A DNA stretch of 64,000 nucleotides from positions 1 to 64,000 of the IMG/VR virus record IMGVR_UViG_3300034110_001068; one strand, 5' to 3'. Below, in pieces: positions 1-64,000 of the stretch. Source of the DNA: a virus. Every line of letters starts with the position of its first letter. Within the stretch, counting starts at the first letter, position 1. The translations under genes were made by a program, and so were the position numbers. The notes below the pieces were generated by a model. That model searched no databases. It was not told the origin of the DNA and saw only the letters and a program-made list of their open reading frames with translations.

Positions 1-40
1 CCAGGGCCGCAGCCAAGGCGCGCTTCTTGTTCTCGTCCAT
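1..40 (-). CDS. recA: RecA recombinase, N-terminal fragment
   Basis: The reverse strand starts with ATG at 38-40 and reads MDENKKRALAAAL, the typical Pseudomonas RecA N-terminus. The rest lies outside the window. RecA filaments on single-stranded DNA drive recombination and trigger self-cleavage of LexA and of LexA-like phage repressors, such as the one encoded at 14809-15543. It lies directly downstream of pncC, the usual cinA-recA order in pseudomonads. Confidence 0.93.
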   Translation of the reverse strand, partial: MDENKKRALAAAL

Positions 41-80
41 TGAAGTCCTCACGTAATCAATAAGGCCTGACGGCCAACAC

Positions 81-96
81 CTGTATAAGTAGCCAG
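81..96 (-). promoter_or_regulatory. LexA (SOS) box of recA
   Basis: On the minus strand the site reads CTGG-N8-ACAG, one mismatch from the CTGT-N8-ACAG consensus. It lies about 40 bp upstream of the recA start codon, where the recA SOS box is normally found. Promoter hexamers around it are not clear enough to call. Confidence 0.75.
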
Positions 97-123
97 TATT
101 ATTCCACAGCGTTCGAAGATCGC

Positions 124-624
124 CTACCCCTGATTTTCGATTTCTCGTGCCGCTAGTCGCACAAGGCCCTCTAGCGCGGCCTTCACCGTTTGTCGGCGGA
201 CTTCGTCACGGCTGCCGGGGAAGTGCTGGACCTCGCTATAAACCGCGTCGCCGACACCCCAGGCCAGCCACACCGTACCCACCGGTTTGTTCGGCGTGCC
301 ACCGTCGGGGCCGGCGACACCACTGACCGCCACGGCAAAGTGCGCCAGGCTGTGCTGCTGCGCACCGCGCACCATGGCCTCGACCACCTCGCGACTGACC
401 GCCCCCACCGTCTCGAACAGTTCCTCCGACACATCCAACTGCCGGGTTTTCTGCCGATTGGAGTACGTCACGTAACCCGCTTCAAACCAGGCCGAACTGC
501 CCGGAATCCGCGTAATCGCTTCGGCAATACCGCCGCCGGTGCAAGACTCGGCGGTAGTGACGTGGGCATTGAGCACTTGCAGACGTCGGCCCAGTTCGGC
601 GGCCAGTTGGGTGGTCTCTTTCAC
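124..624 (-). CDS. pncC: CinA C-terminal-type nicotinamide-nucleotide amidohydrolase (PncC)
   Basis: A 166-aa stand-alone CinA C-terminal domain. Such enzymes deamidate nicotinamide mononucleotide to nicotinate mononucleotide in pyridine-nucleotide salvage in the cytoplasm. The family signature TAESCTGGG is near the N-terminus, followed by VSGVAGPDGGTPNKPVGTVW, which carries the conserved Gly-rich and GTVW elements. I chose a GTG start at 622-624 because GGAG lies 7 nt upstream; longer in-frame starts add residues with no family similarity. It sits between the tailocin lysis genes and recA on the same strand, with no evident terminator after the lysis genes, so induction of the tailocin could read into pncC-recA. 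Confidence 0.92.
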   Translation of the reverse strand: MKETTQLAAELGRRLQVLNAHVTTAESCTGGGIAEAITRIPGSSAWFEAGYVTYSNRQKTRQLDVSEELFETVGAVSREVVEAMVRGAQQHSLAHFAVAVSGVAGPDGGTPNKPVGTVWLAWGVGDAVYSEVQHFPGSRDEVRRQTVKAALEGLVRLAAREIENQG

Positions 625-691
625 GGCGAGCTCCGGATCGTGTGGAATGCCTTCACCGTACACGAGCCGGACGCGCTTTCAATACACAGAA

Positions 692-1210
692 TCATTCAAG
701 ATGTTCGGGCGCCAGCGCTCTTACATAGGCCTGACAGGCCTGCAGGGCAATCAGTCCGCGGTCACCGGTGTCGGTAATGGCGATAATTCGTTGAGCATGC
801 GCCGGGTCAAGTCGGGCGCGTACGGTTGCAGAATCCACGCCGCCGGCGCTGGCGGTGGCTGGCACGTGGCAGCCTGAGGCAACATCGCCGGCGTCGAGAA
901 GGACTGACAGCCGAACATCGGCAGTAGCAAGACGATCGCGCAGGCGATCCTGATCACGTTGGGCATCGCTCAGCGCTCGATAATGGGTTTGTTCACTCGC
1001 CGACAGCCGTTGCTCCAGCGCCAGACGTTTATCCTGTTCGGCCTGTTGCGCGCTCGCGGCGGTCTGAGTGAGTTGATTCTGCATTTCGGCGTTTAACTGC
1101 GCCTGCTCGGCCAATTGCCGCCCGTAGCGCCAGTCTTGGAACTGCCACGCCGCAGCGAAAGCCGCGGCCGCCAGCAACAACAGGCCAATCACCCGCCAGG
1201 AGCCGGACAT
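692..1210 (-). CDS. Tailocin i-spanin (Rz-like, DUF2514 type)
   Basis: A 172-aa protein with one N-terminal membrane anchor (about residues 7-24, GLLLLAAAAFAAAW) followed by a periplasmic coiled coil rich in Gln, Ala and Glu. This is the inner-membrane half of a spanin complex that fuses inner and outer membranes after endolysin action. It overlaps the endolysin 3' end (stop at 1189), and the Rz1 lipoprotein gene is nested inside it in another frame, as in lambda-type lysis cassettes. The prophage homologue at 26358-26861 is very similar. In a tailocin locus it serves explosive release of the particles. Confidence 0.86.
   Translation of the reverse strand: MSGSWRVIGLLLLAAAAFAAAWQFQDWRYGRQLAEQAQLNAEMQNQLTQTAASAQQAEQDKRLALEQRLSASEQTHYRALSDAQRDQDRLRDRLATADVRLSVLLDAGDVASGCHVPATASAGGVDSATVRARLDPAHAQRIIAITDTGDRGLIALQACQAYVRALAPEHLE
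751..966 (-). CDS. Tailocin o-spanin lipoprotein (Rz1-like)
   Basis: A 71-aa ORF entirely inside the Rz-like gene, in a different frame. It has a short hydrophobic signal and a lipobox (LLPMFGC) at about residues 14-20, so the mature protein would start at Cys20 and be an outer-membrane lipoprotein. A Pro-rich stretch (PPPAPAAW) follows, as in other Rz1 proteins. The nested copy at 26405-26617 keeps the same lipobox and the C-terminal DLTRRMLNELSP, so both frames are under selection. Confidence 0.88.
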   Translation of the reverse strand: MPNVIRIACAIVLLLPMFGCQSFSTPAMLPQAATCQPPPAPAAWILQPYAPDLTRRMLNELSPLPTPVTAD

Positions 1211-1755
1211 AGCACCGCCCTCGCCCGCGCCCAGATTTCCAGACGATCCTGCAAGCCATTCAACCCGCCGTTGATCCGCCGGGTAATGCTGTTGAACTGA
1301 TCAACATCGGCCAGTTCGTTCAGGCCTTTCTGCGCCCAGAACCACGCTGCCGATTCGGCCGCCCATTGCGGTTGCTCAAGCAATTCAGGCAACGACAACA
1401 GACGCTCATCGCCAAACAAGCCGAGGCTGCATTGTCGATAGTTGGCGCGACCGGTGATTTGTATAAGCCCACGCCCCCTGTATTTTTGTCCGTCACCATC
1501 TGCCTCGGGCGTGTTGCCCAAACGTAGCGCTAACGTACCGGTGTCATATTTGCTCAGATACTGGTTGTCGCCCAATTCGCGCACGTAACGCAATTGACCG
1601 GACTCGTGGCCGACCTGTGCGAGAAACGCAGCAACACGTTTCGGCGTATCGATGCGATGCCTGGCCATCGCGGCGTTGAGTGGCGAAACAAAAACGCCCG
1701 CTTGGGAGCGGGCGTTGGGCATGATGTCGATAAGGTGTTTTTCAGTTAATTGCAT
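1189..1755 (-). CDS. Tailocin endolysin, glycoside hydrolase family 19
   Basis: A 188-aa chitinase-like GH19 domain that cleaves peptidoglycan glycan strands. Visible signatures are FLAQVGHESGQLRYVREL (catalytic Glu in HES), YRGRGLIQITGRANY and ITRRINGGLNGLQDR. It has no signal peptide, so it needs the holin at 13938-14282 to reach the wall. The start at 1755 has GGAGG about 9 nt upstream. It is nearly colinear with the prophage endolysin (177 aa), and both are followed by overlapping Rz/Rz1 genes. Confidence 0.92.
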   Translation of the reverse strand: MQLTEKHLIDIMPNARSQAGVFVSPLNAAMARHRIDTPKRVAAFLAQVGHESGQLRYVRELGDNQYLSKYDTGTLALRLGNTPEADGDGQKYRGRGLIQITGRANYRQCSLGLFGDERLLSLPELLEQPQWAAESAAWFWAQKGLNELADVDQFNSITRRINGGLNGLQDRLEIWARARAVLCPAPGG

Positions 1756-1891
1756 GATGCTTGATCCTCCCTGGATTTGCCCCGATTGAATCACGGCTGT
1801 CAGTGGATGTTTGCCAGCCATTTCTTTCTGGATTTTTCAGGGGTCTATCGCAACGATCGGTCCACCTGATGTGCGTTCCGGACAGCTGCGA

Positions 1892-3052
1892 TCAAAACTT
1901 GATGACGTACAACAGCGCGGTGTTCATCGGGCGAGCCTCATTGCCGCCAGAGGCCGCCATCGAGATCGTATGCGTATGTTGCCCGGCGGCATCCACGCCG
2001 ACGTTATGCGCGTGGTTGCCGTCCGCCACGATGCCGTGGGAGTGCGCGGGAGCGTTGGTGGTGAAGTTACGGTTGATGAAGGGCGCCGAGCTGGAGCCCA
2101 TGATCGACCCCGCAGTATTACCGCCGTTGATCTGCCCCTGCCCGCCCATGACCGTGTCGATGTTGAACGCGCCTCCACTCGTCACAGCGCCACCGTGCGC
2201 GTGCAATCCGGCAGCATCAGTGCGCGCCGTGTGAGCATGGTTACCAGCGGCTGCGGCCGACACATCGTGAACGTGGGAAGCATTCTGCCCAGCCTGTTTG
2301 CTACCCAGAACACGGCCCGGATCGACACCACGGCCCTCGTCCAGACCCCGGACAAATTCCCCGCGCAAATCCGGCAGGTTAAAGGTATTGGCACCGTCAC
2401 CGGCACCGAACCGGGTGCCGATTGCTGCGAACAGATTGGCATACTGGGTACGCAACACAGGCTGTCCGTTGCATTTGAGCCAGCCACTGGGCGCATCTAC
2501 GGTAGCGACGGCTTTCACGTCGCCGACATCGGCCCCCAATTGTCTGGCCACGCCGGTACTGGCAATCAGAATCCAGGCGCCGCTGCCCAGCGAGCTGTTC
2601 CATTGCACCCAGACATCTCCCGTCGCAACGATTTCACCGGAGCGAAGCGGAGTATGGTCAAGACCGACCAGCGGTTTGGCGACCGACCCCGCTACGGAAA
2701 ACGTACTGGCGCCGGTATTGGTATTCAAAGCCTTGAAGCGCAACACCATGCCGTCTGTCAGCGTAGCGGGAGCCGGCGAATAGTTCGCGGCATACGCATT
2801 GGCCGTGCCGGTATCCAAGGCGAAATCGATGAGACCCGCCTGATTGATTTTGCGCACGGCAGTCAGCAATTGTCCGACATCGGCCTCATCGGGTTTGAGC
2901 GCACCGCCCTTGATCACGCCGAGTATTTCTTCGGTTACCGCATTGCCCCATGATGCCGGGATCAACGATCCCGGCGTGCCTGCCACCGGATTCTCATCGA
3001 CAAACTTGCCATCCACCAGCCCGACGCTGGGTACGCTTTTTGGATAATCCAT
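1892..3052 (-). CDS. Tailocin tail fibre with collar domain (receptor-binding)
   Basis: A 386-aa fibre. The first 60 or so residues (MDYPKSVPSVGLVDGKFVDE, GTPGSLIPASWGNAVTEEIL) match the prophage fibre at 28840-29814 and should be the baseplate-attachment domain. The C-terminal half has a phage tail-collar domain (WLKCNGQPV, FNLPDLRGEFVRGLDEGRG). A tip rich in His-x-His pairs follows (HVHD, NHAHT, LHAHGG, HSHG, NHAHN, QHTHT), resembling metal-binding needle tips of other short fibres. It probably binds LPS and sets the killing spectrum. No fibre-assembly chaperone gene follows it; the next gene is the endolysin. Confidence 0.88.
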   Translation of the reverse strand: MDYPKSVPSVGLVDGKFVDENPVAGTPGSLIPASWGNAVTEEILGVIKGGALKPDEADVGQLLTAVRKINQAGLIDFALDTGTANAYAANYSPAPATLTDGMVLRFKALNTNTGASTFSVAGSVAKPLVGLDHTPLRSGEIVATGDVWVQWNSSLGSGAWILIASTGVARQLGADVGDVKAVATVDAPSGWLKCNGQPVLRTQYANLFAAIGTRFGAGDGANTFNLPDLRGEFVRGLDEGRGVDPGRVLGSKQAGQNASHVHDVSAAAAGNHAHTARTDAAGLHAHGGAVTSGGAFNIDTVMGGQGQINGGNTAGSIMGSSSAPFINRNFTTNAPAHSHGIVADGNHAHNVGVDAAGQHTHTISMAASGGNEARPMNTALLYVIKF

Positions 3053-3063
3053 TTATTCAGTCC

Positions 3064-3663
3064 TTAGTCATAATTGATGTACACCTGGGTATGCGCCGGT
3101 GCACTGCGGTGAATGAGGCATTCCAGGGCCGAGCCCGGGTACATGCCGAAACGTTCGCCCCAATAACTGGCGCCGAAACGCCGTCCGATCGCCAAGCGGC
3201 CGCCGGTGTTGAGGATCCACATGAATTGCCCTTTCCAGGTGCCAAAATGAGCGCTGCCGAACCGCGAACGGCCCATGCGCGGAACCCGCAGTTCGGTCAC
3301 CGAGGCCTCTGGATAACCCTGAGTGCGGGCGACCTCAATGAAGTACGCGGCGCACTGGTTGCCCACCGCCAGCAACCGCCGACGCACAGCCAGGCGGCGA
3401 TCATCATAGAGCGGAGTGACTCCAAGACAGGGGTCGGGCAGGTTCATCACCGCCTCCCAATCCGGCACAAGCTCGCTGACGCCAGCCGGATCCATCTCGT
3501 TGAGCAAATCTGCAGCTCGGGCGTCAAGGCGAGCCAGTTCCTGAGCGACGCCTTCAAGCACTTGTTCGAGTTCCGGTACACGTTCCGGGTCCCAGGCCGG
3601 ACCGCTGGGAAGCAGACTGCGCAACTGTTGCCGGTATTGTCTGGCACTTCTCAGGACAGCCAT
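3064..3663 (-). CDS. Baseplate protein, DUF2313 family (Mu gp48/YmfQ-like)
   Basis: A 199-aa protein with the family pattern RSARQYRQQLRSLLPSGPAW and ADLLNEMDPAGVSELVPDWE. In Mu-like phages it lies between baseplate J and the tail fibre and is thought to join the fibre to the baseplate wedge. I use the start at 3663, which has GGGGGGTG upstream and gives the same 199-aa length as the prophage homologue (29826-30425). It overlaps the end of baseplate J by 13 nt, so translation is coupled. Confidence 0.88.
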   Translation of the reverse strand: MAVLRSARQYRQQLRSLLPSGPAWDPERVPELEQVLEGVAQELARLDARAADLLNEMDPAGVSELVPDWEAVMNLPDPCLGVTPLYDDRRLAVRRRLLAVGNQCAAYFIEVARTQGYPEASVTELRVPRMGRSRFGSAHFGTWKGQFMWILNTGGRLAIGRRFGASYWGERFGMYPGSALECLIHRSAPAHTQVYINYD

Positions 3664-4694
3664 TCGCACCCCCCGAACGTCAGCAATTGATTGCTTTGGG
3701 CCGTGACGTTGGCCGAGGGGCTGATGAGGCTGTGATCGCTTTCACCGGTGGCGCTGCTGATGGCTTCGGTGATGTGACTGAGCAACAACGTATCGCCCAG
3801 CCCCGCCTCGCGGTTGTGCAAATCTCGCAGCTGGGTTTCAACCGCCGCGCGCACTGCGCTGGTGTTTGGCGTCACGCGCATTGTGTACTTGACCAGCACT
3901 TGCACGGGCGCCATTACCCTCACATCGGCGGTGACTGGCCGCAGCGGCTCGATATAAGCCTCGACGTCAGCCAACTGTTCTTCGTTGGGGATCGGTTGTG
4001 GATCATCGTCGCGCATGACGAACAGACCAACCGTGCCGGGGCCGAGGAAGTTGCCACGGCACCATGCGCGGGTGATTCCGGGGCACTCCAGCGCCCATGT
4101 TTCATAGTCTTGCGCCGAGCCGCCGTGGGGGATCACCCGATAAGAGCGAATCACTCTGGCGCGCAACGATTCAAGGCTTTCGGTGCCGACGCCGCCTGTG
4201 AGACCAGGTGGCTGAACGATGAAGCTGTTACCGATGACGCCCGCAATCGGTTGCACCAGATTCAATGTCAGACCGGCGTCGGCATTACCCACGCTGCCTG
4301 CATCAAGCGCAGCGATCGTGGTGCTGTTGGCGCCGCTGACGGCGATGCGGGCACCAGTAACTTTGTAAGTACGGCCATCATTGGACTGCAGCAGCGTATC
4401 GACATCCAGCACAGCACCGGCACTGGCGCTGAAACTGACGCTGCCCGTAGCTGCTTGCGCGGCTTTACGCGGTTGGTTAAGGCGCAGCGCGGCGATGCGC
4501 TCCAGAGTCGATTCGTCCGCCTTGTCTGGCAAAATCTGCTCGGCAATCCAGTCAAGATAACCGTACAAGCCATAAGCGGCGCCGCCGAGGGTGCGGGCCA
4601 GCACTTGCGCATCGGACTGGCGCAGCGAATCGCCGGCCAGGTCGCTTTGGGTGCGTTTGATCAGCACCGGCAGCGAAGGGGTTTCAAACGGCAT
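3651..4694 (-). CDS. Baseplate J-like protein (Mu gp47)
   Basis: A 347-aa baseplate wedge protein starting MPFETPSLPVLIKRTQSDLA. Its central SYRVIPHGGSAQDYETWAL is characteristic of the baseplate-J family, and the ends are nearly identical to the 345-aa prophage copy (30416-31453). It forms the wedge ring that opens during sheath contraction. It overlaps gp46 by 11 nt upstream and DUF2313 by 13 nt downstream. Confidence 0.93.
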   Translation of the reverse strand: MPFETPSLPVLIKRTQSDLAGDSLRQSDAQVLARTLGGAAYGLYGYLDWIAEQILPDKADESTLERIAALRLNQPRKAAQAATGSVSFSASAGAVLDVDTLLQSNDGRTYKVTGARIAVSGANSTTIAALDAGSVGNADAGLTLNLVQPIAGVIGNSFIVQPPGLTGGVGTESLESLRARVIRSYRVIPHGGSAQDYETWALECPGITRAWCRGNFLGPGTVGLFVMRDDDPQPIPNEEQLADVEAYIEPLRPVTADVRVMAPVQVLVKYTMRVTPNTSAVRAAVETQLRDLHNREAGLGDTLLLSHITEAISSATGESDHSLISPSANVTAQSNQLLTFGGCEWLS

Positions 4695-5085
4695 AGATCA
4701 CCTGCCAGCTGTTATCGGGGTTGATGTCCAGACGTTCACCGTCGGCCAGGGTCAGGACCGTGCGCAGGTTCAGGCGCTGGGCGTCGAGGCGTTCGCTGAT
4801 GATGTCGATGGCGCTGCAATGGCCGTCGTCGAGCAGCCATTGCAGGGCTTCGCGGGCATAGAACTCGGCGTCCATTTGCGTCTGCCGGGTCAGCTTGACC
4901 CGGCGTAACAGCCACAGCCGCGAGCCGATGCGATCGTCGGCGACGGTGGGGAAACTGTCGCCCCACCAGCCGAAGCGCTCTTCGTCATCGAGGGCATCGT
5001 CATCGGCGGCGCGGCGCCAGGTGAACAGGCTGATGAGCACCGCGCGGGTCAGTGCGGCGTGGAGGTTCTGGCTGATGAGCATCAT
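4684..5085 (-). CDS. Baseplate protein GP46 family (Mu gp46)
   Basis: A 133-aa small baseplate protein with LTRAVLISLFTWRRA, FGWWGDSFP and IGSRLWLLRRVKLT, typical of the Mu gp46 family (T4 gp25-like role at the sheath-baseplate interface by family knowledge). Tandem ATG codons at 5085 and 5082 are both possible starts. The gene overlaps the spike gene stop, and the prophage counterpart (132 aa) keeps the same core. Confidence 0.87.
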   Translation of the reverse strand: MMLISQNLHAALTRAVLISLFTWRRAADDDALDDEERFGWWGDSFPTVADDRIGSRLWLLRRVKLTRQTQMDAEFYAREALQWLLDDGHCSAIDIISERLDAQRLNLRTVLTLADGERLDINPDNSWQVIYAV

Positions 5086-5591
5086 TGGCCTCCAGCCGGC
5101 GCGCCGGTCTGACCGTTACCGGCCTGCACGCCAACGTGAACATGCTTGATCTGGCTGATGCCGCCGGCGAGTTGATCACCGGTGGAAACGATCTTGCCGG
5201 TCTGGTTGATGACCGGCGTGTCGAAGTTGACCGCGCTACTGGCGCGGATATTCAGCGTGGCGGTCTCGATGTCGATGATCCGTCCGCGCTTGAAATGAAT
5301 CCGGTCGCCCTCGTCGGTGTAGAGCGCCACTTCACCAGCAGCGAGTGCTTGCAGGCGATAGCGGCGGTCGGCGATGACCAGGGCGATGGCGTGGGAGCGG
5401 TCGCCGCCAATGAAGGTGACGACCCCTTCAGCACCGGCCAGCGGATGGCTGGTGAAACCGTAGGGTTCGAAGTGTTCGAGGTCATCGTTCACCTCGCCGG
5501 CGGTGAGGCGCATTTGCAGCGATTGCAGTTTCGAAGCCGAATTGGCGAGCACGACAGTGCCGCGCGCCAGCAGGCGTGTCAGTAGGCTCAT
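5082..5591 (-). CDS. Baseplate spike/assembly protein V (Mu gp45)
   Basis: A 169-aa protein of the Mu gp45 / P2 gpV type that forms the trimeric membrane-piercing spike. It shows an OB-fold-like N-terminal half (EPYGFTSHPLAGAEGVVTF) and a beta-helix C-terminus with repeated polar strands (DGDRIHFKRG, VNFDTPVINQTG). HVHVG near the end fits a metal-binding tip. A REPIN lies just upstream, separating it from gpP by 136 bp, whereas the prophage copies of these two genes overlap. Confidence 0.9.
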   Translation of the reverse strand: MSLLTRLLARGTVVLANSASKLQSLQMRLTAGEVNDDLEHFEPYGFTSHPLAGAEGVVTFIGGDRSHAIALVIADRRYRLQALAAGEVALYTDEGDRIHFKRGRIIDIETATLNIRASSAVNFDTPVINQTGKIVSTGDQLAGGISQIKHVHVGVQAGNGQTGAPAGGQ

Positions 5592-5626
5592 GGAAGTTCC
5601 TTGGAGGTTGAGCTGACACAGCCAAT

Positions 5627-5719
5627 CCTGTGGGAGCGGGCTTGCTCGCGAAGGCGGTGGGTCAGGCGATACGATGTCGAGGCTGCCGCCGCTTTCGCGC
5701 GCAAGCCCGCTCCCACAGG
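5627..5719. repeat. REPIN: two inverted Pseudomonas REP sequences
   Basis: CCTGTGGGAGCGGGCTTGCT begins at 5627 and its near-perfect reverse complement AGCCCGCTCCCACAGG ends at 5719, with about 30 bp between the arms. This is the common fluorescent-pseudomonad REP hairpin pair, mobilised by RAYT transposases encoded elsewhere. It interrupts the otherwise tightly overlapping tail operon between gpP and the spike gene and is absent at the matching prophage position (about 32344). Confidence 0.9.
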
Positions 5720-5727
5720 GTCTAGTG

Positions 5728-6777
5728 TCAGGCTTGGGGATTTTTCACAGGGGCGGGATTGGCATCAAAGGTATGCGGCGGCGCCACTTGCAGCGTGGTC
5801 ACAGATCCCTGTGCCGACAACGAATAGGTGACCTTGGAAATCAGCATGTCACCGTCGAAATCGAGCACCGGGTCCTTGACCTTCACCAACATGTTATGGC
5901 GCCACAAATCACCATTGCTCTGCCGCCAGCCCTGCACCTGATAGGTGGTGGTCTGCGCGCGGCCCATGCGGGTGGCGCTTTCCCATAGGGCACGCTGCTG
6001 CGCCAATTCAAAGGTCAGTTGCGTGCCTTCATTGATCACCGTGGTGCGCCGACGTTTGAAGCTCAGATCCGCCGCCGTCGATTCGACTTCGCTGACCGCC
6101 GCGCCGCTTTTCGCATCCGAGCCTTTTTGCTGGCCGATCACCCGGTACTCGGAGAACACCTGGCTGAAATCCATCGGCGCATCGGCCGACAGAATGTTCT
6201 TGCCCAGCTCCAGCGCATCGCTGGCGCGCCCGGCACTACCGGGTTTGGCCAACACCAACTGGCCCAGCTCGTTGTCGGTAGAAAACACCCGCAGCAGCGA
6301 CAGCAGTCGGTCGATCGACTGGAATGCCGTTTCACCCGGCACGATGGTGTGTTTGGTCAGGCGTGTGGTTTCGCTGATTTCATTGACGACCCACAGCCCA
6401 TATTCGCTCGCCAGATCGCGGACGATGTTCAGCAAGGGCTGTTGCTGCCATTGGCTGGGCAGATTGCGGGCGGCGCAATCGACCAGATCCTGGGTTTTGG
6501 AACTGCCTTCGATGGTCAGGCTGATCTGCCGCCCGTCATAGCGGATCGGCGCCTTGAACACGTAGCCGGTGAGCACAAGATCTTTGCCGATTTTTACCTC
6601 GCAGGGGTCGCCCGGTTTGATCCTTTGATCCACGGACTGACCGGGCCATTGCCAGGTGATGTCGAGTTTGAAGGTGCGGAACTGGCGCTCCAGATCGGCG
6701 GTGATCTCGACGCTTTTCCAGCCACCGTATTCCATGTCGTTGACCGTCAGCGTGACGTGATTGTCCATCTCATTCAT
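5728..6777 (-). CDS. Baseplate hub protein, gpP/gp44 (late control D-like)
   Basis: A 349-aa protein with MEYGGWKSVEITADLERQ at the N-terminus and the four-domain hub layout of Mu gpP and T4 gp27. PGDPCEVKIGKDLVLTGYVF and TYQVQGWRQSNGDLWRHNM are shared with the prophage copy (370 aa, 32344-33456). It forms the trimeric hub at the tail end, adapting the six-fold tube to the three-fold spike. The ATG at 6775-6777 has GGGAG 8 nt upstream. Confidence 0.91.
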   Translation of the reverse strand: MNEMDNHVTLTVNDMEYGGWKSVEITADLERQFRTFKLDITWQWPGQSVDQRIKPGDPCEVKIGKDLVLTGYVFKAPIRYDGRQISLTIEGSSKTQDLVDCAARNLPSQWQQQPLLNIVRDLASEYGLWVVNEISETTRLTKHTIVPGETAFQSIDRLLSLLRVFSTDNELGQLVLAKPGSAGRASDALELGKNILSADAPMDFSQVFSEYRVIGQQKGSDAKSGAAVSEVESTAADLSFKRRRTTVINEGTQLTFELAQQRALWESATRMGRAQTTTYQVQGWRQSNGDLWRHNMLVKVKDPVLDFDGDMLISKVTYSLSAQGSVTTLQVAPPHTFDANPAPVKNPQA

Positions 6778-6781
6778 GGCA

Positions 6782-8017
6782 TCACTCCCGCGAGACTTTC
6801 ACGTCGTTGGGGGAGAACCCCGGATGGGTAATTCCGTTGCGCTGAGTCACTTCGTCGACTCGCGTGGCGTCGCCGAACTGCTTGTAGGCCACGACCACTG
6901 CCGGAAAGCTTTCCTGAAACGATTTGCTGACTTGCCGCACGCCCGATGAAGCCACTGCTTTGAGATGAGCGACCAGCGCTTCCTTGACATCACTGATTGC
7001 CTGAAAATGCGCGGGCCCAGCCTTCGCCAGCATCGGGTCAATGGCGGCAGTCACCGCTGCGCGCAGGGCTTGCATGTCATCGCTGACGGGCACTTCCTGA
7101 CGGCTGACCGGCGACGTCGACTGTTGCGCCACCGAGGGTGTCGACGCCAGTTTCACCGGCGTGGTTGCCACGGGCATCGACGCCACCCACTGCGCGACTT
7201 TGACCAGCATCGTGTCCTGCACCAGATCGGCCATCGCTTGCGCGGCGGCATTGGTGTCCTTGCCGGTGGTGATCTTCGGCGCATCGGCCTTGCGAATCGC
7301 TTCGAGTTGCTGCGACACGTCGGCAATCACGCCTCGGTAGCCTTCCTTGGCGAACGCTTTCAGCTCCTTGATATCGCCGAGCAAACCCTTGAATTCCGCC
7401 GCCACTTCCTTGGGCAACTCCTTCACGGCTTTGACCAGTTCGGTGATTTGCCGGTACTGCTCGATCAACGGTTTCAGCTGTTCCTTGATCACGTCATAGA
7501 CGCCGGTAAGGCTGTTGCGCAGGTTGGTGATACCGATCCGCGCTGCCTTGATCAGCGCCATCGCCTGCTCGAAACGCGCCACCGCCGAACCCAGCAGACC
7601 GTCAGCTTTGACCAACAGCACTTTCTGCGTGCTGACCGTTGCCGTCGGAAACGGCAGCGGCTGATCGGGGTAGAACTTCAGGGTAAACGTCACCAGCCCG
7701 CCGTCCTGGCGGGTATGGGTCATGTCGCATTCGCCGACCTTGACCTGCAGGCGACCGAGCCACGGATGCACGAGTTCGCCACGGCCCTGCTCCAGCGCCT
7801 GGAGCAGCTTGTCGCGCTGCTTCAGGCAATCAGGGCCGATGATGAACGCGGTCAGATCGTGGGTCTTGGCCTGCTGGCCGAGGTCCTCGAAAAACGGCAG
7901 GTCGCGTCGCGGGTATTCGTGCAACTGCCCTTTGCGCCCGACCGGTGTCTTCGCCTGGTCGATCCAGAAACCGACACCGCGAAAGGATGCCGGCAATAAA
8001 CGGTCACGCCAGTTCAT
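6782..8017 (-). CDS. DNA circularization protein / gpN-like tail protein
   Basis: A 411-aa protein of the Mu gpN (DNA circularization N-terminal) family, with MNWRDRLLPASFRGVGFWID, KGQLHEYPRRDLP and ELVHPWLGRLQVKVGE. In tail modules it lies between tape measure and hub and is probably a baseplate or tail-tip component despite its name. The start at 8017 overlaps the tape measure stop as ATGA. The homologue at 33460-34716 (418 aa) matches at both ends and differs most in the middle. Confidence 0.87.
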   Translation of the reverse strand: MNWRDRLLPASFRGVGFWIDQAKTPVGRKGQLHEYPRRDLPFFEDLGQQAKTHDLTAFIIGPDCLKQRDKLLQALEQGRGELVHPWLGRLQVKVGECDMTHTRQDGGLVTFTLKFYPDQPLPFPTATVSTQKVLLVKADGLLGSAVARFEQAMALIKAARIGITNLRNSLTGVYDVIKEQLKPLIEQYRQITELVKAVKELPKEVAAEFKGLLGDIKELKAFAKEGYRGVIADVSQQLEAIRKADAPKITTGKDTNAAAQAMADLVQDTMLVKVAQWVASMPVATTPVKLASTPSVAQQSTSPVSRQEVPVSDDMQALRAAVTAAIDPMLAKAGPAHFQAISDVKEALVAHLKAVASSGVRQVSKSFQESFPAVVVAYKQFGDATRVDEVTQRNGITHPGFSPNDVKVSRE

Positions 8018-9555
8018 TGGGTACCTCCCATCGACAGCGAGCGATAGCCGATGCGCGAAGACACGGCCAGGCCCGGTTGATTGGTTTGCGGTTGTTCGGT
8101 GCGCAGGCCGGCCGGTGCATTTTCGAAGCGCACGGTCAGGCCGCCTTCGAGTTGCGTGCGGTTGTTGGCGGCGCTTTGCTGGATGAGGCTGCTCGAAGTT
8201 TGCGTCAGAGAAGTCGAGGACTGTGTCAGCGCCACCATCGGCGCAGGACTTGTGGAAGCGGAATCCGCACTGGAGCCAAAGAATTCTGGCGCCCACTCCC
8301 CCTTGCCTTGGGCATTGGTTCGTTCCTGCGCGTGGGTAAAGACATCGACCTTGGCCGACGCTTCGGCGGCGAGCTCACCCAGGCCCCCGTTGAAAAATGC
8401 CCGGACCGGGGCAAGCGCCTGGTAAAACTTTTCGCTCCACTTCTCGATCCAGACCGTGACCGAGCCCCAGGCCTGAATGATCAGTTCCAGAGGCGACCAG
8501 CCCAACTGCTCGCGGATCACCGCATACAGGGCGAGCACGGGGAGTTTGATGGAATCGACAAGATCGTGGAAAAAAGCGCCCACCGGTACCGACACCGCTC
8601 GGAGCAGATCCCAGATCGATGCAAAAAGCCCTACCAGAGGCGCCCAGTTCTTCAGAATCAGCGCCTGCGGGGAATACGCAAACAACGTTGCATAAAAGTC
8701 GATGACCGGCGCAGCCAGCGCCTTGAGCACGTTCCACAGCGCCGCAAAGAACGTGCTTACCGGTCCCCAATTGCTGATCAGCATGCCCATCGGAGTGAAC
8801 CCGAACATCGTGCGAAAGAAACTGGCCATCGGCATGACGACCGGCGCAATGTCTTGCCACAGTCGAGCAAAAAAAGCCGAGACGGGTTTCCAGTTGGCGA
8901 CGATCAACCCGGCCGCCAGCGCAACTGCGGCGGCAAATAGACCGACAGGCGAAGCGAGCAGCGTCAGCACGGCGCTGAAACCGGCAGCCGCTGTTGTCAC
9001 GAACGTGAACGCCAGCGCTGCCGCCGCCAGCCCTTCCACCAGTTGCGGGTGATCGGCGACAAATTCACCGACCGAAGTCACCACCGGCACCAGCGCCGTT
9101 ACCAGTCTATTGACGGCGGGTAGCAAAGCCTGCCCGATCTTCAATGAAATGTTGTCGAGGGAGAGGTTGAACTTCGCCAGATTAGTCGAAGTTTCCCCCT
9201 TCACTACCGCCGGCACCTGTGCCGGGACGGGCTTGTTCAACGGTGCAGGAATCAGCGCGTCTTTGCCCAGGGTCGGCACGCTGAGCTTTTTGCTCTTGGT
9301 CGCCAGTTCGTCTTCGGCCTTGATCGCCTTCTTCAGTCCCTCCTGAAAAGGTTTCAGCAAGCCGCCACCGGAAAGGAAACCCGATAAATCGAAGGGCTTG
9401 ATCGAACTGCTTTCCAGACTTTTCCTGAACGCCGCCACCTTGCCTCGGACGCCCTTCATTTCAGTGTCCATCTTCTGCAGACCCTGCATCACGACCAGCA
9501 TGTTCACCGTGGTCTGCATGTTCTGCTGGAGCGCATTTATTTGTGTCTTCGCCAT
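8014..9555 (-). CDS. Short tape measure protein of the tailocin
   Basis: A 513-aa tape measure protein. It has an N-terminal coiled coil (NALQQNMQTTVNMLVVMQ), a central hydrophobic segment and repeated modules of the type NWGPVSTFFAALW, NWKPVSAFFARLW and NWAPLVGLFASIW. The C-terminus (TNQPGLAVSSRIGYRSLSMG) resembles that of the prophage protein. Compared with the 690-aa prophage tape measure it lacks most of the N-terminal core (the SMADVKKVVDF to LLTNLDLLKKSF region), so the tailocin tail should be shorter. The ATG at 9553-9555 overlaps the preceding stop. Confidence 0.9.
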   Translation of the reverse strand: MAKTQINALQQNMQTTVNMLVVMQGLQKMDTEMKGVRGKVAAFRKSLESSSIKPFDLSGFLSGGGLLKPFQEGLKKAIKAEDELATKSKKLSVPTLGKDALIPAPLNKPVPAQVPAVVKGETSTNLAKFNLSLDNISLKIGQALLPAVNRLVTALVPVVTSVGEFVADHPQLVEGLAAAALAFTFVTTAAAGFSAVLTLLASPVGLFAAAVALAAGLIVANWKPVSAFFARLWQDIAPVVMPMASFFRTMFGFTPMGMLISNWGPVSTFFAALWNVLKALAAPVIDFYATLFAYSPQALILKNWAPLVGLFASIWDLLRAVSVPVGAFFHDLVDSIKLPVLALYAVIREQLGWSPLELIIQAWGSVTVWIEKWSEKFYQALAPVRAFFNGGLGELAAEASAKVDVFTHAQERTNAQGKGEWAPEFFGSSADSASTSPAPMVALTQSSTSLTQTSSSLIQQSAANNRTQLEGGLTVRFENAPAGLRTEQPQTNQPGLAVSSRIGYRSLSMGGTQ

Positions 9556-9725
9556 CACTGCACCTGCTGCATCGCATTGATCCGTTGCGCGTGCTCCAGC
9601 GATTCGCGGAGCACATCCAGTGGCCTGGCCATCATCTGTTCGGGGTCAACCTTCCAGAACCAGGCCAGGTCATAGGCGACGGCGATCAGGTCGGTGATGG
9701 CGCCGACGCCGCACTCATGAAAAAA
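9555..9725 (-). CDS. Frameshift extension of the tail assembly chaperone (E/E' type)
   Basis: This stretch is read by a -1 ribosomal frameshift from the upstream chaperone gene at the heptamer T_TTT_TTC (positions 9719-9725, reverse strand). After the shift the frame continues HECGVGAITDLIAVAYDLAW through DPEQMMARPLDVLRESL to a TGA that overlaps the tape measure ATG. A fused long chaperone made this way before the tape measure gene is a conserved feature of long-tailed phages, including Mu. The prophage has the same heptamer and frame (36789-36959). Confidence 0.85.
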   Translation of the reverse strand, partial: FFHECGVGAITDLIAVAYDLAWFWKVDPEQMMARPLDVLRESLEHAQRINAMQQVQ

Positions 9726-9982
9726 CTTGCGACGGCCCAGCTCAGCGCATTGAGGTCGGCCAGATCCAGCTGGTTGACCGACGACGGCGGAATGCCGGCG
9801 CACACGGCGATGTATTTGGCCGCCACGTCCATGTCGAGGCTGACTTCTTCGTTCTTGTCGATCTTGTACGGCAGCGCCTTGATCGCTCGCACTTCCTGCA
9901 CCGTCGGACGGCGCAGTTCGAGTTCGGTCAGGGGCTCGCCGTGGGCTACGATTGCTACTTGAAGCTTCACGGCGCCGCTCAT
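9686..9982 (-). CDS. Tail assembly chaperone, Mu gp41-like
   Basis: A 98-aa protein (PTVQEVRAIKALPYKIDKNE, SLDMDVAAKYIAVCAGIPPS) of the Mu gp41 / phage tail assembly chaperone family. It coats or guides the tape measure protein before tube polymerisation. Its last 12 codons overlap the -1 frame described at 9555-9725. It starts inside the tube gene stop (ATGA overlap) and is almost identical to the 97-aa prophage protein. Confidence 0.88.
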   Translation of the reverse strand: MSGAVKLQVAIVAHGEPLTELELRRPTVQEVRAIKALPYKIDKNEEVSLDMDVAAKYIAVCAGIPPSSVNQLDLADLNALSWAVASFFMSAASAPSPT

Positions 9983-10326
9983 TGCCAGGTCCCCTTGATG
10001 CCTTCGAATTTCAATTCGATGGTGGCGTCATCGCCCTTGGAGACAGGCTCTTCGACCAGATAGGCGCCGGCCAGCACGTAGACTTTGCCGTTGCTGAATT
10101 CGCAGGTGACGGTGATGTCTGTGCCTTCGATCAACTTCTTCAGCGGGAAGTCGGCGGTGTGCAGCGCGGTCACTTTGAACGACGGCGCGATGTCGGTTTC
10201 CTTGTAGAAACCGGGCACGACGGTTTCACGTTTGACGGCCATCAGCGGGGCTTCGCAGCCGCCGTTGATCGTCAGTTGTGCGCCGTCGACCTTGACGTAG
10301 CAGGTGCCTGCAATCAGTTGACCCAT
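9979..10326 (-). CDS. Tail tube protein (Mu gpM-like)
   Basis: A 115-aa protein starting MGQLIAGTCYVKVDGAQLTI, the contractile tail tube family. It polymerises as stacked hexamers inside the sheath and punches through the target cell envelope. The start at 10326 has GGGAG upstream. The prophage tube (37210-37557) has exactly the same length. A hairpin lies in the gap to the sheath gene. Confidence 0.92.
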   Translation of the reverse strand: MGQLIAGTCYVKVDGAQLTINGGCEAPLMAVKRETVVPGFYKETDIAPSFKVTALHTADFPLKKLIEGTDITVTCEFSNGKVYVLAGAYLVEEPVSKGDDATIELKFEGIKGTWQ

Positions 10327-10349
10327 GGTGTTACTCCCTTGAATGAAAA

Positions 10350-10368
10350 AGCCCACACGCGGTGGGCT
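10350..10368 (-). terminator. Hairpin between sheath and tube genes (attenuator-like)
   Basis: AGCCCAC-N5-GTGGGCT forms a 7-bp stem followed on the minus strand by a short U-run (TTTTTC). It lies between the sheath stop and the tube start. A similar hairpin is at the same place in the prophage (37581-37599). Since downstream genes must be expressed, it is more likely a partial terminator or an mRNA end stabiliser than a full stop. Confidence 0.6.
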
Positions 10369-10393
10369 GAATGCTTGACGGTAAACGCGGATA

Positions 10394-11890
10394 TCAAGCC
10401 GCGTCGTCGTACTGCAGACGGAACTGGTTGAGCAGTGCGAACACACGCAGACCGTTGATGTAATCCGGCGGGAACAGCACGTTCACGCGGCTCGGGTCTT
10501 GCACGTCGCGCTCGACGATCAGGTGCTCGGCGAACAGCTCGGCGTTCTCCACGTGGCCTTCGAGTTCGAGCTTGGCATACTGGGCAATCAGCTCACCGCG
10601 AATGGTCGCCGGTGTAACGATCGGCTGGCCGGCGCCGAAACGGGTGCCGTCGGAGGCCAGTTTGTGCCGTCCGTATTTGCTGGTGATCACGCTTTGCAGA
10701 CGGCGCACGATGAATGCCGACTGGTGCATGGTTTCGCTGTCCAGATAAGAGTTGTCGGCCTGGCCGTAAGCGTTCTTCTGGTAGGTGGTGATCGAACGCT
10801 GAATGCGCACGTAACCGCCCTCGTAGTAGGCGGTGGCGATCCCGTAGTTGAGCAGCGACTGACGCTCGGTCAGGGTAAAGCGTTCGCTCGCCGGTGCAGG
10901 GTCGACACCCGGCAGGCTGCCACTTTGCGTCGGACGGCTGGCATCGGCGGAGATGAACACAGCCGTGCGCGCAGCCAGCGCGGCGGCCTGCACCCAGAAC
11001 GGTTGCGGTACGCCCGGCTCCAGCGCCTGAATGGTCATGTGCTGATCGTTGCGCGCCTGGCCTGCGGCGACCAGGGTGCCGACAGTGCCGCGTTTGGCGC
11101 TGTAGACGTGACCGAACAATTGCTTGGCCCACGACCAGCGCCCGTTGCTGTCATCCATGACCGCTTGCCAGGTGTTGAGGGTGGCCAGATCGGACCACGG
11201 CAAGGCGATGAATTCGAATGGCTCATCGCCTAGCGCCGCAACGGCAGCGATCTGATCAGGCACGCCAGCGCCGCCGATCATCGCGCTGATCGCAGTGGTC
11301 AGGCCAGCCGGGGTTTCTTCACCGTTGCTCTTGCCCAAACGATTGAATTGCAGGCTGATATCGTTGCCGCTGTCGCCGGTCCATTTGGCGTTCAAGGTGA
11401 CAATACCTTCGGCAGCCGCCGCGCTGACAGGCAAATCGGCGCTGGCGTTGATTTTCTGCGCCAGTGCGGTGGCAGCTTGTGCTGCGGTTGCGCCGTTGAC
11501 CACGGTGGCCTGCACCCGCACACCGCCAATATAAAGGTTGAGCATGCCCGCCTGTGTCGCGGTGCCGGTCAGAGTCAGCACGCCCTTGGCAATGGCGCCT
11601 TCGGTGTTGTGCAATGGCAGGCACCAGATCTCGCCGATCGGGTCAGCCTTGCGGAAGGTCTCGTACATCGAAGCGAGCATCGAACCCTGGCCACCGATGT
11701 TCTTCGCCAGCGCCACGCTGGAAACCAGCACCAGTTTACCGACTTCAGTCGGGGCGATATTGTCGTTGACCTGAGCGACGATCAAACGGCGCATGGCCGA
11801 GGTCGCGCTATTGGCAGCCGAGTTGTCCATTTCGGCATAAAACAGCGGCACACGAATGTCCGCCGGGATGTTGCTGAATCCGATTGCCAT
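10394..11890 (-). CDS. Contractile tail sheath protein (Mu gpL-like)
   Basis: A 498-aa sheath subunit, the same length as the prophage sheath (37617-39113). The N-terminus (MAIGFSNIPADIRVPLFYAE) and the C-terminal third (SLLNYGIATAYYEGGYVRIQ, LFPPDYINGLRVFALLNQF) are nearly identical in the two, while residues of about 90-200 are more divergent. The sheath contracts to drive the tube into the target cell and defines this as an R-type tailocin. The ATG has GGGAG upstream and overlaps the previous stop by one base. Confidence 0.95.
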   Translation of the reverse strand: MAIGFSNIPADIRVPLFYAEMDNSAANSATSAMRRLIVAQVNDNIAPTEVGKLVLVSSVALAKNIGGQGSMLASMYETFRKADPIGEIWCLPLHNTEGAIAKGVLTLTGTATQAGMLNLYIGGVRVQATVVNGATAAQAATALAQKINASADLPVSAAAAEGIVTLNAKWTGDSGNDISLQFNRLGKSNGEETPAGLTTAISAMIGGAGVPDQIAAVAALGDEPFEFIALPWSDLATLNTWQAVMDDSNGRWSWAKQLFGHVYSAKRGTVGTLVAAGQARNDQHMTIQALEPGVPQPFWVQAAALAARTAVFISADASRPTQSGSLPGVDPAPASERFTLTERQSLLNYGIATAYYEGGYVRIQRSITTYQKNAYGQADNSYLDSETMHQSAFIVRRLQSVITSKYGRHKLASDGTRFGAGQPIVTPATIRGELIAQYAKLELEGHVENAELFAEHLIVERDVQDPSRVNVLFPPDYINGLRVFALLNQFRLQYDDAA

Positions 11891-12072
11891 TATTTGGCTC
11901 CCTGTGGTTTAGCCGCTTTTGCGGCCTTGAGTGTGATGTCGCCATCGGCCAGACGCCGGCGCCACCAGGCGCTGTCCGGCACGTCACGGCCTGCAGCCGG
12001 CAGCAGGTCGCCCGACTCCGGGTCAGGTACAACACGGCCGGCGGCCGGCACTACGGTGATGCGGTTGCTCAT
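11890..12072 (-). CDS. DUF2635 small tail protein
   Basis: A 60-aa protein, MSNRITVVPAAGRVVPDPES then DVPDSAWWRRRLADGD, matching DUF2635 and the 68-aa prophage protein (39113-39319). This gene always precedes the sheath in Mu-like tails; its role is not known to me. ATGA overlap with gp37 upstream and a one-base overlap with the sheath start indicate translational coupling. Confidence 0.87.
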   Translation of the reverse strand: MSNRITVVPAAGRVVPDPESGDLLPAAGRDVPDSAWWRRRLADGDITLKAAKAAKPQGAK

Positions 12073-12653
12073 GGGGTTACGTCTCCAGAGAAAGTCATTT
12101 CCACCCGTCCATCCGGACCCGGGTGTTGCAGGTTGGGGTCGGCCGGATCGATCGCATCGACCCGCACCGTCATCCCGGTAAAGGACGACAAAGCATCCAG
12201 TTCGCGCTCGTGCCAACTCTCCGCAGGCTGCCCTGGCAAATTGCGGCCGAGCTGGAATTGGGCGTAGAACCGCAGCCGATAGAGCACGCGGCTGCTGCTG
12301 ATCGACACCAGTTCACCGCCGTCATAAACGATGGCGCTGTAGTTGGAATCGGGCTTGAACCCCACCAGCGCACGCCACAGTTCAGCGCGCAGGTCGTGCA
12401 ACAGATCCAGCGCTTTTGTCGCGTCGGCTGCGTCAAGCACGAGGACGATTTCGAAACGGTCGCGGATCGGTTGGGTGGTGAGGTTTTGGCCGCTGCCAGG
12501 ACTGGCCAGATCGGCCAGCGGCAATACGTGAGCCGAGGGCGTCGGTAGATCGGAGTTGCCTTGCAGCAACGCCAGATCGACACCCACCGAAACATGATTG
12601 GCAAGCCCAGGGCATTGCCCACGCAACTGCGTGAGGATCGGGGTGATCTTCAT
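12069..12653 (-). CDS. Mu gp37-like tail protein (tail terminator position)
   Basis: A 194-aa protein with LRAELWRALVGFKPDSNYSA and a conserved C-terminus (VDAIDPADPNLQHPGPDGRVEMTFSGDVTP region) that is almost identical in the prophage homologue (196 aa, 39316-39906). It is the first gene of the tail operon proper. By position it may cap or terminate the tail. I start at ATG 12651-12653, which gives matching lengths in the two copies. Confidence 0.82.
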   Translation of the reverse strand: MKITPILTQLRGQCPGLANHVSVGVDLALLQGNSDLPTPSAHVLPLADLASPGSGQNLTTQPIRDRFEIVLVLDAADATKALDLLHDLRAELWRALVGFKPDSNYSAIVYDGGELVSISSSRVLYRLRFYAQFQLGRNLPGQPAESWHERELDALSSFTGMTVRVDAIDPADPNLQHPGPDGRVEMTFSGDVTP

Positions 12654-12810
12654 GGGGGGTGTTCCAGAGTTGGAGGGTATTGACGAAAACTCCGCACCCA
12701 CTTTGGGTTTTGTGCGGGGTTCAGGCGTTTGGGGCGCGGCGCGTCGAGTTGGTCAGGCAGCGATCGCTGTTTTCAAAAAATAAATGCCGCTTGGCAGTGG
12801 GCAACTCAAT

Positions 12811-12844
12811 ATCAAACAAAACAGCCCCGAAGTGACTCGGGGCT
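12811..12844 (-). terminator. Rho-independent terminator after the lectin bacteriocin gene
   Basis: AGCCCCGA-N6-TCGGGGCT is a perfect 8-bp stem, followed on the minus strand by GTTTTGTTTG. It lies 15 bp beyond the bacteriocin stop and ahead of the tail operon. Full tailocin expression would therefore need readthrough or a second promoter between 12654 and 12810. Confidence 0.8.
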
Positions 12845-12858
12845 GACATCAGAAATAC

Positions 12859-13704
12859 TTAAAACGACCAGATTGGACGCTCGATAAACGGCGTCCATGG
12901 TCCGTTATCCCACTGGTAAACCCGCTTCGGCAAAATGGTGGGGGTAAAACCGAATCGGGCCCACACCGGTTTCTCGCTGACAATCGAAAAACTGCCGTTA
13001 GCCTGTACCTTGGCCATGGCGCCCGGTTTGCCAGCAGTGCCGGTAAACCACAGTGGCGTATTGTTCGCGTCATAAATAACGAAGTTGCCGTCCTCCTGCA
13101 TAACTGCACGGGTGGCACCTTTGTTCTGAGTCCAGCTCGCCCACAGGACACCAAGCGGGCCATTCGAAACCACCAGGTTGCCGTCGGACTGGAAGACTAG
13201 AGTCGTTCCCCCCACGACATACCGTCGGTCAACTTCGAGCGTGGTACCGGCGGGAATATAGACAGATTCCACCACCGGACTGATCGGGATGGCAGAGTTG
13301 CTCGCCCACACCGGAACGGAGTCAACTACGACGAGGTTGCCGTCATTCTGCAACTGCAGATAGGTGCGAACATAAGCGCCCCAAATGTCATTGTTCAGTG
13401 GCGTACTGTTGGCAGTGCCCCACATCCGTCCGTGAGTCGGATCGTTGAGAAACGCGTAATACATCAGATAGAAATAAATCTTTGATTTATCAATCTGCTT
13501 ACCCCCGGAGGTATACGGTTGACCGGCCGTAGCTACCCAGACAGGAGTGGCACCATCGTAGATCACCAGGTTGCCATCGGCCTGAACATCCAGCTTGAAG
13601 CGCTTGTCCGGCGATTGAAGATATTGTCCGGCGGACATCTCATGCAGCGGTAGCAAAACCGAACTGCCATTTTCAGTAAACGGATAACGAGGTAGCGATG
13701 CCAT
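12859..13704 (-). CDS. llpA: Lectin-like bacteriocin (LlpA/pyocin L family)
   Basis: A 281-aa protein with two B-lectin (monocot mannose-binding) domains, about residues 15-135 and 145-275. Four sugar-binding-type motifs are visible: QADGNLVIY (41-49) and QEDGNFVIY (203-211) fit QxDxNxVxY exactly, while QNDGNLVVV (119-127) and QSDGNLVVS (172-180) have lost the Tyr. There is no signal peptide, as in known LlpA proteins, which kill related Pseudomonas through binding to rhamnose-containing O-antigen and BamA. It is placed between the holin and the tail operon and ends in its own terminator, so it should be co-induced and released by tailocin lysis. The ATG has AGGTGA upstream. Confidence 0.9.
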   Translation of the reverse strand: MASLPRYPFTENGSSVLLPLHEMSAGQYLQSPDKRFKLDVQADGNLVIYDGATPVWVATAGQPYTSGGKQIDKSKIYFYLMYYAFLNDPTHGRMWGTANSTPLNNDIWGAYVRTYLQLQNDGNLVVVDSVPVWASNSAIPISPVVESVYIPAGTTLEVDRRYVVGGTTLVFQSDGNLVVSNGPLGVLWASWTQNKGATRAVMQEDGNFVIYDANNTPLWFTGTAGKPGAMAKVQANGSFSIVSEKPVWARFGFTPTILPKRVYQWDNGPWTPFIERPIWSF

Positions 13705-13729
13705 AGAACTTCACCTATTGCTTGATAAG

Positions 13730-13900
13730 TTATTGTTTGCAGTCTGAAGCTGTCAGTTCGCTCACAGGCGGGGTGCCAGGACGTTCAGCCTTGGCATAGT
13801 TCAATGTCCTGCATCGAGGACATTTGATTTGTACTTGGAATACTGCGTTTACTCGGGCGAGCAAACGGTTGCATTGGCCGCAGCGAAATTCGCTCAACAT
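13730..13900 (-). CDS. com: Com-like zinc-finger protein (Mu Com family)
   Basis: A 56-aa protein beginning MLSEFRCGQCNRLLARV, with two CxxC knuckles (CGQC and CPRC) and the Com-type linker QVQIKCPRCRTLNYAKA. In phage Mu, Com is a zinc-finger translational activator that binds the mom mRNA leader. No mom-like gene is seen in the window. The gene has a strong GGGAGG ribosome site and ends 26 bp before the bacteriocin ATG. Function here is unknown. Confidence 0.85.
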   Translation of the reverse strand: MLSEFRCGQCNRLLARVNAVFQVQIKCPRCRTLNYAKAERPGTPPVSELTASDCKQ

Positions 13901-13937
13901 GCAATGACCTCCCTTTCAGATGTGTCGTAATTGCGTA

Positions 13938-14282
13938 TTACTCCTTGTTGGTATTGCCTGACGGTACTTCGCAGACGCCAATGCGCTTGGCCGCCCAGCG
14001 TTCGTAAAGGCCAATGGCGACATCAGCGCCGGCCATCGCCGTCAGACAGCCAAAGGCTCCAGCCGCCCAGATCGACATGCCGGCCGCATACAGCAGCATG
14101 ATCGCCGACACTCCGCAGATCATGCAGGCGCCTGAGCGCAGGGCCAGACGCCGTACCAGTGACCAGCCGCGGGCGCCTTCCTTGTCGGCGCGCCACATTT
14201 CGCCAGACACCCCGCCGACGACGGCCAGGAGGATGACCAGCCAGATCGGCATGTCCGCCAACGCTTGTTGCTCGTTTGTCAT
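13938..14282 (-). CDS. Tailocin holin
   Basis: A 114-aa membrane protein starting MTNEQQALADMPIWLVILLA. It has three hydrophobic segments (WLVILLAVVGGVSG; GACMICGVSAIMLLYAAGM; WAAGAFGCLTAMAGADVAIG) and a charged C-terminal tail, as in phage holins of the LydA/class I type. It forms the inner-membrane lesion that lets the endolysin at 1189-1755 out. GGAGG lies 7 nt before the ATG. It is the first gene after the leader region; separation of the holin from endolysin and spanins is typical of these tailocin loci. Confidence 0.86.
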   Translation of the reverse strand: MTNEQQALADMPIWLVILLAVVGGVSGEMWRADKEGARGWSLVRRLALRSGACMICGVSAIMLLYAAGMSIWAAGAFGCLTAMAGADVAIGLYERWAAKRIGVCEVPSGNTNKE

Positions 14283-14351
14283 GTCACGCCTCCGTGGGTG
14301 ATTGATGAGTGATGGGGTGGATTCAAACGGTTTCGCTTGAGGCAGGCATTC

Positions 14352-14380
14352 CAAAAAGCCCGGCGCTCGCACGCCGGGCC
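14352..14380 (-). terminator. Terminator hairpin in the tailocin leader
   Basis: GCCCGGCG-N6-CGCCGGGC forms an 8-bp G+C stem followed by CTTTTTGG on the minus strand. It lies between the leader promoter (14649-14677) and the holin, so transcription of the lytic genes must pass it. No convincing gene lies between promoter and terminator, which suggests regulated readthrough or a short stable leader RNA. Confidence 0.78.
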
Positions 14381-14440
14381 TTTGAGTAATGCGCTCCTTC
14401 GCCTTCCTTCAAATCCTGTGTTCGAGAAGGAAGCTGACTT

Positions 14441-14588
14441 TTCGGCGCTGCTGGCGCGGTACGAGTCCATTCAGATTGTTTTTCCGACCGCGGTCCCTGC
14501 CCGCCGGATAACTGGTTCTGGTGCTTTACGCTGCACACCCGGGTCAGTTGCCAACCCTCTGAACCGTTGAGGCCGGTTCATCGCTGCC
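14441..14588 (-). ncRNA. Conserved noncoding leader element, tailocin copy
   Basis: This 148-nt stretch on the minus strand aligns with 57495-57641 (plus strand) at about 85% identity by eye, with three separate 1-nt indels that rule out a shared reading frame. A hairpin TGAACCG-N7-CGGTTCA (14560-14580) is kept in the other copy as TGAATCG-N7-CGATTCA, a compensatory C-G to T-A change. The 3' end ACCGCGCCAGCAGCGCCGAA is identical. It lies about 55 nt after the predicted start of transcription and about 60 nt before the terminator at 14352-14380. It may be an antitermination or regulatory RNA; I do not recognise a known family. Confidence 0.7.
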
Positions 14589-14648
14589 TGTTCTTGTGGA
14601 ACCAAAGAGCTTGTCTTGCCAGCCGCTTTGTCGAGCGGCTTGGTGGCA

Positions 14649-14721
14649 AGAATATGCATGGATGCATACACAGTCAATGCATAAGTGCATTTATTTATGC
14701 ATTAAATTTGCGTACGTGCAT
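14649..14721 (-). promoter_or_regulatory. Tailocin leader promoter with ATGCAT operator array
   Basis: On the minus strand TTGACT (14672-14677) and TATTCT (14649-14654) are spaced by 17 bp. Four ATGCAT palindromes at 14654, 14662, 14677 and 14697, plus TGCAT half-sites at 14686 and 14717, overlap or precede the promoter; AATGCA-TAAG-TGCATT at 14676-14691 is a perfect inverted repeat. These are the likely operators of the repressor at 14809-15543. No LexA box is seen here, so SOS induction would act through repressor self-cleavage. Confidence 0.7.
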
Positions 14722-14762
14722 GAGAGCCAAGCGGGGCAAGGGTTGGGGAGGTTTCTATAGAC

Positions 14763-14790
14763 GAAAAAAAACCTGCCGAGCGGCAGGTTT
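14763..14790 (-). terminator. Rho-independent terminator of the repressor gene
   Basis: AAACCTGCC-N4-GGCAGGTTT is a 9-bp stem followed by eight U residues on the minus strand. It starts 19 bp beyond the repressor stop codon and isolates the repressor transcript from the leader promoter. Confidence 0.88.
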
Positions 14791-14808
14791 CTGTTGGATC
14801 GAAAGGGG

Positions 14809-15543
14809 TCAGCGTGCGTACATTCCCCACCAGAAGACATGACCGAGAATGACGATCTGCTCTTCCTGAATTTCCTGGAAGCTGTAGTCCTCATCCGGAT
14901 GCTCGTCGCGATTGAAGCTGCGCAGACGAATGCCGGTGGGCAGGCGATAGAGTTGCTTCACGCGCAACTGGCCGTTGTGATTGATCGCATAAAGGTCGCC
15001 ATCAATGATGTCGCCAATCCCGCATTTGCCGGCGTTTACGCCGACAGTGGCGCCATCACGCAGAACCGGCAACATGCTGTTGCCACGGACTGTCACGCAT
15101 TTGGCCTGGTCGAATTGCACACCGTTGTGACGCAGGCTGCGCTTGCCGAAACGCAGGCTAGAGCGCTCGCTCTCCTCGATGACGAATCTTCCTGATCCAG
15201 CAGCCAATTCAACCTCACGTAGAAAGGGCACCGACACCTCGTCATCATCGACTGGCGTGTCGTCATCCCACAGGCTTATGTCCTTGAGTTCGGCATGCAC
15301 ATCTGCGCGCGTGCCGACGGCCGCTGGCGCGACATCCGCACGCCCGCGCAACTGATCGGTGCTGACGTTGAAATACTCGGCGATCTTCGAGATGTGCTTA
15401 TCCGAAGGATCGACAATTTTCCCGCTGAGAATCCGCGAGAGCGTGGATTGAGGCACGCCGGTGCGACGGTGGAGCTCCGTGGGGGAGATCCCGTGCTGAT
15501 CGAGCAGTGCTCTTAAGACGGAGGATACGTTGCGTTTTTGCAT
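14809..15543 (-). CDS. prtR: LexA-like tailocin repressor (PrtR-type, HTH + S24 peptidase)
   Basis: A 244-aa repressor. Residues 5-65 form an XRE helix-turn-helix (SPTELHRRTGVPQSTLSRIL), and residues 105-240 an S24 peptidase. The cleavage pair is Ala115-Gly116 (ELAAGSGRF), with Ser156 (VRGNSMLPVL) and Lys196 (LRVKQLY) as the catalytic dyad, so RecA-stimulated self-cleavage should work. PrtR homologues repress R-tailocin operons. I start at the ATG at 15541-15543; another in-frame ATG at 15552 is possible and neither has a strong ribosome site. ATGC-N6-GCAT just upstream may be an autoregulatory site. Confidence 0.85.
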   Translation of the reverse strand: MQKRNVSSVLRALLDQHGISPTELHRRTGVPQSTLSRILSGKIVDPSDKHISKIAEYFNVSTDQLRGRADVAPAAVGTRADVHAELKDISLWDDDTPVDDDEVSVPFLREVELAAGSGRFVIEESERSSLRFGKRSLRHNGVQFDQAKCVTVRGNSMLPVLRDGATVGVNAGKCGIGDIIDGDLYAINHNGQLRVKQLYRLPTGIRLRSFNRDEHPDEDYSFQEIQEEQIVILGHVFWWGMYAR

Positions 15544-15701
15544 AACGCGCATAGTGCTTGAAGTTTTTTGCAAAGACAAATGCTGATTTGCATATTTCAT
15601 ATAAACTGCATTCTCATACCGACTGCAGCTCGCTTCAGGCATCGAAGCATCGGATACGATAAAACCACCACAAACCCTGGTCAGCGCTATCAGGGAATGT
15701 A

Positions 15702-15729
15702 CGGTATGCAAAGTAATCTCTGCATACCG
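15702..15729. promoter_or_regulatory. Perfect 9-bp inverted repeat, possible operator
   Basis: CGGTATGCA-N10-TGCATACCG lies in the 269-bp gap between the repressor start and the membrane protein at 15813. It carries the same TGCAT core as the array at 14654-14721. There is no U-run on either strand, which argues against a terminator. I see no gene in this gap. Confidence 0.45.
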
Positions 15730-15812
15730 AACGCCCCTTTGAAACCACAAACACCTTCATTCGTGCATTTGCTATCGCTGGGCACGCAAGAAGTTCATTG
15801 CCCCCAACACGG

Positions 15813-17810
15813 CTATTTTGCCCTCGGTTTCAGGCGTTCAAGAGCGTTTACCGCATCTTGACTGCCGTTTAGCGCAGCCTTCTGATACCAGACGCTGGCT
15901 TCGACCTTGTTTTCAACAACCCCGATCCCGGTATCATAGGCCCGCGCCAGCCAATACTGAGCTTCAGCGTTATCGGTAGCAGCTGCTTTCATATACCAGT
16001 TCACTCCTTCGCCAGGATTCTTGGCGACACCTTGCCCTTCACTGTACATTCGCCCCAGAACAAGTTGAGCCGAAACATCACCATCGACGGCCCGCCTCAA
16101 TATATTTCCGATACTTTCAGGCATGTACTTGGTGCCCATCAGAACAATCGAGGGCTGAGATTGATTGCTACTCTGGTATGCGACATCGACAGGTTGCTCA
16201 AAGACAATCCGAATTCGCTTGAAGGATTCAATATATTGACCCGATAACTGGGTAAACAAAAGCAGCCCCCCAGTACTTGGAAGAACCCGGCGAGCGTGCA
16301 GCTCATGCACTTGCCCCTGCATATCCTCCACCAGTGCTCGGCCACGTATGTCACTATCGGAATCGGAGGCAGGCTTAATAAACAAAGCGATCGACACCAG
16401 GTTTCGGCTCTGAACAGACGCAGATATCGGCACCTCCAAGAGGTAACCCTCATCGCTCTTTTTAATTTGTTTTAATACGTAATTTTGCTCTGCCAAAGGC
16501 GTTAACCGCTCACAGTTTCTCCCGTACAGCCATGGAAAAGGATCAATAGGAACGCACAAGGGCGTGACACCTTGGTCAATAGCTCCCGAAAACTCCTTCC
16601 AATAGGAGTTTCCAAGACCCGGAGCAACCCACTGACGACTGATCTTGGTACCATAGGAAGCCCAGCCAGTGCCAATAAACCAAAGAGAGAAAATCACCAG
16701 GGCGGCCAGGCGCCCGAAGCGAAACCTGGCAGCAGCCGACGCCAAAATGGCTGCACAGGCAGCGACAACAAATACAAACCCAATGTAAGCAGTCAGTATA
16801 TATCTGGAAATTCTGAAATCTGTCACTACTGGCTGAAAGGAATCGGTCCAGACGAGACTAAACGCCAAACAATTTAAAAGCGCCGTGAACGCTACCAAGC
16901 CGACCCCAACCAACAATAGAGGACGGGCATTAATTACCTTTGCAAATGCCAATCCGAGGATGGCCAACACCAGGGAACCGACCACTGCAAATGTGCCAAA
17001 ACCAGCCTGAAAGTCAGGACCCAGTAAAAAACGTCCAAACAAGGTCACCGTATAAACGAGTGCCAGGTAGCCTTTGTAGAACAAAGAACTATCACTGTGT
17101 TGCAGCGGCGTCCACCCGGTATTCGCACTTACGACCATCCGTGCGACCTGCACCAGGCAAAACAGTACAGAAACGACAGCAATTGCCCTTATACGTCCCG
17201 GCCTCAAGAGTGCTGCGAAGACCAATACTGGGAGAATCGTCATTACCGCTGGTTTCGAGACGAATAGAAAGGGTACTAACCAGGCCCATAGCGGTAGGTC
17301 ATTTTTTCGATCGCTCAATGCAAGAGCGATTACAGCGCCAATGAAGAAAACCGAAAAATAAGTAAAATTGATAAACGTACGGCTTTCAAAGTCAGCAACC
17401 ATCAAGACAGCTATAACAACCAGCAATCGTAACCCGTCGCTTTCGATAACAGCTCGAAACCGCTCGATCAAAAAAGAGCAGATTAACAGAGAGATAAGTG
17501 CAACAGACATCCAGCTATAGTAATACGGCACGGAGACTGCCGGAATTGAAAACAACGCACCTATATAAGCGACAATACGTTGCGGTAAAGGTACGTACCC
17601 CGCGTCCACAGCGAAAAAATTCTGATAAAGCGATGGAGCGTTCGCATTATCAAAATAATTAGGCCCCATTTCCGCCCACATTGCACCACCCAACAACCAA
17701 CCAGGTTGCAGGGCCAGTAAATAGACCACATGAAATAAAACTGCTGCCCAAAATAATATAGCGCCTCTCCCGAGGAAGTTATTTCTATTTGGGGATTCTA
17801 CGGATTGCAT
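15813..17810 (-). CDS. Polytopic membrane protein (GT-C-like) with C-terminal Sel1 repeats
   Basis: A 665-aa protein. About residues 15-390 hold some ten to eleven hydrophobic helices with a large early loop (MWAEMGPNYFDNANAPSLYQ), a layout like phage and O-antigen GtrC-type glycosyltransferases. Residues of about 430-580 look periplasmic, and residues of about 590-660 carry two Sel1 repeats (AQLVLGRMYSEGQGVAKNP; AQYWLARAYDTGIGVVENK). AGGGAA precedes the ATG. It is A+T-richer than the tail genes and faces away from the 18273-25450 operon, with which it may act in O-antigen modification. Enzymatic activity is inferred, not shown by motifs. Confidence 0.72.
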   Translation of the reverse strand: MQSVESPNRNNFLGRGAILFWAAVLFHVVYLLALQPGWLLGGAMWAEMGPNYFDNANAPSLYQNFFAVDAGYVPLPQRIVAYIGALFSIPAVSVPYYYSWMSVALISLLICSFLIERFRAVIESDGLRLLVVIAVLMVADFESRTFINFTYFSVFFIGAVIALALSDRKNDLPLWAWLVPFLFVSKPAVMTILPVLVFAALLRPGRIRAIAVVSVLFCLVQVARMVVSANTGWTPLQHSDSSLFYKGYLALVYTVTLFGRFLLGPDFQAGFGTFAVVGSLVLAILGLAFAKVINARPLLLVGVGLVAFTALLNCLAFSLVWTDSFQPVVTDFRISRYILTAYIGFVFVVAACAAILASAAARFRFGRLAALVIFSLWFIGTGWASYGTKISRQWVAPGLGNSYWKEFSGAIDQGVTPLCVPIDPFPWLYGRNCERLTPLAEQNYVLKQIKKSDEGYLLEVPISASVQSRNLVSIALFIKPASDSDSDIRGRALVEDMQGQVHELHARRVLPSTGGLLLFTQLSGQYIESFKRIRIVFEQPVDVAYQSSNQSQPSIVLMGTKYMPESIGNILRRAVDGDVSAQLVLGRMYSEGQGVAKNPGEGVNWYMKAAATDNAEAQYWLARAYDTGIGVVENKVEASVWYQKAALNGSQDAVNALERLKPRAK

Positions 17811-18175
17811 AAAAAATTCCCTGGTTGAAAATCAGACAAAACTTCCGAAAAAATCAGAGCAGCCTATTCGCTGAGGACATCACCGTCCACCGCCCCCCTT
17901 TTCTGGGGCAGCAGATCAAGGCGCTCATCCCCCCTGCGATGCGCGGGATGATACCTGCCAACCCTGCTTGTGGCTAACACAAGTCGAAGCAATTTGCTGA
18001 AGCAGACCAGGAGTAATCGGGCTCTGGCTTTGCATTAATGGATGCCAAAATCTGATCTACGGCAAATGAATTGCTCCTGTCACCGGATTTCCACAACCAC
18101 GAGTCGAAGCCGGACCTCAGTTCATCGCTAGCTCGTCCCGCGTCTGAAACGGGCAGATTTGGCCACTCACAGGCC

Positions 18176-18204
18176 TTCTAAAGCGCCGTTCCAAGACGTA
18201 TAAT
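18176..18204 (+). promoter_or_regulatory. Sigma-70 promoter of the decoration operon; 462-bp gap
   Basis: TATAAT at 18199-18204 matches the -10 consensus fully, with TTCTAA 17 bp upstream (3 of 6 matches to -35). It would start transcription about 62 nt before the first gene. The rest of the divergent gap 17811-18272 shows no gene, no LexA box and no JUMPstart/ops element. Confidence 0.6.
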
Positions 18205-18272
18205 CGCGACACTTCAAAGCGTGCTGCCCCCTAGTAGCTTTCGATATCAACCAAGTACATGGCGAGGACATC

Positions 18273-19946
18273 TTGCAAATAATCATTCCAATGTCAGGCT
18301 TTGGTGAACGGTTCCGCCGTGCCGGTTATACCGTTCCAAAACCGCTAATTGAAATAGACGGCAAGCCTATCATTGCACATGTTCTAGATATGTTCCCTGG
18401 TGAGCAGGACGTCATTTTTATTTGCAATCAGGATCATCTTGATAACTCCGACTACCGTATGGAGTCGCTCCTGAAGAATCTTTGCCCGACGGGTAAAATC
18501 ATCGGCATACCTGCGCATAAACTCGGGCCTGTCTATGCTGTTCGCCAAATTGAGCACTTGATCAAACTCGACAGCCCGGTCGTGGTTAACTATTGTGACT
18601 TTACCTGTTACTGGGATTGGCCGCATTTTAAGAGCTTTGTAAAAACCACAGGCTGCGCCGGTGCAATACCTGCCTACAAAGGATTCCACCCCCACTCGCT
18701 GGGCAGCACTAATTATGCCTATATTCGAGAAACTTTAGGCGCTGTACAGGACATTCAGGAAAAACAGCCTTACACCAATAATCGAATGGATGAGTATGCT
18801 TCCAGTGGTACCTATTACTTCGACTCAGGCAGGACGATGATCGATGCGTTCCGGCAAACCATGGACCAGCAACTCAACGTCAATGGAGAATATTATGTCA
18901 GTCTGGCCTACAAGCCGTTACTGGCCGACAGCCGTTCTGTAATGGTTTATCCGCTCCAGCACTTCATGCAGTGGGGCACACCCGATGACGTCAGAGAGTA
19001 TAACGGCTGGTCTACAGCATTCAGAAAGATGAACCAGCTGTCCGCCCCTCTCTCTGCCCCACCCGCCGGCGCGCTGATCATTCCAATGGCCGGTATGGGT
19101 CAACGTTTTGCCAACGAAGGTTATGCGCTGACTAAACCCCTGATACCTGTTTCAGGCAAAACCATGGTCAATCAGGCAACCGACGATTTGCCTAAAGCCA
19201 AACATCATGCATTCGTCATTCGCCAAGACATGCCGGGATATGCCGAAACCGCGGAGCAACTTGAAGGTCTGTATCCTGGCACGGTAATCAAGACAATTCC
19301 GAACGTTACACAGGGGCAGGCCTGCACAGCGTTACTCGGTCTTGATGCACTTGAGAGCGCCATTGGGCATATTGACGGTCCTATTACTTTCGGCGCCTGT
19401 GATAACGGTGCTCTTTATGATGAACAGGCGTTTCGAACCCTGATCGACAATCCTGAAGTGGACGTAATTGTCTGGGGCGTGAGAGGCCATGCAAATGCGA
19501 TCCGTCAGCCACAAATGTACGGCTGGATCGACTCGGAGAATGGCCGCATTCTTCGTGTTTCGGTGAAGACACCACTGGCGTCTCCAGAAACAGACCCGAT
19601 CATCCTCGGAACATTCACTTTCCGACGTGCAGAAGACTTCCGTTTGGCAATCTCTAATTTGATTCAGAGAGATGGTCGTATCAACGGCGAGTTTTATATT
19701 GACTCTGTTATCAATGACGCAATTGAAACAGGCCTGCGTTGCGAGCTGTTTGAGGTAGATAGCTTTCTATCGTGGGGCACCCCGAACGATCTGCGCACGT
19801 TTGAATATTGGCAATCCTGCTTTCACAAATGGCCAAGCCACCCTTATCGATTGCAGAACGACGCACGAATTCCACCGCAAGCCGTTGTAGAGCTGGAATC
19901 GCGTTACCAAGCGATACTACCCGAACTCCCTGGCTCAAACGTATGA
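18273..19946 (+). CDS. Tandem two-domain nucleotidyltransferase
   Basis: A 557-aa protein made of two homologous NTP-transferase domains. Domain 1 (about 1-250) has IIIPMSGFGERFRRAG and VPKPLIEIDGKPII; domain 2 (about 262-540) has LIIPMAGMGQRFANEG and TKPLIPVSGKTMVN. Both end in WGTP(D/N)D(V/L)R. The glycine-rich NTP loop and the KPLI lysine motif suggest both halves are active, each making a nucleotide-activated compound from a phosphate ester. The substrate is unknown; alditol or short polyol phosphates would fit the neighbours. The start is TTG, with GAGG 7 nt upstream. It begins a fully coupled operon. Confidence 0.78.
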   Translation: MQIIIPMSGFGERFRRAGYTVPKPLIEIDGKPIIAHVLDMFPGEQDVIFICNQDHLDNSDYRMESLLKNLCPTGKIIGIPAHKLGPVYAVRQIEHLIKLDSPVVVNYCDFTCYWDWPHFKSFVKTTGCAGAIPAYKGFHPHSLGSTNYAYIRETLGAVQDIQEKQPYTNNRMDEYASSGTYYFDSGRTMIDAFRQTMDQQLNVNGEYYVSLAYKPLLADSRSVMVYPLQHFMQWGTPDDVREYNGWSTAFRKMNQLSAPLSAPPAGALIIPMAGMGQRFANEGYALTKPLIPVSGKTMVNQATDDLPKAKHHAFVIRQDMPGYAETAEQLEGLYPGTVIKTIPNVTQGQACTALLGLDALESAIGHIDGPITFGACDNGALYDEQAFRTLIDNPEVDVIVWGVRGHANAIRQPQMYGWIDSENGRILRVSVKTPLASPETDPIILGTFTFRRAEDFRLAISNLIQRDGRINGEFYIDSVINDAIETGLRCELFEVDSFLSWGTPNDLRTFEYWQSCFHKWPSHPYRLQNDARIPPQAVVELESRYQAILPELPGSNV

Positions 19947-20347
19947 TCCTCCGCGAGCTTAAGGTTTTTTTAATCGTTGGAATCTTGACCGTTCTCATCG
20001 ATTTCCTGACCTACCGCGCCATTATCTGGACCGCGCGACTGGATATCGACATGGCCAAAGCAGCTGGTTTTCTGGCAGGTACCTTATTCGCCTACGTTGC
20101 AAACAGGAGATGGACGTTTGATCAAAGGGAACATGCGCCCGGGAGCGCATGGCGCTTTATACCGCTTTACGCGATCACTTTGGGCGCCAACGTCTGGGTA
20201 AACTCGATGTGCCTGAGTCTGCTCCACTCCTTGCCCGGTTCAATCCAGATGTCGTTTCTGGTCGCCACGGCAATGTCCGCCGCGCTCAACTTTCTGGGAA
20301 TGAAGCTCTATGTGTTCAAAGCGCACACTACTAAGGAGAGGTCATGA
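19943..20347 (+). CDS. gtrA: GtrA-family membrane flippase
   Basis: A 134-aa protein with four transmembrane helices and GtrA hallmarks (FLIVGILTVLIDFLTYRAII, FAYVANRRWTFD, ALNFLGMKLYVF). GtrA proteins move undecaprenyl-phosphate-linked sugars across the inner membrane for O-antigen modification. It begins at ATG 19943 in an ATGA overlap with the nucleotidyltransferase stop, and its own stop overlaps the start of the GT2 gene the same way. Confidence 0.9.
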   Translation: MILRELKVFLIVGILTVLIDFLTYRAIIWTARLDIDMAKAAGFLAGTLFAYVANRRWTFDQREHAPGSAWRFIPLYAITLGANVWVNSMCLSLLHSLPGSIQMSFLVATAMSAALNFLGMKLYVFKAHTTKERS

Positions 20348-21042
20348 AGTTCTCGCTCGTCATTCCCTGCTATAACGAGTCGGCCAGTTTGCCGTTATTG
20401 CTTGAACGCTGCAAAGGCCTGGTTGCGCAAAAGGGCGTAGAGGTCATTTTGGTCGATAACGGATCGACCGATAGCACACCGCAAGTACTGGAAAGCCTGC
20501 TACCTGCTTACCCAGGTTGCAGAAGCGTGCGAGTCGACGTTAATCATGGATATGGCCACGGTATTCTCTGTGGTTTGCGTGCGGCCGAAGGCGACGTTCT
20601 CGGATGGACGCACGCAGATCTACAAACCGATCCAATGGACGCACTGCGTGGGCTAGCTATCTTTGATCAGTATGGACCGGAAATTTTCGTCAAGGGTCGT
20701 CGCTTTGGTCGCCCCTTAGCGGACGTCGCGTTCACGTTTGGCATGAGCGTCTTCGAAACCATTCTGCTGGGTAAACCCATGTGGGATATCAACGCTCAAC
20801 CCACCATGTTTTCGAGAGACTTCTTTGCGCGTTGGGAGTCAGCTCCTGCAGATTTTGCACTGGATTTATATGCCTACCATCTGGCACAGGCCGAAGGACT
20901 GAAAATTCATCGATTTGCGGTTCGCTTTGGTGAGCGCCACCATGGTGTATCCCACTGGAACGTCAACTGGGCTGCTAAAAGAAAGTTTATCCGCAGAACT
21001 ATCGATTTCAGCTTGCAACTTAAAAAGAGTCTAAGGAAATGA
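20344..21042 (+). CDS. Glycosyltransferase family 2 (GtrB/dolichol-phosphate-transferase-like)
   Basis: A 232-aa GT2 enzyme. It has KFSLVIPCYNESASLPLLLE at the N-terminus, ILVDNGSTDSTPQVL, the HADLQTDP element in the DxD position and GRRFGRPLADVAF. It lacks the C-terminal membrane helices of classical GtrB, so it may be peripheral. The likely job is transfer of the activated group to undecaprenyl phosphate on the cytoplasmic face for flipping by GtrA. AGGAGAGG precedes the ATG. Confidence 0.85.
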   Translation: MKFSLVIPCYNESASLPLLLERCKGLVAQKGVEVILVDNGSTDSTPQVLESLLPAYPGCRSVRVDVNHGYGHGILCGLRAAEGDVLGWTHADLQTDPMDALRGLAIFDQYGPEIFVKGRRFGRPLADVAFTFGMSVFETILLGKPMWDINAQPTMFSRDFFARWESAPADFALDLYAYHLAQAEGLKIHRFAVRFGERHHGVSHWNVNWAAKRKFIRRTIDFSLQLKKSLRK

Positions 21043-21644
21043 AGCTCATCTCGCATCGGCGTAACACTCGCCAAGAACTCAATGCCACTGATGGAAAATA
21101 CGGTATTGAAGTCGACATCCGCAGCTTCGGAAATGAGCTGGTCATCCACCACGACCCCTATACAAAGGGTGAGTCGTTCGAGGAGTGGGTTAATGACTAT
21201 CGTCACGGTACGCTGATTCTGAACGTGAAGGAAGAAGGACTGGAGGCGCGCCTGATTGCGCTGATGAAAGAAAAGGCAATTGAGGATTACTTCTTTCTGG
21301 ATCAGTCATTTCCGTTCCTGATCAAGTGGTCCAAAGCGGGTGAACGCCGATGTGCTGTGCGTGTATCAGAGTTTGAGTCCATTGAAACAGCTTTGACACT
21401 TGCCGGAAAAATCGAATGGGTATGGGTCGACTGTTTTTCCCGCTTTCCGCTCAGTAATGAAGACGCCACGCGCTTGCAGAATGCTGGCTTTAAGCTGTGC
21501 CTGGTATCTCCAGAATTGCAAGGCCGGGATGCAGAGTCGGAAATCCCGTTACTGATAAACATGCTGAGTGAACGGAACATTGTTGCGGAAGCTGTCTGCA
21601 CCAAAAGACCTGATTTGTGGGAAAAATTGGCGACGAAGGCATGA
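21039..21644 (+). CDS. GDPD-like (glycerophosphodiester phosphodiesterase fold) protein
   Basis: A 201-aa protein with a shortened GDPD/PI-PLC-type barrel: MKLISHRRNTRQEL, GIEVDIRSFGNELVIHHDPY and LILNVKEEG. His6, the ExD pair and the HHD motif sit where GDPD metal ligands and catalytic His residues occur, so activity is plausible. Family length is usually 240-300 aa, so this is short. It might hydrolyse a glycerophosphodiester or, as lyase-type relatives do, form a cyclic phosphate. ATGA overlap with the GT2 gene. Confidence 0.72.
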   Translation: MKLISHRRNTRQELNATDGKYGIEVDIRSFGNELVIHHDPYTKGESFEEWVNDYRHGTLILNVKEEGLEARLIALMKEKAIEDYFFLDQSFPFLIKWSKAGERRCAVRVSEFESIETALTLAGKIEWVWVDCFSRFPLSNEDATRLQNAGFKLCLVSPELQGRDAESEIPLLINMLSERNIVAEAVCTKRPDLWEKLATKA

Positions 21645-23695
21645 AATCAAAGCTATTTATCCACCCGCTCTTCCTGATCGGTCTGGCACTGCGCATTCTG
21701 CTCATACTGTGTATCGCTCCCGCGTCAATGACAAATTGGTATGTGCCCTTTCTGGATACCAGCGTTAGTACATTGACAATTGACCCGTGGGCTACGTGGC
21801 TTGAACAAGGTGGCGATATCGCTGCGTTTCCCTATGGTTACGTTATGTGGACAGCCTTCACGCCTTTGATAGCGCTATGCAAGCTCCTTTCAATACCGCT
21901 TTCTGTGGGTTATGGCCTGACTTTGTTTGGCACCGACCTGCTATTATTGATCGTTTTGCAAAAACTGATCCCAAATCGCGATCGCTTGCTGCTGGCAGTC
22001 TATTGGTTGTCGCCCATAGTGATAGTGGGCAGCTATGTACTGGGCTTTAACGACTTGATTCCAGTGCTTCTTCTTGCTGGCTCACTCTACTTTATCAAAC
22101 GTGCCCGATTGGTTATCGCGGGACTGATATTTGTCTGTGCGGTATCTGCGAAACTCAGTATGGTACTGGCCCTGCCTTTTTTCCTCGTTTACTTGCAACA
22201 CAACCGACCACTACGTCAGTTTTTACCGCGTTTTCTAATCGCCCTTGCGGTGGGTGCCTTTGTCACGATATTGCCATTCCTTCTGTTCAGTTCCGGTTTG
22301 AGCATGCTTTACAACAACCCGGAAATTCAAAAGGTCTACAAGCTAACTATCAGCATCAACGAAAATAACCTCCTGTACATCGTACCGCTTGCATACTTAT
22401 TGATGATTTATGCAACATGGAGAATTAAACGGCCTAACTTTGAACTCTTTCACTCAACACTAGGCGTCGTTTTTTTACTTGTGGTGCTCATGACACCTGC
22501 GTCACCTGGCTGGTTTATCTGGGTCATTCCTTCTCTGGTAGCTTACCAGGCAGCCAGTGATCGGATTGCTATTGTGATTACCGGAGTTTTTTCGCTGCTC
22601 TACGTCGCAAGCTCGGCGCTGATCATCTCTGATCTCGGTGTAGCCGCTCAGCAAGCGACCTGGTTACCGCAAGTCGTCAGCCAGTGGTTGCTAAACGGCA
22701 AGTTGTCTTCTCTGATTCATACAGCCATGGTTGCGACGGGCATTATTCTGACCCTTCGTATATGGCGTGAATCTGTCAGTCGCAACGATTATTTCAGACT
22801 GAGTCGAAAGCCTTTCGTCATTGGTGTGGCTGGAGATTCCGGGGCAGGCAAAGATACCTTTTCAGACGCCATCAAAGGTCTGTTCGGGGGCCACTCGGTA
22901 GCGACGCTATCTGGCGACGACTACCATCTATGGGATCGTCAGAAACCAATGTGGCAAGTGATGACCCACTTGAACCCGATGGCCAACGACCTCGAAGGTT
23001 TCGCCAATGATCTGATATCACTGACGGACTCAAAACCCATCCACTCTCGTCACTATGACCACCATACGGGTCGCATGAGCCGTCCCTTCGTCATCAACAG
23101 CAATGACTTCATCATTGCAAGTGGTTTGCACGCTCTGTACTTACCGATCTTGCGCGAATGCTACAACTTGAGTGTTTACTTGGATATCGATGAGGATTTG
23201 AGGCGCCATTTCAAGCTTCAACGTGATGTACACCAGCGCGGACATACGGAAGAAAAGGTGCTCTCGTCTTTCGCTCGCAGAGAACCCGATTCCGCGCGTT
23301 TTATACGCCCTCAGGCGGCACATGCAGATCTCGTATTGTCCTTGCAACCGATACACCCGCGTATTCTCGATGGGGCAGACATAGAACGTCTTCTGCACTT
23401 CAAGATTGTGGCCCGTTCGTGCAATGGCTTGAACGAGATGTCCCTGGTCCGGGTGCTGGTCGGGGTTTGTGGGCTGCATGTCGATATGTCGACCAATGAC
23501 GATGCGACTCAAGTAGAGCTGACTATCGAAGGCGAAACCTCTGCTCAGGATATTGAGATGGCAGCGAGGATGATCTGTCCAAGGATCTTCGAGTTTCTGG
23601 ATCTGACGCCCCAATGGCAGGATGGCGTAATGGGGCTGATGCAATTGATCACCCTCTCTCACATCAATCAAGCACTCACGAAACGGTTTATATAG
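21641..23695 (+). CDS. Membrane glycosyltransferase fused to a P-loop kinase
   Basis: A 684-aa fusion. Residues of about 1-380 contain around ten hydrophobic helices in a GT-C-like arrangement with a periplasmic loop near the start (WATWLEQGGDIAAFPYGYVM). From about residue 390 there is a cytoplasmic uridine kinase/phosphoribulokinase-like domain with Walker A GVAGDSGAGKDTFSDAI, then LSGDDYHLWDR and LHALYLPILRECYNLSVYLD. A short C-terminal extension follows. The start at 21641 overlaps the previous stop as ATGA. Fusing a transferase with a small-molecule kinase suggests that the phosphorylated precursor of the transferred group is made at the membrane. I know no characterised protein with this order. 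Confidence 0.76.
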   Translation: MKSKLFIHPLFLIGLALRILLILCIAPASMTNWYVPFLDTSVSTLTIDPWATWLEQGGDIAAFPYGYVMWTAFTPLIALCKLLSIPLSVGYGLTLFGTDLLLLIVLQKLIPNRDRLLLAVYWLSPIVIVGSYVLGFNDLIPVLLLAGSLYFIKRARLVIAGLIFVCAVSAKLSMVLALPFFLVYLQHNRPLRQFLPRFLIALAVGAFVTILPFLLFSSGLSMLYNNPEIQKVYKLTISINENNLLYIVPLAYLLMIYATWRIKRPNFELFHSTLGVVFLLVVLMTPASPGWFIWVIPSLVAYQAASDRIAIVITGVFSLLYVASSALIISDLGVAAQQATWLPQVVSQWLLNGKLSSLIHTAMVATGIILTLRIWRESVSRNDYFRLSRKPFVIGVAGDSGAGKDTFSDAIKGLFGGHSVATLSGDDYHLWDRQKPMWQVMTHLNPMANDLEGFANDLISLTDSKPIHSRHYDHHTGRMSRPFVINSNDFIIASGLHALYLPILRECYNLSVYLDIDEDLRRHFKLQRDVHQRGHTEEKVLSSFARREPDSARFIRPQAAHADLVLSLQPIHPRILDGADIERLLHFKIVARSCNGLNEMSLVRVLVGVCGLHVDMSTNDDATQVELTIEGETSAQDIEMAARMICPRIFEFLDLTPQWQDGVMGLMQLITLSHINQALTKRFI

Positions 23696-24453
23696 TGAAA
23701 ATTTTTACACCTGAGCGGTTTGACCGGCTTCCCGACGCTATTTTGTTCGACACCGACAACACTCTTTATCCCTATGATCCTGCACATGCGGCTGCCCAGC
23801 AGGCGATTCGGGATAAAGTCGTCAACACTTTCTCTATCAAACCGGAAGTTTTCGACGCCGCTTTCAAGGAGGCTCGTCAACAGGTGAAGACCCGGCTCAA
23901 ACACACGGCTTCATCTCATAGTCGCCTGTTGTACCTTCAACGTATGCTGGAAATCATGGGACTGGGCTCACAAGTCCTTCTGGCGCTCGATTTTGATCAG
24001 ACGTATTGGCGTACCTTTCTCAGCAATGCGGTTCTATTCGACGAGGTCAAAGACCTTCTTGACGACCTGAGACTGATGGGAATACCCACTGCGATCGTCA
24101 CAGATCTGACGGCCCAGATTCAGTTTCGCAAGGTAGTCTACTTCGGGCTTGATCATTATTTTGATTACATCGTGACCAGCGAAGAGGCAGGTTACGACAA
24201 GCCTCATCCGGCACCATTCGAGATTGCCCTGGAGAAAATGCGTCCAAAAGGCAATTGCATCTGGATGATTGGCGACAACCCAATCAACGACATCCGAGGT
24301 GGCCGCGAGCAGATCAACGCGGTCACATTGCAAAAGATTCATACCGGGACCCCAATGGGTACTGGCGAGAACTCTCCGGACGCCGCATTCACTGATTTCA
24401 AAGAGCTACGTCGCCTGATCTCAAAATTGAGGGACAAACATGAACATGCATGA
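23695..24453 (+). CDS. HAD-superfamily phosphatase (subfamily IA)
   Basis: A 252-aa haloacid-dehalogenase-type hydrolase with all four motifs: DAILFDTDNTLYPYD (Asp nucleophile and acid), AIVTDLTA, YDKPHPAPFEIAL (Lys) and MIGDNPINDIRGG (acidic pair). The cap insert between motifs I and II fits subclass IA. The start is GTG at 23695-23697, overlapping the upstream TAG. It probably dephosphorylates an intermediate in the substituent pathway, perhaps opposing or following the kinase domain next door. Confidence 0.85.
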   Translation: MKIFTPERFDRLPDAILFDTDNTLYPYDPAHAAAQQAIRDKVVNTFSIKPEVFDAAFKEARQQVKTRLKHTASSHSRLLYLQRMLEIMGLGSQVLLALDFDQTYWRTFLSNAVLFDEVKDLLDDLRLMGIPTAIVTDLTAQIQFRKVVYFGLDHYFDYIVTSEEAGYDKPHPAPFEIALEKMRPKGNCIWMIGDNPINDIRGGREQINAVTLQKIHTGTPMGTGENSPDAAFTDFKELRRLISKLRDKHEHA

Positions 24454-25450
24454 GTCCGTGCGAAAATTCTGCGCAACGATCGGTGAGAATCCGCTACTGG
24501 TTCAAGGCGCTGGAGGAAACGTCTCTTGGAAAGAAGACGCTACTTTATGGATTAAAGCGTCGGGCACCTGGTTGGCTGAGGCGATGACAGACGAAATTTT
24601 CGTTCAGGTTGAGCTCAAGAACCTCACCCAAGAACTGCAAAACAAAAACTATAGCATCACGCCTCAAGTGATCGAGCCAGGTTCATTGAAGCCTTCGATT
24701 GAAACTTTGCTTCACGCACTAATGCCACACCCGGTAGTCGTTCACCTGCACGCAGTGGAAGTGCTTGCTCATTTAGTGCGTGAAACATTCGAGCTTTCAG
24801 CCTATCCAGATCTCGACACCACATTGAATGCAAGGGTAGTGAACTATTTAAAACCAGGGGTCGATCTCGCGAAAGGCGTTGCTGATCAACTTGAAAACTC
24901 GGATCAAACTCGTGTCATTTTTTTAAAGAGTCACGGCGTCATCCTCGGGGGCGAGAGCATAGAGGAAATAGATAACCTCTTGAACTATCTGACGAAATTC
25001 TTCAGGACTCAACCAGCACACTTTGCCCCCTTGGAGGTACCCTTGCCTATAAGCCTAGTGTGCGGCGCAACATACAATCCTGTGTCGGACATCAGACTTC
25101 ATGAGCTTTCATTAAACCCGGAGCACATCACTCGTATCAAAGAGAGCTGGGCTCTCTATCCTGACCATGTGGTGTTCATGGGCGCCCAAGCCCATATATT
25201 TGAGAGCCGTGAGGACGCTGAACGCCAGCTATCGGCATACGAAGAGCTCCCCGACGTTATTTTCATTAAAGGCGCAGGAACCTTTACAAGTGAAAAAATA
25301 AGCAAGGCAAAGAGTGCTCAACTTACTTGCTATTACGACGTCATAAAAAGACAGCCCACTGATACAGTGCTCTCAACACTGAGAGAGTCCGAAATTGCCG
25401 AACTTCTCAATTGGGATGCCGAGAAGCTCAGAATTCAACTCTCAAAATAG
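24440..25450 (+). CDS. Class II aldolase/adducin-family protein
   Basis: A 336-aa protein. The N-terminal 210 residues carry the class II aldolase fold: LVQGAGGNVSWKED (phosphate loop), VVHLHAVEVLAHLV (HxH zinc ligands) and FLKSHGVILGGESIEEIDNL (third His region). A C-terminal extension of about 120 residues is unlike the short fuculose-type aldolases. It may form or cleave a short sugar or polyol phosphate. It overlaps the HAD gene by 14 nt and is the last gene of the operon. Confidence 0.82.
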   Translation: MNMHESVRKFCATIGENPLLVQGAGGNVSWKEDATLWIKASGTWLAEAMTDEIFVQVELKNLTQELQNKNYSITPQVIEPGSLKPSIETLLHALMPHPVVVHLHAVEVLAHLVRETFELSAYPDLDTTLNARVVNYLKPGVDLAKGVADQLENSDQTRVIFLKSHGVILGGESIEEIDNLLNYLTKFFRTQPAHFAPLEVPLPISLVCGATYNPVSDIRLHELSLNPEHITRIKESWALYPDHVVFMGAQAHIFESREDAERQLSAYEELPDVIFIKGAGTFTSEKISKAKSAQLTCYYDVIKRQPTDTVLSTLRESEIAELLNWDAEKLRIQLSK

Positions 25451-25961
25451 TCATAATCGCGTAAGCGCTCGATGGACAGTCCTTTCGCATGCGCTTCTGC
25501 TCGAGCCTCACCCTCCATGGTAACCTTGCACTAATTAGCAAAACTATGGGCGAGAGTTTCATCTCCGGACAGTGAATAGATCGGCCTGCGTTCGCAGCAC
25601 CAAGCCGCATAGGCTCCGCGATCAAATCGCTTATCTAGACGCTCTCTTTTCGCCCCACACTTTTAAAGAAAAGCGCTAAGTCATTGATGAATAAAGCAAC
25701 TTCCGACCTGTCCTCCCACACCCCAATGATGCAGCAGTATGGATGGAAACGGCTTGCAGGCCTTGTACTGCAAAGGTATGCATTGGCTCCTGTCTAAAAC
25801 TCAATCCCGAGAAAGCGCGCCTTTGCCTCAACAAAACCGCTTTAATGCTCGGTAGTTTTAGACAGATGCCAAACCCATCTCCGGCGTTCTGCCGACCGAT
25901 TATCAAACCAAAAATCTACAGCTCGTCGCCTCACCCTCGCTCACCCTACGCGCCTCGATTA
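25451..25961. other. Gene-poor stretch with an 11-bp inverted repeat; likely prophage left boundary
   Basis: I see no supported gene here. TGTCTAAAACT (25791-25801) and AGTTTTAGACA (25854-25864) form a perfect 11-bp inverted repeat 52 bp apart. The stretch separates the decoration operon from the prophage lysis genes and may hold an attachment site, but the other end is outside the window and I cannot name a core sequence. Confidence 0.4.
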
Positions 25962-25977
25962 CTGTATATGCAAACAG
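25962..25977 (+). promoter_or_regulatory. Perfect LexA (SOS) box
   Basis: CTGT-ATATGCAA-ACAG, extended to TACTGTATATGCAAACAGTA (25960-25979), matches the 20-bp SOS consensus at all conserved positions. It lies 18 bp upstream of the GTG start of the next gene and should repress it until DNA damage. Confidence 0.88.
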
Positions 25978-25995
25978 TATTCAGTAAGGCATTCC

Positions 25996-26376
25996 GTGGA
26001 CCACCTCATAGAAGATACCGACGATTGGCTCGGTAACCCGACCCCGCTCGAAACCTGCCGACACCAGCTCAGGATGTACGAGAACGAATTCGAGGCTCTC
26101 ACCCTCAAGCTTGAGCGCGCACTTGAAAATATTCAGGGTCTGGTGCGTGACAACGATGCGCTCACGCTCGAGAGGAATTCTCTCAGGGCTGAGCTAACTG
26201 CTGCCAAAACTGAAGCCGCCGAGGCTGGCCGGCGCGCGAATGACATCACAATCAAAACCAACTGGGAGCTGATGGCGAAGGACAAGCACATCTCTCACCT
26301 GTCGACGGAAATTAAAAAGCTAAAAGGCGAGACCCCCTTCGCCCCGGCCTTTCCGCATCAGCGGGATATTTCCTGA
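25996..26376 (+). CDS. SOS-controlled coiled-coil protein at the prophage edge
   Basis: A 126-aa protein of unknown family. Residues of about 17-110 form a long predicted coiled coil (NEFEALTLKLERALENIQGL, LRAELTAAKTEAAEAGRRAN). There is no signal or membrane segment. The start is GTG at 25996 with AAGG 6 nt upstream. Its control by a near-ideal LexA box and its convergent orientation to the lysis genes (3' ends overlap by 19 nt) are the only clues. It could be a lysogenic conversion or SOS-response gene. Confidence 0.75.
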   Translation: MDHLIEDTDDWLGNPTPLETCRHQLRMYENEFEALTLKLERALENIQGLVRDNDALTLERNSLRAELTAAKTEAAEAGRRANDITIKTNWELMAKDKHISHLSTEIKKLKGETPFAPAFPHQRDIS

Positions 26377-26861
26377 ACGTACGCTTGGCACGCCTGAAGC
26401 GCGATCAGTCCCTGGTCGCCGGTGTCGGTGATGGCGATAATTCGTTGAGCATGCGCCGGGTCAAGTCGGGCTCGTACGGTTGCATGATCCACGCCGCCGG
26501 CGCCGGTGGCTTTGGGCACGTCACAGCCACCGGCTGAATCCGCGTCGATGAGGACTGACAGCCGCAGATCAGCAGTGGCAAGGCGATCACGCAGGCGATC
26601 CTGGTAACGTTGGGCATCACTCAATTTCCTGTAGTGGATTTGCTCGTTGGCCGCCAACTTCTGCTCGAGCGCGAGGCGCTTGTCCTGCTCGGCCTTCTGC
26701 GCCTCGGCGCCGGCCATTGCTAGCTGGTTAAGTGTCTCGCCGTGCACCCTCGCCTGCTCGGCCAGCTGCCAGCCGTAGCGCCAGTCCTGGAACTCCCAGG
26801 CGCTTACGAAGCCGGCGAGCGCCAGCGCCAGCGCGCCGATCAACCGCCATGGGACAGTCAC
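26358..26861 (-). CDS. Prophage i-spanin (Rz-like)
   Basis: A 167-aa protein with an N-terminal anchor (LIGALALALAGFVSAWEF) and a periplasmic coiled coil. It closely resembles the tailocin protein at 692-1210. I use the GTG at 26859-26861, which overlaps the endolysin TGA as GTGA, the normal coupling in this cassette. Rz1 is nested within. Confidence 0.86.
   Translation of the reverse strand: MTVPWRLIGALALALAGFVSAWEFQDWRYGWQLAEQARVHGETLNQLAMAGAEAQKAEQDKRLALEQKLAANEQIHYRKLSDAQRYQDRLRDRLATADLRLSVLIDADSAGGCDVPKATGAGGVDHATVRARLDPAHAQRIIAITDTGDQGLIALQACQAYVQEISR
26405..26617 (-). CDS. Prophage o-spanin lipoprotein (Rz1-like)
   Basis: A 70-aa ORF nested in Rz in another frame, with lipobox LLICGC at about residues 14-19 and the Pro-rich PKPPAPAAW. 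The C-terminus DLTRRMLNELSP is identical to the tailocin Rz1. Confidence 0.87.
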   Translation of the reverse strand: MPNVTRIACVIALPLLICGCQSSSTRIQPVAVTCPKPPAPAAWIMQPYEPDLTRRMLNELSPSPTPATRD

Positions 26862-27391
26862 GCCAACACCCCGCGCGCCTTCTTCCAAAGCTCCAGTCGA
26901 TCCGCCAAACCGTTCAACCCGCCGTTGATGCGCCGAGTGATGGTGTTGAACTCGTCCCGATCGGCCAAATCGTTCAACCCCTTCTGCTTCCAGAACCAGG
27001 CCGCCGACATAGCGGCATGCTGTGGCAGCTCGAGCAATTCAGGATGATTGATCAGGTCAAGGCCCAGCGCCTCGCCACACTTGGCATAGTTCGCCCGTCC
27101 GGTGATCTGGATCAGCCCTCGTCCGCAATACTTGCGACCGTCGCCCGGCACGGTATTGCCCAGGTCTGCGCGCCCCTCGTAACCGCGCTGAGCTGCAGTC
27201 GGCCCCCAGATCTCACGGACGTAGCGCAGCTGGCCAGACTCATGGCCGATTTGCGCAATGAACGCGGCGGCGCGCTTTGGGCCCACGATCTGGTAGTGCT
27301 GCATAGCGGTGTTCAGGGCGGAAACAAAAACGCCCGCTTGATTGCGGGCGTTCGGGAGGATCTGCAGCAACTGCTGCTGGGTGATCGGCAT
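26858..27391 (-). CDS. Prophage endolysin, glycoside hydrolase family 19
   Basis: A 177-aa GH19 enzyme with AAFIAQIGHESGQLRYVREI (catalytic Glu), YCGRGLIQITGRANY and ITRRINGGLNGLADR. It is homologous to the tailocin endolysin but lacks its C-terminal PAPGG tail and differs around residues 60-90. It lies at the distal end of the late operon, separated from the tail genes by the acyltransferase and a terminator. Confidence 0.92.
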   Translation of the reverse strand: MPITQQQLLQILPNARNQAGVFVSALNTAMQHYQIVGPKRAAAFIAQIGHESGQLRYVREIWGPTAAQRGYEGRADLGNTVPGDGRKYCGRGLIQITGRANYAKCGEALGLDLINHPELLELPQHAAMSAAWFWKQKGLNDLADRDEFNTITRRINGGLNGLADRLELWKKARGVLA

Positions 27392-27411
27392 AGAATTCTC
27401 CTGACAATAAA

Positions 27412-27431
27412 AAACCCGCCGAAGCGGGTTT
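27412..27431 (-). terminator. Rho-independent terminator after the acyltransferase gene
   Basis: AAACCCGC-N4-GCGGGTTT forms an 8-bp stem followed by a U-run (TTTTTTATTG) on the minus strand, 20 bp past the acyltransferase stop. It stands between the late tail genes and the lysis genes, so antitermination by the Q-like protein would be needed for lysis. Confidence 0.82.
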
Positions 27432-27451
27432 AAGATGTTTAAAGCTGCTAT

Positions 27452-28573
27452 TCAGGCTGGCTCTTTTTCTAACGCCCCAAAAATACGTCGCTTGACCAAA
27501 GCTTTAATGGGAACAACTATATATCGATCAAACGCCAGCGAATACAACACCGCTGCGACAATATAAAAAGGCCACGAATGCACAGTATCAAGCTGATAAT
27601 ATTGGCTTGTCACATCTGATGGCTTTATAACACCAATGACACAAAGCAAAACATTCAACACAAAAAATCCGAACAGGTGGTGCAGCAATATCGGAAAGGA
27701 GTTCTTACCTATGTAACCAAGAACCATCGTGAATGACTTGTTGCTAGAGGCGATTTGAGCGATCCCGTAGAAAAATGCTATCCCCAGCACACTGCTGAAC
27801 ACTGGCAAATACGTTGCCTGATATTTTGAAACCTGCATCCAAAAATCAAGATTCCCGGCAAAAACAAGCATCTGCTGCTGAACTATATAAATAGCAGCCA
27901 GCACAAACACATTACTGAAAAACCGTTGAGCCCTGTACTTTGCAACGACTGAGCCAAGGTAATAGAAAAAAGCTGCGAACATAAAACGATAGCAAATAAT
28001 CTTGTCTATTGGAGCATAATTATCCCCATACATTCTCATGCTGTATACGACGGCTAGGAATGCCAAAGCCAGATACACACAGAGAAAACCGCTCGATACC
28101 AGACCTTCACCGAACCCTCTCAACAAAACAGCTAGTCGGGTATGGACAAGCGAGAAGTATAACTTCACAAAAAATAGGCACGAAATAAACCAATATGCAG
28201 AAGTAAACTTGTACGCCCCGCCGGTTGTAAATTGATTAACAAACAAAAAATCAAAGCTGAATGGTTGTACGAAAGCGCTGAACCCGAGATGAGAGATCAC
28301 CCAGCACGCGACGGCATAGAACAAATAGAACACGATGGAATATAGCAGCAAAGATCTTACGTTCTTAGCTACAGTAGAGATTACACCGTCAACTTTATAC
28401 TCAGAAAAAAACAACCCAGAAACAAAGAAAAATAACGGCATATGAAAAGAGTAAGGCGCAAAAGCAACCATTGTCGCGCCACTGCTTGCATGCCCAGAAA
28501 CGACCAACAATATTCCCAGGCCGCGCAGAACATCGACACTCAAATCCCTGTCTTTCACAAACTCTCTCCACAT
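27452..28573 (-). CDS. Acyltransferase 3 family membrane protein (O-acetyltransferase)
   Basis: A 373-aa integral membrane protein with about ten helices. The N-terminus has the acyltransferase-3 pattern: RDLSVDVLRGLGILLVVSGH with Arg and the catalytic-type His, then SFHMPLFFFVSGLFF. Family members O-acetylate surface polysaccharides. The gene is clearly richer in A+T than its neighbours and sits between tail fibre and endolysin, a common moron site. It likely changes the O-antigen of the lysogen and blocks adsorption of related particles. The start is ATG 28571-28573 without a strong ribosome site. Confidence 0.86.
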   Translation of the reverse strand: MWREFVKDRDLSVDVLRGLGILLVVSGHASSGATMVAFAPYSFHMPLFFFVSGLFFSEYKVDGVISTVAKNVRSLLLYSIVFYLFYAVACWVISHLGFSAFVQPFSFDFLFVNQFTTGGAYKFTSAYWFISCLFFVKLYFSLVHTRLAVLLRGFGEGLVSSGFLCVYLALAFLAVVYSMRMYGDNYAPIDKIICYRFMFAAFFYYLGSVVAKYRAQRFFSNVFVLAAIYIVQQQMLVFAGNLDFWMQVSKYQATYLPVFSSVLGIAFFYGIAQIASSNKSFTMVLGYIGKNSFPILLHHLFGFFVLNVLLCVIGVIKPSDVTSQYYQLDTVHSWPFYIVAAVLYSLAFDRYIVVPIKALVKRRIFGALEKEPA

Positions 28574-28627
28574 CACAATCGATCAAGGGCACCCCTGTAG
28601 ACCGAGATGATATGGAGAGATTGAGTC

Positions 28628-28831
28628 TTATGCTATAGCTGGCTGCCCGCCATTCGTTGGATCAGGCAGATCGCCAGTGATCGTGCCTTCCGGGAGCGAC
28701 TCCCACCAAAGCTCATACCGGGGATCATCAGCAAAGATCTCAGCTTGGAAAGGTACGTATTCAACTGGCTGGAGGGAGCTAAAAATACCAATGATCTTCG
28801 TCACTGTAGCGTCTGAAAACTCGGCAATAAT
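28628..28831 (-). CDS. Small protein downstream of tail fibre, apparent AUU start
   Basis: An open frame of up to 67 codons reads IAEFSDATVTKIIGIFSSLQ and ends LPDPTNGGQPAIA before TAA at 28628. It starts 9 bp after the tail fibre stop. No ATG, GTG or TTG is available: the frame opens after a TGA with CAA ATT ATT GCC, and GAGGTGA sits about 5 nt before the first ATT. AUU initiation is known for infC. Alternatively the start codon was lost and this is a decaying gene. The acidic, Trp-containing C-terminus resembles small fibre-associated proteins. Confidence 0.6.
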   Translation of the reverse strand: MIAEFSDATVTKIIGIFSSLQPVEYVPFQAEIFADDPRYELWWESLPEGTITGDLPDPTNGGQPAIA

Positions 28832-28839
28832 TTGTCACC

Positions 28840-29814
28840 TCAGAATTCGTAATTTTTTACGCTGATAGTAAAGCTAGGTATCCCACCGGTTGAACTGGCT
28901 GTTTGATAGATGGTTTGTGGGACAGATATAGCAACACGGAAAGGTATCGCGACAGAGCCACCCGGCAATGTTGCGGTATTGAACTGGCCGCCAATAGCCG
29001 AGTTGGAGACTGAAGTTAAAACTTGTGAGACGGAGCTGGCGGCCGAGCTACCGGCCTGGTTGAACCCGGAGACAAATTTGGCGCTGTATGGGAAACCTGT
29101 TGAGGCTCTCGCAAATGGCCCGCCTACAGCAGTTGAGGAGGTGAGAATACCGACCCCCAAATAGTCGACTGTGCGATCAACCTGAAAGAACGGCGCGAAT
29201 TGCCCCGCCGCCGCACTGATTGGCGCAACCGAAACGAGCGCAGAGGCCGTGTATCCAGCAGGCATGAATGAGCCAGCATAGGCGGCAGGCAAGAAGGAGC
29301 CGGCCTCCATCCTCCCGATTAACATTGGGTTGGTGGCCGACACGGGGATGGTGGGATTGAAGCACGCATAGATTCCCAAGAATCCGTTCGCAGTCGCCGC
29401 TCCGTTGTCCATGCCTCCAATGCCGATTTTGCTTAGGTCGATGGTTCTACTGAAATTAGGCACCACATAGCTCATCCCGCCCAGCATTGATTTCATGACG
29501 ACTTCATCGGCCGTGATGGTCGCGGTAGCTGAGGCGGCAAGAACTGAACAACGCAGGTTGCGTACAGAACCTATCACTGGAGAATTATAAGGCAGTCGCG
29601 AGCCGATGAGCTGACTGATCGCGGCTGCAAGCTGGTTGTTCACTGCCTCATTGGGTGTGAGTCCTGCCACATTGATCACGTTGAGAATTTCGTCTGTTAC
29701 CGCATTACCCCATTGCGCTGGAATCAATGACCCAGGCGTTCCCGCCAAAGGATCTTCATCTACAAACTTCCCACCCACCAGTCCAACGCTCGGCACGCTA
29801 ATCGGATAATCCAC
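28840..29814 (-). CDS. Prophage tail fibre
   Basis: A 324-aa fibre. Its first 50 or so residues (MDYPISVPSVGLVGGKFVDE, TPGSLIPAQWGNAVTDEIL) match the tailocin fibre. The rest is unrelated, rich in Ala, Ser, Gly and Thr, without collar or His-x-His tip, and ends SFTISVKNYEF. The start is GTG at 29812-29814 behind GAGAGG. Receptor specificity should therefore differ from the tailocin. Confidence 0.86.
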   Translation of the reverse strand: MDYPISVPSVGLVGGKFVDEDPLAGTPGSLIPAQWGNAVTDEILNVINVAGLTPNEAVNNQLAAAISQLIGSRLPYNSPVIGSVRNLRCSVLAASATATITADEVVMKSMLGGMSYVVPNFSRTIDLSKIGIGGMDNGAATANGFLGIYACFNPTIPVSATNPMLIGRMEAGSFLPAAYAGSFMPAGYTASALVSVAPISAAAGQFAPFFQVDRTVDYLGVGILTSSTAVGGPFARASTGFPYSAKFVSGFNQAGSSAASSVSQVLTSVSNSAIGGQFNTATLPGGSVAIPFRVAISVPQTIYQTASSTGGIPSFTISVKNYEF

Positions 29815-29825
29815 GTTTCTACCTC

Positions 29826-30425
29826 TCAGTCATAATTGATGTGCACGACGGTGTGCGCTGGCGCCGGACGCCTGATCGTGCATTCGAGCGGGTTGCCTGG
29901 GTTGGCACCGAAGCGCTCTCCCCAATAGCTGACGCCGAAGCGCCGGCCCTGGCGCTGCCTGCCGCCGGTGTTGAGCGTCCACATGAACTGCGCTTTCCAT
30001 GTGCCGAAGTGGGCGACGCCAAAACGAGAACGCCCCATTCGGGGCGCTCGATGTTCGGTGATGGTCGCATCCGGGTAACCCTGGCTTATGGCGATTTCTA
30101 TGAAATAGGCTCTGCTCTGCCCGCCGACATCTACGAGGCGGCGACGAACGGCCAAGCGGCGATCCTCAAAAGTTGGGTTCGGCCCGAGACAGGGATCCGG
30201 CAGGTTCATGACAGCCTCCCAGTCCGGTACCAACTCGCTAACGCCAGCAGGATCCATCTCGTTCAGCAGGTCGACCGCCCGGGCATCGAGGCGCGCAAAT
30301 TCAATTGCGACACCCTTTAGCACCAGGTCTATTTCGGGCACCAGCTCAGGATCCCAGGCTGGGCCAGCAGGCAAGAGACCACGAAGCTGACGACGGTACT
30401 GCTCGGCGGTTCGGGCTACAGCCAT
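29826..30425 (-). CDS. Baseplate protein, DUF2313 family, prophage copy
   Basis: A 199-aa homologue of the tailocin protein at 3064-3663, with TAEQYRRQLRGLLPAGPAWD and DLLNEMDPAGVSELVPDWEA; the C-terminal FGVSYWGERFG is also shared. It overlaps baseplate J by 10 nt. Confidence 0.88.
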   Translation of the reverse strand: MAVARTAEQYRRQLRGLLPAGPAWDPELVPEIDLVLKGVAIEFARLDARAVDLLNEMDPAGVSELVPDWEAVMNLPDPCLGPNPTFEDRRLAVRRRLVDVGGQSRAYFIEIAISQGYPDATITEHRAPRMGRSRFGVAHFGTWKAQFMWTLNTGGRQRQGRRFGVSYWGERFGANPGNPLECTIRRPAPAHTVVHINYD

Positions 30426-31453
30426 GTGATGCCTCCGAAGGTCAGCAGCTCGTTGGCAACCGCGGTAACGTCGGCAACTGGAACAGTCAGCGAATGATCC
30501 GTTTCGCCGGCTGCGCCACTGATAGCCTCACGAATGTGACTGATCAACAACTTGTCGCCCAGACCGGCCTCGCGTTCGTGCAGGTCCTTTAGACTTGCCG
30601 TGATGGCTGCGCGCACCGCTGTTGTGTCTGGCACAGGATGGATGCTGTAAAGCACCGGTTTGAGCGTTGGTGCCAAAACATAGAGCTCAGCTGTTACTGG
30701 CCGCAACGGCTCGATGTAGTCCTTGATCTCCTGCAGTTGTGTCGGGTTCGGCAACGGCATGGGATCGTTGTCGCGCATCACGAACAGCCCGACCGTGCCC
30801 GGTCCAAGGTAATTGCCACGGCACCATGCCCGCGTGACGCCGGGAAACTCCAAAGCCCAGGTCTCGTAATCGTCCGCCGAACCTCCGTGAGGGATGACTC
30901 GGTATGACCGGATCACCCGCGCGCGCAGGGATTCGATGCTTTCCTTTTCAATGCCACCAGATAACCCGGGAGCAGTGACTGTAAAAGAGTTGGTCACGCC
31001 AGCCACTGGCTGGACCAGTGTAAGCTGAAGGCTGGCATCCGCATTGCCAAGCGCGCCAGCTTCCACCGCTTCAATCGTGGTCGTGTTCAGTCCCGCCACC
31101 GTAGTGACACCGGCGGTAACTCGGTACATGCGGCCGTCACCAGCCTGCAGAATCACATCGACATCCAGTACGGCACCAGCGGCAGCACTGAAGCTCACGC
31201 TACCCTCTGCAGGCTGAGCAGAATTGCGCGGACGATTCAGACGCAGCGCGGCAATGCGCTCGAGCGTTTCCTCGTCGGCTTTGTCTGGCAGGATTTGGTC
31301 GGCGATCCAGTCGAGATAGCCGTACAACCCGTAAGCGGTGCCGCTCAAGGTCCGCGCCAGCACCTGGGCATCGGAACGCCGTAGCGCTTCGCTGGCCAGA
31401 TCGCTTTGCGTGCGACTGATGAGCACCGGCAGTGAAGGTGTTTCAAACGGCAT
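30416..31453 (-). CDS. Baseplate J-like protein, prophage copy
   Basis: A 345-aa wedge protein starting MPFETPSLPVLISRTQSDLA, with SYRVIPHGGSADDYETWALE. Closest in sequence to 3651-4694; differences concentrate in the middle (about residues 110-170) and the C-terminal 80 residues. Confidence 0.93.
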   Translation of the reverse strand: MPFETPSLPVLISRTQSDLASEALRRSDAQVLARTLSGTAYGLYGYLDWIADQILPDKADEETLERIAALRLNRPRNSAQPAEGSVSFSAAAGAVLDVDVILQAGDGRMYRVTAGVTTVAGLNTTTIEAVEAGALGNADASLQLTLVQPVAGVTNSFTVTAPGLSGGIEKESIESLRARVIRSYRVIPHGGSADDYETWALEFPGVTRAWCRGNYLGPGTVGLFVMRDNDPMPLPNPTQLQEIKDYIEPLRPVTAELYVLAPTLKPVLYSIHPVPDTTAVRAAITASLKDLHEREAGLGDKLLISHIREAISGAAGETDHSLTVPVADVTAVANELLTFGGITWL

Positions 31454-31841
31454 AGATCACCTGCCAGGAAGAGATGGGTTTTATTTCGATGCGGTCGCCG
31501 CCGGGCACCGTGAGGATGACCGTCAGGCTCAATCGACTGATGTCGACCTTCTCGCTGGTGATCTCGATCGCGATCGCGTGTCCCTCGTCCAGCAGCCACC
31601 GTAGGGCTTCGTTCGCGTAGAACTCCGCATCGCGCTGCGTGGCGTCGGTCAGCTTGACCCGCCGCAACAACCACAAGCGCGAGCCGATGCGGTCATCTGC
31701 AATATCTGGGTAACTGTCCCCCCACCACCCGAACAGTTCGTCATCGTCCACTGGGTCATCGGTCAGCGCTCGGCGCCAGGTAAACAGACTGATCAGCACG
31801 GCGCGGGTCAGGGCTGATTGGCGATCATCAGAAAAAATCAT
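31443..31841 (-). CDS. Baseplate protein GP46 family, prophage copy
   Basis: A 132-aa protein with LTRAVLISLFTWRRA and ELFGWWGDSYPDIADDRIGS. It overlaps the spike stop by one base and baseplate J by 11 nt. Same role as 4684-5085. Confidence 0.87.
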   Translation of the reverse strand: MIFSDDRQSALTRAVLISLFTWRRALTDDPVDDDELFGWWGDSYPDIADDRIGSRLWLLRRVKLTDATQRDAEFYANEALRWLLDEGHAIAIEITSEKVDISRLSLTVILTVPGGDRIEIKPISSWQVIYAV

Positions 31842-32347
31842 CAGCCCCCCGCTGCGGGTGGCCCGCTGTTGCCGTTGCCCGCCTGGACATTGGTGTGGAC
31901 GTGCTCGATTTGACTAACGCCGCCGGCGACCTGATCACCCGTAGAAACGATCTGTCCGGTCTGGTTGATGACCGGCGTGTCAAAGTTCACCGCGGTCGTT
32001 GCCTTGATGTTCAGCGTGGCCGTTTCGATATCGATAATCCGGCCACGCTTGAAGTGGATCTTGTCGCCTTCGTCCGTGTAGATAGCCACTTCACCCGGTT
32101 TCAGTTCCTTGATGCGGTACCGGCGGTCTGACGCCACCACGACAACAGCGTGGGAACGGTCGCCGTTGAGGAACATTGTCAGCACCTCGGCGCCCGCCAG
32201 CGGATTGCTGGTCAGCCCGTAAGGTTCGAAGTGCTCGACGTTGTCCTTCAGCTCGCCGGCGGTCATCCGCACCTGCAGCATCTGCATCATCTTACCGGCC
32301 GCCGCCAGCACAACCGTGCCGCGCGCCATCATGCTTTTCAGGCTCAT
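31841..32347 (-). CDS. Baseplate spike/assembly protein V, prophage copy
   Basis: A 168-aa gp45-type spike with DNVEHFEPYGLTSNPLAGAE and EGDKIHFKRGRIIDIETATL; HVHT near the end fits a metal-binding tip. The hub gene stop overlaps its start directly, without the REPIN seen in the tailocin. Confidence 0.9.
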   Translation of the reverse strand: MSLKSMMARGTVVLAAAGKMMQMLQVRMTAGELKDNVEHFEPYGLTSNPLAGAEVLTMFLNGDRSHAVVVVASDRRYRIKELKPGEVAIYTDEGDKIHFKRGRIIDIETATLNIKATTAVNFDTPVINQTGQIVSTGDQVAGGVSQIEHVHTNVQAGNGNSGPPAAGG

Positions 32348-33456
32348 TTTTTCGGCTCGTAGTCTGCAGGGATGAGGTATTCGAAGTTGTCGGCCTTGCC
32401 GCCCTTCTTCAACTTGCGGTCTTTGTGCGGGTCGTGCGGCTCAGGCTCGAAGCCGTCCGGAGGACCTACCTCCAACTTGGTAATCTGCCCGCTGTCGGTG
32501 AGCGCATAAGTCACCCGGGCGATGAGCATGATGCGATCGAAGCCCACAATTGGGTCGATGACCCGCACCAGCGAGTTGTGTTTCCAGAGCGCGCCGTTTG
32601 ATTGTCGCCAGCCCTGTACGGTGTAATTGGTGGTGAGGGCTTTACCCATGCGCGTGCCGCGTTCCCAGTTCGCCCGGGCCTGCGCCAGGTCGTTGGTCAT
32701 CTGCCCCGATTCCTGAATGATCATGACCCGCTTGCGGCCAACGCGCGGATCCGCCACGACCGCCGATACCTCTGCCGCCTGCTCGCCGAACTCGTCGTCG
32801 GTACCGCTCTTCTGGCCGAGCACTTGGTATTCGGAAAAGACCGCCGAGAAGTCCAGCGCGGCATCACCGGTCAGGATGTTGTTGCCTACTTCCAGCGCAT
32901 CGAATGCCCGGACCTCGCTGCCGGGCTTGGCAAGCACGGCCATGCCCTTGGCATCGTCTGTGGAGAAAACGCGGAACAGCGTCAGCAGGCGATCGATGGA
33001 TTCGAACACCGTTTCGCCGGGCTCGATCGTGTGGTCTGAAAGCTTTGCCCCTTCCGGGATCTCGCTGCGCACACGAACACCGTAAGGCGACGACAGCGCC
33101 CTGACGATCGAGAGAACGCTTTGGTTGTTCCACTGCCCCGGCTTATTGATTGCCCCGCAGTCCACCAGATCGGCGGTGAGGGAGCGGCCGCTGACGCTGG
33201 TGGTGATTTGCTGATGGTCGTAACTGATCGGCGTGGCGAACACCCAGCCAGTCAGCACAAGGTCGTCGCCGATCCTGACCTGGCACTTGGCTCCCTGCTT
33301 GATCGGCAAAGGCAACGGCTGCCCGGGCCATTTCCATGTGATGTTCAGCGTGAATGACCGCGCCTGATCCTCAAGTCCGGCGGTGATCTCTACGGATTTC
33401 CAGCCGAAGTAATCCAGACCGTCAACCGTGAGGCTGACAGCATTGACGTCTTCCAT
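32344..33456 (-). CDS. Baseplate hub protein gpP/gp44, prophage copy
   Basis: A 370-aa hub, 21 residues longer than the tailocin version because of a charged C-terminal tail (PHDPHKDRKLKKGGKADNFE). Shared motifs include LDYFGWKSVEITAGLEDQ, DDLVLTGWVF and NYTVQGWRQSNGALWKHN. Confidence 0.91.
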   Translation of the reverse strand: MEDVNAVSLTVDGLDYFGWKSVEITAGLEDQARSFTLNITWKWPGQPLPLPIKQGAKCQVRIGDDLVLTGWVFATPISYDHQQITTSVSGRSLTADLVDCGAINKPGQWNNQSVLSIVRALSSPYGVRVRSEIPEGAKLSDHTIEPGETVFESIDRLLTLFRVFSTDDAKGMAVLAKPGSEVRAFDALEVGNNILTGDAALDFSAVFSEYQVLGQKSGTDDEFGEQAAEVSAVVADPRVGRKRVMIIQESGQMTNDLAQARANWERGTRMGKALTTNYTVQGWRQSNGALWKHNSLVRVIDPIVGFDRIMLIARVTYALTDSGQITKLEVGPPDGFEPEPHDPHKDRKLKKGGKADNFEYLIPADYEPKK

Positions 33457-33459
33457 GGG

Positions 33460-34716
33460 TTACCTCTGGGCGATTTTGATCGGGCGAGCCGGGACGAACC
33501 CGGGGTGACGCAGGCGATTGCGCTGTACCACTTCGGATTCCCGCGTGGCATCACCGAAACGACGGTACGCCAGCACCAACGCCGACAGTGTTTCCGGCGG
33601 TGTGATTTCCACCAGGCGCACGCCCGACTCCGCGACGGCGGTCAGGTGTTTGACGATGGTCTGTCGCAGCGTGTTGAGCACCATGTAGTGCTCGGGATCG
33701 GCTTTCAACGACGCTTGAAAAATCGCCTCGTTGAGGTTATCGCGCAGCTCAAGCACGTCGTCAGCCACTGGCACCTCCGGGCGCACGATCGGCTGCACTG
33801 CCTGCTGCTCGACCGAAGCCACCGTGGTCGTCGAAACCGGCTGCGAGGCGACAGGCATTTCACTGATGATCAGGGCGACCTGCACCAGCAAAGCGTCCTG
33901 CACCAGGTTGGCAGTGGCTTGTGATGCAGCCGCCGCATCGACACCGCCTGAATCGCTGACGGTATTGATGCTGGCCACGGCCTCGGTCTGCTGCGTAGCG
34001 GTGGCCACCGAGTTCCTGTAGCTCGAACCAGAGTCGTCGCCTAGGTAATCATCCACCGAAAATTCGCTGAAGTAGCTGGAGAACAGCGACGACAGTGAAT
34101 CTGGCGCGTTCATCAATGATTGCACAAAGCCGGTCAGGTTGGTGAAGGCGCCGATAATGGTGGAGAACTGCTGCTGAATGACCGTGTACACGCCCGACAG
34201 GCTGTTGCGCAGACGGGCCAATCCCAGACGGGCCTGATCCACTTTGGCCATCGCCGACTTGTACCGGGCCAGCGCGGAGTCCAGCAGGCTATCGGAAGCC
34301 TTGACGACCTGCTGCTGGGTGTTGACCTTCGCTGTCGGAAACTTCAGCGGTATGTCCGGGTAGAACGTCACCGCGAACGCCGCCATGCCGCCCTGCTTGA
34401 AGTCGTGCGTCAGTTCGGCTTCACCGGCCTTGACCTGCATGCGGCCCAGCCAAGGGTGCACCAGCTCGCCGGCGCCCGGCGTCTGCACGGCTTCCATGAA
34501 TTTATCGCGGCGCTCGAAGCAGTCATCACCGATGATCCAGCAAACCAGCCGGTGAATCTGCGCCTGTTTGCCCATTTGCTCGGCATAGGGCTCGTCGCGC
34601 TGCGGAAACTCGTGCAGCTGCACTTTCATGCCGACCGGCACCGAAGCCTGTGGGATCAGAAAACTGATCCCCCGGAACGACGCCGGCAGCATTTGATCAC
34701 GCCATGTCTGATCCAT
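33460..34716 (-). CDS. DNA circularization protein / gpN-like, prophage copy
   Basis: A 418-aa protein with DQMLPASFRGISFLIPQASV and ELVHPWLGRMQVKAGEAELT. The C-terminal block ALVLAYRRFGDATRESEVVQ is near-identical in the tailocin protein. It ends 3 bp before the hub start and begins one base before the tape measure stop. Confidence 0.87.
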   Translation of the reverse strand: MDQTWRDQMLPASFRGISFLIPQASVPVGMKVQLHEFPQRDEPYAEQMGKQAQIHRLVCWIIGDDCFERRDKFMEAVQTPGAGELVHPWLGRMQVKAGEAELTHDFKQGGMAAFAVTFYPDIPLKFPTAKVNTQQQVVKASDSLLDSALARYKSAMAKVDQARLGLARLRNSLSGVYTVIQQQFSTIIGAFTNLTGFVQSLMNAPDSLSSLFSSYFSEFSVDDYLGDDSGSSYRNSVATATQQTEAVASINTVSDSGGVDAAAASQATANLVQDALLVQVALIISEMPVASQPVSTTTVASVEQQAVQPIVRPEVPVADDVLELRDNLNEAIFQASLKADPEHYMVLNTLRQTIVKHLTAVAESGVRLVEITPPETLSALVLAYRRFGDATRESEVVQRNRLRHPGFVPARPIKIAQR

Positions 34717-36789
34717 TTATGGCCTCATCACACCCACGGTGCGGGTGCCTACGTTGGGCTTGATGTTCAGCCCCGGCTGATTGGTTTGTGGCTTGTCGAC
34801 TTGAAGGCCCGGCGGCGGATTCTCGAAACGCATCACCAGCTCGCCCTGCAGCTTTGGCTGACTGGCGGCCATGGCGTTCTGAACGAGCGAGTCCCCTTGC
34901 GGCGACCAGCGCTCACCCTCCGGCCGCGGCCGCAGTAATGTGCCGTCGCCGTTGCCAGCCCGCGCGGGAGCCACCTGCATGGTCAGGTTGTTGACGGCAT
35001 CGGTGGCGTTGTTCACCGCCCCGTCCATGCCCGCCTCGCCCACCATGCCGAATGCGCCCATGATCGATTTCACCCACCCGCTGATCTTGTCCCAGGCATC
35101 CTTGAACCACTTCAGCGCCGGCTCCCAGTTTGCAATCAGGGCGCCGGCGGCCATGGCGATCAGGCTGGCAATCAGGATGAAGGGGTTGGCTTTCGCCACC
35201 AGGTTGAATATCCGGGTCGCTACCGTTGCCGCCAGCACCGCCCCCCGCACCACGACGAGCGTCGCGCTGAAGATTTTCCCGGCGACAGTTGCTGCCAGCA
35301 TGGCAACGCGCATCGCAAGGAACCCGGCAGCCGCGCCCATCAGACTCTTGGCCAGAACCGGGCTGGTCTGGGTGAACTTGTCCCACGCCAATTGTGCGCG
35401 CTGGGCGACTGCCTTGATCAGGTTCCAGAGTGCCGAGAAGAACGGCGCCACCTTCTGCCAGTTCGCGATGAGCAGGCCAGCCGCCAGCGCGAGCCCGCGG
35501 ATGATCAAGCCGACGGGAGATATTTTCGTCGCCGTATCGAACAGCTTCATCGCAACGATTGCGCCCATCACACCCAATTTCAAAACACCAAAGGCCAATC
35601 CTGCACCCAAGATCCCTTTCACCAACCCAGGGTTCGCCGCAGCGAACTCAGATATCTGGCTGACGATCGGTCCCATCAGCGTCATGATTTCATTGAGAGG
35701 TGGCAGAAGTGCATTGCCGATCTCAATGCCCAGACGCGTCACGCGGTTGCGCATCAACTGCATGGCATTCGCCGTGGTCGCCGACCGGGCCTCGTATTCC
35801 TTGCTCATCGAGCCGGCGAATTTGGTGCTTGCCGAAACGTCGCCGAAACTCTTTTTCAGCAAATCAAGATTCGTCAGAAGCGGAGCAATTGCCGTAACCG
35901 ATTCAGATCCGAACAGTTGCGTCAGCAGTCCGGCCTGTTTCTCAGGGGCAACTTTTGCGACGCGCTGGAGGACATCAATCATCGTTCCTTCGGCATCTTT
36001 CTGCATGCCTTCGGAAACCTTCTGCACGTCCAGGCGCAGCGACTTGAACGCCTGAGTTTGCTCCTTAGTAGCCGCTTTGCCTTTGGTCAGCGCCAGCATG
36101 AAGTTCTTCAGGCCGGTGGCGGCCACCTCACTCGGTACGCCCACACCGGCAAGCGTTGCGCCCATCGCGGCGATTTGCCCAGACGCCAAGCCAGCGATTT
36201 TACCAAGAGGGCCAATGCGGGTGACGATATCGGCAATCTGCGCCGCAGAGGATGGGCCGGTGTTGCTCAGGTAGTTAATCTGGTCAGCCAGTTTTACAAC
36301 CTCTGGCTGAGTGAGTTTGAAAGACGTTCGCCACTTGGCCATCATCTCGCCGGACTGCTCAGCGGTCTGGTCAAAAGCGATACCCATCTTCACGGCGTCT
36401 TCAGCAAACTGGCGCAACTCGCCAGCGGCGAAACCAGCCTGCCCACCGGCGGCGACGATCGCAGCGATGCCGCTGGCCGCCATTGGCATCTTCTCGGACA
36501 GATCGAGCACGTCCTTGCCCATCGCCTTGAACTGCTCCGGCGTGGCGAAATCGACCACCTTCTTCACATCGGCCATGGACGACTCGAATTCGATCGCTGC
36601 CTTGGTTCCCGCCACGAACGGGGCAGCGAATGCCCCACCCTGCAACACATCTTGGAAACTGATCTTGCCGAGGCCCGAGCTTTCCATTTGCTTGCGAAAG
36701 CCTGCGACCTTTTTCCGGATGCCGCCCAGCATCGGCGACAGCTTGTCGACGCCGGTGATCAACGCCTTGAGCTGGAATTTATCCGCCAT
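34717..36789 (-). CDS. Prophage tape measure protein (TP901 core type)
   Basis: A 690-aa tape measure. Residues of about 60-350 are a TP901-type core (FESSMADVKKVVDFATPEQF, LANQINYLSNTG-like segment, GLKNFMLALTKGKAATKEQ). Hydrophobic helices follow (LAMRVAMLAATVAGKIF, NPFILIASLIAMAAGAL), with the module NWQKVAPFFSALWNLIKAV shared with the tailocin. The ATG overlaps the chaperone extension stop. The extra 177 residues relative to the tailocin protein predict a longer tail. Confidence 0.92.
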   Translation of the reverse strand: MADKFQLKALITGVDKLSPMLGGIRKKVAGFRKQMESSGLGKISFQDVLQGGAFAAPFVAGTKAAIEFESSMADVKKVVDFATPEQFKAMGKDVLDLSEKMPMAASGIAAIVAAGGQAGFAAGELRQFAEDAVKMGIAFDQTAEQSGEMMAKWRTSFKLTQPEVVKLADQINYLSNTGPSSAAQIADIVTRIGPLGKIAGLASGQIAAMGATLAGVGVPSEVAATGLKNFMLALTKGKAATKEQTQAFKSLRLDVQKVSEGMQKDAEGTMIDVLQRVAKVAPEKQAGLLTQLFGSESVTAIAPLLTNLDLLKKSFGDVSASTKFAGSMSKEYEARSATTANAMQLMRNRVTRLGIEIGNALLPPLNEIMTLMGPIVSQISEFAAANPGLVKGILGAGLAFGVLKLGVMGAIVAMKLFDTATKISPVGLIIRGLALAAGLLIANWQKVAPFFSALWNLIKAVAQRAQLAWDKFTQTSPVLAKSLMGAAAGFLAMRVAMLAATVAGKIFSATLVVVRGAVLAATVATRIFNLVAKANPFILIASLIAMAAGALIANWEPALKWFKDAWDKISGWVKSIMGAFGMVGEAGMDGAVNNATDAVNNLTMQVAPARAGNGDGTLLRPRPEGERWSPQGDSLVQNAMAASQPKLQGELVMRFENPPPGLQVDKPQTNQPGLNIKPNVGTRTVGVMRP

Positions 36790-36959
36790 CACTGCACCTG
36801 CTGGAGATTATTGATCCGTTGCGCGTGCTCCATGGATTCGCGGAGCACGTCGAGCGGGCGAGCCAACATCAGTTCCGGATCCGTTTTCCAGAACCACGCC
36901 AGGTCATAAGCAACGGCGATCAGGTCGTGGATGGAGTCGACGCCGCACTCATGAAAAAA
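36789..36959 (-). CDS. Frameshift extension of the tail assembly chaperone, prophage copy
   Basis: A -1 shift at T_TTT_TTC (36953-36959, reverse strand) joins the chaperone to a frame reading HECGVDSIHDLIAVAYDLAW and continuing to the stop at 36789, which overlaps the tape measure ATG. Heptamer and downstream frame are the same as in the tailocin. Confidence 0.85.
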   Translation of the reverse strand, partial: FFHECGVDSIHDLIAVAYDLAWFWKTDPELMLARPLDVLRESMEHAQRINNLQQVQ

Positions 36960-37213
36960 CTGGCCACCGCCCAGCTCAGCGAGTTCAAATCAGCCAGATC
37001 CAGCTGGTTGACCGACGACGGCGGAATGCCGGCGCAGACGGCGATGTATTTCGCGGCCACGTCCATGTCCAGGCTGACTTCTTCGTTTTTGTCGATCTTG
37101 TACGGCAGCGCCTTGATGGCCCGCACTTCCTGCACCGTCGGACGGCGCATGGTCAGCTCGGTCAGCGGCTCCCCGTGAGCCTCGATTGCAACCTGTAATT
37201 TTACTGCGCTCAT
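36920..37213 (-). CDS. Tail assembly chaperone, Mu gp41-like, prophage copy
   Basis: A 97-aa protein; MSAVKLQVAIEAHGEPLTEL and IKALPYKIDKNEEVSLDMDV are almost identical to the tailocin protein at 9686-9982. The 3' end carries the slippery site. Confidence 0.88.
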   Translation of the reverse strand: MSAVKLQVAIEAHGEPLTELTMRRPTVQEVRAIKALPYKIDKNEEVSLDMDVAAKYIAVCAGIPPSSVNQLDLADLNSLSWAVASFFMSAASTPSTT

Positions 37214-37557
37214 TGCCAGCTCCCTTTCACGCCGTCGAATTGCAGTTCAGTGGTACCGTCTTCGCCTTTATAAGAAGGCTCGTCGACGAGGTAACCGCCG
37301 GAAAGCACGTAGACCTTTCCGTTTGCGAATTCACAGGTCACCGTCATATCCCGGCCATTCACGAGTTTTTTCAAGGGGAACCCCTGCGGAACGAGAGACG
37401 TCACCTTCAAATAAGGTGGCAGCTCTTCCTCCTTGTAGAACCCCGGCCAAACGGTCTCGCGCTTGACCTCCATCAATGGCGCCTCCGCGCCCCCGGTGAT
37501 GGTCAGCTGTTCACCGTCAACTTTGACGTAAACGGTGCCGGCTACTTTTTCGCCCAT
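37210..37557 (-). CDS. Tail tube protein, prophage copy
   Basis: A 115-aa tube subunit (MGEKVAGTVYVKVDGEQLTI, DMTVTCEFANGKVYVLSGGY). Same length as the tailocin tube, about two-thirds identical by eye. Confidence 0.92.
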   Translation of the reverse strand: MGEKVAGTVYVKVDGEQLTITGGAEAPLMEVKRETVWPGFYKEEELPPYLKVTSLVPQGFPLKKLVNGRDMTVTCEFANGKVYVLSGGYLVDEPSYKGEDGTTELQFDGVKGSWQ

Positions 37558-37580
37558 GGTCTTTGTCTCCAGAATGAAAA

Positions 37581-37599
37581 AGCCCGCACAGGGCGGGCT
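37581..37599 (-). terminator. Hairpin between sheath and tube genes, prophage copy
   Basis: AGCCCGC-N5-GCGGGCT with a short U-run on the minus strand, at the same place as 10350-10368 though the stem sequence differs. Probably a partial terminator or RNA stabiliser. Confidence 0.6.
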
Positions 37600-37616
37600 G
37601 GGTGTTCAGTTGAGCG

Positions 37617-39113
37617 TTACGCCGCTTCGTCGTACTGGAGGCGGAACTGATTGAGCAGCGCGAAGATGCGCAGGCCGTTGATGTAGTCAGGCGGGAACAG
37701 CACGTTGACCCGGCTCGGATCGTTGATATCGCGCTCAACTACCAGATGCTCGGCGAACAGATCAGCGTTTTCCACATGACCTTCCAGCTCGAGCTTGGCG
37801 TACTGGGCAATGAGTTCGCCGCGGATGGTCGCCGGGGTGACGATCGGTTGGCCGGCGCCGAAGCGGGTGCCGTCGCTCGCCAGCTTGTGCCGACCGTACT
37901 TGCTGGTAATCACACTCTGCATGCGCCGGACGATGAACGCCGACTGGTGCATGGTCTCGCTGTCCAAGTACGAATTGTCGGCCTGTCCGTACGCGTTTTT
38001 CTGATAGGTGGTGATCGAGCGCTGGATGCGCACGTAACCGCCTTCGTAGTACGCAGTGGCAATGCCGTAGTTCAGCAGCGACTGGCGCTCGGTCAGCGTG
38101 AAGCGGTCACTGGCTGGAGCCGGATCGACACCTGGCATGCTGCCGCTTTGCGTTGGACGGCTAGCATCGGCAGAGATGAACACCGCCGTGCGGGCCGCGA
38201 GCGATGCCGCCACCACCCATACCGGTTGAGGCACGCCGGGTTCGACGCCCTGAATGGTCATGTGTTGATCGTTGCGCACCTGCCCGGCGGCCACCAGCGT
38301 GCCGATGGTGCCGCGCTTGGCGGTGTACACATGGCCGAACAACTGTTTCGCCCAGCTCCAGCGGCCAGTGTTGTCGTCCATCGCATCCTTCCAGGCGTTC
38401 AGCGTGGTCGTGTCCGACCAAGGCTGGCACAGGAATTCGAAGGGCTCATCACCCAGCGCGGCGATCGCATCGACAACATCCGGCGCGCCGGCGCCCGCGG
38501 TCATCGCAGTGGTGACCACGGTCAGGCCTGCCGGCGTGGATTCGCCGTTGGACTTGCCGAGGCGGTTCATCTGAATGCTGATGTCGTTTCCGCTTTCGCC
38601 TGTCCACTTGCAGGTCAGCGTCACCACGCCGACAGCCGCCGTAGCGGTGACGGGCAGATCCGGCGTCGCGTTGATCTTCACGGCCAAGGCAGCGGCAGCA
38701 ATCGTAGGGGTTGCCGCCGATGCAACCACCGACTGGACGCGCACGCCGCCGATGTACAGGTTCAGCAGCCCGGCCTCGGTAGCAGCACCGGTGATGGTGA
38801 TGGTTGCCGAAGCGGATTCGCCGGTTTCATTCTGCAGCGGCAGACACCAGACCTCGCCAATCGGATCGACTTTGCGCCAGGTCTCGTACATCGCGGCGAG
38901 CATCGAGCCTTGGCCGGCAATGCTCTTGGCGATCGCGAGGCTGGAGACCAGTACCAGCTTGCCGATGTTTTCGCTCTCGGCGTCGTCATTGACCTGCGCA
39001 ACGATGAGACGGCGCATCGCGCTCGAAGCGCTGTTTGCCGCCGAGCTATCCATCTCCGCATAGAACAGCGGCACTCGGATATCGGCGGGAATGTTGCTGA
39101 ATCCGATGGCCAT
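37617..39113 (-). CDS. Contractile tail sheath protein, prophage copy
   Basis: A 498-aa sheath. About the last 200 residues (from FTLTERQSLLNYGIATAYYE) are virtually identical to the tailocin sheath, and the first 60 nearly so. Residues of about 90-200 differ most, suggesting an exposed domain or past recombination. Confidence 0.95.
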   Translation of the reverse strand: MAIGFSNIPADIRVPLFYAEMDSSAANSASSAMRRLIVAQVNDDAESENIGKLVLVSSLAIAKSIAGQGSMLAAMYETWRKVDPIGEVWCLPLQNETGESASATITITGAATEAGLLNLYIGGVRVQSVVASAATPTIAAAALAVKINATPDLPVTATAAVGVVTLTCKWTGESGNDISIQMNRLGKSNGESTPAGLTVVTTAMTAGAGAPDVVDAIAALGDEPFEFLCQPWSDTTTLNAWKDAMDDNTGRWSWAKQLFGHVYTAKRGTIGTLVAAGQVRNDQHMTIQGVEPGVPQPVWVVAASLAARTAVFISADASRPTQSGSMPGVDPAPASDRFTLTERQSLLNYGIATAYYEGGYVRIQRSITTYQKNAYGQADNSYLDSETMHQSAFIVRRMQSVITSKYGRHKLASDGTRFGAGQPIVTPATIRGELIAQYAKLELEGHVENADLFAEHLVVERDINDPSRVNVLFPPDYINGLRIFALLNQFRLQYDEAA

Positions 39114-39319
39114 TATTTGCCTTCCTCGATCAGCGCCGTTTTGCCGGCTTTGGTGGATGGGGTTTCGACATTTTTGGTTCTGACATCTCCGTCAGCGAGG
39201 CGGCGACGCCACCAGGCGTTGTCGGGGACTTCCCGACCTTCAACGGGCAACAGGTCGCCAGCCTCCGGATCGGGCACAGAGCGGCCAGCGGCCGGCACCA
39301 CAGTGATGCGCTTGGTCAT
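39113..39319 (-). CDS. DUF2635 small tail protein, prophage copy
   Basis: A 68-aa protein, MTKRITVVPAAGRSVPDPEA and DNAWWRRRLADGDVRTKN, eight residues longer at the C-terminus than the tailocin copy. It overlaps the sheath start by one base. Confidence 0.87.
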   Translation of the reverse strand: MTKRITVVPAAGRSVPDPEAGDLLPVEGREVPDNAWWRRRLADGDVRTKNVETPSTKAGKTALIEEGK

Positions 39320-39906
39320 GGTGTTACGTCTCCAGTGAATGCAACTTCAATGCGCCCGTCAGGGCCAGGTCGTTTCAGGTTCGGATCTGCTGGGTCGATG
39401 CAGTCCATGTTGATGGTCGCGCCGGTGAACACCGGCAAGCCGTCGAGCTCCCACTCCTGCCATGTCTCTGGCGGCTGGTCGGGGCGATTTCGGCCGAGCT
39501 GGAATTCGGAGAAGAAGGTGAACTGGTAAACCACCCGCGCCCGACTGATATGCAGCAGGGCGCCCTTCCCGTATTCGATTCGTGTGTACTCAGGCCCTGG
39601 CTTCCAGCCAACAAGAGCGCGCCAGAGTTCAGCGCGGATGTCGTGCAACAGATCGTTGTCCGCCTGGCCACGCTCATCCGATGTCTTCAACACGATCACT
39701 ACATTGAACTGGTCGGTGATATCCTGAATGACCATGTTCTGGGCCCTGCTCGGGCTGGCAGCGTCGGCCGTGGCGATCACATAAGCGGCCGGCAGTTCAA
39801 GCTGGGCGCTGTCGACGACTGAGTCCCAGTCGATGCCGCCCGCAATTCGACCGGCAAAGGTCGGGCACGTCAGCCGCAGATGGGCAACGATAGGATTCAG
39901 TTTCAT
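39316..39906 (-). CDS. Mu gp37-like tail protein, prophage copy
   Basis: A 196-aa protein from ATG 39904-39906 (MKLNPIVAHLRLTCPTFAGR), with RAELWRALVGWKPGPEYTRI and CIDPADPNLKRPGPDGRIEV. It joins the tail module to the head-completion genes, the point where the tailocin homology ends. Confidence 0.82.
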   Translation of the reverse strand: MKLNPIVAHLRLTCPTFAGRIAGGIDWDSVVDSAQLELPAAYVIATADAASPSRAQNMVIQDITDQFNVVIVLKTSDERGQADNDLLHDIRAELWRALVGWKPGPEYTRIEYGKGALLHISRARVVYQFTFFSEFQLGRNRPDQPPETWQEWELDGLPVFTGATINMDCIDPADPNLKRPGPDGRIEVAFTGDVTP

Positions 39907-39926
39907 GCGGGTGTCCGGTGCAGCGA

Positions 39927-40448
39927 TCAGCCCAGCGCGTTTGCGAATGCGGTAGAGAGGATCGATTGAACTTGCGAAGCCGAGTCCTGCAGAGCGTCGG
40001 CCATGTAGTTGTCGCGTGGCTTGATGCGCCATTCGCCGGCAGCACGCTCAGCTACCGCGGCGGCACGGGCACCAGCAGCCCGCCGGTTTGATTTACCTCG
40101 GCCCTGGCCGGGTGCGAGCTTTCCGAGCTTGCGGCCCTTCTTCACACCGTAGTGCAGATAAACCGGGTAGAAATCTTCCATGGCGGAAGTCTTGGTCGGC
40201 GAGACGCGAACCAGAAAACCAGACTTCGACACCTTGAAAATCACCGACTCAACCGTGCGCCCGGTCCGGCTGGTGGGGTAACCGTCTTGCCCGCCCCCCA
40301 AAACAAGGTTCATTTGGGCCCGCTGCGCTACCAACAAGCCGGCCTTGCGCATGCCGGCGCGGATCTTCCGCTTATCGAAAGCGTCGCGCTGGAAATTGTC
40401 GAAGCCTTCGAAGTGAAGATAGCCTTCAACCGATGCTGAGTTAGCCAT
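39927..40448 (-). CDS. HK97 gp10-like head-tail connector
   Basis: A 173-aa protein starting MANSASVEGYLHFEGFDNFQ behind GGAGG. The RAGMRKAGLLVAQRAQMNL, FYPVYLHYGVKKGRKLGK and basic middle fit the HK97 gp10 / minor tail-joining family. It overlaps the preceding gene by 8 nt. No counterpart exists in the tailocin. Confidence 0.75.
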   Translation of the reverse strand: MANSASVEGYLHFEGFDNFQRDAFDKRKIRAGMRKAGLLVAQRAQMNLVLGGGQDGYPTSRTGRTVESVIFKVSKSGFLVRVSPTKTSAMEDFYPVYLHYGVKKGRKLGKLAPGQGRGKSNRRAAGARAAAVAERAAGEWRIKPRDNYMADALQDSASQVQSILSTAFANALG

Positions 40449-40803
40449 AAATACCTCCACCTGAGTGGATCAGGCCGAGCTCTTCGACTTCCAGCACAAC
40501 GAATCGGCCACGGCCGTTCATGTCGAAGCCGCGTTTCACCCGATACAGAGTTTGCTGATGGACTACTTCGTAGGCCGTCGTGATGCCAGTGCGAAAGCGG
40601 AGGAATATCCGGTGGGTGATCTTGTTGTCGGTCTGTGCGCTGTCTGTGTAGACGGCCGAACCGACAGGCTCAATTTTTGCCCATCGCGGATTGAGCTCCG
40701 AGAACAGGGACTCCAAGCCCATGTCAGCAGAGGGGGCATCACCTCGGCGGCGCAGCGTGACGTGCTTGTTGAGCTCGCCAGCGCCAGGTTCGCGATATGC
40801 CAT
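40441..40803 (-). CDS. Head-tail adaptor (head closure protein, gp16/SPP1-like)
   Basis: A 120-aa protein (AGELNKHVTLRRRGDAPSAD, KITHRIFLRFRTGITTAYEV) of the phage head-tail joining / stopper family that closes the portal after packaging. Directly adjacent to the gp6-like gene. Confidence 0.82.
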   Translation of the reverse strand: MAYREPGAGELNKHVTLRRRGDAPSADMGLESLFSELNPRWAKIEPVGSAVYTDSAQTDNKITHRIFLRFRTGITTAYEVVHQQTLYRVKRGFDMNGRGRFVVLEVEELGLIHSGGGIYG

Positions 40804-41289
40804 TCAAACCCCCAGACCTACCCGGTACGGGAAAAGCAGCGAACGCGATCCATGCGGCAATTCAATAACCGACGAGGTGTTGATACCAGTCACGGTATCT
40901 TCCCGGTTCGCCCACAAATGACCTAGCGTCAGAAGGCAGGCAGCAGTAATTGACTTATTGAGAACAATCCCTCGAGAAATCATTGCCACGTTGCGCAACG
41001 ACTCCTTATAACGGCACTGCGCGTCGCGCTCGGCCATCAGGCGATCGTCAAAATTATCGATCAACGAAGCCTCCGAGAGTGCCGAGTCGAGAACAACCCG
41101 ACATTCCGATCTCAGGGTGATGACAGTTGTCAGAGCCGCCCACAGTGCCGTCCCATCAACATAGAGCTTGCGATTCAAATACTGCTCGGCCGCATCCTCA
41201 GCAGCGTCCAGTTTTGACTGGACATCATCCACACCCTCGGACTCCGCACGCAAATGCTTCATCGCCAGTTCGATGTCGATCACGCTCAT
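40804..41289 (-). CDS. Head-tail connector (HK97 gp6-like adaptor)
   Basis: A 161-aa helical protein (DIELAMKHLRAESEGVDDVQ, AAEDAAEQYLNRKLYVDGTA) typical of the gp6 adaptor ring under the portal. Its C-terminus SLLFPYRVGLGV is shared by family members. Confidence 0.83.
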   Translation of the reverse strand: MSVIDIELAMKHLRAESEGVDDVQSKLDAAEDAAEQYLNRKLYVDGTALWAALTTVITLRSECRVVLDSALSEASLIDNFDDRLMAERDAQCRYKESLRNVAMISRGIVLNKSITAACLLTLGHLWANREDTVTGINTSSVIELPHGSRSLLFPYRVGLGV

Positions 41290-41291
41290 GC

Positions 41292-41549
41292 TCAGTCAGC
41301 CTTTTTCTTTTCGGTGGCCTTTGCCTTGGTACCAGGCTTAGAAGCGGCAACCGCAGTGGTGGTGGTCATGGGTGTTGGTTCGTCTTCAGAGTCGGTTAAA
41401 TCCACCACCGCTTCATCCTTGCCGTCGTCCAGTTCGGCATAGCCTTTCTGAATTAGCTGTCGCCCGTGCTGTTCCGCGGTCAAAAACGAGGTGCCTTCCA
41501 CCAGCGTTTTACCGCCGAGGTACAGCGGTTTTAGGGTTTTCATTTTCAT
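41292..41549 (-). CDS. Small acidic/Lys-rich phage protein between capsid and connector
   Basis: An 85-aa protein with an N-terminal KPLYLGGKTLVEGTSFLTAE segment, resembling short proteins often found after HK97-type capsid genes, and a low-complexity tail of Asp/Thr then Ala/Lys. Function unknown. Confidence 0.7.
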   Translation of the reverse strand: MKMKTLKPLYLGGKTLVEGTSFLTAEQHGRQLIQKGYAELDDGKDEAVVDLTDSEDEPTPMTTTTAVAASKPGTKAKATEKKKAD

Positions 41550-41590
41550 GTCGGCCTCCCAAGGGCCGCCGCTCGGGCGGCCCTGCTACA

Positions 41591-42799
41591 TCAAGGGGTT
41601 GGAGTGGCGAAGGTGCCGTAGATGAACGCTTCCGGACGCTTGACAGCCAAAGCAAGGCGCTCTTCGCAACGAATCGAGATCATGTTCTTCTCGAAGTCAT
41701 CAGCGTTCTCAGTGGAGATCACCACGTTGGCATCTTCGCGATCGAAGATCTGAGCGCCGGTTTGGAAGGCGCCGGTCAGGAACTTGCCGAGGAATGCTGC
41801 CAGTTCAGTTGCAACAACTGGCAAGCCCCAGAGCGTAGGGCCAGCGAGACTCAGCGGGTTGCCGATGATGTAACGACCCAGGGTGTCCTTGGTCAGTTCG
41901 ATCTTCGCCCAGTCGGTAAAGTGCAGCACATGGCCGCTCGCCGGCAGACGCGCGAGTTGCGACTGAAGCATCGCCAGCCGCAATTGATCGATGTGGGTCA
42001 TCGCGTCGGGCTCGAAAGCGGCCGAGTACGCCTCGGCCTGCGGAACGATACCGTGCAGATGCACACCGGTACCGTCACCGAACAGAATTTCAGACTCTTC
42101 GGCGTATTTCAGGCCGTAGCGCATTTCAGCATCAATGGTCGACTGCAGCTGGGCGAAGTCGTCCAAAATCTGCTTCGACGCCTTGAACATATGCGCGATG
42201 GTGGTCACGGGCGTGATCTTGGTGTCGAACACGATGTCGCTGTAGGGCTTCGCGGTGTTCTCCGCCACAACGCGAGCGGCGTTGGTGAAACCAGTCTGTT
42301 GCACCCAGAAGATCGCTGGGGAAGTGGTACGGCCCGGAGCGATCAGATCCCGGATGAACAGGCGCTGTTTAGGCATCACGTCGATGCCTGGCAAGCGCTG
42401 AGGCTCGACCACGCCTTCGGGAACGCCGGTGCTCAGCAGCGCTGCATTAACCGGAACGCTGACGCGGCGATTGCCTTGAATGCTCTTGGCAAACTCGGCG
42501 AGCGCTTCGCTTTTGATGACGGTGCCACCCAGGGTTTCCCGCTGAGCGGCAGATACCTGGGCTGGAATTCTGGCGAACTCCTGCTCCAGTTCGCCGAGCT
42601 GGGCCTTGAGCTGCTTCTCAGCCTCTGTGAGGGTGTTGAACTTCAGGGCCATCTCATCGACGGCAGCTTTGGTTTCTGCTGACAAGGCGCCGGCCTTTTT
42701 GGCCTCGCCCAAGGCGGATTCGGCCTTGGCGCTGAATTCGCTGGAAGCCTTTTCCAGTTCGGCACTCATTTTCGCAAGCAGTTGGGCTTGTTCGGACAT
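41591..42799 (-). CDS. HK97-fold major capsid protein
   Basis: A 402-aa capsid precursor. Residues 1-100 form the delta scaffold domain, a coiled coil of Glu/Ala/Lys. The mature HK97 fold follows, with PKQRLFIRDLIAPGRTTSPA, EESEILFGDGTGVHLHGIVP and the C-terminal ISIRCEERLALAVKRPEAF. The scaffold is removed by the protease encoded next. Absence of this gene from the tailocin explains its lack of heads. Confidence 0.93.
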   Translation of the reverse strand: MSEQAQLLAKMSAELEKASSEFSAKAESALGEAKKAGALSAETKAAVDEMALKFNTLTEAEKQLKAQLGELEQEFARIPAQVSAAQRETLGGTVIKSEALAEFAKSIQGNRRVSVPVNAALLSTGVPEGVVEPQRLPGIDVMPKQRLFIRDLIAPGRTTSPAIFWVQQTGFTNAARVVAENTAKPYSDIVFDTKITPVTTIAHMFKASKQILDDFAQLQSTIDAEMRYGLKYAEESEILFGDGTGVHLHGIVPQAEAYSAAFEPDAMTHIDQLRLAMLQSQLARLPASGHVLHFTDWAKIELTKDTLGRYIIGNPLSLAGPTLWGLPVVATELAAFLGKFLTGAFQTGAQIFDREDANVVISTENADDFEKNMISIRCEERLALAVKRPEAFIYGTFATPTP

Positions 42800-42811
42800 G
42801 TTGAATTTCCT

Positions 42812-43684
42812 TTATTTGGTGGCGGCTGCCGAGAAGCGAGCGAGCGCTCGTTCCAGATCGGCTATCGGTTCGGCCAGATTGGCCAGCGTGTCGGCAGCGT
42901 CTTGCGTACCGGGTCCAGCAGCGCAGGGCGTACCGGACTTGATTTCTTGGATGAGTGATCTGCGCTCACTTCGAGGCATGCCCTGCTTCGCGAGAATCAG
43001 ATCCAGCTTGCGAGCAGCGACTAGACCAGCCTGCGCCTTGCCGCTTTCCTTGATGGCATCGCTGTCGAGCAGAGAGTCGGCGAAACCTTGTTCAACAGCG
43101 GCTGATCCGCCAATCCAAGTTTCCGCGTCCATAAGTTTCTGCATCGCCTTGAGCTCGCTACCGGTCCGAGCTGCATAGATGTCACCCATCGCCGCATCGA
43201 ACGGCTCCATCATGTCGGCGATTTCGCGAAAGTGATGTCGATTGCCTGCGGCGATCGTCCAACCGTTGTGGATCATCAGAAAGCCCGACCGCGCGACCTG
43301 AAGATCGTCGGCGGCCATGGCAATAATGGAAGCCGCCGAAGCCGCAAGGCCCAACACCTTTACCGTCACATGACCTTTGTATTCACGAAGAATGTTGTAA
43401 ATCGCCAGACCTTCGAACATGTCCCCACCAGGAGAATTCATGTTCACTGTCACGTCCTCGCCGTTCATGCTTCGCAGAGCGGCCGAGACACGTTTGGCTG
43501 TAACGCCCTCTCCAGACCACGGATCGAAGCCGATGGCGTCAAGCATGGAAATGGTGTTCTTGAGATCGCTTTCAGCAGCCTGGATCGTGGAGTTCCAACG
43601 CTCCATTGCTTGGGGCATCAGATCGAAGGAAACACCCGCGCACGGGCGACCCGCCGGCGCTGCCGGAAGGCTACGAATTGTCAT
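42812..43684 (-). CDS. ClpP-like prohead protease
   Basis: A 290-aa serine protease of the ClpP/S14 phage group. VNMNSPGGDMFEGLAIYNIL gives the oxyanion loop, LGLAASAASIIAMAADD the catalytic Ser, and FLMIHNGWTIAAGN the catalytic His. The C-terminal quarter is Ala-rich. It processes the capsid scaffold. Confidence 0.92.
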   Translation of the reverse strand: MTIRSLPAAPAGRPCAGVSFDLMPQAMERWNSTIQAAESDLKNTISMLDAIGFDPWSGEGVTAKRVSAALRSMNGEDVTVNMNSPGGDMFEGLAIYNILREYKGHVTVKVLGLAASAASIIAMAADDLQVARSGFLMIHNGWTIAAGNRHHFREIADMMEPFDAAMGDIYAARTGSELKAMQKLMDAETWIGGSAAVEQGFADSLLDSDAIKESGKAQAGLVAARKLDLILAKQGMPRSERRSLIQEIKSGTPCAAGPGTQDAADTLANLAEPIADLERALARFSAAATK

Positions 43685-43687
43685 GGG

Positions 43688-44986
43688 TCAGTCTCCAGAA
43701 CTGCCGGGGGATCGGCTCATATCATTTGGTGCAAGCCAGTCGGCAAGTGCCGCCCTCACCCGCTCGCCACTATCTGCGCCTTGGCCAAGCTGTTCTATGG
43801 GGAGCAGGTTTGACTGGACGGTGTATACATCGCCACCAGGTATTGGCGGCAGATTTTCCAGACGTCGCACCTCGTTGCGGCTCATCCAGCCATTTTGTAG
43901 GCAGATGTTGTAGTAGGTCGCCCGTCCCTGGCTGTCGGCGCGAAGCAGACCTTCAACTGCGAATTCTGCGAAATATCGATCATCTCGATCCAGCAAACAG
44001 CGGCCGATTTCCTGCTCGATGTTCTCCAGAAGCGGCCTAAGGCAGTTGGTTAGAAACTGCAGGTTCTGCCCTTCTGCGCTGGACGCCCAACTGCTTTGTT
44101 TGTCCATGTGCCCAACCATGAAAGGGGGCACGCGAAACCAGCGGCAGACCTCTTCGATCCCGTAAGAGCGAGATTCAAGCATCTGGGCCGCCTCAGGATT
44201 CATGGTGATGCCTTGGTATTTCAGTCCAGCCTCGGCAACCATGATTTTGCCGGCGTTCTTGGAGCCCATGAAAGCCTGGAGACTCGCCCTAAGCTGCTCA
44301 CGCTGCTCCGGCTTGAGAGTTTCATCGCTGCTCAGTATTCCAGAAGCTTGCATGCCCTGAGCGAACACTTTTGCTGCGGCTTCTTCCGCCGAGATAGCCG
44401 CACCCAGAATTTCTTTGCCGGTCGATACCGGCAACATTCCGCAAACCCCATCGAGACCAAATCCACGAATATGCATCAGGTCATCCTCAACGATCACGCG
44501 AGGCTTACCATTCAACGTGTATTTGTATTCGAGACGGCCACTGTCCAAGCGCTTGACGGTCATAAGCTGTGGGAGCAGCGGGTCCAGCGCCACCACTCTG
44601 CTACCGATGCGCCTTTTCTCGACAAAGGCATTGCCCCGTAAGCAGATGCTGGCGACGATCATCAGCATGAACCGACCCGGGGTCATCTCTGCGTTTGGGC
44701 GTTTCGTCAGGATGTCGTAGAGCGGGTGACTCGTAGCGGCGACACGGCCGCCATTCGGGTCGCGCTCATATAACTTCAAGGGCAACGTCGAAACGGTCTC
44801 TGACAGCAATCGAACACAGGACCAAACCGCTGAAAGCTGCAAAGCTTTATCGACGGTGACTACTTGTCCACTGGCCGATGTTCCGAACCACTCTTGCCAG
44901 AACGCCTTGTCGTTCAACCCTACGGGCACGCCAAGCCAGCTTTGCAGGGCCGACCTGACCCGGCCAGGCTTCTTTTCGCGCGCCAT
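43688..44986 (-). CDS. Phage portal protein (HK97 type)
   Basis: A 432-aa portal with the family pattern LQLSAVWSCVRLLSETVSTL, LPLKLYERDPNG, HPLYDILTKRPNAEMTPGRF and YGIEEVCRWFRVPPFMVGHM. It forms the dodecameric DNA channel. It overlaps the terminase stop by one base. Confidence 0.94.
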   Translation of the reverse strand: MAREKKPGRVRSALQSWLGVPVGLNDKAFWQEWFGTSASGQVVTVDKALQLSAVWSCVRLLSETVSTLPLKLYERDPNGGRVAATSHPLYDILTKRPNAEMTPGRFMLMIVASICLRGNAFVEKRRIGSRVVALDPLLPQLMTVKRLDSGRLEYKYTLNGKPRVIVEDDLMHIRGFGLDGVCGMLPVSTGKEILGAAISAEEAAAKVFAQGMQASGILSSDETLKPEQREQLRASLQAFMGSKNAGKIMVAEAGLKYQGITMNPEAAQMLESRSYGIEEVCRWFRVPPFMVGHMDKQSSWASSAEGQNLQFLTNCLRPLLENIEQEIGRCLLDRDDRYFAEFAVEGLLRADSQGRATYYNICLQNGWMSRNEVRRLENLPPIPGGDVYTVQSNLLPIEQLGQGADSGERVRAALADWLAPNDMSRSPGSSGD

Positions 44987-46710
44987 TAAATGCCTACCAT
45001 GATTGGGTTTTCGTAGAAGCCTGTGGTATCAGGCTCATGAATATTTATAAGAACTCTGCCGATCGCCATGATCAGTGCAATTGCACCGTCGATCTTGTTG
45101 TCATCGCCTTGCTTGATCGGGCGCACAATGTCGTTGTTCCCCGGCAGGTTTTTGCCAATGACGTTGCTGATACACCACGTCATGATCGGGTTGCCGTCGT
45201 GATGAAACCGACCCGACTCGATAGCCGCTTCAAGCTCCTTCATCGGATCCGACATGTTGGTGTAATTCTGCGTGATCGTAATGGGGTTGAATCCCTCGTC
45301 GTCTAGCTCATGACCAAGCCCCGTCGCACCGTGGGGGTCAATCGGCGCCAGTCTAATTGGCGCCTGATGATTCGCCTCCTTGGTGTCCTCTAGAATCTCT
45401 CGATAATCAATCTCGGCGCCTTCCGTTACATCAAGGTGCCGAGAGTTGATCCACGCCTGAAAGCGTTCCGACATGCGCTTGTTGTCGCTGTTGAACGCAG
45501 TGTCTTCTGGCACCCAGAACTTAGGCGCAACACTGTAGTAATGCGTCTTCCCATCGATCACGCGCCAGAACAATCTGGCGCGCGAATTCATATCCAGTTT
45601 GCGCGCCAGGTCGAAGCCGGCGATCCATTCCTGGCCCTCAAACTGCTCCAGTGTCAGCGTCGTGTCTTCACACGCTTTCCAGCTTTCCATGTTGTAGAAG
45701 CCGGCCTTGGCGCTCACCCATAGATTGAGGTGCTTCGTTTTGAATGTGTTGGTGAACCTTGCCGATCGGATCGCGCGCGCCTGCTGGCTTTCCAGATACT
45801 CCTGGAACACAGACACCCCATGGTTAGGGTTGGCCTTGGCCAGCATCTTGGGATCGGTCCAGTCATCGCCCTCGTCCAGCGTCCATATCCAGCCGAACAG
45901 CTCGTCGTCTGGCACCGTGCCCTCGAGCATCTCGATCACTTGCCGACGTTTGTCGTAGCAAGGCCCTTCGATATCCGCACCGGCCGTGGTGATGATGAAC
46001 ATCAGCGGCTGCCGGCGTGCGCCCATGCCGGTGAGCATGGTGTCGTACTGAGCAGAGGTCGGGTGTTCGTGGTATTCGTCGACAATGGCGCAGCTCGGTG
46101 AGGCGCCGTCGCCAGGGTTGCCGATCAGCGGCTCGAACCGGCTGAAGTCGGACGGGATGTTCATGTTCGAGGCGTTGACCTCGATGCCCGCGGCCTGGAT
46201 GAGCATCGGCGACTTGCTGACCATCAACTTGGCAGGTCGGAAAACCTCCCACGCCTGCTTCTCAGTTGTGGCGCCGGCATATACCTCGGCGCCGAACTCG
46301 TCATCGGCAACGAACATGCTAATGCCCACGCAGCCCGCGACGACAGATTTGCCGTTCTTGCGCGGTACTTCCCAGTAACTTTCACGGAACCGGCGGTGAC
46401 CGCCCTTCTTCTTTACCCAGCCGAAGGTGGCGGCAAGGCCGAACAACTGCCATGGCTCGAGAGTAATCAGTTGACGCTTGAACGCCCACTCACCTTTTGT
46501 GTGCGGAAGCAGTTGGCTCAACTTGAGCTTTTTCTCAGCCTTGGCTGCATCGAATTTATAGCGAAATCCGCGTTTGCGACTGGCGGCCAGGTCATCGAAG
46601 TGCCGCTGGATCGCTTGGTGAACATACCGGCAAGCCGGCACCTTGCCTCGAAGAACCGAGCGCCCCCAAGCCGTCGCCCTATCGACGTTCGGCGTAGGGG
46701 ACTTGGCCAT
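44986..46710 (-). CDS. Terminase large subunit
   Basis: A 574-aa packaging ATPase-nuclease. ATPase motifs are [20 protein letters not shown] (Walker A) and [18 protein letters not shown] (Walker B, catalytic Glu). The nuclease half starts near [20 protein letters not shown], with further acidic residues in [20 protein letters not shown]. It belongs to the HK97/P27-like group. Confidence 0.94.
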
Positions 46711-47199
46711 TTAGGATCTCAGTAGTTGGGCGAATTCATTGGTTTGTTTTTCCTTGTTCCCGCCGATCAGGCGCGAGCGGCTGGACGGATCAAGGCCAAG
46801 CATCGACCCGAAGGTCACCATCTGGCGCATCGCCTCGTTGGCCGCGGTCAGTGCTGGATTTTTCATCGGGCTGCCTTGGGCGGAACTGACAACAATGCCG
46901 AACTGCTGGACGGAATCTTCGGCCATCCGCCACTTGCTGTACGCAGTGCAAAACGCCTCCACGTTATGAAGGTCGGTCAGGGCTATGACGTGTTCGCGGA
47001 GTAATTCCGGGACGACCATCTTCCACATGGTGGCGGCGATATCGCTCATCCACTCGGGCGGATCGATGTCTTTTGTGATTTCTGAAAACTGTGGCTCGGA
47101 CGTGTTCAGCGCCCGCTTGCCGGGATTACCGGCCAGTGCTTTCTTGGCCGTTGGCTTGGGTTTGCGACCACGGCCGGCGACCGTGGCGGTGCCTCCCAT
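46711..47199 (-). CDS. Terminase small subunit (P27 family)
   Basis: A 162-aa protein with GRGRKPKPTAKKALAGNPGK at the N-terminus and PPEWMSDIAATMWKMVVPEL, RSRLIGGNKEKQTNEFAQLL, diagnostic of P27-type TerS. It recognises the packaging site, expected just upstream. Confidence 0.92.
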   Translation of the reverse strand: MGGTATVAGRGRKPKPTAKKALAGNPGKRALNTSEPQFSEITKDIDPPEWMSDIAATMWKMVVPELLREHVIALTDLHNVEAFCTAYSKWRMAEDSVQQFGIVVSSAQGSPMKNPALTAANEAMRQMVTFGSMLGLDPSSRSRLIGGNKEKQTNEFAQLLRS

Positions 47200-47348
47200 C
47201 GCGCAACTCCTGATTTTTTAATTTCGCGGGCGTAAGAGAAAGGCTGGGCGGACGGTCTAGAAGCAAAAAGCCCCCGACTTTTGACCCTCCCCCACCCCTC
47301 TGGATGGGAATATGTCTCATCTGGCCGTTTTCCGTGCATTTCGCACGA
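47200..47348. other. Probable cos/packaging-site region
   Basis: A 149-bp gene-free gap between the HNH endonuclease and small terminase genes. In HK97-like phages cos lies exactly here. It contains a C-tract (ACCCTCCCCCACCCCTCTGG, 47283-47302). The cleavage site itself cannot be read from sequence. Confidence 0.45.
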
Positions 47349-47732
47349 CTAGCGCCTTGGGTTGCCCCAACCACCGTCTTCGGAGGCCGTCTTCGTGCTG
47401 TGGCAGCTATGGCACAGCGACTGCCAGTTGCTGCGATCCCAGAAAAGAGTCATGTCGCCCTTGTGAGGGATGATGTGATCCACCTCAGTCGCGGCCACCA
47501 CCTCGTTGCGCCGACCATGTTCAGCGCACAGCGGGTGCTTGATGAGGAAGCCTTTGCTCGCCTTCTGCCACTTGTACCCGTAGCCACGCTGCGTGCTGCT
47601 CTCTCTCTGAGCATCGACGCGCTTGGCTGCCGCAGCCTTCGCCAGCTCGGCATGGTCATCGCAGTAACGGGCATTGCGGGTCAGCGCCCGGCAGCCAAGC
47701 GCGGTGCATGGCTTTTGTGGACGTAACGGCAT
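47349..47732 (-). CDS. HNH endonuclease next to terminase
   Basis: A 127-aa HNH nuclease. VDHIIPHKGDMTLFWDRSNW and QSLCHSCHSTKT give the HNH core with zinc CxxC, and KPCTALGCRALTRNARYCDD an N-terminal zinc knuckle. HNH proteins beside terminase are needed for cos cleavage in HK97-like phages. Confidence 0.91.
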   Translation of the reverse strand: MPLRPQKPCTALGCRALTRNARYCDDHAELAKAAAAKRVDAQRESSTQRGYGYKWQKASKGFLIKHPLCAEHGRRNEVVAATEVDHIIPHKGDMTLFWDRSNWQSLCHSCHSTKTASEDGGWGNPRR

Positions 47733-47743
47733 GACTACCTCTA

Positions 47744-48082
47744 TTACTGAGTGACTCGCTCAACTGCTTCAGCAGCCTTGCCGGCGGCTTGGCTTGCGAC
47801 ATCTGCTGCCTGGGTGGCGGTGTTCGCTGCCTTGGTTGCCTTCTCTGCAGCAGTGCCCGTTTTCCGCGTCAACTCATCCAGACGATGATCACGCTCAACC
47901 ATCGCGGTCGCGTACGCGCTGCGAATGTCCTCGACCTGCTTGGCCTGTTTCTCGGCCAAGGACCAGTAGCAGGCCTGATAGCCAAGTACCGATCCACCGG
48001 CAACCAACACGATTGCGATCGCCCAGACCTCAGCCCGGCGCCACCAGCGGCGGGCAATGAATTCCATTGCACATCTGTCCAT
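47744..48082 (-). CDS. Small membrane-anchored coiled-coil protein
   Basis: A 112-aa protein with one N-terminal helix (VWAIAIVLVAGGSVLGYQAC) and a long Ala/Lys/Thr-rich coiled coil. The ATG at 48080-48082 has GGAGG upstream and overlaps the previous stop. It may be a late membrane protein, possibly with a lysis role; there is no clear family. Confidence 0.7.
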   Translation of the reverse strand: MDRCAMEFIARRWWRRAEVWAIAIVLVAGGSVLGYQACYWSLAEKQAKQVEDIRSAYATAMVERDHRLDELTRKTGTAAEKATKAANTATQAADVASQAAGKAAEAVERVTQ

Positions 48083-48453
48083 TAAGCGACACCTCCGAGC
48101 TTGTTCCGCAGGCGCGTGATTTCGTCGCTCTGCAGCGTCACCCGCTCGGTAAGCTGGGCGACCTGACTGGTCAAGGCTTCAATCTTCCCTTCCATGCGCC
48201 CGACGGATGCAGCAAGGTCGTTTCGCTCCTTGGCGAATTGATCGGCACGCGCCTCGGCTTCCTTCCGGGCCGTGCGCTCGGAATCCAACAATTCATTGAG
48301 GCGACGAACCGTACCGATATCGGCATTGTCCATGGCTCGATCAGCGGCGTCCTTTGAAAGGAATTTCCGCAGCCAAAGCAAGCCGCCGAGGATCACCGTG
48401 GCACTACCGCTCAGCCAGGTAACGGTGCCTGCGCCGAGGTCGGTAGGATCCAT
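48082..48453 (-). CDS. Phage membrane/coiled-coil protein (DUF2730-like)
   Basis: A 123-aa protein from ATG 48451-48453 (GGAG upstream): one membrane segment (LSGSATVILGGLLWLRKFL) then a heptad-rich coiled coil (VGRMEGKIEALTSQVAQLTE). It fits the Mu gp25/DUF2730 group. The prophage holin has not otherwise been identified; this gene and the next are the candidates by position at the start of the late operon. Confidence 0.65.
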   Translation of the reverse strand: MDPTDLGAGTVTWLSGSATVILGGLLWLRKFLSKDAADRAMDNADIGTVRRLNELLDSERTARKEAEARADQFAKERNDLAASVGRMEGKIEALTSQVAQLTERVTLQSDEITRLRNKLGGVA

Positions 48454-48509
48454 CACAACTCCGAAATAAAAAGAGGCCTGCGTGGCCTGGGGCAATGCCC
48501 GGAAACGAA

Positions 48510-48535
48510 AAAGCCCAGCTTGATTGCTGGGCTTT
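48510..48535 (-). terminator. Rho-independent terminator
   Basis: AAAGCCCAGC-N6-GCTGGGCTTT is a perfect 10-bp stem with flanking A/T tract, 15 bp past the stop of the gene at 48551. It would end that transcript unless antiterminated. Confidence 0.85.
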
Positions 48536-48550
48536 CATATTTGGAAAAGA

Positions 48551-49036
48551 TCAGTTCTTTATGAGAATTTTCGACTGATCTAGTCTGGCGATCAGGATTT
48601 CAACAATCTGGTTATAAACCGGTTCAAAACTTCCCGATTTTACAGATTCTACTTCGAGGATGACGCCCTTACCGTTTACATCGAAGAGGTATCCCTCATC
48701 GCAAAATTGGACGCTCATGTCGAATACGTAGATTGTTCGGCTATCTCGGTCTTCTGAGACGATGGTTAGAGCGAGAGAGAAGTCGACTTTTCCATTTAGG
48801 CTGCTGAGCTCATTCCAGCGCTTTTCTTTAAACGCATGTCCTGCACCCTCTCCCAATGTAACGTAGCGGTCACCTATCTTACCGTCGGGATGATTCCACC
48901 GATCTCCCGGCAGCCCTAAGTATTTCCCGAAGCCGGAAGCTAGATCAGCCGCTGCCTTAGAAAGCAGATGAAGCTGAGCCTGGATAGCGGCTTCACGGGT
49001 CTCATATCGTTTCTGAAGATCTGCGTACAGGGACAT
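48551..49036 (-). CDS. Hypothetical protein, possible late-region moron
   Basis: A 161-aa soluble protein from ATG 49034-49036 (AAGGAGTT upstream), MSLYADLQKRYETREAAIQA. The N-terminal third is helical and the remainder alternates charged beta-like segments (DRDSRTIYVFDMSVQFCDEG). It is A+T-richer than its neighbours and flanked by a terminator on each side, which suggests an inserted moron unit. No family recognised. Confidence 0.72.
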   Translation of the reverse strand: MSLYADLQKRYETREAAIQAQLHLLSKAAADLASGFGKYLGLPGDRWNHPDGKIGDRYVTLGEGAGHAFKEKRWNELSSLNGKVDFSLALTIVSEDRDSRTIYVFDMSVQFCDEGYLFDVNGKGVILEVESVKSGSFEPVYNQIVEILIARLDQSKILIKN

Positions 49037-49096
49037 AACCAACTCCTTATGATCGAGCTGGCAACATGCCACAAAGACGGAAATCGAACCACAAAA

Positions 49097-49120
49097 AAGC
49101 CCCGCTCGGTGGCGGGGCTT
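49097..49120 (-). terminator. Terminator just after the late promoter (tR'-like)
   Basis: AAGCCCCGC-N6-GCGGGGCTT is followed by a U-run (TTTTTTGTGG) on the minus strand. It begins about 40 nt beyond the start predicted from the promoter at 49165-49194, the layout expected for a Q-dependent late operon. Confidence 0.85.
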
Positions 49121-49164
49121 CGTGGGTCGTCTCTCATAACGCGCAAGATCGACATGATGGGGTT

Positions 49165-49194
49165 AATTTACGGCCAATTGGCCATCATGGTCAA
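49165..49194 (-). promoter_or_regulatory. Late promoter (pR'-like)
   Basis: Minus strand TTGACC (49189-49194) and TAAATT (49165-49170) are spaced by 18 bp; the -35 overlaps the last codon of the Q-like gene. The spacer contains the 12-bp palindrome GGCCAATTGGCC, and CATGATGG/CCATCATG repeats flank it. Confidence 0.65.
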
Positions 49195-49754
49195 GCGGCA
49201 TCTACAAAGATTTGTTCCCGGTCGAAAATCTCGGTTGCATGGACCACTGCAGCCTCTTCTAGCTGCTCAAGTCGTTTGTGGATTCCGCCACGCCAATTAC
49301 GTCGCGTGCGCTCAGGTGAGCCCGACAAATCCCAAGTGTTCATGTCGTAGAACTCGGCCGGCAGCACGATCATGTCGGTTGAGCGCTTACCCGACTGCAC
49401 ACCCTTCAGCTTCGGAATAGCCCAAGCAGTGAGCGCTTTGTAAATGAACAGTTCAGGCGCCGGCGAGGTCATTCGCGAAACCAGCCGGCCGATCGCGGCT
49501 ACCTTGTTGGCCTTGTGGGTCGAATACTTGGCAACCAGAACGTCCCACTGCGCGGGCGCGAGCTGACGGTGCAGAAGCGCATATAAGCAGCAGTCGTAAT
49601 CGAACTTGTCGCGGGGTGATAGGGAGCTGCCATTTCCGCCTTGGCGCAGATCGGCATCGATCAGCTTTTGCCAGGACTGCTTGGTGCTGTTGTCGATGTT
49701 ATCGGCAGCGAGCACGCGCACGAGGGTGCTCATCACGTCTTTATACATACCCAT
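49191..49754 (-). CDS. Putative late antitermination protein (Q-like)
   Basis: A 187-aa protein (MGMYKDVMSTLVRVLAADNI, WDVLVAKYSTHKANKVAAIG, NWRGGIHKRLEQLEEAAVVH). I do not see a decisive motif. The call rests on position: it is the last gene before a promoter with an immediate terminator and the whole late operon, as with lambda-family Q genes. GGGGGA precedes the ATG. Confidence 0.6.
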   Translation of the reverse strand: MGMYKDVMSTLVRVLAADNIDNSTKQSWQKLIDADLRQGGNGSSLSPRDKFDYDCCLYALLHRQLAPAQWDVLVAKYSTHKANKVAAIGRLVSRMTSPAPELFIYKALTAWAIPKLKGVQSGKRSTDMIVLPAEFYDMNTWDLSGSPERTRRNWRGGIHKRLEQLEEAAVVHATEIFDREQIFVDAA

Positions 49755-49756
49755 GC

Positions 49757-50068
49757 TCAATCCCCCTTGTAAGACGAACCGCCAGGCCCGCGGCTGTTTG
49801 CTGTTTGGTATTCATCAACGATCAAGTGAGTCGGATTTTTGCCGGTGATCTGTGCGCCACCCCGACGAGCCATTCGGGCGAGCTGAACCACCAGATGCTC
49901 CAGCGGCACCACCTCAAGAGTCTGGGCATGGACGAAGCCGGACGAGTGACAGCCGATGCAATCGAGCTCGTAGAAAACGCCCTTGATCATTCCTTTACCA
50001 GCGCACGACGGGCAGTCGGTGAGCGGGATCAGGGTTCGCACTAAGGCAGGTCCATGCGACTTCTTCAT
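49757..50068 (-). CDS. Small zinc-knuckle phage protein
   Basis: A 103-aa protein with a DnaJ-like double knuckle, DCPSCAGKGMIKG and DCIGCHSSGF, which should bind one zinc. NinF/NinZ-type and similar small zinc proteins are common upstream of Q genes. ATGA overlap with the next gene upstream. Confidence 0.7.
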   Translation of the reverse strand: MKKSHGPALVRTLIPLTDCPSCAGKGMIKGVFYELDCIGCHSSGFVHAQTLEVVPLEHLVVQLARMARRGGAQITGKNPTHLIVDEYQTANSRGPGGSSYKGD

Positions 50069-50262
50069 ACGGCCTCCAGCAGCTGGAAGTGGAGTTTGGC
50101 GACATCGACACCAGTCTCAGGGCGATGCGCTACCTGAACCTCGAAACCATCCTTCATGGTAATCACCAGATACTTGGATCCGTTGAACTTGCTGAACCGA
50201 ATCGAACCAACCATTGCGGGATTCACGGCGAGACCGGAGTGCTGATCGAGCAAAATCATCAT
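50065..50262 (-). CDS. Hypothetical small phage protein
   Basis: A 65-aa protein, MILLDQHSGLAVNPAMVGSI then KYLVITMKDGFEVQVAHRPE, probably a compact beta barrel. It starts behind AGGT, 3 bp after the recombinase stop. Function unknown. Confidence 0.68.
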   Translation of the reverse strand: MMILLDQHSGLAVNPAMVGSIRFSKFNGSKYLVITMKDGFEVQVAHRPETGVDVAKLHFQLLEAV

Positions 50263-50264
50263 TT

Positions 50265-51545
50265 TTAAACCTCGCCTATGGTTGTTTCTTTAATGGCCTT
50301 GCAGGCCTTATGGTCTGTGGCTTGCAGCGAATTACCAGAATCTTCAAATCTAAAGTCGGTCAATCCATGAATCGCTGCAAAGCCTTTCTGATCTAGATGT
50401 GCGTGCCACTGTTGAAGGGCATCCCGCTTGCGGCTCATTACGTCCGACTGGATGTAAACCTTCACGTTGTGCCCCATTGCGTGGTTGATTAGAAGCTCGC
50501 CAATGAGGTGGTCGATGCCGAGATCTGCCCAGCCCGTGCGCGCCACCTTGCGCAAGTCGTGACTGGTCCACTCGCCCTTTCCCAACCGACGGAACACGGC
50601 GCAGCCTTGTGCCTCGCCCAGCGCCTTGCCATTGCGCGCAGGGAACATGCATTGGCCGTCATAGCCTCGGGCGTACTGACTTTCTCGGTACCGGGTCAGC
50701 AGCGTGCAAACCTGCTCGGTCAGGGGCAGGTGATGCTCGACGCTGGTTTTCGTGTTCTCGGCCGGGATGAACCATTCGCGTTCAGCTAAGCTAATGTGAG
50801 ACCAGCGCGCCATCCGGGTTTCACCGATCCGCGTGCCATGGCAGAGCATCATCAGTGCGAGCATCGAATCCAGCGGCGCGGTGCTCATGACTTCGGCCAG
50901 TTGCCCGAGCAGGCCTTCCAACTGAACGCCGCGCAGACGGGACGGCTTGATGCCGACTTTTGCCTTAGAGAAGTCGTTGAACCGGATCGCTGCCATCGGG
51001 TTGGACGTGATCATCCCCAGCTTGGCCGCCTGCCGGAATGCCAAGGCCAGCAACTGGAATGCCGAACGCACGTAGTCGATGGAAACCGTTTCCTGCAGCG
51101 GCCACATCAGCAGGGTATCGAGAGCGGCCTTGTCGATGCCGATCAGGGGCAGCTCGCCAAGGCGCGGTTTCAGGTGGCACTTGATGATCGATGCGCCAGT
51201 GTTCTTGCGCTTGGTCGAGAGATTGCGATCGCGTGACATGCGATCAGCGAACCAGTCCAGCAGCTCACCCACGGTGTTCCACTTCGACAGGTTTGCGCCT
51301 TCGCCAGCGGCCAGACGAAGTCGAATCGACGGAAGCGCCGAGACCACCTGCTTGTGTGTCAGCTCGGGGAAGGTACCGATCTGGTTCCACTCGCCCTTCA
51401 ACACCAGGTACCAAGATCCACCGGTGCGAGCCTTGTTGAAGCGCAGGTACAGGCCTTTGTTTTCGAGGTCGCGCACGTCCTGTACGGTGCCGGCCACTTG
51501 GCGCTTGATCTCAGCTTCGGTGATCTTCACTGCGGCGGTTGTCAT
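50265..51545 (-). CDS. Tyrosine recombinase / phage integrase
   Basis: A 426-aa tyrosine recombinase. It has an N-terminal arm-binding region, a SAM-like core domain (about 100-200) and a catalytic domain: LCHGTRIGETRMARW (Arg), NTKTSVEHHLPL (Lys), TSHDLRKVARTGW (HxxR) and NHAMGHNVKVYIQSDV (His and likely Tyr nucleophile). The gene lies in the middle of the early-to-late transcript, not at a prophage end, so its role may be excision, dimer resolution or a relocated integrase. Confidence 0.88.
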   Translation of the reverse strand: MTTAAVKITEAEIKRQVAGTVQDVRDLENKGLYLRFNKARTGGSWYLVLKGEWNQIGTFPELTHKQVVSALPSIRLRLAAGEGANLSKWNTVGELLDWFADRMSRDRNLSTKRKNTGASIIKCHLKPRLGELPLIGIDKAALDTLLMWPLQETVSIDYVRSAFQLLALAFRQAAKLGMITSNPMAAIRFNDFSKAKVGIKPSRLRGVQLEGLLGQLAEVMSTAPLDSMLALMMLCHGTRIGETRMARWSHISLAEREWFIPAENTKTSVEHHLPLTEQVCTLLTRYRESQYARGYDGQCMFPARNGKALGEAQGCAVFRRLGKGEWTSHDLRKVARTGWADLGIDHLIGELLINHAMGHNVKVYIQSDVMSRKRDALQQWHAHLDQKGFAAIHGLTDFRFEDSGNSLQATDHKACKAIKETTIGEV

Positions 51546-51811
51546 GCCGGTACCGCCTTGGACTTTTGCCCTGCAGGTGCGAAATCACCACGCAATGGAA
51601 TGAGCTCATGCTCGCCGTACGCAGTGCGCGCCCCGGAACTGTGGTGAGTCACGTACCAACCGGCCGTGGGAGCCTTAAACTTCCAGTCTTTGCCCCGAAC
51701 TACATCCCCTTTTTCTATGCGCTCCGAAAGCTCCACCTGACTACCCGCTGGGATTTCCGCATCAAAGACTTTGGTTAGCGCCAGATCACCCGGTTGAAAT
51801 TGATTGCTCAT
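51542..51811 (-). CDS. Hypothetical phage protein
   Basis: An 89-aa protein from ATG 51809-51811, overlapping VRR-NUC as ATGA. QPGDLALTKVFDAEIPAGSQ and GDVVRGKDWKFKAPTAGWYV suggest a small SH3-like barrel. Unknown function. Confidence 0.68.
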   Translation of the reverse strand: MSNQFQPGDLALTKVFDAEIPAGSQVELSERIEKGDVVRGKDWKFKAPTAGWYVTHHSSGARTAYGEHELIPLRGDFAPAGQKSKAVPA

Positions 51812-52239
51812 GCAGCCACCACAGTAGGAGCGAGTCGAAGGTAGGCGCGGATCTGCTCCATCGCGTCGAAGTGCCCACGGCACACGATGGCGAGATAGCC
51901 CTGCTCGTTCAGCTTGCGTAGCCGCTCCTGCTGACTCGGCGACACCGGGGCGTCGTTCGGCGGCGTGGCCTTGAATTCGATATAGAGACCGAAGTAGCCA
52001 CCGCGAGCCATGTTCAGCACCAGATCCGGAATACCGGCCTTCACGCCCTGGGCTTTGAGCTTGGCAGCCACCGCCTTCACTCGGTGCCCGCCGTTCGGGA
52101 CGTGATAGATCAGATCGAACACGACCGGTAAGCAGAGCTCAAGCTCACGCATCAGACCCGCCTGTTCCAACCCTTCCCGGTCGACTGGCTTGGCCCGGGC
52201 GGCTTTCGGCTTGAACAGTTTTGGGGAGAATGACTTCAT
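51808..52239 (-). CDS. VRR-NUC domain nuclease
   Basis: A 143-aa single-domain VRR-NUC nuclease with GIPDLVLNMARGGYFGLYIE then FKA (the PD-(D/E)xK core) and QQERLRKLNEQGYLAIVCRG. Such phage proteins probably cut Holliday junctions or branched DNA before packaging. Confidence 0.9.
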   Translation of the reverse strand: MKSFSPKLFKPKAARAKPVDREGLEQAGLMRELELCLPVVFDLIYHVPNGGHRVKAVAAKLKAQGVKAGIPDLVLNMARGGYFGLYIEFKATPPNDAPVSPSQQERLRKLNEQGYLAIVCRGHFDAMEQIRAYLRLAPTVVAA

Positions 52240-52367
52240 AGGCGCTCACCACGGGCCATGCGTGCACGTCGGGTCAGCCGCCAAATGCCCCACAGGCAAG
52301 CGACGAAGAGGATCAGCAGCGAACCGAAATAGAAGTGGAGCAGATTGTTTTCCAGAAAGGCGATCAT
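52236..52367 (-). CDS. Single-pass small membrane protein
   Basis: A 43-aa protein, MIAFLENNLLHFYFGSLLIL then FVACLWGIWRLTRRARM: one transmembrane helix and a basic cytoplasmic tail. It is coupled by ATGA overlaps at both ends. Unknown function. Confidence 0.68.
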   Translation of the reverse strand: MIAFLENNLLHFYFGSLLILFVACLWGIWRLTRRARMARGERL

Positions 52368-52666
52368 GCGGCCCCCTTTACGGTGAGAATTCCTGCCCTG
52401 ATCAGGGCTTCGTGGGTTTCGGCGATCGCGCGCGGCACGTCCTGCCAATCGATCTCGCCGGCGGCGCGGCCGTCGATCACGTCATGGCAGGCGCTGCACG
52501 CGTACACCGCCACTGTGTCGAAGCCCTTCATGCCCATGCCCTTCTGCCCGCAAGGCAGATGCGCGAGCACGGTGGTTTCCGGGTTGTGGTTGCAGACGCC
52601 TGGCATGCGCAGCGTGCAGTCTTGGCCGTTCGCCGAGGCGCGGAGTTTCTTCGAGGTCACGCGCAT
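52364..52666 (-). CDS. DUF1364 / NinX-like nuclease-associated protein
   Basis: A 100-aa protein starting MRVTSKKLRASANGQDCTLR. CNHNPETTVLAHLPCGQKGM and YACSACHDVIDGR place Cys and His residues as in HNH-like zinc-binding DUF1364 proteins of lambda-family nin regions. Likely a DNA recombination nuclease. Confidence 0.84.
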   Translation of the reverse strand: MRVTSKKLRASANGQDCTLRMPGVCNHNPETTVLAHLPCGQKGMGMKGFDTVAVYACSACHDVIDGRAAGEIDWQDVPRAIAETHEALIRAGILTVKGAA

Positions 52667-52866
52667 ACCCGCTCTCCCGTGGTGATGTCGATCACCTCGC
52701 AACAGCATGGCCACATCGATTGTCCGTACCGGAGGGCGGCTGCTGAATCAGCGAACAGCGCGACGGCACGGTCAGGCAGACAAGTCAGGTCCCACTTGTA
52801 GCCGCAGCTGTGGACGGCGTACCGGTAATCCGAAGGATCAACCGGCGCAAGGCGGGAATCAGCCAT
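52657..52866 (-). CDS. Hypothetical small Cys-rich phage protein
   Basis: A 69-aa protein (ADSRLAPVDPSDYRYAVHSC, WPCCCEVIDITTGERVCA). It overlaps the P-like gene by 8 nt and DUF1364 by 10 nt. Several Cys residues, no clear zinc motif. Confidence 0.68.
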   Translation of the reverse strand: MADSRLAPVDPSDYRYAVHSCGYKWDLTCLPDRAVALFADSAAALRYGQSMWPCCCEVIDITTGERVCA

Positions 52867-53623
52867 GGGCGGCGCCCCCCACGACCCGAGCCGATGGCGT
52901 GAGACCGAGACGGCGCAGCAGCTGCTCGCGCGCCGCCTGGCCGTCGGCCGGAATTCCCATCCGCGCCACCTGCGCCTGCGCTACTCGCTCGGTCAGTTCG
53001 TTTGCCCGCTCGATCGGCGGCTTGCTGCCGTCGTGGCCAATGCCAACGGCGATATCCTCGAGCGGCAGACCCTGCACGAGACGGCGGATGGTGATGTCGT
53101 AAGCCCGGTCGAAAACCTTGCTGGCCTTCTCCGGGATCAGATCACCGAGGTTGTGCAGCTCGCACTGGAGCGCAGCATGGCGCACGGCAGCGTGGGACCA
53201 AGTGCGCGCGCCGAAACGACTCGGATGCGAGTTCTCCAGCGCCTCGCGAAAGGCCTTGTCGTGGGATGGGATTCCGAGCATTTCGGGCGTTGGCTGGCAC
53301 CACTTGATGAACTTGCCGACGCTCGGGGCGAAGTCGCCACCGATCTGCCGGCAGTTCTGGAGGCCGTATCGGATCTGTTCCAGCTGATTGATCCCGGCCG
53401 CGAGGAATGCCTTGATCCAGCTGCGCTTTGCAGCCTTCAGCGCCTCATCATCCGGCCAAGCCTGCTTCCATGCCGGGAAAATCGCCTGCAATTCCTTGAA
53501 CAGCGCGTTCACGACCTCGGCGGTACCCGGCGGCAACTGCTTCGGCTGAACCAACGTTACCGGCGGAAGATTGCCCATGGTGCTGAGCAGTTGTTCGGTG
53601 CTGCGTGGCTTATTGTTTTCCAT
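52859..53623 (-). CDS. Replication protein P-like helicase loader
   Basis: A 254-aa protein of the lambda P type, with VNALFKELQAIFPAWKQAWP, WIKAFLAAGINQLEQIRYGL and SVGKFIKWCQPTPEMLG. It should recruit host DnaB to the initiator bound at the iterons in the adjacent gene. The ATG overlaps the initiator stop. Confidence 0.86.
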   Translation of the reverse strand: MENNKPRSTEQLLSTMGNLPPVTLVQPKQLPPGTAEVVNALFKELQAIFPAWKQAWPDDEALKAAKRSWIKAFLAAGINQLEQIRYGLQNCRQIGGDFAPSVGKFIKWCQPTPEMLGIPSHDKAFREALENSHPSRFGARTWSHAAVRHAALQCELHNLGDLIPEKASKVFDRAYDITIRRLVQGLPLEDIAVGIGHDGSKPPIERANELTERVAQAQVARMGIPADGQAAREQLLRRLGLTPSARVVGGAAHG

Positions 53624-54414
53624 CACAGGTCTCCCAGATCGTTCGCCCAGCTGGTGTCATCGAAGTCAGGCGTCCTGCCCTGACCCGAGGCCTTGACACG
53701 TTCGCGCTTGACCCACTGCACCAGCCGGTAGCACCAGCCGGCAGACGTGTCGACGGTGGCTGGCTTGGCGACGAAGAACCCCATGAACGCTCGGATAGCC
53801 GCGTCAGGAACGGCATCGGCAGGAAGTCCGGCGATCGCGATCTGATCCGACAGCGCTTTCTCGTTCGGAGCCCAGGTGGCGAACATGGCGAAGCGTTTGC
53901 GATCGTCTTGCGATTCGACGGCGGCCCAGTCTTGGTCGACGACAGCGGAATCGATCTCGCGCTGCTGCAGCTGCTCTTCGGTTACCTGATGGTTAAGTGA
54001 CGTATTGGGTGCAGCCACTGCACCCCGTTCTGTCTCAGGCTGCACCCCGTTCTGTTGTGAGTTGCACCCCGTTGCGTCATTTGCACCCCGCTCAGAACGG
54101 GGTGCAGGATTTGCACCCCGCGATAGTTGAAGGTCGTAAACGACTGGGCGGCGGTCATGACGGTCGATGTGTACGGCGGCGATGGCCTGATTGCCCTTCT
54201 TGATCAGCCCGGACTTCTCCAGATCGTCCAGTTTGTAACGCACAGTGCGCTCAGACAGACCGGTGTCGTCGGCCAGGGTGGTAGCAGATGGGAAAGCGCC
54301 AGTGCCGTTCGACCCGGCGTAGTTGGCTAGGCACAGCAGCACGTGCCGAGCGCTGGAGTCTTTGAGAACTTGAGTGGGCAAACCGAGCGCCCATGACATT
54401 GCTTGAACGCTCAC
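53623..54414 (-). CDS. Replication initiator (lambda O-like; HTH + DnaT-like domain)
   Basis: A 263-aa protein. Residues 15-85 form a winged helix (FPSATTLADDTGLSERTVRY, KLDDLEKSGLIKKG). A flexible repetitive linker (about 98-135) follows. The C-terminal domain of about 175-240 (FATWAPNEKALSDQIAIAGL, AFMGFFVAKPATVDTSAGWC) resembles DnaT. The linker is encoded by the iteron array described at 54007-54120, as origins lie inside lambda O genes. Confidence 0.85.
   Translation of the reverse strand: MSVQAMSWALGLPTQVLKDSSARHVLLCLANYAGSNGTGAFPSATTLADDTGLSERTVRYKLDDLEKSGLIKKGNQAIAAVHIDRHDRRPVVYDLQLSRGANPAPRSERGANDATGCNSQQNGVQPETERGAVAAPNTSLNHQVTEEQLQQREIDSAVVDQDWAAVESQDDRKRFAMFATWAPNEKALSDQIAIAGLPADAVPDAAIRAFMGFFVAKPATVDTSAGWCYRLVQWVKRERVKASGQGRTPDFDDTSWANDLGDL
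54007..54120. repeat. Intragenic iterons, probable prophage replication origin
   Basis: Five direct copies of TGCACCCCG start at 54019, 54041, 54063, 54082 and 54112, the first two extended to TGCACCCCGTTCTGT. Inverted copies occur at 54007 (GGGTGCA) and 54098 (CGGGGTGCA). The spacing of the first three is 22 bp, about two helical turns. The repeats fall in the linker part of the initiator gene, as in lambdoid phages. Confidence 0.8.
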
Positions 54415-55151
54415 AGCGAAGCTCCGATATTGAATTCGGCCAGACGGGCAAGGCCCTTCGGGGTAACGAGAGGATCGAAAGCGGCGCGTTCCACGCCGGT
54501 TTCTGGGTCAGGCTTGAGCGCGGTCACCTTGTGGACCATGCACCCTGATGTGATTCGTGGCTGGTAAGCAGTCCAGCGGCCGGAGCCTTTGCGGCGAAAG
54601 ATCCACCGGTTCTGCTCCATCCACGTGAACAGCTTCGAAGGCTGAATCTGCAGATGCTTTGCAGCGTCGGTGATGCAGATCGCACCGCCGGCAGCGGCAA
54701 GGCGATTGATTGCCGCAACCTTCGGCGCCTGATCGAGAATGACCAGTCGCAGTGTCTGGTTGTCCTTCGCCTGATCGGCTGCGGCTTGCAGCGCCTCGGC
54801 ATAGGTGGCCGGGATCTGGAACTGACCGGCCTGGGCTTCCAGCTCTTGCCAGCGGTCGATAATGCGAGCGCGCAGCTCGACGCTGTAGCCGGATACAACG
54901 ACCAGAGTGTCACGCTGAGACAGCAGGAACTCGCGATAGACCTGACCGTTCTGCGGATGGATATAGGGGGTGTCGTTTGAAGAAACGACCCCCCTTGCAA
55001 CCAGTGATCGGATGGTTTTCAGCACGTTGTCGTGAGAGCTACCGATAAGCTCGGCGATCTCACGCGATGACATGTGTCGCGACACGTTTTGCGAGTTACT
55101 GAAATGTGTCGCGACACTGGGGGTATTGCCGGGGGTGGTGTTCGTGTTCAT
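54411..55151 (-). CDS. Rha-family regulatory protein with C-terminal antirepressor domain
   Basis: A 246-aa two-domain regulator. Residues of about 25-110 are Rha-type (RHMSSREIAELIGSSHDNVL, YREFLLSQRDTLVVVSGYSV). Residues of about 140-240 are an ANT/KilAC domain (AICITDAAKHLQIQPSKLFT, WIFRRKGSGRWTAYQPRITS). Such proteins influence lysis-lysogeny and host interference. Two identical palindromes lie in its first codons (55074-55117). Confidence 0.88.
   Translation of the reverse strand: MNTNTTPGNTPSVATHFSNSQNVSRHMSSREIAELIGSSHDNVLKTIRSLVARGVVSSNDTPYIHPQNGQVYREFLLSQRDTLVVVSGYSVELRARIIDRWQELEAQAGQFQIPATYAEALQAAADQAKDNQTLRLVILDQAPKVAAINRLAAAGGAICITDAAKHLQIQPSKLFTWMEQNRWIFRRKGSGRWTAYQPRITSGCMVHKVTALKPDPETGVERAAFDPLVTPKGLARLAEFNIGASL
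55074..55117. promoter_or_regulatory. Two identical 12-bp palindromes at the start of the Rha gene
   Basis: GTGTCGCGACAC occurs at 55074-55085 and 55106-55117, 32 bp apart (three helical turns), within codons of about 12-27 of the Rha-like gene. A spaced version, GTGTCGC-N6-GCGACAC, lies at 57317-57336 near the SOS-controlled gene. They look like operators of one regulator. Confidence 0.6.
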
Positions 55152-55185
55152 AATGGCCCCACTGTGTTTTACAAGTTGTTGAAAG

Positions 55186-55210
55186 AACCGCCCTGCCAGG
55201 CGGTTTTTTT
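55186..55210 (+). terminator. Terminator hairpin, plus-strand polarity
   Basis: AACCGCC-N6-GGCGGTT is followed by TTTTTTT on the plus strand. All nearby genes are minus, so it would stop antisense transcription; on the minus strand it is a hairpin without U-run between the CII-like and Rha genes. Confidence 0.65.
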
Positions 55211-55221
55211 ATGCCTGCGGT

Positions 55222-55644
55222 TCAGGCGACTTTTACCGATGCCTTCAGCTGAGCCAGTGCTTCTTCCGCCTGGCCTATCTCTTTCAAGATCCGGGCACGC
55301 TCTACCTGATCGACCCGCCCATCAGCCATTGCCGTGTGCGTCTCGACGGTAACCTCAGCGAATTCCAGCGTTGCGCGGCCAAGCGCTTCATGAATTCCCA
55401 GCGCAACAGGCTGGTCCTGCTTCACGATCGAGTACCCGAACTCGCCAGCCAGAGCTGCCAGAGGTCGCATGTCTTGGGTATGTAGAAGCAATGCGTACAG
55501 ATGCTTCGCGTTAAACCACGCGCCGTCGTAGTTGGCATTCGCCCGCTGGAGCAGGCTCACCGGCGGCATGTTCATAAGCGTGGCAAGTTCCTTGGTATTG
55601 GCTTCATCAACCACGTCGTCGCAGGCCTTCAGAAAATCTTGCAT
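55222..55644 (-). CDS. CII-like phage regulatory protein (CP76/YmfL type)
   Basis: A 140-aa protein, MQDFLKACDDVVDEANTKEL, LMNMPPVSLLQRANANYDGA and LAALAGEFGYSIVKQDQPVA, matching the phage regulatory CII (CP76) group. It follows Cro in the early minus operon and may activate lysogenic transcription. I start at ATG 55642-55644. Confidence 0.72.
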   Translation of the reverse strand: MQDFLKACDDVVDEANTKELATLMNMPPVSLLQRANANYDGAWFNAKHLYALLLHTQDMRPLAALAGEFGYSIVKQDQPVALGIHEALGRATLEFAEVTVETHTAMADGRVDQVERARILKEIGQAEEALAQLKASVKVA

Positions 55645-55716
55645 CCGTAAAACCTCAATCTTGTTTATGTGGCTGCATGCCATCAGTCGTTGCAAAATGT
55701 TTCTCAGGGCGATAGG

Positions 55717-55953
55717 TCAAGCAGCGCCGAGCAAAACCTTGTGGGCCAGCTCGACGAGATCGGGACGAAGTCCGGCGATGGTGATTTCGCCTCCGGAGGC
55801 ATCCTGCAAGCGCTCAGCAAGTTCGGCAGAAGCTTTGCGGTGACCACCCGCGAGCTGCCAGAGATGGCCGACGGTGGTTTTAGCGGCAGCGGCAACTGCT
55901 TCACGGCGGCTGGAAGCAGCGTTTGCGAGCCAGTCGCGCAGATGGTCATTCAT
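55717..55953 (-). CDS. Cro-like repressor
   Basis: A 78-aa helix-turn-helix protein (REAVAAAAKTTVGHLWQLAG, RKASAELAERLQDASGGEIT) of the Cro/YdaS type. It is divergent from the CI gene across the operator region and is the first gene of the early minus operon. It should turn off CI synthesis during lytic growth. Confidence 0.84.
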   Translation of the reverse strand: MNDHLRDWLANAASSRREAVAAAAKTTVGHLWQLAGGHRKASAELAERLQDASGGEITIAGLRPDLVELAHKVLLGAA

Positions 55954-55978
55954 AAGGAATCTCCTGAAACGTAGGAGA

Positions 55979-56046
55979 AATTTAGCTTAGGGCTAACATT
56001 GGAGCAAGGAATATTTAGCTGTGAGCACATTTAGCATTGAGCTAAA
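55979..56046. promoter_or_regulatory. Right operator region with cro promoter
   Basis: Three operators share the form TTTAGC-N5-GCTAAA: 55981-55997 (TTTAGC-TTAGG-GCTAAC), 56014-56030 (TTTAGC-TGTGA-GCACAT) and 56030-56046 (TTTAGC-ATTGA-GCTAAA). On the minus strand TTGCTC (56002-56007) and TAAATT (55979-55984), 17 bp apart, make a promoter for cro with the first operator in its spacer. The arrangement mirrors lambda OR. Confidence 0.82.
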
Positions 56047-56065
56047 CGCTGTCATCCTTGGCCGC

Positions 56066-56917
56066 ATGGATATTTATGCGATTCGCAAACACCAATTGAT
56101 CACGCTGATTGGCGACCAAAGAAAAGGCGCCTGCGCAGAGCGCTGGGGGATGGCGCCTGCGCACTTAAGTCAGATCCTGTCGGATAAAACCGCTAAGAAC
56201 CTTGGGGATGACGTTGCTCGGCGCATCGAGTCGATCGAGAAACTTCCGCGTGGCTGGTTTGACTCAATACCTAATGATGGTGGCGTGATCGCCAAGGGCA
56301 CGGAATCCGAAGGCGAAGCAGCGGAGATGGCTGCGAAGGCAGCTTCCGCCGCGGACCAGGTTAAGCGGATGCTCGCCAAGGTGAAGGGGCTATCGATTGA
56401 GGCCAGGGACCGTATCGTCGCAGCTGCAGAAGAGCCGGACGATGGACCTGAGCACGTCATTTCGAGCAACCTGTCCCGGCTTCGCCCTACAAGCGAAGAA
56501 ATTTTGATCCCTCAATACGATGTCCGTGCTGCTATGGGACATGGTCAGGTTCCCCCGGAATACAACGAGGCCGTTCGCAATCTCGTTGTTAGGGAGGAGA
56601 TCCTTCGAGAAAAGGGAGTGACGTATACCGCCGCAAACGCTTTGGCGATGATTACGGGGTGGGGGCAGTCGATGGAAGGAACCATCAACGACAAAGACCT
56701 TGTCATCGTCGATCGGGGCGTCAACGAGTTTGTTGGTGAGGGCATATATTTGATGACTTGGCACCAAGAGCTCTATATAAAGCGAGTCATGCGGTTAGAT
56801 GAAGAGCATTACAGATTGATCTCTGACAATCAGCACTACGAAAACCAGACCGCAAGGATCGACGACGTCAACATTCATGCGAAGGTGCTGTTGATCTGGA
56901 ACGCGCGAAAAGCGTGA
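56066..56917 (+). CDS. Prophage CI repressor (HTH + S24 peptidase-like)
   Basis: A 283-aa repressor. The N-terminal HTH is about residues 5-62 (ACAERWGMAPAHLSQILSDK), followed by an Ala/Glu-rich linker and a peptidase fold with Ser202 (GWGQSMEGTI) and Lys239 (LYIKRVM). The expected Ala-Gly cleavage pair is replaced by Met157-Gly158 (DVRAAMGHG), which may reduce or abolish self-cleavage. I chose ATG 56066 because an upstream GTG at 56021 would put operator 3 inside the coding sequence. Ends in a strong terminator. Confidence 0.88.
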   Translation: MDIYAIRKHQLITLIGDQRKGACAERWGMAPAHLSQILSDKTAKNLGDDVARRIESIEKLPRGWFDSIPNDGGVIAKGTESEGEAAEMAAKAASAADQVKRMLAKVKGLSIEARDRIVAAAEEPDDGPEHVISSNLSRLRPTSEEILIPQYDVRAAMGHGQVPPEYNEAVRNLVVREEILREKGVTYTAANALAMITGWGQSMEGTINDKDLVIVDRGVNEFVGEGIYLMTWHQELYIKRVMRLDEEHYRLISDNQHYENQTARIDDVNIHAKVLLIWNARKA

Positions 56918-56929
56918 ACCAGCACAAGA

Positions 56930-56955
56930 AGCCCGCTACCCAGCGGGCTTTTTTT
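56930..56955 (+). terminator. Rho-independent terminator of the CI gene
   Basis: AGCCCGCT-N4-AGCGGGCT followed by seven U residues, 13 bp after the CI stop. Confidence 0.92.
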
Positions 56956-56960
56956 CGCCT

Positions 56961-57278
56961 TTAAAAAGGTGCTATTTCCTCCAATGGCTCGAGCTCGTCA
57001 TTCATTTCTACCTGCGCATCGTTATCTGAGGCTGCCTCCCACCGCAACGTGACCGATTCGGGGTCGTCGTTGAAAACGATATCGATGCCGTCGACCTCGG
57101 CGAGCACATTCATCACCTCATCCCACTCCCTATCCCCGTCCGTGTCCAACCGATGGATAGTCACCGTCCGGTTCAACTGCGCGATCGGGTGATTGATCAT
57201 GCTCGAGACCCGCAAATTCAGGCGCTCTATTCCAGACATAGGGGTACGTTCTTGTTTCTGCTTTTGTGGGCGCGCCAT
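56961..57278 (-). CDS. SOS-controlled small acidic protein, candidate antirepressor
   Basis: A 105-aa protein from ATG 57276-57278 (AGGAG upstream). It has a basic start (MARPQKQKQERTPMSGIERL), a middle (LNRTVTIHRLDTDGDREWDE) and an acidic tail (DAQVEMNDELEPLEEIAPF). No family recognised. A perfect LexA box 18 bp upstream and its place beside CI, in the opposite direction, suggest that DNA damage induces it and that it antagonises CI, as LexA-controlled antirepressors such as Tum do in other phages. It ends just past the CI terminator, so the two genes are convergent. Confidence 0.72.
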   Translation of the reverse strand: MARPQKQKQERTPMSGIERLNLRVSSMINHPIAQLNRTVTIHRLDTDGDREWDEVMNVLAEVDGIDIVFNDDPESVTLRWEAASDNDAQVEMNDELEPLEEIAPF

Positions 57279-57295
57279 GTGTCGTTGCTCCTGTG

Positions 57296-57311
57296 CTGTA
57301 TATTCGTACAG
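57296..57311 (-). promoter_or_regulatory. Perfect LexA (SOS) box
   Basis: CTGT-ATATTCGT-ACAG, 18 bp upstream of the start codon of the gene at 56961-57278. Immediately beyond it lies GTGTCGC-N6-GCGACAC (57317-57336), a second possible regulator site. Confidence 0.88.
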
Positions 57312-57396
57312 TATTCGTGTCGCAGCATAGCGACACTTAGCGCGATGCAAAAGCCCCCTCCGTCGAAACGATCCCTTCCAACATGCCCTCGAAGAA

Positions 57397-57460
57397 TTTC
57401 ACTCGAAGCTAAATTATTTAGCTGTGAGCTATTGACGCATCTTTAGCTAGAAGCTAAATT
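57397..57460 (+). promoter_or_regulatory. Left operator region with plus-strand early promoter (pL-like)
   Basis: Three sites repeat the CI operator form: 57397-57413 (TTTCAC-TCGAA-GCTAAA), 57417-57433 (TTTAGC-TGTGA-GCTATT) and 57442-57458 (TTTAGC-TAGAA-GCTAAA). TTGACG (57432-57437) and TAAATT (57455-57460), spaced by 17 bp, form a promoter with the last operator inside it. It should drive the plus-strand operon beginning at 57715. Confidence 0.82.
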
Positions 57461-57494
57461 AATTTCAACGCCGGATAACCACCGGCCTCAGCAA

Positions 57495-57641
57495 GGCAGC
57501 GATGAATCGGCCTAAACGATTCAGAGGGATGGCAACTGTCCCAGGGTGCGCAGCGTAAAGCCCCAAATCAGTTATCCGGCGGACGGTGTCGCGGCCGGAA
57601 GAAAAATTTGAATGAGCCCGTACCGCGCCAGCAGCGCCGAA
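57495..57641 (+). ncRNA. Conserved noncoding leader element, prophage copy
   Basis: Aligns with 14441-14588 (reverse strand). Hairpin TGAATCG-N7-CGATTCA is at 57503-57523. TCCGGC (57575-57580) can pair locally with GCCGGA (57594-57599) or, as part of an 11-bp perfect match GTTATCCGGCG (57571-57581), with CGCCGGATAAC (57469-57479) at the very start of the transcript. The element lies between the left promoter and the first gene, transcribed in the same sense as in the tailocin. Confidence 0.7.
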
Positions 57642-57714
57642 GGGACACGGAATTTTTCACTGATGCACCTGGTTGGCCGGGTGCATTGGGAAAACAACCG
57701 ACAGGTGATCGACC

Positions 57715-57876
57715 ATGAAGTACGAAGACGCAATCGCGAAGCTCGAGCAGCACGCTCAACAGTGCGAGGACAACGCCGCAATTCAACGGCGTGAGGGCAA
57801 TTGGAAGGAAGCTGATTACAACGACGGCGTGGCAGCTGGTTACCGCGTTGCCGTTGCAGTTCTGAAGGCCGAGTGA
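57715..57876 (+). CDS. Small phage protein, first gene of the plus-strand operon
   Basis: A 53-aa protein, MKYEDAIAKLEQHAQQCEDN through WKEADYNDGVAAGYRVAVAV, mostly helical and acidic. Similar very small proteins are frequent in early regions of Pseudomonas phages. Function unknown. The leader element precedes it. Confidence 0.68.
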   Translation: MKYEDAIAKLEQHAQQCEDNAAIQRREGNWKEADYNDGVAAGYRVAVAVLKAE

Positions 57877-58374
57877 TCATCGCTGCTGCACCTTGGCGAC
57901 AGGGTGCAGCGGGATGCGGACGCCAACCCAGCAGACGCTGGACACCTGCAGGCAAAACCAGAGACCGGCGAGCGCCCGCCAAGATGCCAACGGCGCGCAT
58001 TGGAGGATGACCACCATGAAATAGACAAGCGCTTCAACTTGGGTAGCGAAGAAAGCCTGCAGTATTCGCTCGAGACTCCACGAACAGGCAGCGGACATCT
58101 GGGCCGTCGGTGTCACCGCGCACTGGCCGAGCAATCGGTAGGCCACCCCAAGCTCAAGGTCACCGCTGATGATTCAAACCCAGTCTGTCGCCAGTAGCGA
58201 GCCTGGGAGGCTGTCACGTAGGGAGGTCTTCGTGGCACCACCGAAAGCCCGGGGCGACTCGGGCTTTTTTACGCCCGCCTTTATGCGTCATCACTCTCCC
58301 CCTGCGCCCAACGGCAACCGGAAGGCGGCACAGAGTGTTGACGAATACACGCAACCCACACCGAGGCATCTGCC
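57877..58374. other. 498-bp stretch without a supported gene
   Basis: Open frames exist on both strands but none has a good start, ribosome site or recognisable product. It contains the terminator at 58244-58270. Confidence 0.4.
58244..58270 (+). terminator. Rho-independent terminator in the early plus operon
   Basis: AAAGCCCG-N8-CGGGCTTT followed by U residues. It lies between the first small gene and the rest of the early genes, a place where lambdoid phages have N- or put-dependent terminators. Confidence 0.75.
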
Positions 58375-58647
58375 ATGCATCCATCATTTCAAGAGCGCAT
58401 CGACGAACTCGGTGTGCTGCTCCAGAAAACCCACGCCGCGCGACTGGAGTTCTTCAAGCGCGTTGACCAAGTCATGCCACCCAAGAAGGTTCGCTTCCAA
58501 GTGTCCGGCGAGAGCGGCGGTATGTATCGGGTCATCGACCTGAGCAGCGGCAAGACTCGCGCCTTCCGTGAAACCTTCAAGGCGGCGTATGACATCGCAA
58601 TGCAATTCGAAGAGAAGGCCAACCGGCCGGCGGGAGGTGTCCAGTGA
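58375..58647 (+). CDS. Hypothetical phage protein
   Basis: A 90-aa protein, MHPSFQERIDELGVLLQKTH with GMYRVIDLSSGKTRAFRETF. Begins a run of coupled genes (ATGs or GTGs overlapping stops). Unknown function. Confidence 0.7.
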   Translation: MHPSFQERIDELGVLLQKTHAARLEFFKRVDQVMPPKKVRFQVSGESGGMYRVIDLSSGKTRAFRETFKAAYDIAMQFEEKANRPAGGVQ

Positions 58648-58955
58648 TCGGTGTCCCCCTTCCTGATCCGCGCGACGAGGTCACCGCAAAGATCAGCCGC
58701 GCACTCGAAGACTTCTTCGGCGCCGGCAAACACGTCCAGCACATCCCGTCCGGCGTCAGCGCTGAGGTGCCGATGTTCGGCGCCACCCCGCACAGCAAAA
58801 AGCTGCGGGCACTGCGTGACAAAGACGCGCCGAAGGTGAAAGCCCAGGCCGAAGCCGGCAAGACCGCATCCATGGCCGCCACCGCGCTCGACATGCGCAT
58901 CAGCCGCGTGAAGCTGATCGCCCAGGAGAACGGCATTACGTTCGCCGAGAAATGA
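58644..58955 (+). CDS. Hypothetical phage protein, possible DNA-binding C-terminus
   Basis: A 103-aa protein with GTG start overlapping the preceding stop. The C-terminal AATALDMRISRVKLIAQENG looks like a helix-turn-helix fragment. Function unknown. Confidence 0.68.
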   Translation: MIGVPLPDPRDEVTAKISRALEDFFGAGKHVQHIPSGVSAEVPMFGATPHSKKLRALRDKDAPKVKAQAEAGKTASMAATALDMRISRVKLIAQENGITFAEK

Positions 58956-59046
58956 AGCGCATCAGCAAACAGGTGCAGCAGCGCCTTCGACAATCGCAGT
59001 TCTACCTTCCCCCCAGCGGCCTGTTGGCCAACCCGGAGAAAAAACA

Positions 59047-59394
59047 ATGTCCACCCCAACTGATACCGCCGAGTTCCTCGAAGAGCTGAACGGCGGCGCC
59101 TTTGCCAGCCAGATCGGCCATGCCCTTTCCGAAGTAGCGGCCGGGGTGGTTGACCACGGCAAGGCCGGCAAGCTGGTCATCACCCTGGACTTCAGCCAGA
59201 TCGGTGAATCCAGCCAGGTGAAGATCAAGCACAAGCTCGACTACAAGGTTCCGACCAAGCGTGGTACCCGCAGCGAGAACACCAGCCTGGATACGCCGAT
59301 GCACGTCGGCTCCGGCGGCAAGATCACTCTGTTCGCTGAAAAGCACGACCAGCTCTTCACCCGTGAAGAAGCCCCCATCAAACCCCGCACCTGA
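59047..59394 (+). CDS. Hypothetical phage protein upstream of DUF2303
   Basis: A 115-aa protein (MSTPTDTAEFLEELNGGAFA, KLVITLDFSQIGESSQVKIK, EKHDQLFTREEAPIKPRT). A predicted beta-rich protein usually paired with DUF2303 proteins in phage early operons; role unknown. Confidence 0.76.
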   Translation: MSTPTDTAEFLEELNGGAFASQIGHALSEVAAGVVDHGKAGKLVITLDFSQIGESSQVKIKHKLDYKVPTKRGTRSENTSLDTPMHVGSGGKITLFAEKHDQLFTREEAPIKPRT

Positions 59395-59422
59395 TTCCAC
59401 CCCACTCACAAGGAACTGAAGA

Positions 59423-60238
59423 ATGTCCCTGACCAAAGATGCGATCCAGCTCATCACCGATACCGCTCTCGAAGCAAGCGGCAAAAGCCTCGAAACCCTG
59501 ACCCCCACCGTCGTTCTTCCAGATGGCTGCCAGATCGTCAGCTTGGAGAAATGGCAGACCGGCCGCAGTCGTTTCCGCGGCATCTACTCCACTCACTCGC
59601 TGGCTGACTTCAGCGCCTACGTCGCCGACCGCGCGATCGCAACCGCCAAAGGCTTCATCGACCAGGACGAAATGACCTGCACGCTGCTGTTCAACCTGGG
59701 GACCGATGCGGAGCCAGGGCACGCAGACGATCGCGCGGTGCTGAAACTCAAGGCATCGGCCGGATACAAAGCTGCTCAGTCAATTGGCGGCCGACCAATG
59801 ACGCAGAAGGATTTGAGCGACTGGATCGAGGACTGGCACCAGTACCTGACGCCAGTGGATGACGAAGGTAAAGCGATTCCTGTCGCCCGAGCCATCGCTG
59901 CGGTGCGCACCATCACCGTGAAAGCGACCAGCGAATCCGAAAACACCGTCGGCGACACCAGCGCCAGCCGTAGCGCTATGGATCAGATCGAAGCCCGCAG
60001 TAAAGAAACGCTTCCCGCTGCGCTGCTATTCAACATTATCCCGTTCGAGGGTCTGACCGAGCAGCAAATAAACCTCCGAATCTCGGTCATCACCAGCGGC
60101 GCAGTGCCAGCGCTGAAGCTGCGCTGGGTCGGTGAAGAGGTGCAGCGGGAAGACATCGCGCAGGAATTCAAGACAGTGCTTCAGGAAAAAATCGGCACCA
60201 ACGCATCGCTTTGCCTCGGATCTTTCGATCCAAAGTAA
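59423..60238 (+). CDS. DUF2303 family protein (YfdQ-like)
   Basis: A 271-aa DUF2303 protein (SLADFSAYVADRAIATAKGF, GRPMTQKDLSDWIEDWHQYL, ALLFNIIPFEGLTEQQINLR). Family members are widespread in early or recombination regions of temperate phages. The biochemical role is unknown. GGAAC precedes the ATG. Confidence 0.88.
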   Translation: MSLTKDAIQLITDTALEASGKSLETLTPTVVLPDGCQIVSLEKWQTGRSRFRGIYSTHSLADFSAYVADRAIATAKGFIDQDEMTCTLLFNLGTDAEPGHADDRAVLKLKASAGYKAAQSIGGRPMTQKDLSDWIEDWHQYLTPVDDEGKAIPVARAIAAVRTITVKATSESENTVGDTSASRSAMDQIEARSKETLPAALLFNIIPFEGLTEQQINLRISVITSGAVPALKLRWVGEEVQREDIAQEFKTVLQEKIGTNASLCLGSFDPK

Positions 60239-60244
60239 AAGGAT

Positions 60245-60262
60245 AGGCCGGGAAACCGGCCT
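60245..60262. terminator. Hairpin between convergent genes
   Basis: AGGCCGG-GAAA-CCGGCCT is a 7-bp G+C stem with a GNRA loop between the ends of DUF2303 (plus) and the HEPN-like gene (minus). No U-run, so efficiency as a terminator is uncertain. Confidence 0.5.
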
Positions 60263-60298
60263 CACTTATCGCTATGAAGTACATTAAGTTCGCTTTTA

Positions 60299-61384
60299 TC
60301 AGAACCTGGCAATAGGTCCTGAGCGCCAGTCATGGTCAATCACGTGCCGACCATGAAATACTCCTGTTTTCACCCACCCATTATCTTCTGAGGCAATGAA
60401 ATCGAGCACGAAGTGATCCCAAAACTGGGACTCAGTTTTTATTCCTCTAATCATCGCTTCCGCAATCAGTGCAATAACGCGCTTACAGAGAAACTCTGTC
60501 AGAGCAACAAACCAATCCAACTTGTCAGCATCTATCGTCGAAGAACTTAAGTCCGTTCCACCTTCATGGATTATTTCACACCTATAGCTATACATATCTT
60601 TGATTGATTGCTTCCAGAGCGACGCCCAAGGATTGGCGTTCTTACTCATGAACTCGCGTTTTTCCTTATCTTTATATATAAGCCCTGCGTAATATTTTCC
60701 GGGCGCTCCGACCAACATTGAGTATCGCTTCGAAACGCCGGTCCCATTTCTTTCATCACTTGAAAGTAGTGATTCTAATCCGATCCAGTTGAAGGCGAAT
60801 TTGTGCGCAACATGTGGTGAAAACTCGGATTCACGCTGCCAATCCATGCATTTACTTAGTGCAACTCCTAGAGGATCAAGCCTTCCTCGAATGGTTTCTC
60901 CGAGGAACCAGTCCCAAAAATCATAGTCCGGAGGCATGATCAAAAAAGGGCCGAACGATGACGGCTCTTCCTCGATCGGGCTCCAAACCCCACCTTTTAA
61001 AATGACTCCTACCGCACGGCCGGCTTGGCGATTCCAGGAAAGCAAACGAGCTTTGGCAGAAAAGACCTTCCTGTTAAATATCGACAGCGACATGTCAGCC
61101 ACCATCAGACCTATCCGAATCCCATGATCGCTCAAATCTTTCATTGGGATGAATATCAGTTTCGGATCACCCAAAGTTATCTTTTGTGAAAGCTCAATAC
61201 CAAAAGACGAAAATGATTTTACTAGAGCATCATTAAATCCAGCCGACAGACTTGGTTCTAAATCGCTCTGCTTCGCAAGATAAACATCTGGTCCTTGCCC
61301 CAGCGGCACGACAGGGAAAGTTGCTATTCCGGTTACTGCCAAAGCTATCCAGCTGGACTCAGCATCTATAGGAACGGTAGGCAT
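60299..61384 (-). CDS. HEPN-like (ApeA-type) protein, candidate anti-phage moron
   Basis: A 361-aa protein on the strand opposite to its neighbours and clearly richer in A+T. The N-terminal two-thirds is unrecognised (VADMSLSIFNRKVFSAKARL). The C-terminal helical third holds Arg268 and His273 in MYSYRCEIIHEGGTDL, the R-x4-H motif of HEPN ribonucleases, with IGLESLLSSDERNGTGVSKR before it as in Apea-type HEPN domains. Such proteins often act in abortive infection. Orientation, composition and a terminator-like hairpin at its 3' end fit an autonomous lysogenic moron. Confidence 0.68.
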   Translation of the reverse strand: MPTVPIDAESSWIALAVTGIATFPVVPLGQGPDVYLAKQSDLEPSLSAGFNDALVKSFSSFGIELSQKITLGDPKLIFIPMKDLSDHGIRIGLMVADMSLSIFNRKVFSAKARLLSWNRQAGRAVGVILKGGVWSPIEEEPSSFGPFLIMPPDYDFWDWFLGETIRGRLDPLGVALSKCMDWQRESEFSPHVAHKFAFNWIGLESLLSSDERNGTGVSKRYSMLVGAPGKYYAGLIYKDKEKREFMSKNANPWASLWKQSIKDMYSYRCEIIHEGGTDLSSSTIDADKLDWFVALTEFLCKRVIALIAEAMIRGIKTESQFWDHFVLDFIASEDNGWVKTGVFHGRHVIDHDWRSGPIARF

Positions 61385-61432
61385 AAAATAAAGGCTCCAA
61401 AATCACCAAAGCTATTAAGACAGGAATTGATC

Positions 61433-61750
61433 ATGCAGTCGAAAATATATTTGTCTGGACCTATGACCGGCCTGCCCGGAGTCAACTTCCCAGCCTTCCA
61501 CGCCATGACCGGCCAGCTCCGCGACGCCGGCTACACGGTGACCAACCCTTCCGAGCTCAACCCGGACGGCGGCACCTGGAGTGAATGCATGCGCCGCGAC
61601 ATCAAGGCGCTGATGGACTGCGACACGGTGGCCAGGCTTCCCGGCTGGCGCTCTTCAAGCGGTGCCCGCCTCGAAGTGCTGATCGCTGAACGCCTCGGCA
61701 TGAAGGTTGTGAATGCCCATGATCTGGTATCGATGGAGATTGCAGGATGA
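61433..61750 (+). CDS. DUF4406 nucleoside deoxyribosyltransferase-like protein
   Basis: A 105-aa protein (MQSKIYLSGPMTGLPGVNFP, NPSELNPDGGTWSECMRRDI, LPGWRSSSGARLEVLIAERL). The fold is related to nucleoside 2-deoxyribosyltransferases, so a nucleotide-metabolism role is possible. AGGAATT precedes the ATG. Confidence 0.88.
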   Translation: MQSKIYLSGPMTGLPGVNFPAFHAMTGQLRDAGYTVTNPSELNPDGGTWSECMRRDIKALMDCDTVARLPGWRSSSGARLEVLIAERLGMKVVNAHDLVSMEIAG

Positions 61751-61986
61751 ACGGCATCCGAATAATGAAAAACGATTTACTGCCGCCGATGACAATGATG
61801 GTGAGCCCGGATCTGTATCAGCAGCTGACGGAAACACCGGAGCAGGCCAAGGCGCGGCGTGAATACACCCTGACCCAGTTGGCAACTTTGACAGCGATGG
61901 TGAAAACGGCCGCCAGCCGTAAGCACAGCGCATGCCAGCAACCACAAGCACATCCAGCTCGGTGCGGATGCGGAGAACTGCCATGA
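61747..61986 (+). CDS. Hypothetical phage protein
   Basis: A 79-aa protein (MNGIRIMKNDLLPPMTMMVS, EQAKARREYTLTQLATLTAM). Stop-start overlaps on both sides. Unknown function. Confidence 0.66.
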   Translation: MNGIRIMKNDLLPPMTMMVSPDLYQQLTETPEQAKARREYTLTQLATLTAMVKTAASRKHSACQQPQAHPARCGCGELP

Positions 61987-62378
61987 CTGAGGTCCATCGA
62001 TACAAAGCCGTGACGATGATTTCAGCGGCCGGCGCGACCATTGGATATGACCCGCACGGGCCTGATGTGGTGATGGCCGCGGAGTTCGACCGGGTCACCG
62101 CCGAGCGTGACGCCCTGCAACTGCTGCTGAACGAGCGGGACGAACGACTGCACAGCCTTGAGCAGTCACGCCGTGCTGAATTCGACAATGGACGGGCGGC
62201 GGAGCAGCGGAACGAAGAGCTGTCAGGGATGCTGCAGCACTTGGTCGATAACCCCTATCGATTCACCGACGCCTACCGCGCTCGCATCGCGGCGGTGCTC
62301 AACCCAGAACCAGAAGTCGATAACCAACGAACCATTGACGCCCTCAAGGAAGCTGGCTTCATCGGGCTGAAAACATGA
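61983..62378 (+). CDS. Coiled-coil phage protein (Ead/Ea22-like pattern)
   Basis: A 131-aa protein. The central heptads (DRVTAERDALQLLLNERDER) and C-terminal LVDNPYRFTDAYRARIAAVL resemble the spacer proteins of lambdoid left operons. No enzymatic motif. Confidence 0.68.
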   Translation: MTEVHRYKAVTMISAAGATIGYDPHGPDVVMAAEFDRVTAERDALQLLLNERDERLHSLEQSRRAEFDNGRAAEQRNEELSGMLQHLVDNPYRFTDAYRARIAAVLNPEPEVDNQRTIDALKEAGFIGLKT

Positions 62379-62551
62379 GCCCTGAATACGCGCCGCTGGC
62401 CGTGATTTGCACAGGAATCATCAGCGGTTTGGCGGGCTACATGTACGGCTTTTTGCGCGCCCAGTCGAAGTACATCCCTGAAATCGTCGAAGTCAACCAT
62501 GAAGTTGCCAAGCTGAAGCTGCTGGCCCGCCTCGACTCCGAACAGAAGTAA
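62375..62551 (+). CDS. Small single-pass membrane protein
   Basis: A 58-aa protein with one N-terminal helix (LAVICTGIISGLAGYMYGFL) and a charged cytoplasmic helix. The ATG overlaps the previous stop. Possibly an exclusion or moron-type protein; unknown. Confidence 0.68.
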   Translation: MSPEYAPLAVICTGIISGLAGYMYGFLRAQSKYIPEIVEVNHEVAKLKLLARLDSEQK

Positions 62552-62602
62552 CTCCCTCCCCCTTCAAAGTCAGCCGCTATAGCGGCAAGGACGAGCTCGC
62601 CC

Positions 62603-62926
62603 ATGGAAACGATAAAACTGATTCAGCCGGCGCCGGTTGTGCGCGATGAGAACGGCATGTTCCAGCATCCAGATATGCCCGACTTCGACGAGGGTGACGG
62701 CGACAAGTGCAAGGTTTGGATAGCCGAGCAAGGCCTTCAAGTCGGCATGGTCAGTCTCGAGTTCGCAGAACCCGCAATCGCCGACCGCTACTTCGAATCC
62801 CACGACCCGAATTGCAGCTACTGGGAGCCTGACCGCCCCGATGGCGAAGGCTGGTTCTGCCTGGCGATTCACGACACCGACGATGGCCCTGTCTGCTGGT
62901 GGGCACGCCGCGAGGTGACGCCATGA
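62603..62926 (+). CDS. Hypothetical phage protein
   Basis: A 107-aa acidic protein with DRYFESHDPNCSYWEPDRPD and a Trp-rich C-terminus (GWFCLAIHDTDDGPVCWWAR). Unknown function; coupled to the next gene by ATGA. Confidence 0.7.
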   Translation: METIKLIQPAPVVRDENGMFQHPDMPDFDEGDGDKCKVWIAEQGLQVGMVSLEFAEPAIADRYFESHDPNCSYWEPDRPDGEGWFCLAIHDTDDGPVCWWARREVTP

Positions 62927-63297
62927 GCAAGCGAGCGATTCATCTTTACCCGTGGGACGGCGGCACTGAGGCTGATCAGGATCCGCCAGAGCACGTCTAT
63001 TGCGGCACCGACGGCGTCATGACCGACGACCAGCTCACCAATGACTGGCGGTACGTCACCTGCAAGCGCTGCCTCAAGATCCATGAAAAAGAGGTGGCCG
63101 CGCGAGCAGCTGACGACCGAGACCAGAAGGTCAAACTGTTCGACGAAGCCCAGGCCATCACCATCACCCTGGGTCACCGGAATATCTCAACCGCCATCAA
63201 GGCTTTGGTCAGGGAGCTCGACGAACTCAGGAATGAGCGTGACAACCTGCGCTTAGACCGAGACGGCCTACTCGAAGCAGGAGCGCACCTTCTATGA
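62923..63297 (+). CDS. Hypothetical zinc-knuckle and coiled-coil phage protein
   Basis: A 124-aa protein. HVYCGTDG and TCKRCLKIHEKEV suggest a metal site, and the last 50 residues (VRELDELRNERDNLRLDRDG) are a coiled coil. Unknown function. Confidence 0.69.
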   Translation: MSKRAIHLYPWDGGTEADQDPPEHVYCGTDGVMTDDQLTNDWRYVTCKRCLKIHEKEVAARAADDRDQKVKLFDEAQAITITLGHRNISTAIKALVRELDELRNERDNLRLDRDGLLEAGAHLL

Positions 63298-63347
63298 TCG
63301 CCCTCGCCTGGTTCGCCTACGTGTACTGCTACAAGGGGCCTCGGTGA
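63294..63347 (+). CDS. Possible 17-residue hydrophobic peptide
   Basis: MIALAWFAYVYCYKGPR is read from an ATG overlapping the previous stop and ends inside the next start. It could be a translated coupling peptide or a chance frame. Confidence 0.35.
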   Translation: MIALAWFAYVYCYKGPR

Positions 63348-63829
63348 TGAGTGCAGCAGCGAAAGTTCTCGACCCGTGCAGCGCCAGTCGAATGATGTGG
63401 TTCGACAAACAAGACCAGCGCGCGCTGTTCGGCGACATCCGTGACGAGCAGCACCTGCTTTGCGATGGCCGAGTATTGAGAGTTGAGCCGGATGTGCTGA
63501 TGGATTTCCGGAAATTGCCCTTCGAGGCCTCAACCTTCCGCCTGGTGGTATTCGATCCGCCGCACCTGACCCGCGCCGGGGTCGACAGCTGGATGCGGGC
63601 CAAGTACGGAATGCTGACCGCCGACTGGCGCGAGGACATTCGACAGGGTTTCGCCGAGTGTTTCCGGGTGCTGGAACCCGAAGGCATTTTGATCTTCAAG
63701 TGGAACGAGACCCAGGTGACGGTCAGTGAGCTGCTTGCGCTTACCGATGAAAAACCGCTGTTTGGCCACAAGTCAGGCAAGCGCGAAAAAACGCACTGGA
63801 TCACGTTCATGAAGCGGCCGGCACCATGA
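63347..63829 (+). CDS. SAM-dependent DNA methyltransferase-like protein
   Basis: A 160-aa class I methyltransferase: VLDPCSASRMMWFDKQDQRA (SAM loop), FRLVVFDPPHLTRAG (DPPH catalytic motif) and FRVLEPEGILIFKWNETQV. It resembles small phage MT-A70/adenine-type enzymes; target recognition cannot be judged. It may protect phage DNA from host restriction. Confidence 0.82.
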   Translation: MSAAAKVLDPCSASRMMWFDKQDQRALFGDIRDEQHLLCDGRVLRVEPDVLMDFRKLPFEASTFRLVVFDPPHLTRAGVDSWMRAKYGMLTADWREDIRQGFAECFRVLEPEGILIFKWNETQVTVSELLALTDEKPLFGHKSGKREKTHWITFMKRPAP

Positions 63830-64000
63830 ACCGCATGGTCAGCGTCCGCACCGAGGAACTGACCGGCCCGGCGCTGGACTGGGCAATAAACGCGGTCGAG
63901 GGTGATCAGCAGCCCGCCGCCGGCCAGCTGGATCTCTTCACCCTGCCAGACGCCGAGCAGCTGATGACGAAGTACGGCGTCTGGGTCGACGCTGGCCACC
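63826..64000 (+). CDS. DUF2591-like phage protein, partial
   Basis: The frame starts MNRMVSVRTEELTGPALDWA and continues past the window end. The TGPALDWAI opening is typical of DUF2591 proteins of phage early regions. ATGA overlap with the methyltransferase. Confidence 0.7.
   Translation, partial: MNRMVSVRTEELTGPALDWAINAVEGDQQPAAGQLDLFTLPDAEQLMTKYGVWVDAGH

Follow-up and report, generated by a model that had tools for sequence, protein, structure and literature searches.

The leaders of a tailocin operon and of a prophage early operon, both encoded in the 64,000-nt stretch of DNA analyzed here (the window), carry two copies of an element that is conserved as an RNA and not as a protein. We interpret this element as a cis-acting, processive antitermination RNA that acts in a put-like manner but forms a separate RNA family. 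We give this interpretation a probability of roughly three in four, with readthrough itself being inferred. It rests on direct evidence for the RNA structure, its placement, the accompanying boxA, and the association between the element and terminators.

Two copies of one RNA structure

A BLASTN search against the 64-kb target aligned positions 14589-14441 of the minus strand with positions 57494-57641 of the plus strand, with 128 of 150 positions identical (85.3%) and 3 single-nucleotide gaps. With an E-value of 2e-42, this likeness is far beyond chance, which bears out an earlier note on this DNA, in which some 147 nt had been aligned by eye at roughly 85% identity. R1, a covariance model built from homologs, scored 144.1 bits for the copy in the tailocin leader (copy 1; core at 14475..14592, minus strand) and 122.3 bits for the copy in the prophage leader (copy 2; core at 57491..57607, plus strand). 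As the next-best place scored only 9 bits and no third copy was found, the window contains exactly 2 copies. Its source record is a 71-kb virus contig holding both an R-type tailocin cluster and a prophage, so that the copies belong to 2 different genetic units. While the match reported in the earlier note stood, the limits it set (14441-14588) proved too narrow. In full, copy 1 extends over roughly 300 nt, and the element comprises, besides a conserved core of about 118 nt, one hairpin on the 5' side and two on the 3' side, with a boxA in some cases.

The core folds into 4 hairpins (H1-H4) and a pseudoknot. In copy 1, on the minus strand, H1 (TGAACCG/CGGTTCA) lies at 14560..14580 and is supported by 12 double compensatory events; the compensatory change noticed earlier between this hairpin and TGAATCG/CGATTCA in the other copy is real. 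H2 (GGGT/ACCC, 14541..14557) is supported by the alignment and by covariation, H3 (GGTGT/GCACC, 14520..14539), which has a nearly invariant loop, by 6 double events, and H4/H4b (TCCGGC...GTCGGA, 14483..14508) by 14. The pseudoknot joins the loop of H2 (AACTG, 14549-14545) to CAGTT at 14514-14510. In divergent copies, the RNA pair AACUG/CAGUU is replaced by CACUA/UAGUG, AACGG/CCGUU, or CUCC/GGAG. On the 3' side of the core, a further hairpin, H5 (GGACT...GCGCCAGCAGCGC...AGTC, 14436..14468), was recognized by eye.

Among 68 representatives that were at most 90% identical, the proposed structure paired 98.1% of the cells, compared to 92.9% in shuffles, and changes on both sides were seen at 17 of the 30 pairs. 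RNAalifold, unaided, recovered most of the nested helices. Because kinship among sequences can inflate covariation counts, substitutions were also simulated on a FastTree tree of the 149 distinct cores, retaining the variability of each column. Double compensatory events numbered 41, whereas 200 simulations gave 1.0 on average and never more than 5. Pair-breaking events numbered 26, compared to a simulated average of 133 and minimum of 99. The top 4 of 5,995 column pairs were all pairs of the structure, and every helix, including the pseudoknot, exceeded the null (P at or below 0.01). An earlier covariation run that included the unalignable 3' tail had too little power and gave a single significant pair, which was resolved by trimming the alignment to 113 columns. 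The fold energy of a single copy is unexceptional (z = -1.1 for both copies), and single-sequence folding of copy 1 misses the consensus structure; the structural case therefore rests on covariation. We also entertained a pairing between the 5' loop of the prophage leader (GGATAAC) and GTTATCC in the core, but rejected it because the loop reads GGATCAC, or is unrelated, in other leaders.

No reading frame was shared among the cores: the best frame was open in at most 107 of the 149, and core length modulo 3 varied. This agrees with the argument, made earlier from the 1-nt indels between the 2 copies, that the element does not encode a protein.

Leader architecture and distribution

In the tailocin locus, all features lie on the minus strand. 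A gene for a PrtR-like repressor (Pfam HTH_3 and Peptidase_S24, 14809..15540) is followed by its own intrinsic terminator (14763..14787), and then by the leader promoter (TTGACT-17-TATTCT, 14649..14677), which lies within TGCAT operator palindromes in a layout shared by relatives. Near the transcript start are a 5' hairpin (AGCCGC...GCGGCT, 14621..14640) and the boxA GCTCTTTGG (14602..14610), which has one mismatch to GCTCTTTAG. Between the element and the holin gene (Phage_holin_3_5, 13938..14282), the first gene of the operon, hairpin H6 and a U-run form an intrinsic terminator (14346..14392; -30.4 kcal/mol, z -5.4). The terminator proper spans 14380-14353, and a strict terminator search placed one at 14357. 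Within the operon are 2 more intrinsic terminators, at 12814..12850 (-18.3 kcal/mol; strict terminator at 12821) and, directly 3' of the tail sheath gene (10394-11890), at 10343..10376 (strict terminator at 10350). The cluster also encodes a D-mannose-binding (B_lectin) protein (12859-13704, minus strand), which recalls lectin-like bacteriocins.

The prophage locus lies on the plus strand. Its S24-type CI repressor gene (Pfam, 56021..56917) precedes an early promoter (TTGACG-17-TAAATT, 57432..57460) within AGCTAAAT operators. Both copies are preceded by sigma70-like promoters within palindromic operator repeats; the earlier note had seen an operator-bearing promoter upstream of each. The leader is of a short type, with a 5' hairpin (GCCGGATAACCACCGGC, 57470..57486) and no boxA. 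Sequence and folding place H6 at 57662..57686 (ATGCACCTGG...CCGGGTGCAT), without a U-run, and an intrinsic terminator is found within the early operon at 58246..58270 (strict terminator at 58265). The terminators that had been seen 3' of both copies are intrinsic ones. H6 seems to be homologous in both settings, and the U-run and terminator appear to be present only in tailocins. A DUF1654 gene lies antisense between the repressor and the early leader (56961-57350, minus strand), as it does in 23 of 87 prophage-class loci.

These 2 settings recur throughout the family. Out of 246 loci, 159 lie between a PrtR-like repressor and a tailocin holin, and 87 in other, mainly prophage early, leaders. 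A repressor match was found upstream in 63 of the 73 prophage-class loci with enough upstream sequence. In annotated phages, the element heads the operon on the far side of the repressor, in one case an operon with a recombination gene (ERF). Essentially none of the downstream proteins tested were common to the tailocin and prophage settings. The presence of the same leader element in 2 unrelated settings, with essentially no shared downstream protein, supports the antitermination reading.

A boxA (GCTCTTTAG, with at most one mismatch) was present in 174 of 241 leaders, compared to 3 of 241 in shuffles, and absent from 67. The distance from the -10 box to the core is 54-107 nt in leaders with the boxA GCTCTTTA and 28-36 nt in those without it; these values rest on the 61 leaders in which a promoter was recognized. 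The 12-nt E. coli boxA pattern was absent from the Pseudomonas genomes tested, and the host form was then taken from upstream of the 16S gene. There, CCGCTCTTTAACA occurs about 165 nt before 16S in all 8 rRNA operons checked, from 2 Pseudomonas genomes. The leader boxA, identical to it over CCGCTCTTTA, is thus the boxA of the host.

A covariance model search across Pseudomonas, which the earlier note had suggested, detected the element in 173 of 299 sampled species or genomes, although some of the lowest-scoring matches (L289 and L291) seem to be chance hits. In a sample of the order, the positives were confined to genomes already counted in Pseudomonas. All matching phage records were from Pseudomonas, except for one unannotated fecal contig. 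At least 120 stretches from viruses and 119 from genomes contained a 34-nt pattern, and the genome contigs were nearly all labeled Pseudomonas, with one labeled Pantoea. A tailocin leader on a contig titled Pantoea sp. Cy-639 (L232) resembles those of P. putida relatives, and its label may be wrong. The element occurred as a single copy in 38 of 39 phage or prophage records, and in most positive genomes, often within a tailocin. One prophage record contains a weak second match (G609:C1:38265-38366, 18.7 bits), which is either a diverged second copy or chance. A comparison of the window to Rfam, also suggested earlier, gave no family matches at the gathering threshold, and only weak chance hits at a lax one. 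We found no description of the element in the literature searched, which did not extend to subscription papers; the portions of the Pf-5 and CHA0 tailocin papers that were searched mention no leader RNA. The boxA, the pseudoknot, the rule of one copy per phage, and the genus-wide distribution in tailocins are additions to what had been noticed in the window before.

Terminators, natural deletions, and rival explanations

An intrinsic terminator separates the element from the holin gene in 116 of 127 non-redundant tailocin leaders, and 7 of 69 prophage leaders end in one. Tailocin operons contained 189 strict terminators in the forward direction versus 31 in reverse, suggesting that such operons would need antitermination; in prophage operons, the forward excess was modest (22 versus 16). 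In some Pseudomonas, the element is missing from a locus that otherwise has this repressor, operator promoter, and holin, and the promoter there usually leads straight to the holin gene. Among PrtR-holin loci, a leader terminator was present in 35 of 40 with the element and in 1 of 25 without it (Fisher, 7e-12). The next 9 kb contained 1.86 forward terminators per 10 kb in element-plus loci versus 0.51 in element-minus loci (MWU, P=5.6e-6), and reverse-strand terminators differed less (0.82 versus 0.42). As element-minus loci belong nearly all to one tailocin type, the comparison was repeated within that type, with 2.30 forward terminators per 10 kb in 8 element-plus loci versus 0.53 in 21 element-minus loci (P=1.6e-4). 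Only 8 element-plus loci could be used here, however, and the loci are related, so that confounding by type is only partly handled. When terminators were matched between element-minus and the nearest element-plus operons, the aligned cases lay within apparent coding sequence. That a long operon tolerates terminators mainly when the element is present thus holds, as an association only.

In 4 natural deletions (L303, L310, L313, and L314), the core or its 3' part was lost together with the terminator, which connects the PrtR promoter with the holin leader; L314 retains its boxA. Two loci run counter to this pattern. L304 has a decayed core and an intact terminator, and L315, whose core is gone, retains a boxA as well as a terminator whose stem is mismatched. 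Both may be silent tailocins, and should be poorly expressed if the antitermination model is true. Also against the model are the absence of transcript or readthrough data, a cluster of 5 element-bearing tailocins without further internal terminators, and the small number of prophage leaders with terminators. The deletions nonetheless favor the suggestion in the earlier note of a cis-acting antitermination RNA, with readthrough inferred.

Under the antitermination model, SOS induction or loss of the repressor would free the promoter, and the 5' hairpin, H1-H4, and the pseudoknot would fold in the nascent leader. In most leaders, the boxA of the host would be exposed as well and is expected to recruit NusB/S10 along with further Nus factors. 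Once folded, the RNA would remain on the elongating RNA polymerase and make it resistant to intrinsic terminators, which would be passed in order: in tailocins the one at the end of the leader, and then those further down the operon. That the RNA binds the polymerase, causes readthrough, keeps acting over kilobases, and needs no dedicated protein is in each case inferred. In its broadest form, the model is a genus-wide antiterminator that merges a large polymerase-binding RNA fold, of the put kind, with the boxA-recruited Nus complex of rRNA operons where the promoter is distant. It would work without any phage protein, and domesticated tailocins would have retained it as a switch coupling SOS derepression to full-length transcription of the operon. 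This broader form we offer only tentatively, leaning slightly to the side of doubt.

Several other explanations were weighed. Lambda N is an RNA-binding protein that acts at nut, and the element could similarly be a nut-like site, where boxA and structured RNA depend on a dedicated RNA-binding protein, of phage or host, to form an antitermination complex. The frequent boxA and its identity to that of host rrn operons would fit this, and a structured RNA of such size could well bind a protein. We consider this unlikely, albeit a possibility to be kept in mind: no protein among the genes tested is common to tailocin and prophage operons, and 67 of the 241 leaders lack a boxA. Moreover, with a single copy in most positive genomes, often in a tailocin, any partner protein would likely have to come from the host and be conserved. 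More doubtful is a local attenuator or riboswitch, perhaps responsive to a ligand, whose alternative folding controls only the adjacent H6 terminator. In nearly every tailocin locus this terminator lies 150-250 nt from the start of the core, and the two disappear together. Not every copy has a terminator in its expression platform, however; H6 of prophages lacks the U-run despite the same core, and terminators far downstream track the element as well. The loss of terminators both near the element and kilobases away fits processive antitermination better than local attenuation.

Having its own promoter and terminator in tailocins, the element could also be a small RNA of phage immunity regions that acts in trans and terminates at H6. 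This is very improbable, as most prophage copies have no terminator after them, and element-minus tailocins fuse the promoter directly to the holin gene. In addition, the window shows no evident promoter from the terminator to the holin gene, and transcription of the operon would thus require readthrough. Finally, a hidden short protein could be suspected from the ORFs that annotators placed over the element in PseuP_224 and DVM-2008, or a DNA site for an operator, packaging, or recombination could be proposed. We see next to no room for either: the frame data speak against a protein, and the compensatory changes, unless artifactual, require RNA pairing. The ORFs in question (L003, 2025-2333, and L004, 4009-4134; the start of Com in DVM-2008 and a hypothetical protein in PseuP_224) run into the element or into the hairpins 3' of it; most likely, they were given a wrong start or are not genuine.

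Comparison with known antitermination systems

To our knowledge, very few processive antiterminators consist of RNA only. If our reading is true, the element adds a new structural family, present in over half of the sampled Pseudomonas species in 2 natural leader architectures, for which a series of natural deletions is readily available. It would explain how transcription of tailocin operons gets past the terminators that separate the promoter from the killing genes, and would offer a small cis tag with which to control long Pseudomonas operons.

In lambda, the promoter pR' is followed by a short leader (6S RNA), the terminator tR', and the lysis genes including the holin, and Q acts through a DNA site (qut) and as a protein. 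The tailocin loci share this layout of promoter, short leader, terminator, and holin; their conserved signal, however, is an RNA with covariation. With lambda nut/N and bacterial rrn operons, the element shares the leader boxA, but it lacks one when the promoter is close, and its conserved part is a large fold rather than a small boxB hairpin. No N-like gene was recognized among the downstream proteins tested, none of which were common to both settings, although N-type proteins are short and fold searches were not included.

The other examples of antitermination RNAs are EAR (B. subtilis eps), canT (Tn916), and conAn2 (pLS20), structured leader RNAs that let long operons pass internal terminators (PMC11658703), as we infer for the element. 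These are found in Gram-positive hosts and have other structures, and the element matches no Rfam family.

The put RNA of phage HK022, of about 70 nt and 2 stem-loops, is protein-independent and acts at least 10 kb away (PMC9378689). Like putL and putR, the element is a probable cis-acting leader RNA by an early phage promoter, and it fits readthrough of several terminators over kilobases (PMC9378689). It has no obvious partner protein either, since essentially no neighboring protein among those tested is shared, but this does not prove that it acts without one. Its core is larger, however, with 118 nt, 4 helices, and a pseudoknot, and it occurs once per phage (38 of 39), while HK022 has 2 put copies, one after each early promoter. 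Unlike put, it often comes with a boxA and is used by tailocins. With filters off, the best R1 score in HK022 26.0-40.7 kb was 8.6 bits, which is no match. By size, fold, copy number, and model score alike, the element falls outside put, and the put-like character proposed in the earlier note holds as a concept but not as homology. We therefore regard the element as a new family of RNAs that belongs, by function, with the processive antitermination RNAs; this function is inferred from comparative evidence.
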